Source: Rhodobacterales bacterium
GTDB taxonomy: Bacteria > Myxococcota_A > UBA796 > GCA-2862545
Direction of reading: 5' to 3'
NCBI GenBank assembly: GCA_009936995.1
Contig: JAACDH010000370.1
Coordinates: 1 to 36,901 of the forward strand
DNA length: 36,901 bases
Positions within the stretch are counted from its first letter, which is position 1. Each line of letters begins with the position of its first letter. Shown here in pieces: positions 1 through 36,901 of this stretch. The notes beneath the pieces are model-generated. The model was not told the origin of the DNA. It worked only from the letters and a program-made list of their open reading frames with translations, and made no database searches. Both the position numbers and the translations under genes were made by a program.

Positions 1-986
1 ACGCGGATGTAGGTGAGCTGACCGTAGCGGCCCTCTTCGAGCTTGAAGGCCAAGCCGATGAAGCCGTTGTCGCTGTTGGACTCGATGACGACCTCTTCGG
101 GGTTGTCTTCGTCGAGCGTAAGGGCGATGTTCTCGACCTCGGTGGGGTTGGGCAGGTACGCCTCTACCGCGTCGAGGAGGGGCTGCACGCCGCGGTTCTT
201 GTAGGCCGAGCCACAGAACACGGGAACCAGCTTACGGGCGATGGTTGCGTCGCGGATCGCCTTGGCGAAGGTGACATTGCTGACGGTCTCTTCGAGCATC
301 TCTTCCATCAGCTCGTCGCTGAACATGGAAGCGGCGTCGAGGAGCGCCTCGCGGGCTTCGTTGGCGTCGTCCATCATTTCAGCGGGGATGTCCGCCTCGC
401 GGATGATCTCGCCGTTATCGCCTTCGTTGTAGTAGGCGCGCATGTTGACCAGGTCGACCACACCCGCGAGGGTGTCTTCGATGCCGATGGGGAGCTGCGC
501 CAAGACCGCGTTGAGGCGAAGCTTCTCGCGGAGCTGGCCGGTGACGCGGGAGGGGTCGGCACCCTGGCGGTCGCACTTGTTGACGAAGGCGACGCGGGGC
601 ACGTTGTAGCGGCGCATCTGGCGATCGACCGTGATGGACTGCGACTGAACACCGGCCACGCCGCAGAGGACGAGGATCGCGCCATCGAGCACACGGAGTG
701 CGCGCTCGACTTCAATGGTGAAGTCCACGTGTCCGGGGGTGTCGATGATGTTGATGGAGATGTCTTTCCACTCGGTGTGCGTCGCCGCAGACTGAATGGT
801 GATTCCACGCTCGCGCTCGAGCTCCATGGAGTCCATGGTGGCGCCTACGCCGTCCTTGCCGCGCACCTCATGGATCGCGTGGATGCGGTCCGTGTAGAAA
901 AGAATGCGCTCGGTGAGCGTCGTCTTTCCGGAGTCGATGTGGGCGGAAATGCCGATATTGCGGACATTGGAGAGGTCTAGGGCCAA
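1..986 (-). CDS. fusA: Elongation factor G, mtEFG1/spdEFG1 type (N-terminal part)
   Basis: Ribosomal translocase GTPase; the window holds about 328 N-terminal residues and the C-terminus lies beyond the left edge. The G domain shows [13 protein letters not shown] (P-loop), [10 protein letters not shown] (switch I), [21 protein letters not shown] (switch II; here split as DTPGH then [10 protein letters not shown]) and NKCD (base specificity). The start is a TTG at 984-986, preceded by AGGAGG with 5 bases of spacing; no ATG or GTG lies in frame upstream. Several blocks ([52 protein letters not shown]) are closer to mitochondrial EF-G1 than to E. coli FusA, which reads HIDAGKTTTTER. That is the signature of the spdEFG1 subfamily of spirochaetes, planctomycetes and deltaproteobacteria. 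The specificity loop has NKCD where most EF-Gs have NKMD. Subfamily placement is from memory of family motifs, not from a tree. Confidence 0.95.
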
Positions 987-1412
987 GAGGTCCTCCTGGG
1001 GCTTCGCGAGCGCTGTATGCGGCGTGAAACCAAGCGTGAACAGGTCCCATTCAGAACAGCTGGATGGGCAATAGAGGCGCGGGTTAGCCCGCGCACCGCC
1101 GTTGTGCAAGCCCCTCCACAGTGTTTTCCCCATCGCTGTGGGGGGGCAGGGCCTGGAGACCGCCTATGAGATTCACAAACCCTCTTTTTCTCACCCATAA
1201 TCTGGTGGCTTGCCAGGATCGACGCCCACGGCTTGCACGTCAACAACGCGCTCATAATCAAGCTGTCCGGTTGGGGCCGCCAAGGAAATGAGCGCGATGT
1301 CTGGGCAGCCACAGTCCAATGGGGCGACTGCACGGCAAGCGATCGTTGGTTGTCCGATGGGTCCTGCGCGCGCGCAGTCCAGCTTTCCAGCTAATCCCGA
1401 GCGGTCTCTCCC
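987..1412. other. Gene-free fusA leader with two hairpins
   Basis: 426 bases without a convincing gene. Reading toward fusA on the minus strand there are two stem-loops. One at 1077-1094 has a perfect 7-bp stem GCGCGGG/CCCGCGC with a 4-base loop. The other at 1111-1146 pairs CCCCTCCACAG with CTGTGGGGGGG across a 14-base loop, with one wobble pair. Neither is followed by a T run on either strand, so they do not look like intrinsic terminators. They could be leader structures of the fusA mRNA. No tRNA or promoter could be assigned with confidence. Confidence 0.5.
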
Positions 1413-2024
1413 TTACAGCCCCAGCGCCCGTCGCACCTGCTCCTGCAAGAACGACACCACCGCCTCGTCCAGATCGCCGTCGCCCAAGTGAATCATCTGG
1501 GCCAACTGGGTGCGGTCCTCAATAGACAGCCGAACCAGCTGATGCATTGTAGAGACCGCAAGCAGGCGCCGCTCGGTGACGCTCCAGGTGGGCTGAAAGG
1601 CGCCCAACACAGCGTCGAGGTTGCCGTAGAGTGGCTCTGTCCAGTTGTTCAGCACCACGTCGGGCAGCTGGCCGCGATCGAGCACGTGTCGGACGGTCAT
1701 TCGGATGTGATTGCGGTGCGCACAGCAGAACACCCAGGCCGTGGCCACCAGGTCATCGACCAGGTCGGCCGGCGTGGTTCCCTGCAAGGACTTGGGAGAG
1801 TGCTCGGCCAGATCGTGGTGCAGCCGGGTGATGACTGTGTCGTACAGGCCCTGCTTGTCGGTGAAGTGGTAGGCGAGGGTGGCGACGTTGACCTCGGAGG
1901 CATTCGCCACCATTCGAATCGAGGTACCCGCAAAGCCATGATCCGCGAATAAGGGAAGTGCTTCGTCTAAGATTCGGGCGCGGGTGCGCTCTCCATCTAC
2001 CCGACTTCCGCGTGTCTTCGCCAT
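1413..2024 (-). CDS. TetR/AcrR family transcriptional regulator
   Basis: 203-residue one-component regulator. Residues about 12-62 form the TetR-type helix-turn-helix: RARILDEALPLFADHGF, then GTSIRMVANASEVNVATLAYHF, then KQGLYDTV, the usual three-helix pattern ending in the conserved YHF and K/LY positions. The remaining ~140 residues are the variable ligand-binding and dimerisation domain (LVDDLVATAWVFCCAHRNH and similar helices), so the ligand cannot be read from sequence. The family usually represses its own promoter and a neighbour. Here it is transcribed away from the glmU-like gene at 2101, with a 76-base gap that holds a candidate inverted repeat. Target and ligand unknown. Confidence 0.92.
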   Translation of the reverse strand: MAKTRGSRVDGERTRARILDEALPLFADHGFAGTSIRMVANASEVNVATLAYHFTDKQGLYDTVITRLHHDLAEHSPKSLQGTTPADLVDDLVATAWVFCCAHRNHIRMTVRHVLDRGQLPDVVLNNWTEPLYGNLDAVLGAFQPTWSVTERRLLAVSTMHQLVRLSIEDRTQLAQMIHLGDGDLDEAVVSFLQEQVRRALGL

Positions 2025-2035
2025 TCGTCGTCCCC

Positions 2036-2055
2036 AGTCCGTCGATAGTTGGACT
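2036..2055. promoter_or_regulatory. Candidate operator between tetR-like gene and glmU-like gene
   Basis: AGTCC at 2036-2040 and GGACT at 2051-2055 form an inverted repeat with a 10-base spacer, in the short divergent gap. The size suits a TetR dimer, but a 5-bp half-site arises easily by chance. Tentative. Confidence 0.25.
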
Positions 2056-2100
2056 CGGAGTGGTTAGCCCATTCCCCAGTCCCCGCCACCGAGTTCCACC

Positions 2101-3093
2101 ATGCCTATCTTGCACCTTGACGACACCTTGTCCCAAGCGCCCTTCGCCGGTCAGACCCTCGCCCAACACCTCAAGCACCTCGTGCCCGAAGGGGCGCACC
2201 TCGACGCGCGCTGGCCGACGGTGTCCCGCGAGCGTCTGGACGAGATGGTGCGAGAAGGCGGGTATATTCAAGTAGGTGACCAAATAATCGCCAGCTGTAA
2301 CCCTCAGCTCGGCGCCGTAGGGCTCCCGATCAAGCGCGGGCCGAACGACCCTATCCAAGCCACCGACGCTTGGACCCTTTGCCGAGCATCGCAGCGGGTA
2401 ATCGAGCGGCGGCTTCGCGGGCACATGTCGGCGGGCGTACACATCGTCGATCCGGCCCGCACCCTCGTCGGCCCACAGGTCACCCTCGAAGCGGGCTCAA
2501 TCCTCTGGCCAGACTGTACATTGCTGGGTAAAACCCACGTATCTAAGGGCGCCCAAATTCTGTCCGGCTGCTGGCTTATGGACACCACCGTTGGAGAGTC
2601 CGCGGTGATCAAACCCCACAGTGTGTGCACCAAAGCCCAAGTGGGTCCAGGCTGCAATGTTGGCCCCATGGCGCATCTGCGTCCGGGTACTGTGCTGCTG
2701 CGCGACGCCAAAGTGGGCAATTTCGTCGAGATCAAAAAGACCGTGATGGGCGAGGGGGCCAAGGCCTCGCACCTCACCTACCTCGGCGACACCACTGTGG
2801 GTCCGGCCGCCAACATCGGCGCCGGCACCATCACCTGCAACTATGACGGCTTCGGCAAGCATTCCACCTACATCGGGGCCAACGCCTTTATTGGGTCGAA
2901 TAGCGCCCTCGTCGCCCCCATCCGCATCGGAGATGGCGCCATCGTCGGCGCTGGCAGCACCCTCACCGCCGACGTGTCCGACAACGACCTCGCCGTCGAG
3001 CGCGCCGACGCCCGGGTGCTCAAGGGCTACGCCAAACGCCTCAACGCCCGCAACCAAGTCGCAGCGGCCAAGGCCAAGGCCAACAAGCCATGA
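2101..3093 (+). CDS. GlmU-like left-handed beta-helix acetyltransferase lacking the uridylyltransferase domain
   Basis: 330 residues. From about residue 95 to 313 it follows the GlmU acetyltransferase half: linker helix, HIVDP, hexapeptide-repeat turns, AHLRPGTVLL, VGNFVEIKK, SHLTYLGDTTVG with the catalytic-type His224 (E. coli His363), NIGAGTITCNYDG, and a Lys-rich tail. Known role of that half: acetyl-CoA-dependent acetylation of glucosamine-1-phosphate on the way to UDP-GlcNAc. The roughly 230-residue N-terminal nucleotidyltransferase of normal GlmU is absent; there is no glycine-rich LxxGxGTRM loop. About 75-90 unrelated-looking residues stand in its place, although PFAGQTLAQHL faintly recalls the AGKPLLEHVL stretch of nucleotidyltransferases. 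Its stop overlaps the helicase start (ATGA), so the two are probably co-transcribed. The ATG has only a weak ribosome site. It might act on a different sugar. Confidence 0.85.
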   Translation: MPILHLDDTLSQAPFAGQTLAQHLKHLVPEGAHLDARWPTVSRERLDEMVREGGYIQVGDQIIASCNPQLGAVGLPIKRGPNDPIQATDAWTLCRASQRVIERRLRGHMSAGVHIVDPARTLVGPQVTLEAGSILWPDCTLLGKTHVSKGAQILSGCWLMDTTVGESAVIKPHSVCTKAQVGPGCNVGPMAHLRPGTVLLRDAKVGNFVEIKKTVMGEGAKASHLTYLGDTTVGPAANIGAGTITCNYDGFGKHSTYIGANAFIGSNSALVAPIRIGDGAIVGAGSTLTADVSDNDLAVERADARVLKGYAKRLNARNQVAAAKAKANKP

Positions 3094-5360
3094 GTGATGA
3101 GATCGAAGGGCCACTCGAAGAGCAACCCTCACACCGTCAGCACCTCACCCCCGAACAGTACCGCGCCGTCACCACCATCGACGGGCCGCTGTTGATTCTC
3201 GCCGGGGCAGGGTCGGGCAAAACCCGGGTGCTCACCCGCCGCATCGCCGAGATCCTCCACCAGGGTATTCCCGCTCAGCAGATCCTGGCGGTGACGTTCA
3301 CCAACAAAGCCGCCGCCGAGATGCGCGAGCGCGTCCTCGAGCTCATCGGAGACGCCGCCGAGAAGGTGTGGGTCAGCACCTTTCACAGCACCTGCTGCCG
3401 CATCCTCCGCGCCGACATCGAGCACATCGGCTACACCCGTCGCTTCGCCATCTACGACGACGACGACCAGGTGCGCATTCTCAAAGACCAGATGGACGTG
3501 TGGGGCTATGACCGCACCGCCGTCGACGTGCGGTCCATCCGCAGCCAGATCGACCACTACAAGAACCGGATGATCACCGTTGATCAAGTGGTCTCCGAGC
3601 GCCGTATCCACCTAAACAGTCCCTTAGTCAAGATGTGGCGCGGCTACAACGACGCCATGCACGCCAGCGACGCGTTGGACTTCAACGACCTCATCGGGCA
3701 CACCGTCAAGCTCTTTAAAGAGCACCCCGCCATTCTGGCCAAGTGGCGCGACCGCTTCCAGTACGTCATGGTCGACGAGTACCAAGACACCAACCGCGGC
3801 CAGTACGATCTGCTCACTCATTTGGTCAGTGGCCACGGCAACATCGCTGTGGTCGGAGACGATGACCAGTCCATCTACGGCTTTCGCGGGGCCGACGTCT
3901 CCATCATCCTCAACTTCGAGCGAGACAACCCGGAGGCCGCTGTCATCCGGCTCGAGCAGAACTACCGCAGCACCAAGAATATCCTCAGTGTGGCCAACGC
4001 CGTGGTTCAGATCAACAACAATCGCCTCGACAAGAAGCTGTGGACCCAATCGCCCAACGGCGCCAAAGTTCAGCTGTCCATCGCCCAAGACGAACAAGAC
4101 GAGGCCAAGCGGGTGGTTCGGCAGATCACCAAGGTGCGTCGCCACGGCCACAACTACGAAGACATCGCCATTATCTATCGTACCAACGCCATGTCTCGTC
4201 CCCTCGAGACCGAGCTCACCCGGGCGAAGATCCCGTTTCGCATCGTGGGCGGCAAGAAGCTCTACGATCGCCGCGAGATCCGCGACATCCTCGGCTATCT
4301 GCGGGTCATCGTCAATCCCGCCGACGACGCCGCGGTCCTGCGCATCATCAACGTCCCCAGGCGGGGCATCGGCGCCAAGACCCTCTCCAAGATCCGCGCC
4401 GACGCCGCGACCCGGGGCACGCCGCTGCTGGTGGTCGCCCGCGCGGGCGTCTCCGGCAAGGCAGGTGACGGCGTAAAAGCGTTCTCCAACCTCCTCGACG
4501 AGCTCACCGATGCCGCCCGCGATAAGCCCCTGCGCGAGCTCGTCACCACGGTCATCGAACGCAGCGGATACCGCGCCGCCCTCCAAGCCGACAAAACGGA
4601 CAAAGACGAGCTCACCCTAGACGCCAGAGGCCGCCTCGCCAACATCGACGCCCTCATCGCCGACGCCGCCACCTTCAAGCCACCAGAGAGCGTGTGGACG
4701 AACATGGACGCGCTCACCGCCTGGCTCGACAGCATCACGCTCGCCGCCGACACCAAAAACATTCCGCCGGGCGGCGAGGTCACCCTAATGACCGTGCACA
4801 GCTCCAAGGGCCTCGAGTTCCCCGTGGTGTTCTGCATCCAGCTCAACGAGGGCAAGTTCCCCCACAGCCGCAGCGAAGAGCAGTCCATCGACGAAGAGCG
4901 CCGACTCGCCTACGTCGCCTTCACGCGCGCCATGCAGCGATTGATCATCAGCCGCACCCAAAAAAGTCGTGCGATGTCCAACGGGCGCTTCAACACCACC
5001 GAAGCAAAACCGTCCCGCTTCCTGTTTGGCCTGCCCCAAGCGGCCTGCGACGGAGAGATCCCCAGCGGCGCTCCCGCCCGTAGCCCCCAAGAAGAGCGCA
5101 TCTTAGACAGCCCAGGTAAAGCCAAGCTCAACGCGTTCATCCGCAATCGCCGGGCCAGCGCGCTGCCAGATAACGCAGTTTTGATGGAGCTTGAGTCCAT
5201 GGACCAGCTCCAAGTCGGCGTGAAATTGCTGCTCGACGGCAAGGGCATGTGCGAAATCATCAAGCTCAAAGGCAGCATGATTCGCGTCACCTTGTCTACA
5301 GGACGCTCCACCTGGCTGCCACTGCAAGGTCTTCAGGCTCAAGTGGTCGTCAACGACTAG
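3090..5360 (+). CDS. UvrD/PcrA-type superfamily 1A DNA helicase
   Basis: 756-residue 3'-5' DNA helicase of the UvrD/PcrA/Rep group, which acts in nucleotide-excision and mismatch repair and in clearing replication and recombination intermediates. All SF1A motifs are visible in order: Q motif near LTPEQYRAV, Walker A GAGSGKT (39-45), TFTNKAAAEM, FHSTCCRILR, DEYQDTN (about 229), GDDDQSIYGFRGA, LEQNYRS, TLMTVHSSKGLEFPVVF, and RLAYVAFTRAMQRL. A C-terminal segment of about 55 residues (MDQLQVGVKLLL to the end) resembles the Tudor-like tail of PcrA/UvrD, which contacts RNA polymerase in that family. Length is typical. The start ATG overlaps the upstream stop by 4 bases, suggesting translational coupling. 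PcrA versus UvrD naming is not decided. Confidence 0.95.
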   Translation: MSDEIEGPLEEQPSHRQHLTPEQYRAVTTIDGPLLILAGAGSGKTRVLTRRIAEILHQGIPAQQILAVTFTNKAAAEMRERVLELIGDAAEKVWVSTFHSTCCRILRADIEHIGYTRRFAIYDDDDQVRILKDQMDVWGYDRTAVDVRSIRSQIDHYKNRMITVDQVVSERRIHLNSPLVKMWRGYNDAMHASDALDFNDLIGHTVKLFKEHPAILAKWRDRFQYVMVDEYQDTNRGQYDLLTHLVSGHGNIAVVGDDDQSIYGFRGADVSIILNFERDNPEAAVIRLEQNYRSTKNILSVANAVVQINNNRLDKKLWTQSPNGAKVQLSIAQDEQDEAKRVVRQITKVRRHGHNYEDIAIIYRTNAMSRPLETELTRAKIPFRIVGGKKLYDRREIRDILGYLRVIVNPADDAAVLRIINVPRRGIGAKTLSKIRADAATRGTPLLVVARAGVSGKAGDGVKAFSNLLDELTDAARDKPLRELVTTVIERSGYRAALQADKTDKDELTLDARGRLANIDALIADAATFKPPESVWTNMDALTAWLDSITLAADTKNIPPGGEVTLMTVHSSKGLEFPVVFCIQLNEGKFPHSRSEEQSIDEERRLAYVAFTRAMQRLIISRTQKSRAMSNGRFNTTEAKPSRFLFGLPQAACDGEIPSGAPARSPQEERILDSPGKAKLNAFIRNRRASALPDNAVLMELESMDQLQVGVKLLLDGKGMCEIIKLKGSMIRVTLSTGRSTWLPLQGLQAQVVVND

Positions 5361-5452
5361 CAACCTACTAAACTGTAAAGCTGCCGAACACGTGTCTTTT
5401 TCCGCCACAAGTGTGCTAGGTTTCCACCCAACTCGAAAGGCCAAGTACGCCC

Positions 5453-6400
5453 ATGATCGCCACCTGCCCGTCTTGCACGGCTCGATACAAAATCAACGCG
5501 TCCAAAATCAAAGGTCGCGGCGCTAAAATTACCTGCCCAAAGTGCAGCCGCGGCTTCGTGGTGTACCGCGAGGGCGAGGGCCCGGAAATAGCAAAGAAGA
5601 AGCGGGTTCCCAAGAACGTGTCCAGCTGGGATTTCCGTACTTTGGGCCTCACTTGGCGTGTCCGCAGCGCCAGCGGCAAAGCCTACGACTTCTTCGATCT
5701 AAACACCCTGCGCTCCTTCTTAGACGACGGTCAGGTCGACTCCGAGGACGTCATCACCTACGACAACCGCGACTGGTCGCGCATCTGTGAAGTCTCCGAC
5801 CTCGACGCCTTCTTCTACGAGGTGTGGGAAAAGGCAAAACGGGGTGAGATCAGCATCGCCGCGCCCGAAGACGACTACGACGAAGACGAAGACGACGCAG
5901 ACGATCCAACCACCATTGTCGACCGGGGCTCCGAGCTCGCCAGCGAGCTACGCCGAGCGGTCTCCAGCGCAGACACCCCCGCATCCGTCTCCCGCACCAC
6001 CCTCCCGCACCCCGAAGGGCACGGAAAAACGCCTGCCAATATCCTCATCGAAGAAAGCACTCCAGCGGCTTTGGGCTCCTCACCAGCCCTCACGAAAAAA
6101 GACGGCGCGGCCCAAACGAACAGCAGCGCTCACCCGTCCACCCAACAAGATGACGATTCGAATTACCCCTTGCTCCTGCTCACCAGCATCATCGTCGCGA
6201 TCGTGGCGGCCATCCTGTACTCCAGCCTCTTCGCACCCAACAACCGGTCGGCAACGGCGCCCACACACACGCCTGTACCCGCGGCGGCGCCAGCCCCTCG
6301 AGCAGCACCGACACCTGAAGCAGCAACCGAAGCGCCGCCAGCTTCGCCCAAGTCCGCTCCAGAGACCGCACCGAAAACAACCCCACCGGCCCCCATCTAG
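5453..6400 (+). CDS. Zinc-ribbon / GYF-like single-pass membrane protein
   Basis: 315 residues, function unknown. Residues 1-40 are an MJ0042-type zinc ribbon with two CxxC pairs (TCPSC and TCPKC). Residues about 62-135 (TWRVRSASGKAYDFFDL, LRSFLDDGQV, DWSRICEVSDLDAFF) resemble the GYF_2-like 'peek at position' domains of deltaproteobacterial zinc-ribbon proteins. An acidic stretch (DDYDEDEDDADD) and a low-complexity linker follow, then one membrane helix at about 238-260 (YPLLLLTSIIVAIVAAILY) and a Pro/Ala-rich tail. By the positive-inside rule and the cysteine content the ribbon should be cytoplasmic and the tail periplasmic. First of four neighbouring genes with a Cys4 ribbon. The start has only a distant AAAGG, 92 bases after the helicase stop. 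Confidence 0.85.
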   Translation: MIATCPSCTARYKINASKIKGRGAKITCPKCSRGFVVYREGEGPEIAKKKRVPKNVSSWDFRTLGLTWRVRSASGKAYDFFDLNTLRSFLDDGQVDSEDVITYDNRDWSRICEVSDLDAFFYEVWEKAKRGEISIAAPEDDYDEDEDDADDPTTIVDRGSELASELRRAVSSADTPASVSRTTLPHPEGHGKTPANILIEESTPAALGSSPALTKKDGAAQTNSSAHPSTQQDDDSNYPLLLLTSIIVAIVAAILYSSLFAPNNRSATAPTHTPVPAAAPAPRAAPTPEAATEAPPASPKSAPETAPKTTPPAPI

Positions 6401-6427
6401 GGTGGTGGCTAAGCCGCGGAGTTTTGT

Positions 6428-8310
6428 TTGAAAATCCAATGCGAAAACTGCGCGATCCAACACGAGCTAGATCCGCCTTCCTGGGTCGTGTCCTCTGGAC
6501 GTGCATTCCGATTCCGCTGCAAAAGCTGCGGCCATAACCAGAGCGTCCAACACAACCCCGGGTCCGAGACCAAACCCGAGGTGCCCTCCGCGGCACTCGT
6601 GCTGGAAAACCCCGAAGATTTACCGTCCCCACAGGCCCCTTCGGTCCCCAACGCCAACGACGACGGCCCCAAAGACATGCTCGACGAGCTCCCCAACGAC
6701 CCGTCCGAACGCCCAGAGGATGCCGTATTCCTCAAACAGAACGGCCAGATCTACATGGTCCGCGACTGGCAAACGCTCACTCGCTGGATACAAGAACAGC
6801 GCGTAGATCAACACGACTTGGTGTCCGAAAGCGGTGTGCGCTGGCAGCCCATCGGCAGCCACGAAGACCTGGTGCAGTACTTCACAGACACCCCAGACCC
6901 CGCCGCCGAGCCCAGCGATGACTCACCGGCGCTACCGCCACAATCCGCGCCCTCGGAAGAGCAGGACGCAGCAGAGCCACAGCCCGCTGAACCGCCCACA
7001 CCCAGCTTACCAGAGCCCATAGAACCGCAGGAGCCGCCCGCTCCTTCCGCGAATGAGGCCTTCGCACCCTTGGGCGGCGAAACGCCTTTCTTGGGTGGCG
7101 GAACGATCAATCCGGGCCACTGGCACGACGACGACACCGAAGGCGTCCCCACCGGACTGCCCTTTTTACCCACCGAGGGCGGTGGAGAGGAGGCCTTCGA
7201 AGAACCTTTCGGAGAGACGCCATCCTTTAAGCTGCCGCCGACAAGCGAAAGGCTCGAGGCCAGCTCCGACCTCAACGAGATGCCCGTCATGGGCGAGCTC
7301 CCCCCGCCCGATCTCTCCAGCGATTCATTGAATGTCGAGGATGCGGCCCTCGACGACGCCCCACCACCGCTCCCCATACTCACGCCATTCGCCAGCGAGT
7401 CCGCACCCGAATGGAACGACCTCATGGTCGGCGAAGAGGCTAACCTCGGCGCCCCACCGGCTGTACCCGAGGTCTTCGAAGAGGACGACAGCAGCGAACC
7501 CGTCTTCGAAGAGGACGACAGCAGCGAACCGGATGAAGAAGACGCCAGCCTCGAACCGGAGGACGACTTCACGGGCGCCCCAGCGTTCGAGACCTTCTCA
7601 AGCAACGGGCCCCCAGCAGAGCCCAGCGGCTATGACGACGGCTGGACCGAAGACTCAGATCCCTACTTCGTCGTGCCGCCTACCCCAGCCCTACACAAAG
7701 CGGCCCTCTTCGTGGCTTTACTTTTGCTCCTGGCGGCGTTCGCGTGGTCGACCAGCGACGTGTTCAGTAGCACCCAAGTTACCCCGCCTCCCATCGACGA
7801 GGTCGACATCGCCGATGTCATCCCCAGTCCTCAGCCTGCCATCTCAGCCGAGGCCCCCGACGAACCTCTCGACCGTCCCGAAAAAGTCGACGAGGCGCCC
7901 GACAAGAGTATCGCCGACGCTGCCGCAAAAGATCCTACTCCCGAGCCGGCCTCCATCAAGCGGACCGTGCCAGCGCCAGTGGCCAAACCCACGCCGGTGG
8001 CCAAACCCACGCCGGTGGCCAAACCCACGCCAGTGGCCAAACCCACGCCGACCACCCAGCCATCGTTGAGTAAGCTCATCGGCCAAGGCTGGGACAACAT
8101 AGACGATAATCCGGCCGCCGCTGCCGACTTCTTCAAGAAAGCCCTGGGAATAAGTAGCCGCAATGCCCTGGCCAACCAAGGCTACGGTTACGCCAAGCTG
8201 AAGCTGGGCGACACAGCCACCGGTAAGAAGCACTTATGCAAGGCGAAGTCCAGTGGAGTCGCCGACGTCCAGGCCGAAGTCTCCGGCATCTTAGGACAGT
8301 ACAATATCTC

Positions 8311-8320
<10 letters not shown>
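6428..8320 (+). CDS. Zinc-ribbon / GYF-like membrane protein with C-terminal TPR-like domain
   Basis: 630 residues. TTG start at 6428 with GGAG about 8 bases upstream, so that IQCENC, the first CxxC, follows immediately. The second CxxC is CKSC. A GYF_2-like segment (QIYMVRDWQTLTRWIQEQRV, then LVSESGVRWQPIGS) lies near residues 100-150. A long acidic, Pro-rich region of about 270 residues follows, with an exact 10-residue duplication (VFEEDDSSEP twice). One membrane helix lies at about 424-443. Then come a Lys-Pro-Thr-Pro-Val-Ala repeat and a C-terminal helical repeat at about 550-630 (LIGQGWDNIDDNPAAAADFF, NALANQGYGYAKL, KKHLCKAK, NISCP). The C-terminal domain is paralogous to that of the next gene, including two cysteines. 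Probably cytoplasmic ribbon, periplasmic TPR. Function unknown; similar architectures occur in deltaproteobacterial gliding and envelope proteins. Confidence 0.85.
7472..7531 (+). repeat. Two 30-base direct repeats inside the acidic linker
   Basis: Units 7472-7501 and 7502-7531 differ only at the last base and encode VFEEDDSSEP twice. Recent in-frame duplication in a low-complexity linker. Confidence 0.95.
7979..8050 (+). repeat. Four 18-base tandem repeats encoding a Pro/Lys/Thr/Val linker
   Basis: Four consecutive copies of GTGGCCAAACCCACGCC plus G or A. Each encodes six residues (VAKPTP), placed between the membrane helix and the TPR-like domain. Copy number changes would alter spacer length without shifting the frame. 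Confidence 0.95.
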
Positions 8321-9270
<950 letters not shown>

Positions 9271-9283
9271 AGCGGAGGACCTC

Positions 9284-9577
9284 ATGTCTAACGAAGACGA
9301 TTACTTCAAGCGCATCGAAAACGAGAAGAAGGCGGCACTCAAATCCAAGATCGACACCGACGCGTCCGCAGTGGCCTCTGCTGAGCGCAAGGCCACACAT
9401 TGGCACAAGTGCGGCAAGTGCGGTCAAGACATGGAAACCCTCGCCTACCGCGGCGTCGAGATCGAGAAGTGCCCAGATTGCCATTCCGTTCTTCTCGATC
9501 CCGGCGAGCTTCAGATCCTCGCTGGCGAAGAGAGCGCGACCCTGGGCAGTTTCTTCGGAATGTTCTCAAAGAGCTAG
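9284..9577 (+). CDS. zf-TFIIB-type zinc-ribbon protein
   Basis: 97 residues, soluble. Good ribosome site: GGAGG ends 5 bases before the ATG. A charged N-terminal helix (DDYFKRIENEKKAALKSKI) is followed by a zf-TFIIB-family ribbon: CGKCGQDMETLAYRGVEIEKC, here with CxxC at HKCGKC and CPDC, then the typical LDPGEL that ends this domain. Bacterial members are small proteins of unknown role, thought to bind a metal ion through the four cysteines. It is the last of four consecutive genes with Cys4 ribbons and the only one without a membrane helix. A terminator follows immediately. Confidence 0.88.
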   Translation: MSNEDDYFKRIENEKKAALKSKIDTDASAVASAERKATHWHKCGKCGQDMETLAYRGVEIEKCPDCHSVLLDPGELQILAGEESATLGSFFGMFSKS

Positions 9578-9603
9578 TCTCAACCCAAACGCAGACACAG
9601 AAA

Positions 9604-9638
9604 AGCGCCGGCCCAAGACAGGATCGGCGCTCTTTTTT
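9604..9638. terminator. Bidirectional intrinsic terminator
   Basis: AGCGCCG (9604-9610) pairs with CGGCGCT (9625-9631). A six-T run follows on the plus strand and an A run precedes it, giving T's on the minus strand. It sits between converging genes ending at 9577 and 9653, and so probably ends both transcripts. Confidence 0.85.
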
Positions 9639-9652
9639 GCGACGTATCCTGT

Positions 9653-10582
9653 CTAGATGTCTTCGATGGTGGCCGCGTTCAGCTTGACCTCGGCGATGGC
9701 CACGCCCTTCTCGCCCTCATAGGCGTCGATCACCTTGACGGTGATGGTGCCCCAGGCAGAGCCGGTGTAGCCCACAACCACGGGAAGCAGCAGCCACTGA
9801 AGCTTGTCGTTGTCTTCCATGGTGTGGCGAACGATCATGTCGTTGGCCACAAGCTCGATGGTCTTGGGACGGGCGTAGGGCTTGGGACCCGCCTTTATAC
9901 CGACGCTGGAGAGTCCATATCCGGAGCCCTTGAGCTTGAGCTCGGCCTCGGTGCCGCCAGCGCTGGCCCAAAAGGTTCGGTCGTTGCCATCGGCGAGTAG
10001 ATCGCCCGTGTGGCCCTCTGCTTCGTCAGCGGGGTAGGTCTTGATGGACAGAGTACCCGCCTCGAACTCCTTGAAGAACAAGCGGATCTCGGACAAGGCG
10101 AGGTTGGGGTAATCTTTTCCACTGTAGGTATCGGTGACGGTGAACCGAATCCTACCGGCACCCATCTCGTCGCCCACCTTGGTGTCGGGCAGGTCGACCA
10201 CTTGCCAGCCGCGCTTGTCCTCGAAGTTCAGCGTGGCCTCGCCAACCAGCGCCTCGGTGCCGCCAGTCTTGCTGAAGATCTCGAGACGACCGGACTTAAC
10301 TCGAGCATAGTCACCAAAGGTGTTCTCGTCCTTGTCCCAGCCGATGACGACGCCGAGCTTGTCGACCTCGCCGGCGGGAAGGTCCATCTCGATCCAGGAG
10401 CCTTCGTTCTTGGCCTCGGGATCAACCAGCCAGCAGCTCTCTAAGTTGGAGTCGAGCGCAGAACCCGCATTGTAGAAGTTTTCCCCCTTGCGGTTGTCTT
10501 TCTTGAATGAAGACGCGCCAAATCCCGCGTGAGCGATGGCAGGCAGAAACAGGGACGCAATGAGCATACTACGGAGAATCAT
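9653..10582 (-). CDS. Secreted protein with two discoidin/NADase-type sugar-binding-like domains
   Basis: 309 residues. A signal peptide (MILRSMLIASLFLPAIAHA) precedes the mature protein. The first domain has FYNAGSALDSNLESCWLVDP followed by GSWIEMDLPAGEVDKLGVV, and the second has LLADGNDRTFWASAGG followed by ELKLKGSGYGLSSVGIKAG. In both, the pattern 'A-D-G/S-N-...-W ... hydrophobic strand' is that of galactose-binding-like jelly rolls (F5/8 type C, and the NADase-type glycan-binding domain common in myxobacterial secreted proteins). No catalytic residues are visible. Ribosome site AGGAG about 6 bases upstream. It follows the OmpA/TSP3 gene by 44 bases and is probably the last gene of a four-gene exported set. 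Glycan binding is inferred from fold only. Confidence 0.75.
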   Translation of the reverse strand: MILRSMLIASLFLPAIAHAGFGASSFKKDNRKGENFYNAGSALDSNLESCWLVDPEAKNEGSWIEMDLPAGEVDKLGVVIGWDKDENTFGDYARVKSGRLEIFSKTGGTEALVGEATLNFEDKRGWQVVDLPDTKVGDEMGAGRIRFTVTDTYSGKDYPNLALSEIRLFFKEFEAGTLSIKTYPADEAEGHTGDLLADGNDRTFWASAGGTEAELKLKGSGYGLSSVGIKAGPKPYARPKTIELVANDMIVRHTMEDNDKLQWLLLPVVVGYTGSAWGTITVKVIDAYEGEKGVAIAEVKLNAATIEDI

Positions 10583-10626
10583 GGGTCGCTCCTAGGCGAT
10601 GACGACGGTAGAACACCTTGGGGCGC

Positions 10627-12558
10627 TTACTCGTCCTTCTCAAGAATGGTGAATTCGACACGACGGTTTTTGGCTTTGCCTTGGCGGGTCTTGTTGGTGT
10701 CGATGGGTAGGGCTTCGCCATAACCAACTCCTTCGAGTCGGCTTCGTTCTACGCCCTCTTTGACCATGTATTCAACAACAGCTTCGGCGCGGCTCTGGCT
10801 CAAACGTTGGTTGTAGCTGTCGCCGCCGTCGCTGTCGGTATGGCCCTCGATGCGGATTCGCGTGATGTGCGGATGGTCGTTGATGACGCCGGCAATCTCG
10901 TCGAGGAGTTCGAAGGACACCTGCTCAATGACAGCCTTGCCGGTCTCGAAGAAGATCTTGTCGGCGATCTTGATCTTGGACTTCTCGACCACGACCCGGC
11001 TGGGCGCGACGTCGGGGCAACCATCTTGGTCGAGGTAGCCGTTGGCGGTTTCTGGGTCCATCGGGCACTGGTCGCTGACGTCGAAGATGCCGTCCAGATC
11101 GTTGTCGGGCTCGGGGCAGCCGTCGTCGTCTTGGAAACCGTCGAAGTCCTCGGGGTCGAAGGGGCAGCCGTCGGCTTCGTCGATGTAGCCATCGCCGTCG
11201 GAGTCGACATGGGGTTTGTCGTCAGGGCAGCCGTCGGTGTCCTCGAAGCCGTTGAAGGTCTCGGCCGCGTTGGGGCAGGCGTCCGAGACGTCGGGGTAGC
11301 CGTCGGCGTCGTTGTCGGGATCGGGACAGCCGTCGGTGTCTTGCCAGCCGTCGCGATCTTCGGGGTCCATGGGGCACGAGTCGTACAGATCGAGGATGCC
11401 GTCTTGGTCGTTGTCTTCGTCCGGACAGCCGTCTTGATCTTGGAAGTTGTCGTAATCTGCGGGATCGTTGGGGCAGCCGTCGTTGACGTCGAGGATGCCG
11501 TCTTGGTCGTTATCGTCGTCGGGGCAGCCGTCGGTGTCCTCGAAGCCGTCGAGGTCTTCGGGGATGTTGATGCATTCGTCGAACTTGTTGGGGATGCCGT
11601 CTTGATCGCGATCGAGGGCGAGGGGATCGAAGCTGGGCGACACGGTGCCGCCCAAAAACCCCCGAACATCGGGAGCGCCTAGGCCAGGATTGAGGCCCAA
11701 ACCAGCGCCCACGGTCAGCTGAACCCACTCTTGGGGGAAGATCTTCAGCCAGGGGAGGACCTCGAACGGGAACTGGGCCACTCGACTACCGGAGACCGCG
11801 CCACCGATGTCGGCGCCGAGCTCGACTTGGTCGGCTGGGCGCACGGCCATGGCGTAGCGGAAGACGAACTCTGGACCGAAAGAGGTGTCGCGGAACTGGT
11901 CGGCGGGCTTGATGCGCGCGCCGACGTTGATCGCGGTGCGGAACTGGTAATCGCGATCGTGAATCGATCCGTCGGCAGCCTCGATGGCGAACAAGGGCTC
12001 GAAGGTAACGTCGCCCTCTCCGATGAAGGACCGCGAGGAGCCCGTCGGGAGGGACAGGCGGGTGAGAAAAGCGATGCCGATGGGGTAGCCATCGTGAATA
12101 TCGGCCATGACCACTTTAGGCGTCAGCCGTAGATCGCCCAAGCCTGCGCTTGTGAGCTCGGTGATGGCCGTGCTTGAGCCCGCAGCAGTGGGCTCGAAAC
12201 CCTGTTGCCAAGCCACAACGGGCAGGTCGAAGGTAAACGAAAACACATCGGCAATGCCAATGCCAGACTGGAAGTTCACCACGGTGCGCTGGTCGACCAT
12301 GCCGTCGGGAAAGTCAGGGCCTTCGCCGATAACCCGATCGCCATTGAACACCAAAACAGCCGCATCTTCGCTGTAGTTGCCCCACATACTGACGCCCACC
12401 TGCAGATTGTACAGGGTCGTAGCCGACTCGGTAATCGCGTAGCCATAGGTGTCGGAATAGGGGCGGAATCGTTCGATATCGATGGGATACGGACTAATAT
12501 TTTCGACGTCTTGGGCGGAGGCCTGCGCGCCAAACAACAATGCGAGAAACACGATCAC
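10627..12558 (-). CDS. OmpA-family outer-membrane protein with thrombospondin type-3 repeats
   Basis: 643 residues. GTG start whose GTGA overlaps the stop of the preceding gene. The signal peptide ends near QASA (residue 15). Residues about 16-320 are rich in alternating strands and probably form a beta-barrel. From about 322 to 505 run calcium-binding TSP3 repeats of the form DxDxDGxxDxxDxCP (for example DQDGILDVNDGCP and DSDGDGYIDEADGCP), with paired cysteines. The C-terminus (from about 525) is an OmpA/MotB peptidoglycan-binding domain: IFFETGKAVIEQ, IRIEGHTDSDG, NQRLSQSRAEAVVEYM, and KAKNRRVEF with the conserved Asp and Arg. It should anchor the outer membrane to the cell wall, with a rigid Ca2+-dependent stalk between barrel and anchor. 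Common in deltaproteobacteria. Confidence 0.93.
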   Translation of the reverse strand: MIVFLALLFGAQASAQDVENISPYPIDIERFRPYSDTYGYAITESATTLYNLQVGVSMWGNYSEDAAVLVFNGDRVIGEGPDFPDGMVDQRTVVNFQSGIGIADVFSFTFDLPVVAWQQGFEPTAAGSSTAITELTSAGLGDLRLTPKVVMADIHDGYPIGIAFLTRLSLPTGSSRSFIGEGDVTFEPLFAIEAADGSIHDRDYQFRTAINVGARIKPADQFRDTSFGPEFVFRYAMAVRPADQVELGADIGGAVSGSRVAQFPFEVLPWLKIFPQEWVQLTVGAGLGLNPGLGAPDVRGFLGGTVSPSFDPLALDRDQDGIPNKFDECINIPEDLDGFEDTDGCPDDDNDQDGILDVNDGCPNDPADYDNFQDQDGCPDEDNDQDGILDLYDSCPMDPEDRDGWQDTDGCPDPDNDADGYPDVSDACPNAAETFNGFEDTDGCPDDKPHVDSDGDGYIDEADGCPFDPEDFDGFQDDDGCPEPDNDLDGIFDVSDQCPMDPETANGYLDQDGCPDVAPSRVVVEKSKIKIADKIFFETGKAVIEQVSFELLDEIAGVINDHPHITRIRIEGHTDSDGGDSYNQRLSQSRAEAVVEYMVKEGVERSRLEGVGYGEALPIDTNKTRQGKAKNRRVEFTILEKDE

Positions 12559-12914
12559 GAGCGATGTCCCCTGCGGCGCGTAAACAGAAACAGCGGCGCC
12601 AAGAAGATAAAGGCTGTGCCACCCACACCCGAACCGCCGGTGCAGCTCCCGCCGCCTCGAATAGAGCCCAACTGTGCAGCGCCGTCACACTCTTCGTCGA
12701 AGAAGCCGTCGCAGTTATTGTCGAGTTGGTCGCCGCAGACCTCGGGCCGTCCTGGATTAACCCTGACTTTAGTGTCGTCGCAGTCGCCCTCACCGATGGT
12801 GAACGTGTCGTTGTCGCAATCGGCCTCGAGTCCTGTGCCTCCACAATCCTGTGCATACGCAGCAGGCGCCGCGGCCCACAACAGGATGCCTACCAGGATG
12901 GTCTTCGTGCACAT
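12555..12914 (-). CDS. Small MopE-like metal-binding protein with MYXO-CTERM-like sorting tail
   Basis: 119 residues. The signal peptide ends near AAYA. A Cys/Asp-rich block follows (CDNDTFTIGEGDCDD, then GRPEVCGDQLDNNCDGFFDE). This is the MopE-like 'putative metal-binding motif' found in many myxobacterial surface proteins. The tail is tripartite: Gly/Ser/Cys (GGGSCTGGSGVGG), a hydrophobic helix (TAFIFLAPLFLF), and a basic end (TRRRGHRS). That is the layout of MYXO-CTERM or GlyGly-CTERM signals, which are cleaved by myxosortase or rhombosortase. It therefore probably ends up on the cell surface. It lies 8 bases after the lectin-like gene and overlaps the OmpA/TSP3 start by 4 bases, so the set looks like one operon. 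The exact sorting class is uncertain. Confidence 0.82.
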   Translation of the reverse strand: MCTKTILVGILLWAAAPAAYAQDCGGTGLEADCDNDTFTIGEGDCDDTKVRVNPGRPEVCGDQLDNNCDGFFDEECDGAAQLGSIRGGGSCTGGSGVGGTAFIFLAPLFLFTRRRGHRS

Positions 12915-12922
12915 CGTCGCCC

Positions 12923-13770
12923 CTACTTGTTCACGGGAGAGTACTCGATGCTGGTGTGGTGCTCCAGACCGGACTCCACCTTAAACACATTGTCGTTCCA
13001 GCTGTCGTCGTTGATCATCACAACGATGGCCCCGTGCTCGGGTGCGCGGAACTCGAAGTAGGTGCCCACAGCGTGCACCGTGCTCACACCGCTCTCGCCC
13101 GTGAACCTCATGACCAGCTGGCCCTTGAAACAACCCTCGATATTGCAGGGAAGCTTACCGGTAGCCGCTTGTTCGATGTCGCCGGAGGCGTTTATCCAGG
13201 GACCGCCTTCTTCGATGCGGTAGTAGTCCTGTGGACTGGCTTTGATCTTGAACACGTCGTCTTGGCAGACACCGGTGGGGATCTGCCACTCCCTGGAAAT
13301 GTTCAGATAATCAAACAGCGTGTAGTCAAGTGGGGCATTGGGGCATTCGCCCACCGTCAGCCGACCGGGAATTTCGGTCAGCCAGTCCGACCAGCTGCTG
13401 CCGCCACCCTTCGACATGTGTGCAATACACTGCTCGAGGTTCTCTTTCGACACCAACTCGATACGCTCGGGTTTTGCCAAGAGAACGGTCTCGACATTGA
13501 GGACGACCTTGTCTTTAAAAACGACGCCATCTCCCGATCGCCAGACCACTGGCCCATGATCGCGTTGCGGGTGTCTTGCCATGAGATACGCTTCGTGCCC
13601 GATCCCATCTCGGTGAAGTTGGGCGGATACCAACAAGATCCAGTCCAGCCCTCTTCTTGGTGCCAGCCGTCGGGAGGCGGGCCCGCGTCCTTCTTGTTCT
13701 TCTTTCCGGCGTGCGCAGCAGGCGCCACAATGAGCGCTGCGAGGGCGAAGATAGCGAGATTCTTGGACAT
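12923..13770 (-). CDS. Secreted LecA-like protein, reading frame broken (frameshift or programmed -1 shift)
   Basis: Two overlapping frames together make one protein of about 280 residues. The first frame starts at the ATG 13770 (GGAG 9 bases upstream; an in-frame ATG at 13785 is less likely). It has a clear signal peptide (MSKNLAIFALAALIVAPAAHA), then GWTGSCWYPPN and up to about GQWSGDR. The -1 frame then continues (KDKVVLNVETVLLAKPERIE) to the stop at 12923. The C-terminal part (FKGQLVMRFTG, TYFEFRAPEHGAIVVMINDD) resembles the PA-I/LecA galactose lectin (GALVMKIG, GAITLIYND). LecA binds Ca2+ and galactose; whether this one does is not shown. A missing G in CGGGAG (13533-13535) or a slip at TTTAAAG (13513-13519) would both join the frames. 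Could be a sequencing error, a decayed gene or recoding. Confidence 0.7.
13513..13519 (-). other. Candidate -1 slippery heptamer TTTAAAG
   Basis: In the phase of the upstream frame the bases read T TTA AAG, the canonical X XXY YYZ arrangement. A -1 slip gives TTT AAA and then GAC AAG GTC in exactly the frame that stays open to 12923. Heptamers of this form are used for recoding in viruses and insertion sequences. No stimulatory structure was established, and a simple indel remains at least as likely. Confidence 0.35.
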
Positions 13771-13908
13771 CTGGGTCGTCTCCATAAGCGGGGCTTTGAT
13801 AGCACATGAGAACGCCCCGTGGACGCCTGGTGTTCCCCTAAAGAATCCCTTGCCCCTATTTCTCGGGTCGCGTTGGGTACACTAAGTCTCGTCCGATGAG
13901 TGCTCACC

Positions 13909-13921
13909 GGAGGGTCCAATC
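13909..13921 (+). promoter_or_regulatory. Ribosome-binding site that places the mnhE start at AUC
   Basis: GGAGG (13909-13913), then a 5-base spacer, then ATC at 13919. The frame is closed by TAA at 13883. Between that stop and the first membrane helix there is no ATG, GTG or TTG; the next possible start is TTG at 13955, inside the helix. Confidence 0.65.
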
Positions 13922-14392
13922 CGTAAGTTCAGCTTCCTCTTACTGCTCGCAGCCTTGTGGCTGTTGTGGTCTGGCCATTTCGACAACATGATGCTCGGGT
14001 TCGGCGTCTTCTCCGTGCTGGTCACCGCCGCTATTTCCTGGCGTATGGACTCCGTAGACAACGAACAACACCCCGGCGTACCCTCCTGGCGCCTGCTGGT
14101 GTACTTGCCCTGGTTGTTCAAAGAGATCGTGATGTCCAACCTCCACGTCGCCCAAGTCATCTTGCGCGCCGACTTACCGATTCAGCCCCAACTCATCCGC
14201 GTACAGACCACACAGCGCACCGATCTGGGCCACGTGATCCATGCAAATAGCATCACGATCACACCGGGCACCGTCAGCCTCGACGTGCGCAACGGCACAA
14301 TTTTGGTGCACGCCCTTACCCTGAACACTGCCGAGGGAGCGCTGTCTGGCGACATGGACCAGCGCGTCACTTGGCTCGAAGGAGGCGGCTGA
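13919..14392 (+). CDS. mnhE: Mrp/Mnh-type Na+/H+ antiporter subunit E
   Basis: 157 residues when started at ATC 13919, the normal MnhE length. The N-terminus then reads RKFSFLLLLAALWLLWSG, a typical MnhE first helix. Next come a second helix (LGFGVFSVLVTAAISW), WRLLVYLPWLFKEIVMSNLHVAQVIL, and the conserved C-terminal pattern TITPGTVSLDV...ILVHAL. MnhE is a small membrane subunit of the multi-subunit cation/proton antiporter and its family is needed for assembly. First gene of a tightly packed operon (next ATG abuts its TGA). The start is highly unusual: AUC is almost never used. A miscalled ATG is possible; starting at TTG 13955 would cut 12 residues out of the first helix. Confidence 0.88.
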   Translation: MRKFSFLLLLAALWLLWSGHFDNMMLGFGVFSVLVTAAISWRMDSVDNEQHPGVPSWRLLVYLPWLFKEIVMSNLHVAQVILRADLPIQPQLIRVQTTQRTDLGHVIHANSITITPGTVSLDVRNGTILVHALTLNTAEGALSGDMDQRVTWLEGGG

Positions 14393-14671
14393 ATGTTCGC
14401 AGTCTGCATGGTTGGACTCCTGATCACCATGGTCTTGGCCATGGTCCGGGCCATCGCCGGCCCCACGGTCTTCGATCGCATCCTGGCCGCCAACGCCTTC
14501 GGCACCCAGACGGTGTTGATGATCGCTGTGTCCGGTTTCCTCGCCGGTCGACCCGAGTGGCTCGACCTCGCCTTGGTCTATGCCCTCATGAACTTCATCG
14601 GCGTCATCGCCGTGCTCAAGTTCGTGCGCTTCGGCAACCTCGCATCCGACCAACCCGGGAGGCCCACCTAA
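14393..14671 (+). CDS. mnhF: Mrp/Mnh-type antiporter subunit F
   Basis: 92 residues, three predicted membrane helices (MFAVCMVGLLITMVLAMVR, TVLMIAVSGFLAG, LALVYALMNFIGVIAVLKFV). The core RAIAGPTVFDRILAANAFGT is the MnhF/PhaF signature (GPt..DRilA.n..gt). The ATG follows the mnhE stop directly and its TAA shares a base with the mnhG ATG, so translation is coupled. It works as a structural subunit beside E and G in the Mrp complex. Confidence 0.95.
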   Translation: MFAVCMVGLLITMVLAMVRAIAGPTVFDRILAANAFGTQTVLMIAVSGFLAGRPEWLDLALVYALMNFIGVIAVLKFVRFGNLASDQPGRPT

Positions 14672-15024
14672 TGGATCCCGCCGCAATTCTCGCCCTGGTC
14701 ATTGACGCCCTGTCGTGGGCCTTTCTCATGGGTGGCGCGTTCTTCTGTGTGGTCAGCGCCGTGGGCATGTTGCGCATGCCTGACTTCTACACCCGCTGCC
14801 ACGCAGCTGGACTGGGCGACACCATGGGGGTTGCGCTCATCTTCATCGGACTCGGGTTGCAGGCCGACGGCGACCTCATGGTGCTGATCAAGCTAGCCTT
14901 CACCTGGGCGTTCATCTGGATCACCGGGCCCATCGCCACCCACGCGCTGGTCAAGGCCGCCTACGCCCGCGGGTTCGCCATCGAAGACAACACGCCAACC
15001 GCTGGGGCCGCCCATGCCGATTGA
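14671..15024 (+). CDS. mnhG: Mrp/Mnh-type antiporter subunit G
   Basis: 117 residues. The start is the ATG at 14671 (MDPAAILALVIDALSW), which overlaps the mnhF stop by one base. Three membrane helices; the family motif is AVGMLRMPDFYTRCHAAG followed by GDTMGVALIFIGLGL, ending in WITGPIATHALVKAAY (PhaG/MnhG: G.lRlpD.y.R.Ha......lG, TaP...H...raA). A short hydrophilic tail follows. An upstream in-frame extension exists but lies inside mnhF and is not needed. Confidence 0.95.
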   Translation: MDPAAILALVIDALSWAFLMGGAFFCVVSAVGMLRMPDFYTRCHAAGLGDTMGVALIFIGLGLQADGDLMVLIKLAFTWAFIWITGPIATHALVKAAYARGFAIEDNTPTAGAAHAD

Positions 15025-15580
15025 AGCGCTGCTCTTTGTCCTGTTGGTCGTGCTGGCCCTGGCCATTGCCCACATGCGCGACCTGTTCGCTGCCGCCATG
15101 CTGTTCAGCATCTTCAGCTTGCTCTCTGCGGGCATGTTCACGCTGATGGATGCGGTCGACGTCGCCTTCACCGAAGCCGCCGTTGGCGCAGGTATTTCCA
15201 CAGTCTTAATCCTCGGAACTCTGGCGCTCACCTCCAATGAAGAGCGCAACGGCCCCTTCCGGCTCACCCCGCTTCTGGTCTGTTTGGGCCTGGGCGCAAC
15301 GCTGATCTATGGCACCCGCGACCTACCCGTTTACGGCGACCCCGGCGCGGTCGTCCACCATCACGTCGCTCCCGAATATATCGAGGGAAGCCACAATATC
15401 CACATCCCTAACGTAGTCACTACCGTCCTCGCTAGCTACCGTGGCTACGACACCTTCGGTGAAACCACCGTCGTGTTCACCGCCGGACTGGGGGTGCTCT
15501 TGCTCCTCGGTGGCGCCGCACGACGCCGCGACCCCGAAGAAGAAGCCGCACCTCAAGCCACCTCCGAGGTGACCTCATGA
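15014..15580 (+). CDS. MbhD-MbhE fusion subunit (equivalent of the C-terminal part of MnhA)
   Basis: 188 residues. The N-terminal half (ALAIAHMRDLFAAAMLFSIF, VAFTEAAVGAGISTVLILG) is the DUF4040/MbhD fold, with the conserved DVAFTEAAVGAG. The C-terminal half (NIHIPNVVTTVLASYRGYDT, FGETTVVFTAGLGVLLLL) is MbhE-like. In standard Mrp antiporters these two domains are the tail of the ~800-residue subunit A, after its NuoL-like channel. Here they form a separate gene, so subunit A is split. A periplasmic loop with HHHVAPEYIEGSHN lies between them. Overlaps mnhG by 11 bases and mnhB by 4. Confidence 0.9.
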   Translation: MPIEALLFVLLVVLALAIAHMRDLFAAAMLFSIFSLLSAGMFTLMDAVDVAFTEAAVGAGISTVLILGTLALTSNEERNGPFRLTPLLVCLGLGATLIYGTRDLPVYGDPGAVVHHHVAPEYIEGSHNIHIPNVVTTVLASYRGYDTFGETTVVFTAGLGVLLLLGGAARRRDPEEEAAPQATSEVTS

Positions 15581-16008
15581 AGCAGCACATGCGCATGCAG
15601 GACAAAATCATCCTGCGGTTGGGTGCCAAGTTCTTGGTGCCGTTCATCCTACTCTTCGCCTTCTATGTCCAATTCCACGGCGACTTCGGTCCGGGTGGTG
15701 GATTCCAAGCCGGCGTCATAGCCGCAGCCGCCTTCGTGTTGTACGGCCTCATATTCGGCCTAGACACTGCTCAAAAGGTGGTCCCCAAGTCCTGGCTCGA
15801 GAAAGGCATGGCCATCGGCGTCCTGGTCTACGGCGGGACCGGCGTGGCCACCATGCTGCTCGGCGGAAACTTCCTAGAGTACGACGTGCTTCACCATCAC
15901 AACGGTCAGCATTACGGCATCATAGCCGTCGAAGCCGGCGTGGGTATCGCCGTCACCTGCACCATGACGCTCCTCTATTATCTCTTCGCCGAACGGGGTC
16001 GCAGATGA
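15577..16008 (+). CDS. mnhB: Mrp/Mnh-type antiporter subunit B
   Basis: 143 residues, about four membrane helices. Family landmarks: LVPFILLFAFYVQFHGDFGPGGGFQAG (here as PFILLFAFYVQFHGD then FGPGGGFQAGVIAAAAFVLY), with the strongly conserved H-G-x-x-x-P-G-G-G-F-Q-G/A-G of MnhB/PF04039, and later EAGVGIAVTCTMTLLYY. A His-rich loop (VLHHHNGQHYG) is exposed. The ATGA overlap with the preceding gene and with mnhC indicates coupling. Confidence 0.95.
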   Translation: MKQHMRMQDKIILRLGAKFLVPFILLFAFYVQFHGDFGPGGGFQAGVIAAAAFVLYGLIFGLDTAQKVVPKSWLEKGMAIGVLVYGGTGVATMLLGGNFLEYDVLHHHNGQHYGIIAVEAGVGIAVTCTMTLLYYLFAERGRR

Positions 16009-16373
16009 GCCTGGACCAATGGCATCACATCGGTAGCATCGCCCTGCTCTGCACGGGTCTGTACATCGTTATCTCCCGCGACAACCTCGTTAAAAAAATG
16101 ATGGGGTTGAACATCTTCCAGGTGGCGGTCATCTTCTTCTACGTGACCATGGGCAAGGTGACTGGCGGTACGGCGCCGATCATTCCCGCTGACGCCCACG
16201 GCCACGAGGTCCTCTACAGCAACCCCATTCCCCACGTGCTGATGCTCACCGCCATTGTGGTCGGTGTGGCCACCACTGCCTTGGGATTGAGTCTTATCGT
16301 CCGAATCCAAGAGGCCTATGGCACTGCGGAAGAAGACGAGATTGTCCGCCTCGACCTCGAGGAGATCGGTTGA
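16005..16373 (+). CDS. mnhC: Mrp/Mnh-type antiporter subunit C (NuoK-like)
   Basis: 122 residues, three membrane helices, homologous to the NuoK subunit of complex I. Visible: LLCTGLYIVISRDNLVKKMMGLNI (first and second helices with the family's G-L-...-R-x-N-L/x-K pattern), FQVAVIFFYVTM, then PIPHVLMLTAIVVGVATTALGLSLI, which carries the D/HALxLTAIVIg.A..A...al motif in the form PHVLMLTAIVVGVA. Acidic C-terminal tail. Overlaps mnhB and the next gene by 4 bases each. Confidence 0.95.
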   Translation: MSLDQWHHIGSIALLCTGLYIVISRDNLVKKMMGLNIFQVAVIFFYVTMGKVTGGTAPIIPADAHGHEVLYSNPIPHVLMLTAIVVGVATTALGLSLIVRIQEAYGTAEEDEIVRLDLEEIG

Positions 16374-17839
16374 TTCAGTCAAATATGCCCGCGTTGATCA
16401 TCGTCACCCCGATGTTGGTCGCCCCCATCCTCGTGTTTGTGCGTCACCGCATCGTCGCCCGCGTCCTGGCCATCGCCACCGCTTGGTGGTGCTTCTACCT
16501 CGCCGTCTCCATGGCTGGGGTCGCTCAAGATACCCCCATCGCCTACGATATGGGTGGCTGGGAAGCCCCGCTTGGCATCGCATACACGGTCGACGCGTTC
16601 AGCAGTTTGCTGCTGCTCATCGTCTCGGGCATCGCCTCTGTGGTGCTGCCCTTCGGCCCCGGAAGTGCCCTACTCGCCATCCCAGAAGGTAAGAACAACC
16701 TTTTTTATGCTTCGTTTCTAATGTGCATGGCGGGCCTGATGGGCATCGCCATCACCGGCGACCTCTTCAACGTCTTTGTCTTCTTAGAGATCAGCTCGCT
16801 GGCCAGCTACACGCTGATCGCCATGGGCAAGAGCCGACGCGCGCTAATGGCGGCCTTCTCGTACCTGGTCATGGGCACCATCGGCGGCACCTTCACCCTG
16901 CTCGGCATCGGTATGGTCTACCAGCTCACCGGCACGCTGAACATGGCCGACATCGCCCAGCGCCTGCCCGACGTCATCGACTCCCCGGCAACCCGGGTGG
17001 CCTTAGCGCTGATTGTGGTCGGTGGAAGCATCAAGTTGGCGGTGTTCCCGCTGCACCAATGGCTGCCCAACGCCTACACCTATGCCCCGTCAGCGGTGTC
17101 GGCTTTCTTAGCAGCTACCGGCACAAAGGTCAGCTACTACGTCATTGTTCGCGGAATCTTCACCCTGTTCGGCGTCAGCTTCGTGTTCGGCACCCTGCAC
17201 CTCGAGCGGCTGCTGGTTCCGCTGGCGTTGCTGGCGATGTTCGTCGGCTCTACCGCGGCCATCTTCCAGACCGACCTCAAGCGTCTGTTGGCCTACAGCT
17301 CCATCGCCCAGATTGGCTACATGGTGCTGGGACTGGCCATGGCCAACCAAGCCGGCCTCACGGGCGGCATCGTTCACTTGGCCAACCACGCCGTCATCAA
17401 GGGCGGCTTGTTCTTGGTCGTCGCCTGCATCACCTACCGCATGCACACGTCCAAGATCGACGAGCTCGGCGGACTCGCCCAGCGCATGCCCCTCACCGCC
17501 GCCGCGTGGTTGGTGGGCGGACTTGGCATGATCGGCGTGCCCACCACCGCCGGCTTCATCAGCAAGTGGTACCTGGTGATGGGCGCCATCGACCGGGGTT
17601 GGTACGGCATCGCCTTCGCCATCTTGCTGTCGTCATTGCTAGCCGTCGTCTACGTGTGGCGCGTCGTCGAGGTGTTCTACTTCCGCGAAGCCTCCGACAA
17701 ATCCAACCTCGAGGCACCCGCCGATATGCTTGTGCCTACCTGGTTCCTCATCGCGATGACCATTGTGTTCGGACTGTACACACCGTGGTCCGCGGGGCTC
17801 GCCTCTAAGGCAGCCGCGTTGCTCTTGGCGGCATCATGA
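16370..17839 (+). CDS. Mrp/Mnh antiporter channel subunit, MnhD-like (D1)
   Basis: 489 residues, about 14 membrane helices, of the NuoL/M/N-MrpA/D proton-channel family. TTG start at 16370, preceded by GAGGAG with 5 bases of spacing and overlapping the mnhC stop; an ATG 15 bases later lacks a ribosome site. Charged channel residues: Glu140 (FVFLEISSLASY), Lys222 (GGSIKLAVFPLHQWLPNAY) and Lys253 (GTKVSYYVIV). The block DLKRLLAYSSIAQIGYMVLG is diagnostic, and HLANHAVIKGGLFL carries the later conserved His/Lys. This is the best match to a classical MnhD. Confidence 0.93.
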   Translation: MIQSNMPALIIVTPMLVAPILVFVRHRIVARVLAIATAWWCFYLAVSMAGVAQDTPIAYDMGGWEAPLGIAYTVDAFSSLLLLIVSGIASVVLPFGPGSALLAIPEGKNNLFYASFLMCMAGLMGIAITGDLFNVFVFLEISSLASYTLIAMGKSRRALMAAFSYLVMGTIGGTFTLLGIGMVYQLTGTLNMADIAQRLPDVIDSPATRVALALIVVGGSIKLAVFPLHQWLPNAYTYAPSAVSAFLAATGTKVSYYVIVRGIFTLFGVSFVFGTLHLERLLVPLALLAMFVGSTAAIFQTDLKRLLAYSSIAQIGYMVLGLAMANQAGLTGGIVHLANHAVIKGGLFLVVACITYRMHTSKIDELGGLAQRMPLTAAAWLVGGLGMIGVPTTAGFISKWYLVMGAIDRGWYGIAFAILLSSLLAVVYVWRVVEVFYFREASDKSNLEAPADMLVPTWFLIAMTIVFGLYTPWSAGLASKAAALLLAAS

Positions 17840-19308
17840 CCCCAGAAATGGCCATCAAGCTATCCTTAGCGCTGCCCTTGTTCGGCGCCGCAGGTGTCAT
17901 CGCCACCGGAAAGTGGCCCAATGTGCGCGAGGCGGTCACGATGATCGCCGCCTTCCTTACGTTCGGGACCGTGTGCACGCTGTACCCCGTGGTCGCCGCC
18001 GGTGGTCGGCCCGAGCTGTACATCGGCGAGGTGCTTCCCGGCCTGGCCATCGCCTTCAAAGTCGAGCCCCTAGGCATGCTATTTGCCCTGGTTGCCAGTG
18101 GACTCTGGATCCTCACCAGCATCTATGCGGTGGGCTACATGCGCGGCCACCACGAGAAGAACCAGACCCGATTCTTCACCTGTTTTGCTCTTGCCATCAG
18201 CGCCGCCTTAGGCATCGCCTTCTCGGCCAACCTGTTCGCGCTGTTCATCTTCTATGAGATCCTCACCTTCAGCACCTTCCCGCTGGTCACCCACCACGGA
18301 GATGCCAAAGCCATCCGGTCGGGTCGGATCTACCTGGGTGTGCTCGTCGGCACTTCGGTCGCCGGTCTACTGTTCGCGATCATCTGGACTTACGCCATCG
18401 CCGGCACCCTCGACTTCACGCCGGGCGGCATCCTCGCTGGCAAGGCCTCTGGAAACGGCGTCGCCCTGTTGTTGGCGTTGTTTGCCTTCGGAACTGGTAA
18501 AGCCGCGTTGATGCCGTTTCACAAATGGCTGCCCAACGCCATGGTCGCCCCCACCCCGGTGTCTGCCCTGCTGCACGCGGTGGCTGTCGTCAAAGCCGGC
18601 GTGTTCACAATAATGAAGGTCGTCGTCTACATCTTCGGCATCGAATACCTCACCGACCAAGGGGCTTCCCAGTGGTTGATGTGGGTCGCCACCTACACCC
18701 TGGTGGTCAGCTCCGTCATCGCGCTCACCAAAGACAACCTCAAGGCTCGGCTGGCGTACTCCACCATCAGTCAGCTCGCCTACATCGTGCTCGCCGCAGC
18801 CATCGCCACCCCCGCGGCGGTCGTCGGTGGCAGCATGCACATCGCCATGCACGCCATGGGCAAGATCACCCTGTTCTTCTGTGCGGGCTCCATTATGGTC
18901 GGTGCCCACAAGACGAACGTCAGCCAGCTCGACGGCATCGGCCATCGCATGCCCTTTACCATGGGCGCGTTTACCCTGGGTTCGCTGTCGATTATCGGCC
19001 TGCCTCCCATGGGCGGCGCCTGGTCCAAGTGGCACATGGTGTTGGGTGCGGCCGACGCCGACCAGATGTTCTTCGCCGGCGTCTACATGTTGAGCTCGCT
19101 CCTCTCCATCGCCTACCTCATGCCCATCGTGGGAAGGGCCTTCTTCATCGCCGAGAAGCTGCCCGAAGCCGATGATCACGACCACGGCGAGGCCCCCCTC
19201 CTCTGCGTCATACCGTCGGTGCTCACCGGGTTGGGTACCATCGTTCTATTCTTTATCGCCGAGCCGCTGTACCAGCTGTTGCTCCCCATCGTTGGAGTGG
19301 CCCAATGA
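17836..19308 (+). CDS. Mrp/Mnh antiporter channel subunit, NuoL/MrpA-N-like or second MnhD (D2)
   Basis: 490 residues, about 14 membrane helices. Channel residues: Glu141 (LFIFYEILTFSTF), Lys222 (GTGKAALMPFHKWLPNAMVA), and His247 and Lys253 within PTPVSALLHAVAVVKAGVF. The PTPVSALLHA block is typical of NuoL and the MrpA N-terminal channel, which suggests this gene supplies the channel of the split subunit A. DNLKARLAYSTISQLAYIVL and HIAMHAMGKITLFFCAGSI follow. The last ~60 residues include an acidic/His-rich cytoplasmic loop (EADDHDHGEA) and a final helix. The ATGA overlap at both ends shows tight coupling in the operon. Confidence 0.92.
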   Translation: MTPEMAIKLSLALPLFGAAGVIATGKWPNVREAVTMIAAFLTFGTVCTLYPVVAAGGRPELYIGEVLPGLAIAFKVEPLGMLFALVASGLWILTSIYAVGYMRGHHEKNQTRFFTCFALAISAALGIAFSANLFALFIFYEILTFSTFPLVTHHGDAKAIRSGRIYLGVLVGTSVAGLLFAIIWTYAIAGTLDFTPGGILAGKASGNGVALLLALFAFGTGKAALMPFHKWLPNAMVAPTPVSALLHAVAVVKAGVFTIMKVVVYIFGIEYLTDQGASQWLMWVATYTLVVSSVIALTKDNLKARLAYSTISQLAYIVLAAAIATPAAVVGGSMHIAMHAMGKITLFFCAGSIMVGAHKTNVSQLDGIGHRMPFTMGAFTLGSLSIIGLPPMGGAWSKWHMVLGAADADQMFFAGVYMLSSLLSIAYLMPIVGRAFFIAEKLPEADDHDHGEAPLLCVIPSVLTGLGTIVLFFIAEPLYQLLLPIVGVAQ

Positions 19309-19625
19309 GTGGTCATCACCAAGAGCGAGAGCCCATCGTCAACGACGACGGCGCCCCCGTCCTCATCGAGTGGTTCGACGGTCCCAATGTGACCAGGAAT
19401 GTCGTCCGATTCGTCTGGGCCGTGTGCATCGCGACGTTCGCGTTCGACCTCATCTACTGGCAATTGGGCCTGTTCGAGCACGCCCACAAACACGGTCACT
19501 ACTGGTTCGAAGAGCATATCCCCGCATTCCACGGGTTCTTCGGGTTCTTCAGCTTCATCTTCTTGGTCCTAACCGCCATTCAGATCCGAAAACTCATCAT
19601 GCGAGAGGAGGGCTACTATGACTGA
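19305..19625 (+). CDS. Small two-helix membrane protein inserted in the antiporter operon
   Basis: 106 residues, no family recognised. A polar N-terminus (HHQEREPIVNDDGAPV) and an amphipathic stretch are followed by a helix VWAVCIATFAFDLIYWQLG, a His-rich loop (FEHAHKHGHYWFEEHIPAFH) and a second helix GFFGFFSFIFLVLTAIQIR. Its start overlaps the stop of D2 (ATGA) and its end overlaps the D3 start by 8 bases, so it is made together with the antiporter subunits and is probably part of, or an assembly factor for, the complex. Standard Mrp operons (A-G) have no such gene. The clustered histidines could bind metal or sense pH; that is speculation. Confidence 0.85.
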   Translation: MSGHHQEREPIVNDDGAPVLIEWFDGPNVTRNVVRFVWAVCIATFAFDLIYWQLGLFEHAHKHGHYWFEEHIPAFHGFFGFFSFIFLVLTAIQIRKLIMREEGYYD

Positions 19626-21321
19626 TCTCCTCCTCGCCATTCCCCCGGGAATGATCCTGATCGTAGGCGCCTTCCTGGCGGCACTGCTGCCCGGAAAGTT
19701 AAGGGCAATTGCCGGTATTGCGCTTCCCATCCTCGGCTTTGCACACCTGTATGGCCTCCCCGACGACTACACCTGGACATTCCAACTCTTCGACACGACC
19801 ATCGAGCTGGTCCGCGTGGATCGCCTGGCGTTTATCTTCGGCACCATCTTCCACCTGGCCGCCTTCTTGTCGGCCTTGTACGCCTACCACGTCGATGACC
19901 GGGTCCAGCAAATCGCCGGCCTTAGCTACGCGGGGGCCGCCATCGGCGCCGTGTGCGCGGGCGACCTGATCACCCTCTTCGTCTACTGGGAGCTCACCGC
20001 CCTCACCAGCGTGTTCCTGATCTGGGCGGGGCGCACCGAGAAGTCCTACAAGGTAGGGCTGCGGTACCTCATCATCCAGGTCACGTCGGGCGTTTTACTA
20101 CTCGCAGGCGCCTTATCGCTGTACAGCGATGTCGGAACCATCCACTTTGGCCACATCGGTATCGAGACCTTTGGTGGTCAGCTAATCTTGCTGTCGTTCG
20201 GCATCAAAGCGGCCTTCCCGCTGCTTCACAACTGGGTCCAAGACGCCTACCCCGAGGCCACCGTGACCGGGACGGTCTGGCTCAGCGCGTTCACCACCCA
20301 GCTGGCCATCTACTCGTTGTGCCGAGGCTACGCCGGCACCGAGATCTTGATCCCTATCGGCGCCATCATGACGGCCTTCCCTGTCTTTTACGCCGTCATC
20401 GAGAACGACCTGCGCCGGGTGCTGGCCTACAGCCTCAACAACCAGCTGGGCTTCATGGTGGTCGCCGTAGGCATCGGCACCGACCTCGCCATCAACGGCG
20501 CCGCAGCCCACGCGTTTGCCCACATCCTGTACAAGGGCCTGCTGTTCATGAGCATGGGCGCCGTGTTGTACCGCACTGGCACCGCCAAGGGCAGCGAGCT
20601 GGGCGGGCTGTACAAAACCATGCCCTTCACCACCTTCTTCTGCATGGTGGGCGCCGCCTCCATCTCGGCCTTCCCCCTAATGAGCGGCTTTGTCACCAAG
20701 TCGATGATCCTCACGGCCGCGGCCGACGAGCACCACACCGTGGCCTTCTTGGTCCTGCTCTTCGCGAGCGCTGGCGTGCTCGACCACTCGGGCATCAAGA
20801 TACCGTTCTTCGCTTTCTTCGCCCACGATAGCGGTCGCCGTCCCAAGGAGGCGCCCTGGCATATGTTGGCTGCCATGGCCATCGCCGCCGCCTTCTGCTT
20901 TGGCATGGGCGTTTGGTACGAGCCCCTGTACGCGCTTCTACCCTACCCCGACGTGGAATACACCCCGTACAACCTCACCCACGTGGTCACGCAGGTGCAA
21001 CTGCTGATGTTCTCCACCCTCGCGTTCATCGTGTTGTGGCAGACCGGACTGTACCCGCCTGAGCTGCGGTCCACCGTGCTCGACACCGACTGGATTTATC
21101 GTCGCGCCATTCCTCGGGTGGTCGGCGTGGCCCAAAAGGGCATGACCTACGCCTTCAACGCCGCCAACGCCCAGTTCGAGCAGGTCTTCAACCTCGGCGT
21201 GTTCTGGTTGGCCAAGAAGCACCGTCCACCGGGAGTCCTTGGCGAGCCCTGGCCTACGGGAGACACGGCGTTGTTCGCGGTTATTATCCTCGCGGCGACC
21301 TTGGTGATGTACTACACCTAG
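19618..21321 (+). CDS. Third Mrp/NuoL-M-like antiporter channel subunit (D3)
   Basis: 567 residues with about 14-16 membrane helices; longer than D1 and D2 because of a C-terminal extension of about 110 residues (VVGVAQKGMTYAFNAANAQF and following). Good ribosome site (GAGGAGGG). Channel residues: Glu125 (FVYWELTALTSVF) and Lys197 (GIKAAFPLLHNWVQDAYPEA). At the third position, 31 residues after Lys197, there is Gln228 (AFTTQLAIYSL), whereas D1 and D2 both have Lys exactly 31 residues after theirs. NDLRRVLAYSLNNQLGFMVV and HAFAHILYKGLLFMS are conserved family blocks. Probably an extra channel module of the antiporter complex; no redox or hydrogenase genes accompany it here. Confidence 0.92.
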   Translation: MTDLLLAIPPGMILIVGAFLAALLPGKLRAIAGIALPILGFAHLYGLPDDYTWTFQLFDTTIELVRVDRLAFIFGTIFHLAAFLSALYAYHVDDRVQQIAGLSYAGAAIGAVCAGDLITLFVYWELTALTSVFLIWAGRTEKSYKVGLRYLIIQVTSGVLLLAGALSLYSDVGTIHFGHIGIETFGGQLILLSFGIKAAFPLLHNWVQDAYPEATVTGTVWLSAFTTQLAIYSLCRGYAGTEILIPIGAIMTAFPVFYAVIENDLRRVLAYSLNNQLGFMVVAVGIGTDLAINGAAAHAFAHILYKGLLFMSMGAVLYRTGTAKGSELGGLYKTMPFTTFFCMVGAASISAFPLMSGFVTKSMILTAAADEHHTVAFLVLLFASAGVLDHSGIKIPFFAFFAHDSGRRPKEAPWHMLAAMAIAAAFCFGMGVWYEPLYALLPYPDVEYTPYNLTHVVTQVQLLMFSTLAFIVLWQTGLYPPELRSTVLDTDWIYRRAIPRVVGVAQKGMTYAFNAANAQFEQVFNLGVFWLAKKHRPPGVLGEPWPTGDTALFAVIILAATLVMYYT

Positions 21322-21349
21322 CGGCGACTGTGCAAACCAGGGGTCGAGA

Positions 21350-22213
21350 TCAGGTGCGGCGGTCGCGGATCAATCCCTCTTGGACCGCCGTCGCCACCAG
21401 TCGCCCATCTTGGGTAAAGAACCGCCCGCGAACCCAGCCACGTGAGCTAGAGAGCGAGCTGCTCTCGACGTCGTACAGCAGCCACTCATCCATGCGGAAC
21501 GGGCGATGGATCCACAAGGCGTGATCGATGCTGGCCACCTGCAGGCCGGGGGTCAACCAGCTGACGCCATGGGGTTGGGTGGCGGTGGTCAGCAAATGAG
21601 AATCGCTCGCCCAAGCCAACAACCTGTGGTGAACAACCGGATCATCGGGCAGGGTACCGACGGCCCGATACCACACCTGGCGGCGGGGCTCACTTACGAC
21701 AGGTTCGGTTGGATCATATGGGTTTACCTGGCGTATTTCGATAGCCGGTGGCTTCTGGAGCCGCTCTTTGAGCTTGTCGGGGACGGTGTCGAGCAGCTTC
21801 CGGCTGAACACCGCCCGCGGATCAAGACCGTCTGGCCCTTGGACCTGCGGCATCGAGTCTGCGTGGTCTAAGCCCTCTTCCGGCGCTTGAAAGCTGGCGG
21901 AGAGGCTGAAGATTGCCTCGCCGTCCTGTCGGGCAACCACCCGGCGCGTGGTGAAGCTTCGACCATCGCGAATGGGGTCCACCTCGAGGTCGATGAGCAC
22001 GCCGGGCTTGCCCGGTCGCAAGAAGTAGCCGTGCAAAGAGTGCAGCCAGCGTCCCTGAGGAACGGTGAGATCAGCCGCGGCGGCAGCCTGGGCCAACACC
22101 TCGCCGCCGTAGAGCCGGCCCCAACCAGGATCGATAGCCGGCGCATGGAAGTGATAGGCGTCGACCTGCGTGGGAGCTATCCGGTCGATGAGCTCTTGTA
22201 GTGCGGCTTCCAT
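21350..22213 (-). CDS. tesB: Acyl-CoA thioesterase II
   Basis: 287 residues when started at the ATG at 22213, matching E. coli TesB (286) almost position for position; a GTG start at 22249 would add 12 residues. Double hot-dog fold that hydrolyses acyl-CoA to fatty acid and CoA. Conserved blocks: GGEVLAQA, HSLHGYFLRPG, DGRSFTTRRV, SASFQAPE, ASIDHALWIHRPFR. The catalytic triad of E. coli (Asp204, Thr228, Gln278) appears as Asp204 (WASDSHLL), Ser228 (ASIDHA) and Gln278 (AVQEGLIR), so Thr is replaced by Ser, a conservative swap. It converges with the antiporter operon (29-base gap) and is separated from atpE by a terminator. Confidence 0.95.
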   Translation of the reverse strand: MEAALQELIDRIAPTQVDAYHFHAPAIDPGWGRLYGGEVLAQAAAAADLTVPQGRWLHSLHGYFLRPGKPGVLIDLEVDPIRDGRSFTTRRVVARQDGEAIFSLSASFQAPEEGLDHADSMPQVQGPDGLDPRAVFSRKLLDTVPDKLKERLQKPPAIEIRQVNPYDPTEPVVSEPRRQVWYRAVGTLPDDPVVHHRLLAWASDSHLLTTATQPHGVSWLTPGLQVASIDHALWIHRPFRMDEWLLYDVESSSLSSSRGWVRGRFFTQDGRLVATAVQEGLIRDRRT

Positions 22214-22260
22214 GGCCTCCTCATCACCAGGTGAACGCCATCGCGCCACCTACGGAATTC

Positions 22261-22311
22261 AAAACGCACAAAAGCGGCTCGAGCGCTCTCAGGAAGAGAG
22301 CGCCGGCCGCT
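22261..22311 (-). terminator. Intrinsic terminator after atpE
   Basis: On the minus strand a nested stem pairs AGCGGC with GCCGCT and, inside, GCGCTCTC with GAGAGCGC (loop of 5), followed by TTTTGTGCGTTTT. It lies between the atpE stop and the tesB start, and so ends the F0 transcript. Confidence 0.85.
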
Positions 22312-22361
22312 GACCGTCTCACGATCTTCAAGCTGCCGAGCAAATGCCCAGCGAACCTTGC

Positions 22362-22676
22362 CTAGGCGCCGCTGAAAAGCAGGTACGCGATGGCGAAGGC
22401 GAAGATGACGAGGGACTCGATGAACGCCATGCCGACGTAGAACGGCGCGTTGAGGGCACCGGCTGCGCCGGGGTTGCGGCTGATGGCTTCGTACACGCCG
22501 CGAGCAGCGTTGCCCTGACCGATTCCACCGCCGAGGGCGGCAAGGCCAATGGCGAAGCCGGCGGCGAGCGCGAAGTAGCCACGGGAACCAGCGTTAGCGG
22601 CTTCCTGCGCGTAGGCAGCATCGGAGATGAACAGCATCGCCAGAGCGACGGGAAGGATGACGTTGAGCTTCTTCAT
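22362..22676 (-). CDS. atpE: F0F1 ATP synthase subunit c with N-terminal signal-like extension
   Basis: 104 residues from the ATG at 22676 (AGGAG 5 bases upstream). The two-helix hairpin of the c-ring is clear: AAGFAIGLAALGGGIGQGNA, loop ISRNPGA, then FYVGMAFIESLVIFAFAIAY with the ion-carrying Glu87. Residues 1-23 (MKKLNVILPVALAMLFISDA and AYA) look like a signal peptide, as in several deltaproteobacterial and other long c-subunits. Ion-site residues resemble Na+-type c-subunits: Gln54 in helix 1 and Glu87-Ser88 in helix 2 match Gln32, Glu65 and Ser66 of Ilyobacter tartaricus, but position 92 is Phe where that protein has Tyr70. Follows atpB by 40 bases. Confidence 0.95.
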   Translation of the reverse strand: MKKLNVILPVALAMLFISDAAYAQEAANAGSRGYFALAAGFAIGLAALGGGIGQGNAARGVYEAISRNPGAAGALNAPFYVGMAFIESLVIFAFAIAYLLFSGA

Positions 22677-22716
22677 GATGTCTCCTGCTCCCGAGATGGG
22701 AGTCGGGGGTCGCGTT

Positions 22717-23487
22717 TTAGTGCGCGTGGGCTTCCTCGTGGTCGGTATGAGGGACCGCGAGGTAGATGTAGATGACGGAAAGTAGACTGAAAACAAAGGC
22801 TTGAATCGTGGAAACCACACAGGCCAGAATCAGGAAGATGACGGGAATGACCAAATAGGTGAGGTCACTCATGATGTTGAAGACCAGGTGGTCTCCGAAC
22901 ATATTGCCAGTGAGCCGAAGCATAAGCGCGACAGGTCGAATGACGAACATCGACAGCGCTTCGACGGGGAAGAGTAGCAGGCCCAAGGGAAGCACGGGGC
23001 CCCACATGTGCTTGAGGAACCCAACCGGGTCGCGACCAAGGCCGACGCTGAGGAACACGAACAGCGAGATGATGGCCATACCGACGTTGGTGTTGATGAC
23101 GTCGGTGGGTGGCAATATCCCAGGAATGATGCTGATGATGTTGCAGGTCCAGATGTACACGAAGGTGGCCCCGATGTAGGGCAGGTACGCGCGGGTGTCT
23201 GCTTTGGACAACAGGTTGTCCATGAAGAAGCGCACGCCTTCGATGACGATCTCGAAGAAGTTGCGAACACTCAGGCCTTCATCGGCGTACCACTGGGTGA
23301 TGTCGGTGCGAGCCTTAGCGGCCTTGAGCTGCTGACCAGCGATGGCACCTAACACGATGAGCACGAAGCACACCGCCCAAGTGGTTGGGTACAGGTAGGT
23401 GTGATCGTGGATACCCCAACCTGCCAGCAGGGTGTCGTTATCGACAGCTGGAATCAGGTGGAACCAAGAGAAGCCAGAAGCGATCAT
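22717..23487 (-). CDS. atpB: F0F1 ATP synthase subunit a
   Basis: 256 residues from the ATG at 23487, whose ATGA overlaps the stop of the upstream atpI-like gene. Longer upstream readings are not needed. Stator subunit that conducts ions to the c-ring. Visible: signal-free N-terminus (SWFHLIPAVDN), TWAVCFVLIVLGAIAG, NFFEIVIEGVRFFMDNLL, LPYIGATFVYIWTCNIISIIPG (split here as LPYIGATFVYIW and TCNIISIIPG), PVALMLRLTGNMFGDHLVF with the essential Arg of helix 4 (E. coli Arg210), and FVFSLLSVIYIYLAV near the end. A His/Glu-rich C-terminus (HTDHEEAHAH) closes it. Confidence 0.96.
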   Translation of the reverse strand: MIASGFSWFHLIPAVDNDTLLAGWGIHDHTYLYPTTWAVCFVLIVLGAIAGQQLKAAKARTDITQWYADEGLSVRNFFEIVIEGVRFFMDNLLSKADTRAYLPYIGATFVYIWTCNIISIIPGILPPTDVINTNVGMAIISLFVFLSVGLGRDPVGFLKHMWGPVLPLGLLLFPVEALSMFVIRPVALMLRLTGNMFGDHLVFNIMSDLTYLVIPVIFLILACVVSTIQAFVFSLLSVIYIYLAVPHTDHEEAHAH

Positions 23488-23861
23488 CGCGTCTCCAGCG
23501 ATACGGGAGCGACCCGGACCGAATGAATGACACCAGCGAGGGGAAGCACCGAGAACACGGTGACCAGCCCAATGGCGACAGCGAGGGGTTGGACCCACTG
23601 CAGGACCACGGCCATGACAGCCAAGGTGATCAGCAATTTGCCAGACAGCGCCGCACCCCAGATTCCGCCACCAAGGCCCGTGGCGACGCTTTGCACGTAG
23701 CGGTCCGCAATGAAGCGGAGAAACTGCAGGTTCAGCAGCAAAACGGCAGCCACTAAGGCCACCTCGAACGCCAGAGTGACACCGCCGACCGCCAAACCCA
23801 ACACCGCGGACAAGGGCAGCGCCCAACGCATGTTTTGGAGGATGGTATCAGGAGGGGTCAT
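23484..23861 (-). CDS. atpI: ATP synthase subunit I-like membrane protein
   Basis: 125 residues, four predicted helices (ALPLSAVLGLAVGGVTLAFE, ALVAAVLLLNLQFLRF, LLITLAVMAVVLQWV, LAVAIGLVTVFSVLPLAGVI). The AtpI/UncI family sits in front of atpB and is thought to help assemble the c-ring; sequence conservation is low, so the call rests on size, helices and position. Overlaps atpB by 4 bases and the upstream gene by 14. Confidence 0.8.
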   Translation of the reverse strand: MTPPDTILQNMRWALPLSAVLGLAVGGVTLAFEVALVAAVLLLNLQFLRFIADRYVQSVATGLGGGIWGAALSGKLLITLAVMAVVLQWVQPLAVAIGLVTVFSVLPLAGVIHSVRVAPVSLETR

Positions 23862-24096
23862 GGGGTCCGGTGTGTGCGTCTGATGAAGGAGGTTTGGTTG
23901 CGTTGAAGCCGCGAATCAAGTTGTAGAATCCAGCGACAGCACCGATGCAGAGACCCAGGAGTAAGAATCCAGGGGAGGTGGCGAACCACACATCCGCTTG
24001 ATTCCCGACCCATGCCCCAATGATGACCGAGAAGGACAACAGAGTGACGTAGGTTGCAGCCTGGGCAGCCGCGCGAAGAGAGCTCGAATGAGACAT
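23848..24096 (-). CDS. AtpZ/AtpI-family protein
   Basis: 82 residues from the ATG at 24096 (AAGGAG 8 bases upstream); a longer frame to 24240 has no ribosome site and reads as non-protein. Two membrane helices (YVTLLSFSVIIGAWVGNQAD and SPGFLLLGLCIGAVAGFYNL), then IRGFN. This matches the AtpZ-type (F0F1-ATPase assembly / 'AtpZ/AtpI') hairpins, with G-x-x-x-D and G-x-x-G-x-x-A-G-F-x-N. In related bacteria AtpZ pairs with AtpI as a Mg2+/Ca2+-linked or c-ring assembly factor. First gene of the four-gene F0 group. Confidence 0.82.
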   Translation of the reverse strand: MSHSSSLRAAAQAATYVTLLSFSVIIGAWVGNQADVWFATSPGFLLLGLCIGAVAGFYNLIRGFNATKPPSSDAHTGPHDPS

Positions 24097-24199
24097 CCGA
24101 ACTTCTCCTTGGGGCCGCCGATTAGCCGGGTGGAGATCTGTGAGCAAACACCCGCAACAAGGTGTGGCGGCGATCGTCGTTTTCCTTATTCCCTCTCGC

Positions 24200-25477
24200 C
24201 TAATTAGCGTGTGCGGACACAAGGGCCGCGTTGAGACCACTGATCACCTCAAGCATCTGTTTATCGGTCATGGCGGCAGACAAAAAGACAGCTTCAAACT
24301 GACTTGGAGGCAGGTATACCCCACCCGCTAGCGCGGCGCCGAAGTACCGACCGAAAGCGTCGAGGTCACATTCCTGAACTTCGTCAAACCGATGGGGCAG
24401 CTCGTCGCGGAAAAACAGCGTGAACATTCCGCCGATGCGCGAGTAGCTGATGCCGTGGTACTGAACCGCAGTCGAAAGGCCCTCGTCCAGCTGCTTTCCG
24501 AGTGCTTCGAGGCGCTCGTAGAGCGCGTCATCGAGCTTCTTTAGCGTAGCAATACCCGCTGCCACAGCCACGGGGTTTCCGGAGAGCGTGCCCGCTTGGT
24601 AGACAGCGCCCACTGGTGCCAGGTTCTGCATGATGTCGGCACGACCGCCGAAGGCCGCCAAGGGGTAGCCACCGCCGACAATCTTGCCAAAGGTGCTCAG
24701 ATCGGGCATCACGCCGTACAAGCCCTGAGCCGACTGGGGTCCCACCCGGAAGCCGCTCATGACCTCGTCGAAGATGAGCAGGGCGCCAGAGCTGTCGCAC
24801 AGCGCTCGCAGGCCCTCGAGGAAACCAGGCACGGGTCCGATTGCGCCCATATTGCCCGCGACGGGCTCGACGATGATGCAGGCCAGCTGGTCGCCATGCT
24901 GACGAACGATCTCGGCCACGGTTTCGAGGTCGTTAAAAGGTGCGACGAGGGTGTGCTCGGCCACGCTGGCGGGAATACCGGGCGAGCCGGGCGTTGCGAA
25001 GGTGGCAACCCCCGAGCCGGCGCTGACCAACATGCTGTCATGGGCGCCGTGATAGCAACCGGAGAACTTGAGGACCTTGTCGCGGCCGGTCGCGCCACGG
25101 GCCAGGCGGATAGCATGCATGGTGGCCAAAGTACCGCTGCTGCACAACCGAACCTGCTCAAAACAAGGCACACGCTCGATAAGCAACTCGGCCAGCTCGA
25201 TCTCCGCCTCGGTGGGCGCGCCAAAGCTGCTGCCGCGAGAGGCGGCACCCATGGCGGCTCCCAGCACGGACGGCTCGGCGTGTCCGAGCATCAAAGCGCC
25301 CCAGCTGCAGACCAGGTCGATGTATCGGTGTCCATCCACATCGACGATCTCGGCGCCTTCGCCAAAGTCGATAAATGGCGGCTCTCCTCCGACGGCTGCA
25401 AAAGCTCGAACGGGGGAATTGACACCACCAGGAATAACCGCGAGAGCGCGATCCATCAGACGAGACGAGCGAGACAT
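24200..25477 (-). CDS. hemL: Glutamate-1-semialdehyde 2,1-aminomutase
   Basis: 425 residues from the ATG at 25477 (GGAGG just upstream), the normal HemL length. PLP enzyme that makes 5-aminolevulinate for haem by the C5 pathway. Visible: PGGVNSPVRAF, VDGHRYIDLVCSWGALMLGH, KFSGCYHG, IIVEPVAGNMG, FDEVMSGFR, STFGKIVGGGYPLAAFGG with the PLP lysine at 265 (same number as E. coli), and YQAGTLSGNPVA. Two usually invariant spots differ: SGTLATM has Leu117 where HemL has Glu (SGTEATM), and YHGAHDSML replaces YHGHADS. Most of the active site is intact, so activity is probable. It precedes the F0 genes by 103 bases on the same strand. Confidence 0.95.
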   Translation of the reverse strand: MSRSSRLMDRALAVIPGGVNSPVRAFAAVGGEPPFIDFGEGAEIVDVDGHRYIDLVCSWGALMLGHAEPSVLGAAMGAASRGSSFGAPTEAEIELAELLIERVPCFEQVRLCSSGTLATMHAIRLARGATGRDKVLKFSGCYHGAHDSMLVSAGSGVATFATPGSPGIPASVAEHTLVAPFNDLETVAEIVRQHGDQLACIIVEPVAGNMGAIGPVPGFLEGLRALCDSSGALLIFDEVMSGFRVGPQSAQGLYGVMPDLSTFGKIVGGGYPLAAFGGRADIMQNLAPVGAVYQAGTLSGNPVAVAAGIATLKKLDDALYERLEALGKQLDEGLSTAVQYHGISYSRIGGMFTLFFRDELPHRFDEVQECDLDAFGRYFGAALAGGVYLPPSQFEAVFLSAAMTDKQMLEVISGLNAALVSAHAN

Positions 25478-25694
25478 GCATCCTCCAGGATGGCCCTGGT
25501 GACACGGAGCGGCGAATGTGGCAACTTCCGGCTTCAAGACACGTACACTTTTAGGAAATGAGAACAATCGGAGTCCCCGGTGTACCGAGGTTTAGTCTCT
25601 CGTCCAAATAGGGGTCGTCACCCACCGTTTTCACTCATTCCGGCCTAACCGCAGCCAGCAAAGTGAAACAAATGCGCGCGAAACCGCTAATTTG

Positions 25695-26507
25695 TTACTT
25701 GCTCCGCCACTGGGACCGACTGCGCATGGGTTCCGCCCGACTCTCGCGAACGGCATCCGGCAAGTCGACCTCATCGAGCTCAGCCAGCGCTTCGTCCAGG
25801 TTTCCCAGTCGCTCTAAGCACGTTGCTACACCCAGCTTTGCCACATTGGCCCGAACGTCATCACCCGCAGCCACATCCTCGAACAAGGTGAGGGCATCGG
25901 CGATCTGACCCTCGATGAGCTGAAGCTGAGCACGAGCAAGGTTGGCTTGCTGCCGAAGATCGGGATGCTCGCGGACCACGCGGCCCAACAGATTCAGCGC
26001 CCGGTGCACATGACCGGCCTGGGCGAGCTCTTGGGCGGCCGAGAGCTTCCAGGTCCCCGTATGATCCGGGCTACAGCTCGGTTCTTCGAGTTTCTTACAG
26101 ATGGCTACGGCGACCATAAACGCATGGGCCGAATCCTTAGGCTGCCGAATCTCGCGGTAAATCTCGCCGATTTTCACCTGGACATCGGCTTGTGCCCCTA
26201 GCGGAAGGGTCGCATCGTTGGCGAGCGCGTTGAGGCGAACCAAAGATCCTTGAGAATCGCCAAGCTCGTTGAACAATAACTGAGCGCTGCGAAGCAGAGC
26301 CCGCTGCCGATGGGCGGCGACAAACGACCACTCGGCCACTTTATCGTACCGCTGGACCGCGATCAGCGGCGCGCCTTGACCCAAAGCCACATCAGCTCGG
26401 GACAACGCGAGCGGAGAGACCGGTGCCATCCACAGCCCTGCGAGGGCGAGCAGCGCGGTACCCCCGGTAATCCAGGAGCTATAAATTGGCTTGTAGAGCG
26501 GCGTCAC
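25695..26507 (-). CDS. Membrane-anchored TPR protein downstream of gyrA
   Basis: 270 residues, GTG start, weak ribosome site. One N-terminal membrane helix (WITGGTALLALAGLWMA, about 12-28) and then about 230 residues of tetratricopeptide-like helix pairs (RYDKVAEWSFVAAHRQRALL, VKIGEIYREIRQPKDSAHAF, HRALNLLGRVVREHPDLRQQ, AKLGVATCLERLGNLDEALA). No catalytic motif. TPR proteins of this form are periplasmic scaffolds, but no partner can be named. It begins 31 bases after the gyrA stop on the same strand and may be co-transcribed with it. Confidence 0.8.
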   Translation of the reverse strand: MTPLYKPIYSSWITGGTALLALAGLWMAPVSPLALSRADVALGQGAPLIAVQRYDKVAEWSFVAAHRQRALLRSAQLLFNELGDSQGSLVRLNALANDATLPLGAQADVQVKIGEIYREIRQPKDSAHAFMVAVAICKKLEEPSCSPDHTGTWKLSAAQELAQAGHVHRALNLLGRVVREHPDLRQQANLARAQLQLIEGQIADALTLFEDVAAGDDVRANVAKLGVATCLERLGNLDEALAELDEVDLPDAVRESRAEPMRSRSQWRSK

Positions 26508-26538
26508 ACACCCACCCTAACCCAAGCTCACAAATTTT

Positions 26539-29175
26539 TCACTCTTCGCCAGAAGCCGAATCGTCGGACGTGACCTCGCCAGCGTCATCTTCGCCCACCG
26601 GTTCGTCGTCGTCTTCTTCAAGACGCGCGATGTCGACGATGCGCTCATCGGCACCCAGACGCATCAGACGAACACCCTTGGAGCTACGGCTCTGGACGAC
26701 GCGGATGGACTTAGCGGAGATGCGAATGACCCGACCCGTGTCGGTGACGATCATCAACTGATCTTCGTCGGTGACAACACGGGCGCCCACCACAAGGCCG
26801 ACATCGTCGCCAGTCTTGTGAGAGATGACGCCCATGCCGTTACGACCTTGAACCGGGTACTTCTCGAATGGCGTACGCTTGCCATAGCCGTTGGCCGTAA
26901 CCGTGAGCAGCAGCTCGCCGTAGGTCTCTTCGACCTCGATGGGCTCACCATTTTCGTCCACCAAGATCTCGACGGTCGCGCCGTCGTTCATGGCGACGAC
27001 TTGCTCCTCGGCTTCGGCCTCATCTTCGACGGCAGAGGCGGGAACCAATAGCGCGTCGACAACTCGGTCGTCCTTACGCAGCTTGACGCCTTTGTTTCCA
27101 CGAGCAGTACGACCGTAGACCGGCGCGCCCTTGGGCCCACTACGTCGGAATCGAATGCATTGACCGTTGGCGGTAAGCAGCATGACGTCAACGTCTTCTT
27201 CCTCGCCCATCAGCTTGACCTGGCACAGCTCGTCGTCGTCGGCCACACCGCAGGCGATCAACCCACCGTTGCGGATGTTCTTGTAGGCCGACAACGGCGT
27301 GCGCTTGACCAGACCATTGCGGGACACAAAGAGCAGGTCGCCCTGACCTTGGTCGTCGGTGATCTCGCGGACGCTAACAACCGCGGCGATGTGATCGCCC
27401 TTGGCCACGGGGACCAGGTTGATAATCGGCCTTCCACGGGCGGTACGACTGCCTTCGGGGACTTCGTATACGTTGAGCGGAAACACCTTTCCAGCGGCGG
27501 TGAAGACCATTAGAATGGAGTGGGTGTTGGCCACAAAGATGGACGTCACGAAGTCCTCGGCGCGGGTGTTCATGCCCTTCTTGCCGTGACCGCCACGGCG
27601 CTGAGTGCGCCACTCATCGGGCTTGACCCGCTTGATGTAGCCCAAGTGCGAGACCGTCACGATTTGGTCTTCTTCAGCGACGAGATCGTGCATCGAGAGC
27701 TCGCCACGGGCATCGACGATGCGCGTGCGCCGGGCATCGGCGTACTTGTCCCTCATTTCCATCAGCTCACCCTTGACGACATCCATCAGAAGGACCTCGG
27801 AGGCGAGAATGGCGGAAAGCTCTTCAATACGAACCTGCAAGGCTGCGTATTCTTCGTCGATCTTGTCGCGCTCCATGCCCGTGAGGCGCTGGAGACGCAT
27901 CTCAAGGATGGCGACGGCCTGGACCTCGGTGAGTCCAAAACGATCCATCAGACCCAGACGCGCCGCAACCACAGATGGGCTGGCGCGGATCAGGGCGATG
28001 ACCTCGTCGATGTGGTCGAGGGCGATGCGATAGCCTTCGAGGATATGGGCGCGTTCGCGACACTTACGAAGTTCGAAGCGGGTACGACGCAACACCACTT
28101 CGCGACGATGGGCGATGTAGTGAGCCAGCATCTCGCGCAGCGTCAAGATCCGCGGACGTTGGTTCACGATGGCCAACAGAATCACGCCATAGGTGTTCTG
28201 AAGAGACGTAGACTTGTACAGGTGGTTGAGCACCACTTCGGGGTACACATCGTGCTTGAGCTCGATGACGATGCGCATGCCCTGACGATCGGACTCATCG
28301 CGAAGGGCGTGAATACCCTCGAGGCGCTTGTCTTTCACCAAGTCGGCGATATGCTCGATAAGACGAGCCTTATTAACCTGATAGGGAAGCTCTTCGATGA
28401 TGATCGCAGTGCGACCATTCGACAGTTCCTCAAAGTCCGCCTGACCGCGAACCACCACACGTCCACGACCGGTGGCGTAGGCGTTTCGAATACCCTGACG
28501 ACCGTAAATGGTCGCACCTGTCGGGAAGTCTGGTCCGGGAACAATCTCAAGCAGCTCTTCTAGATCGAGCTCGGGATTGGCGATGACGGCCAAACACGCA
28601 TCAATAATCTCGCCCAGGTTGTGGGGGGGAATCTTGGTGGCCATACCGACCGCGATGCCCTCGGCACCATTAACCAGCAAGTTGGGGAACTTCGACGGCA
28701 TGACGTCGGGCTCAAGGTGCTCGCCGTCGAAGTTGGGAGAGAAGCTGACGGTCTCTTTGTCGATGTCGACCAGCAGCTCCATGGCCAGCTTGGTCATTTT
28801 GGACTCGGTGTACCGGTAGGCCGCAGCGGGGTCGCCATCGACCGAACCAAAGTTACCCTGGCCGTCGACCAATAGGTACCGAAGGTTCCACGGCTGGGCC
28901 ATGCGAACCATCGCGTCGTAGACCGCGCTGTCGCCGTGGGGGTGGTACTTTTTGAGTACTTCGCCAACCACACCAGCACTCTTGGAGTACTTCTTGTTCG
29001 GGTGAAGGCCCTCTCGGTACATCGCATACAGGATGCGCCGGTGAACGGGCTTCAGCCCATCGCGAATATCGGGTAGCGCACGACCAATGATGACCGACAT
29101 GGAGTAATCCATGTACGAGTTTCGCATCTCGTCTTCAATGCGAATCGGCACCAGGTTTTTGGCAATCATATCCAT
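26539..29175 (-). CDS. gyrA: DNA gyrase subunit A
   Basis: 878 residues. Type II topoisomerase subunit that breaks and rejoins DNA and introduces negative supercoils with GyrB. The numbering follows E. coli exactly at the N-terminus: Ser83 and Asp87 in [19 protein letters not shown] (quinolone-sensitive residues present) and the catalytic Tyr122 in [24 protein letters not shown] and the C-terminal beta-pinwheel follow. The GyrA box, needed for DNA wrapping, reads [10 protein letters not shown], with His where E. coli has Lys (QRRGGKG). The pinwheel contains an acidic insertion (EDEAEAEEQ) and the protein ends in an acidic tail. Lies 55 bases after gyrB on the same strand. Confidence 0.98.
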
Positions 29176-29230
29176 AGGATTTCCCAGGAAGAATCAGAGA
29201 GAATGGAGGGAAGAGGAGGGCAGGTTTGGA

Positions 29231-31834
<2,604 letters not shown>

Positions 31835-31879
31835 TCAGCCGGCTCATTCCCTAGGGGAGTCGATGTTTTCCGAGGGGAC

Positions 31880-32983
31880 CTATTTTGAGCTAAAAACCGC
31901 CAGAGAACCCTCTTTGACAGCGACCTTAAGGGTGTCGTGGGGCGGAAGCGCACCCATATGGTCTGGATCGGTCGTAGTAGCCAACACTTGGGCTCCTAAA
32001 TCCGACAACGCACCCACCAAATGTGCTGTTCTTTTGCGGTCGAGTTCGGAACTCACATCGTCAATTAGAAATAACGGCACCAGACCGCGCTCTCGGGCCG
32101 CCATCATCTCGGCCAGCTTCAGGGACAGCACCAGGGACCGAACCTGCCCACGAGAGCCGTACATGCGCGCAGAGCGTCCATCTAGAACGACCTGCACATC
32201 GTCGGTCTGCGGGCCGGCCAATACGGTTCTTCGTCGAAGCTCATTGCCGCGAGTATCTTCGAGCTTCGACCTCAACGACTTCATTCGATCGGTTGGACTG
32301 TCTCCGAGCGCGGCTGTTTTGTACTGAAGTTTGACCGTGCCCACGCCACTCGACAAAGTGCTGTGGACAGCGCTCACGTGCGGCTGAAGTGCTTGAAGCA
32401 TCTCTACCCTGCGCGACACCAACTCAGCGCCCACACGGGCCAGCTGGTCGTCTAGGGCATCTAAAACGGCAAGGTCTGGTAGTTCGAGGCGGAGGGCGGC
32501 GCCCTTTTGGGACAATATCCGATGAACGGTGCGCACTACACCCAAGTGTGCCGGTTTTGCGGTAAACGCAGCTCGGTCCAACCATTGACGCCGATATAAG
32601 GGACCCTCGGAGACAATTCGCGCGTCGAGTGGTGTGAAACTGATGCAGCGGATGCCAGCAAAGTATTCGTTGAGGGCGGACACCCGCTTCCCGTCGAGCT
32701 CGGCCTGACGACCGGACTTGGTGAGCTTGACCCGATATTGGCGATCGATTCCATGGGCCTCGACCCAGCCGACGACGCCCCCTTCGTTTCCTCCCCACTG
32801 AATCAGCTCTCGACGACCGCGACCCTTCAGCGGCTTGAGCGTAGCCAACAGGTGGATGGCTTCGAGGACATTGGTCTTGCCCTGGGCATTCTGGCCGTGG
32901 AACACCACAAAGGGCGCATCTAGATTAAGATCGACGGGTTCCAGGTTGCGAAAGCCCTGGGCGACCAGACGGCGAATGCGCAA
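31880..32983 (-). CDS. recF: DNA replication and repair protein RecF
   Basis: 367 residues, TTG start at 32983 with AGGAG 5 bases upstream. SMC/ABC-type ATPase that binds gapped DNA and loads RecA via RecOR. Walker A GQNAQGKT (30-37), signature SRGQVRSLVLSLKLAE, Walker B LFLIDDVSSELD, all in the expected order. FRNLEPVDLNLD near the start is the usual N-terminal strand. Its start is 12 bases after the dnaN stop, the same operon order as in many bacteria; 210 bases separate it from gyrB. Confidence 0.97.
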   Translation of the reverse strand: MRIRRLVAQGFRNLEPVDLNLDAPFVVFHGQNAQGKTNVLEAIHLLATLKPLKGRGRRELIQWGGNEGGVVGWVEAHGIDRQYRVKLTKSGRQAELDGKRVSALNEYFAGIRCISFTPLDARIVSEGPLYRRQWLDRAAFTAKPAHLGVVRTVHRILSQKGAALRLELPDLAVLDALDDQLARVGAELVSRRVEMLQALQPHVSAVHSTLSSGVGTVKLQYKTAALGDSPTDRMKSLRSKLEDTRGNELRRRTVLAGPQTDDVQVVLDGRSARMYGSRGQVRSLVLSLKLAEMMAARERGLVPLFLIDDVSSELDRKRTAHLVGALSDLGAQVLATTTDPDHMGALPPHDTLKVAVKEGSLAVFSSK

Positions 32984-32995
32984 GGAGACTCCTGG

Positions 32996-34111
32996 TCAGT
33001 CCAGACGCATGGGCATAATGACGAAAAACGCCTCGTTGTCTTCGGGATCGCGGATGAGACACGGCGCCAGCGGATTGCTGTGCTCGAGCACAACTTGGCT
33101 GCCCTTGAGGACCGAGAGAACGTCTTGGAGGAAGCGTGCGTTAAATCCGACAATGAGGGAATCTCCCTCGATTTCGACTGGCAAGCTCTCTTTTACTTCA
33201 CCGCGCTCGACGTTGTGAACCTCGATGGCCAGCTCGTTGTCGGCGAACGCAAAACGAACGGCGCGGGTGCGCTCTTGGACCAAAATCATCACTCGGCGAA
33301 GGGTAGCGGTCAGGTCGCTCTTTTGGCAGCGAACCAGCATGCGATGGTCGGTGGGGACCACGGCGCCGTAATCTGGAAACTCGCCTTCGAGAAGACGAAA
33401 CCAGAACACTTGGTTGGGGCGAGAGAGTCGGATCGCGCCGTCACCAAACGAGAGCTCGATGGGTTCAGCCCCCCCTTCGAGCAGCTTACGCATGACCGCG
33501 AGCGCCTTGCGGGGAACCAGGGTGCGCGGCGTGATGACCAACTCGCCTTCAAAGGCGGTTTGCGCGCAGCAGAGGCGGTGACCATCGGTGGCCACAAAAC
33601 GGAGCATTGGACCGTCGTCGGTCTGGACTTGCTCGATATTTACGCCGTTGAGACCGTAGCGAACATCGTCGGTGGCTACCGCAAAATGGGTTTGGTCGAC
33701 TAAGCGGCGAAGCTCGGATTCAGAGACCTTGGCTACGCCCTTGCCGTCGAAGGCCGGCAGCTGTGGGAACTCTTCAGCCGCTGCGCCAGGGAGACGGAAA
33801 AATGAGCGTCCTGAGCGGATTTCGAGTCGATTTCCGGCGCCAATCGTAAGCTGAACCGTGGACTCGGGCAGGGTTCGCGCAATCTGAAACAGGCTGGCTG
33901 CGTCGACGGCGATCTCTCCGCCTTTCTCGACATTTGCAGCTAGATCGCCGATAAAAGCGACCTCTGTGTCTGTGGCAGTCATTCGTAGACCGCCTTCACG
34001 AGCATGCAGCAGCACATGCGCCAGCAGCGGATGAATGCTGCGACGCTCAACGATGTTCTGCACCCGCGCCAGCCCTCGGCTGAGCTCGTCGCGGTCGATG
34101 TACAGGTCCAT
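32996..34111 (-). CDS. dnaN: DNA polymerase III sliding clamp (beta subunit)
   Basis: 371 residues, ATG start at 34111. Ring-forming processivity clamp. Three repeated clamp domains are visible: ELSRGLARVQNIVERRS at the start, PGAAAEEFPQLPAFDGKG with the FP motif, FVATDGHRLCCAQ, LEGEFPDYGAVVPTDH, and at the end LIRDPEDNEAFFVIMPMRLD, the C-terminal M-P-M-R-L/x that lines the partner-binding pocket. Downstream of dnaA and the origin region, followed closely by recF. Confidence 0.98.
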   Translation of the reverse strand: MDLYIDRDELSRGLARVQNIVERRSIHPLLAHVLLHAREGGLRMTATDTEVAFIGDLAANVEKGGEIAVDAASLFQIARTLPESTVQLTIGAGNRLEIRSGRSFFRLPGAAAEEFPQLPAFDGKGVAKVSESELRRLVDQTHFAVATDDVRYGLNGVNIEQVQTDDGPMLRFVATDGHRLCCAQTAFEGELVITPRTLVPRKALAVMRKLLEGGAEPIELSFGDGAIRLSRPNQVFWFRLLEGEFPDYGAVVPTDHRMLVRCQKSDLTATLRRVMILVQERTRAVRFAFADNELAIEVHNVERGEVKESLPVEIEGDSLIVGFNARFLQDVLSVLKGSQVVLEHSNPLAPCLIRDPEDNEAFFVIMPMRLD

Positions 34112-34407
34112 GGGAACTCCGGTTGGCAGCTATTGCTATCACGATCCAGATCTATTGTTGGATCTCTCTAGTAGTAGATAGTAGGTGCTGTGGATACTGG
34201 GGATTAGGGTTGGTTAGTTAGTTTGAAAGGGAACTATTTATATGGATAGTGCTGTGGGCTAATCAGCCTCTCTCAGGGGAATAATGGGGAGTAAATATCT
34301 TGTGTCGCGATCGCCTGAGATCCCATTCCCCAACATCCACTGGATCTTCCCCGCGAATCCATAGGGTCTCCCCCAGTGTTTCCACAGTGTTTTCCATAGG
34401 CTAAAGC
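34112..34407. other. Probable replication origin (oriC) between dnaA and dnaN
   Basis: 296 bases, visibly more AT-rich than the flanks, in the classic oriC position. DnaA-box-like sites: TGTGGATAC (34189-34197, 8 of 9 to TGTGGATAA); weaker 7-of-9 sites at 34241-34249 (TATGGATAG), 34378-34386 (GTTTCCACA) and 34390-34398 (TTTTCCATA). A trinucleotide run adjoins the best box. AT-rich stretches surround 34232-34248 and 34280-34300. A short hairpin GATCCA/TGGATC sits at 34143-34164. Gene order rpmH-dnaA-oriC-dnaN supports the call. Confidence 0.75.
34169..34197 (-). promoter_or_regulatory. DnaA box plus DnaA-trio-like element (basal unwinding system)
   Basis: Plus strand, in order: TAG x3, one A, TAG x2 (34169-34184), a 4-base GC-rich spacer GTGC, and the box TGTGGATAC (34189-34197). 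Read on the minus strand, the box comes first and then CTA repeats toward dnaN. This is the same order and polarity as the Bacillus subtilis box / GC spacer / trio arrangement. Confidence 0.72.
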
Positions 34408-35730
34408 TCAACGAATATTGAGCCCTTGTTCGATGAGCCGGATTTTGAAGGACAGATCGGGGTTGTTTTTTGACTCCTTGTCGACCTTGCGGACGCCGTG
34501 CTGAATGGTGCTGTGGGCGCGTCCTCCAAACTCTCGTCCCAGCTCTGGAAAAGAGAGTCCGGTGTGCTTGCGCGCGAGGAACATCGCGAGGTGTCGTGGG
34601 GTGGTCAGGGTGCGGGTGCGACGGCTGCCGGTAATGTCGGCGCTACGGAGGTTGTGGAACCGCGCCACGGACTCGATGATGCTCGCTACGGTGACCTGTA
34701 CTATTACAGGGGCGAACAAATCGGGGAGCTGTTTGCGGGCAAACTCCATGGTGATGGGCTGGTTGTAAAAGGAGTGGAGCGCTGAGAGTTTGTTAACGAC
34801 GCCCTCTAACTCGCGAATATTTCCGGCGACACCCGTGGCGATGGCGTCGGCTACGTCCATGGGCAGAGACATGCCCTCTTGTTCGATCTTTTGATATAGA
34901 ATGGCGAGTAGGGTTTCGCGGTCCGGCGCTTGCATATCGGCGAGCAGACCCCCTTCAAAACGGGTGCGCAGCCGGGGCTCGAGCTTTTCGATGTCGCGGG
35001 GGACTACATCCGAGGTGAGTACCACCTGACGTCCAGAGGACTGTAGGGCGTTGAAGGTGTGGAAGAACTCTTCTTGGGTGCGCTCTCGGCCGGAGAGGAA
35101 CTGCACATCGTCGACCAGGAGCACGGTGGCTCGCTGTCGGTACTTGGCGCGAAAGTCTTCCATGCGGCGGAAGCGCAAGCACTGAATCATCTCGTTCATA
35201 AAGGCTTCAGCGGTGACATAGACCACTTTGGCGCCGGCGTGGTGCCTCAGGACATGGTTGCCGATGGCGTGCATCATGTGGGTCTTGCCCAGACCGGTCG
35301 ACCCGTAAATGAACAGGGGGTTGTACGCGCGGGCTGGTTTTTCTGCGACGGCGCAGGCTGCGGCGTGGGCGAATTTATTGCACTCACCGATCACGAAGCT
35401 GTCGAATGTTTGGTGCTCGCTGATCCCAATGGCTCGCTGCACCGCAGGCGCCTTGGTCGCGTGACTGACGGGGTCGATGTTCTCTTCTCCCTGGTATTGA
35501 AAGCTCAGATCCATGGGGTGGCCCAGGGCTAGGCTGGCCTCGATTTGGAGATCCTCCAGGTAGTTTTCTCGGATCCAATCTGCGTAATACCTGTTTTCTA
35601 CCTGAACAACTAGGGTGTTCGCATCCATCCGAATTGGAGAGGCATTCTGAAACCAGATTTCGGTGTTTTGACGACCGACGCGCTCTTGCATCGCGGCGAT
35701 CAATCGGTCCCACAACTGGGTCAAATCCAT
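34408..35730 (-). CDS. dnaA: Chromosomal replication initiator protein DnaA
   Basis: 440 residues from the ATG at 35730 (MDLTQLWDRL); a TTG at 35778 would add 16 residues. Neither has a real Shine-Dalgarno site. Domain I at 1-80, short linker, AAA+ domain with Walker A GSTGLGKT (143-150), Walker B LLVDDVQF (204-211), and sensor/arginine residues in RLRTRFEGGLLADMQAPDRE. The C-terminal helix-turn-helix has TTPRHLAMFLARKHTGLS and the signature FGGRAHSTIQH (401-411). In E. coli that signature is FGGRDHTTVLH, with Asp433, His434 and Thr435 contacting bases; here Asp is Ala405. Binds ATP and DnaA boxes to open the origin. Confidence 0.98.
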   Translation of the reverse strand: MDLTQLWDRLIAAMQERVGRQNTEIWFQNASPIRMDANTLVVQVENRYYADWIRENYLEDLQIEASLALGHPMDLSFQYQGEENIDPVSHATKAPAVQRAIGISEHQTFDSFVIGECNKFAHAAACAVAEKPARAYNPLFIYGSTGLGKTHMMHAIGNHVLRHHAGAKVVYVTAEAFMNEMIQCLRFRRMEDFRAKYRQRATVLLVDDVQFLSGRERTQEEFFHTFNALQSSGRQVVLTSDVVPRDIEKLEPRLRTRFEGGLLADMQAPDRETLLAILYQKIEQEGMSLPMDVADAIATGVAGNIRELEGVVNKLSALHSFYNQPITMEFARKQLPDLFAPVIVQVTVASIIESVARFHNLRSADITGSRRTRTLTTPRHLAMFLARKHTGLSFPELGREFGGRAHSTIQHGVRKVDKESKNNPDLSFKIRLIEQGLNIR

Positions 35731-35754
35731 GGTGAGGAGGTCTCTCTGTGAGCT

Positions 35755-35785
35755 GTACGCACCCTGATTACCAGGCAAATCGTAC
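35755..35785 (-). other. Imperfect stem-loop in the dnaA leader
   Basis: GTACG (35755-35759) pairs with CGTAC (35781-35785), and inside it CCTG (35763-35766) pairs with CAGG (35772-35775) around a 5-base loop. It lies 25-55 bases upstream of the dnaA ATG and could influence dnaA expression. The rest of the 314-base dnaA-rpmH gap holds the rpmH promoter; no other clear element was seen. Confidence 0.5.
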
Positions 35786-35948
35786 CTGAAACCTATAGAA
35801 GCGTTGATGTATTTGTCGCGGCCTTCGGGACGTGCAAGTTATCCGATTTTTGGGTCAGAATTCAAGGCTTGGTTACGCCTTAGTGGCATCCAGCACGTTG
35901 GAGTGGGGTTCACCAAGGCGAGATATTGTGTCTTGGCGTGGTTGGTAC

Positions 35949-35977
35949 TTGACCGGAGGGGGCTGTTGGACTATTTA
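35949..35977 (+). promoter_or_regulatory. Sigma-70-type promoter for rpmH-rnpA-yidD-yidC
   Basis: TTGACC (35949-35954), a 17-base spacer, then TATTTA (35972-35977). This gives a leader of about 60 bases to the rpmH ATG. Confidence 0.6.
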
Positions 35978-36044
35978 GCCCCGGTTCAACGGCATGGGGA
36001 CGAGCATTAAGCTCTCCTCAGGGCACACCGGAGTAGCCCCAAAA

Positions 36045-36200
36045 ATGAAGCGCACATACCAACCGTCCAAGATTAAGCGTCGTCGTACTCACGGCTTCCG
36101 CGAGCGTATGAAGACTCCAGCAGGACGTCGTGTCCTGTCGAATCGTCGTCGCAAGGGCCGTCGTAAGATGGCTTCCATTACGCCCGACAAGCGCTACTAG
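36045..36200 (+). CDS. rpmH: 50S ribosomal protein L34
   Basis: 51 residues from the ATG at 36045 ([18 protein letters not shown]), the universal L34 start; an in-frame upstream ATG at 35994 is rejected because L34 always begins with MKRT. Very basic: [20 protein letters not shown] is the conserved core. A C-terminal extension of a few residues (SITPDKRY) makes it slightly longer than the 46-residue E. coli protein. GGAG lies about 11 bases upstream. First gene of the rpmH-rnpA-yidD-yidC group, diverging from dnaA. Confidence 0.97.
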
Positions 36201-36243
36201 CTCCAGCGTAAGAATCTGAGTTCACCCTCGGATTCCAAGGCTG

Positions 36244-36591
36244 ATGGCGAGTGAGCGGTTTTCGCGAAGTCTCCGTCTGCGTCGCAGTGAAGATTATAAG
36301 CGGGTGCAGCGTAAAGGCCTTCGAAGGCATGCGCGTCACCTGGTGATGATCACCCTGCCAGCAGAGCGTGAGAAGCCCCGTTTCGGCATGGCTGTTAGCC
36401 GAAAAGTGGGGAATGCCGTGGTCCGTAATCGGGTCAAACGGTGGTTGAGAGAGTCCTTCCGAAAACAACGTGGGGACTTGACCAACCTCGATGCGGTGTT
36501 CATTGCTCGTCCTAGCGCAGGTGAGGCGACCTACTCGGAGCTCTTTGAGCAGGTGGGTGATCTGTTTAGTGCGCTCAGGAGTCGTTCTTGA
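36244..36591 (+). CDS. rnpA: Ribonuclease P protein component
   Basis: 115 residues. Protein cofactor that helps the RNase P RNA bind pre-tRNA 5' leaders. Landmarks: [19 protein letters not shown] at the start, [18 protein letters not shown] then [11 protein letters not shown] (the RNR motif region of the family). 43 bases after rpmH; its stop overlaps the yidD TTG start. Confidence 0.96.
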
Positions 36592-36842
36592 AGCGCATGC
36601 TCATCATGATCATCGGCTGGTATCAGCGATACATCTCGGTTTACACACCTCCGAGCTGTCGGTTTCACCCAACGTGTTCGGCCTACACCAAAGAGGCCAT
36701 CGAAGTGCACGGCATGAAGGGAGCTTGGATGGGTACATTGCGCATTCTTCGTTGTCACCCCTTCCACCCGGGCGGCTACGATCCCGTTCCGCCGCTGTTG
36801 CATGATGGCTGTTCCCACAGCGAGGAAGTCCGACGTGGATAG
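36588..36842 (+). CDS. yidD: Membrane protein insertion efficiency factor YidD
   Basis: 84 residues. TTG start at 36588 overlapping the rnpA stop (TTGA), with AGGAG 6 bases upstream. Small amphipathic protein near the inner membrane that assists YidC-dependent insertion. Family signature complete: [20 protein letters not shown] then [36 protein letters not shown]. The three conserved cysteines are present. Ends inside the first codons of yidC. Confidence 0.95.
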
Positions 36843-36901
36843 ACGTACGATTCTTGCGGTGTTCCTGAGCCTCAGTATCTACTATTCGTGGATGATGATT
36901 C
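36835..36901 (+). CDS. yidC: Membrane protein insertase YidC (first 22 residues)
   Basis: Only the start lies in the window. GTG at 36835 with GAGGAAG upstream, overlapping the end of yidD by 8 bases. It reads [20 protein letters not shown], with the initiating residue Met in the cell: the usual M-D/x-R-R-x-I/L-L-A-V-x-L-S-x-x-I-x-x-x-W start of Gram-negative YidC and its first membrane helix. Position after rpmH-rnpA-yidD supports the call. Confidence 0.9.

Follow-up and report, generated by a model that had tools for sequence, protein, structure and literature searches.

The mnhE locus

The window analysed here, 36,901 nucleotides long, is one entire contig (C107) of a 5.6-Mb genome whose assembly is of the metagenome type, fragmented (724 contigs) and incomplete (78% complete). 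Statistics of codon usage and of Shine-Dalgarno (SD) sites were taken from a sample of 788,899 bp (0.79 Mb) of the same genome. The gene mnhE heads a ten-gene sodium/proton antiporter operon with the order E, F, G, DUF4040/MbhD-MbhE, B, C, D-like, D-like, a 106-aa protein and D-like (Table 1). All its junctions are abutting or overlapping, with 0-11 nt, and all ten frames are open. Translated from ATC at 13919, MnhE matches the Pfam MNHE family over residues 8-145 with 106.3 bits against a curated cut-off of 27, and it shares the operon with MnhF, G, B, C and D subunits, both of which identify it as MnhE. The stretch from 14393 to 21321 reads as an Mrp operon without a full-length MnhA but with an MbhD/MbhE-type subunit and three MnhD-like subunits. 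A frameshift was also suspected in the atp genes (22720-23826) but dismissed, as this part reads as separate overlapping genes.

Table 1. Features in and around the mnhE operon, with positions in the window
Feature	Position	Strand	Evidence or remark
Divergent neighbour gene, frame-broken near 13540	12923..13785	-	One open frame in relatives inspected
Out-of-frame ATG	13896..13898	+	mnhE start only if the assembly is missing a base before 13919
Shine-Dalgarno GGAGG	13909..13913	+	5 nt (GTCCA) ahead of ATC; enrichment statistics
Proposed AUC start codon of mnhE	13919..13921	+	Coding onset, homolog start position, solved MrpE length
mnhE/mrpE, 157 aa, first operon gene	13919..14392	+	Pfam PF01899 1.6e-30
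TTG within helix 1, first canonical start in frame, without SD; rejected	13955..13957	+	
mnhF	14393..14671	+	Pfam PF04066 1.1e-15; ATG directly after mnhE stop (TGAATG)
mnhG	14671..15024	+	Pfam PF03334 5.2e-26
MbhD/MbhE-domain (DUF4040) subunit	15014..15580	+	Pfam PF13244, PF20501
mnhB	15577..16008	+	Pfam PF04039 5.4e-29
mnhC	16005..16373	+	Pfam PF00420; NCBIfam NF005624
mnhD-like subunit 1 (TTG start)	16370..17839	+	Pfam PF00361
mnhD-like subunit 2	17836..19308	+	Pfam PF00361
106-aa protein	19305..19625	+	No family match (Pfam, NCBIfam)
mnhD-like subunit 3	19618..21321	+	NCBIfam NF009310 3e-208, above cut-off

The upstream in-frame stop of mnhE is TAA at 13883-13885. It is followed by GTC TCG TCC GAT GAG TGC TCA CCG GAG GGT CCA, then by ATC (13919), and from there by CGT AAG TTC AGC TTC CTC TTA CTG CTC GCA GCC and TTG (13955). 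The preliminary description had pointed out the ATC with GGAGG 5 nt upstream and had stated that no canonical in-frame start lies between the stop and the helix interior. Both points hold: the ATC and its SD are read directly from the sequence, and the frame has no ATG, GTG or TTG from 13886 to 13954. The locus has one feature expected of AUC- and AUU-start genes, a near-cognate codon with an SD and no in-frame AUG, GUG or UUG at the start position. Besides the ATG listed in Table 1, a second out-of-frame start, GTG 13900, precedes the ATC. The in-frame CTG at 13943 was discarded as a start, because it lacks an SD of at least 4. The RNA near the start codon is not unusual in its structure (z -0.88), with the SD partly paired in the minimum-energy fold, and a sigma-70 promoter scan gave no candidate.

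Position of the mnhE start site

We can place the start site of mnhE at 13919 with good confidence. In the genome sample GGAGG lies 4-8 nt upstream of 25 of 133 start-zone ATGs (0.188), defined as those at most 2 codons away from a coding onset, compared with 111 of 25,750 internal codons (0.0043), a ratio of 44. The coding potential of the MnhE frame, scored by codon usage trained on the same sample, has its maximum exactly on codon 13919. Taken alone this score is weak, since 40% of the ATGs with a good SD have an onset no more than 2 codons from the start. MnhE is also the sole coding onset in the sample where an SD-paired ATC, ATT or ATA has no canonical start immediately adjacent. The homologs agree with this position. 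When eight MnhE proteins are aligned, the ATC falls where the shortest relatives have their start codons, and 66 of a further 80 homologs have their nearest canonical start either at the corresponding codon or at the one just before. The solved Mrp/Mnh (CPA3) subunit E, PDB 6Z16 chain E, is homologous and nearly equal in length (158 against 157 aa), and its N-terminus matches, with residue 8 of our protein aligned to residue 9 of the chain.

With TTG 13955, the first canonical start in frame, MnhE would have 145 aa and a cut first helix. A short MrpE without the N-terminal hairpin does exist (7d3u_E, 121 aa), but the TTG has no SD, in none of the 80 homologs is the nearest start farther away than +7 codons, and relatives align over residues 2-12, which are hydrophobic and coding-like. 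This start, which the preliminary description had named as an outcome that would contradict its reading, makes the protein 12 residues too short; we consider it very improbable and reject it. It is likewise improbable, if less so, that a base is missing before 13919 and that ATG 13896 is the real start of an MnhE about 8 residues longer. This ATG is one frame off, frame breaks of a single base do occur in the contig, as a neighbouring gene demonstrates, and one homolog (G037) has a similar N-terminal extension. However, the ATG has no SD, whereas GGAGG stands at ideal spacing from 13919 (the 44-fold ratio given above), and starts so far upstream are rare in homologs.

Identity of the start codon

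The preliminary description had proposed that a full-length MnhE starts at this ATC. The site is well supported, but the identity of its codon is not settled and rests on base 13921: this one assembled base separates a true rare start from a sequence error. On sequence grounds we would give a true AUC start somewhat less than an even chance, and a one-base consensus error is about equally likely. The remaining readings, that is the other starts and a damaged allele, are jointly unlikely.

ATC is a codon that is almost never used to start proteins, and gene callers are blind to AUC starts; to our knowledge very few have been verified in bacteria. Elsewhere in the 0.79 Mb of this genome we did not find ATC as a start. 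Within start zones an SD precedes 18 of 323 ATC codons (5.6%), against 5.0% for all codons and 26% for ATG, so ATC shows no enrichment. The other SD-paired ATC and ATT codons at coding onsets proved to be second codons after ATG, GTG or TTG. A separate observation in the same genome is a coding onset on CTG behind AGGAG (7 nt) in L068 (12205-12828, minus strand), a possible CTG start with canonical starts only 14-15 codons upstream.

The conserved gene that diverges from mnhE shows that this contig carries a lesion. It encodes a signal peptide followed by GSCWYPPNF...GDGVVF..., is split between two frames and has its break 375 bp from the mnhE start. Of the 21 family genomes searched, 19 have a match, counting this genome, and the gene is intact in those read through. 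Searched by tblastn with the proteins of another family member (G001), about 70 kb of aligned sequence contained one frame break that is clear and a second that is doubtful. Elsewhere in the genome, a probable frame break separates two strong matches to the same G001 protein (L045, about 264-2278, minus strand). The frame breaks show lesions that are carried either by the consensus or by the lineage.

It is quite possible, though short of probable, that the codon at 13919 is ATG in the organism and that the C at 13921 stems from a consensus error or from a minority allele. Such an error is a live alternative because of the frame break 375 bp away and the rate of 1-2 breaks per 70 kb, and the state of the assembly (724 contigs, 78% complete) points the same way. 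Frame breaks are indels, however, and therefore say little about substitutions and give no measure of substitution error, and no other defect is seen in mnhE or in the nine ORFs that follow it. Comparative data also favour an error. None of about 87 mnhE homologs examined has an ATC start; all use ATG, GTG or TTG, although these relatives are more distant than the genus. A first GTDB scan with a single protein found no close relative for the comparison, that is no genome of the same genus. Among 61,358 ancestral AUG starts, 1 changed to AUU and none was reported to change to AUC (PMC5622118). Natural switches from AUG to a near-cognate AUN codon are thus of the order of 1 in 60,000 (PMC5622118), near plausible consensus error rates, which are themselves an estimate. 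Against an error speaks that the family tolerates weak starts at this gene, as described below.

The ATC might also be real but belong to a damaged allele, with initiation of mnhE nearly lost in the lineage and the neighbouring gene broken too. Two lesions do lie within 400 bp, but the ten open operon frames and the intact start site and SD make this the least probable of the readings considered.

Two further observations concern the homologs. In the closest relative of the same family (G005, L002) an ATC stands directly before the GTG start of mnhE behind AGGAG; it is not needed as a start, because the adjoining GTG has the AGGAG. Six loci that seemed startless or odd (L228, L190, L197, L185, L235 and L226) have, on reading, a canonical start or a TTG, ATG or GTG a few codons away.

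Start codons of mnhE across the family

Our survey of 80 homologous loci (L159-L238) covered Alpha-, Beta- and Gammaproteobacteria, Planctomycetota, Gemmatimonadota, Myxococcota and others. In it mnhE, where it heads an operon of this type, favours weak start codons over AUG. Depending on the start-calling rule, mnhE starts with ATG in 24-31 loci (30-39%), with GTG in 24-29 and with TTG in 25-29, while mnhF at the same loci starts with ATG in 58-70 of 80 (72-88%). Published averages are about 82% AUG, 14% GUG and 4% UUG (PMC11497404). When starts are chosen by SD, 48 loci pair a non-ATG mnhE with an ATG mnhF and 4 show the reverse (p=1e-10, a value that treats loci as independent, which related genomes are not). 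The other rules applied to the full set give ratios of 42:7, 43:4 and 39:5. For genes with a single possible start, non-ATG codons are found in 22 of 31 mnhE and 4 of 30 mnhF. The comparator throughout is the downstream mnhF rather than other operon-first genes, and ATGA junctions may favour ATG in overlapping downstream genes.

The bias is clearest in two groups, Alphaproteobacteria, with non-ATG starts in 25 of 34 mnhE against 8 of 34 mnhF, and Gemmatimonadota, with 9 of 9 against 4 of 9. In the six Gammaproteobacteria it is absent. A literature search found no paper on mnhE start codons. The preference of mnhE for weak start codons at the head of this operon type is new here and is the more general result of this work. 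An avoidance of AUG at mnhE across the family would suggest that low initiation of MnhE has been selected for. Since weak initiation is a family trait of mnhE, ATC would be its extreme.

A possible mechanism and known systems

If the codon is genuine, AUC at 13919 would be read by initiator tRNA-fMet with a third-position mismatch, and the strong GGAGG 5 nt upstream would hold the 30S subunit in place on it. Initiation at mnhE is expected to be weak and IF3-sensitive, because IF3 discriminates against third-position mismatches; this expectation is drawn from infC and sigR. The likely purpose, if there is one, would be to keep MnhE synthesis low. It is by inference that we take the C at 13921 as genuine, AUC as the start codon in vivo and initiation as affected by IF3. 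We know of no link between mnhE and IF3. The infC gene of this genome is represented by a fragment for the IF3 C-terminal part at a contig edge (G000:C708:6-92), with the remainder absent from the assembly, and this cut makes its start codon unreadable.

Every junction downstream of mnhE abuts or overlaps, but the suggestion in the preliminary description that translation of the whole coupled operon could depend on IF3 is weakened by the AAGGAGG that mnhF has 7 nt before its own ATG. SD-like sites are found at mnhG, mnhB, mnhD1 and mnhD3 as well, and downstream translation therefore need not depend on mnhE. Relatives have a similar layout, with mnhE usually starting at UUG or GUG and the next gene at AUG, often with its own SD. 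We tentatively suggest, as a rather doubtful overall picture, that mnhE is kept under weak initiation by UUG or GUG in several bacterial phyla and has moved here to an IF3-sensitive AUC, with mnhF and later subunits translated from their own SDs.

Three known systems invite comparison. In Streptomyces the start of infC is ATC (PMC5472188). Like infC, mnhE would combine an AUC or AUU codon, no canonical start in use and a predicted IF3-sensitive initiation, but infC encodes IF3 and closes a feedback loop, whereas mnhE encodes a membrane subunit. If confirmed, a near-cognate start in a membrane-complex operon would mean that such starts are used outside infC-like feedback. The closest analogue is Streptomyces sigR, which starts at GTC and has an extended SD. 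IF3 represses it, and the gene after it carries an RBS of its own (PMC5472188). Shared with mnhE are the non-canonical codon, the strong SD and the position as first gene of an overlapping operon in which the second gene is served by a separate RBS. The GTC of sigR differs in being conserved across Streptomyces and shown by experiment, while the ATC of mnhE comes from the sequence of one genome. The L12ae gene of Staphylothermus marinus resembles mnhE in that its ATC start was inferred, from alignment and the absence of a valid start (PMC2678158), but it belongs to an archaeon with a finished genome and is a ribosomal gene that is probably essential. Compared with the system of 6Z16 chain E, the mnhE described here differs in its ATC start codon and in heading a ten-gene operon without a full MnhA.
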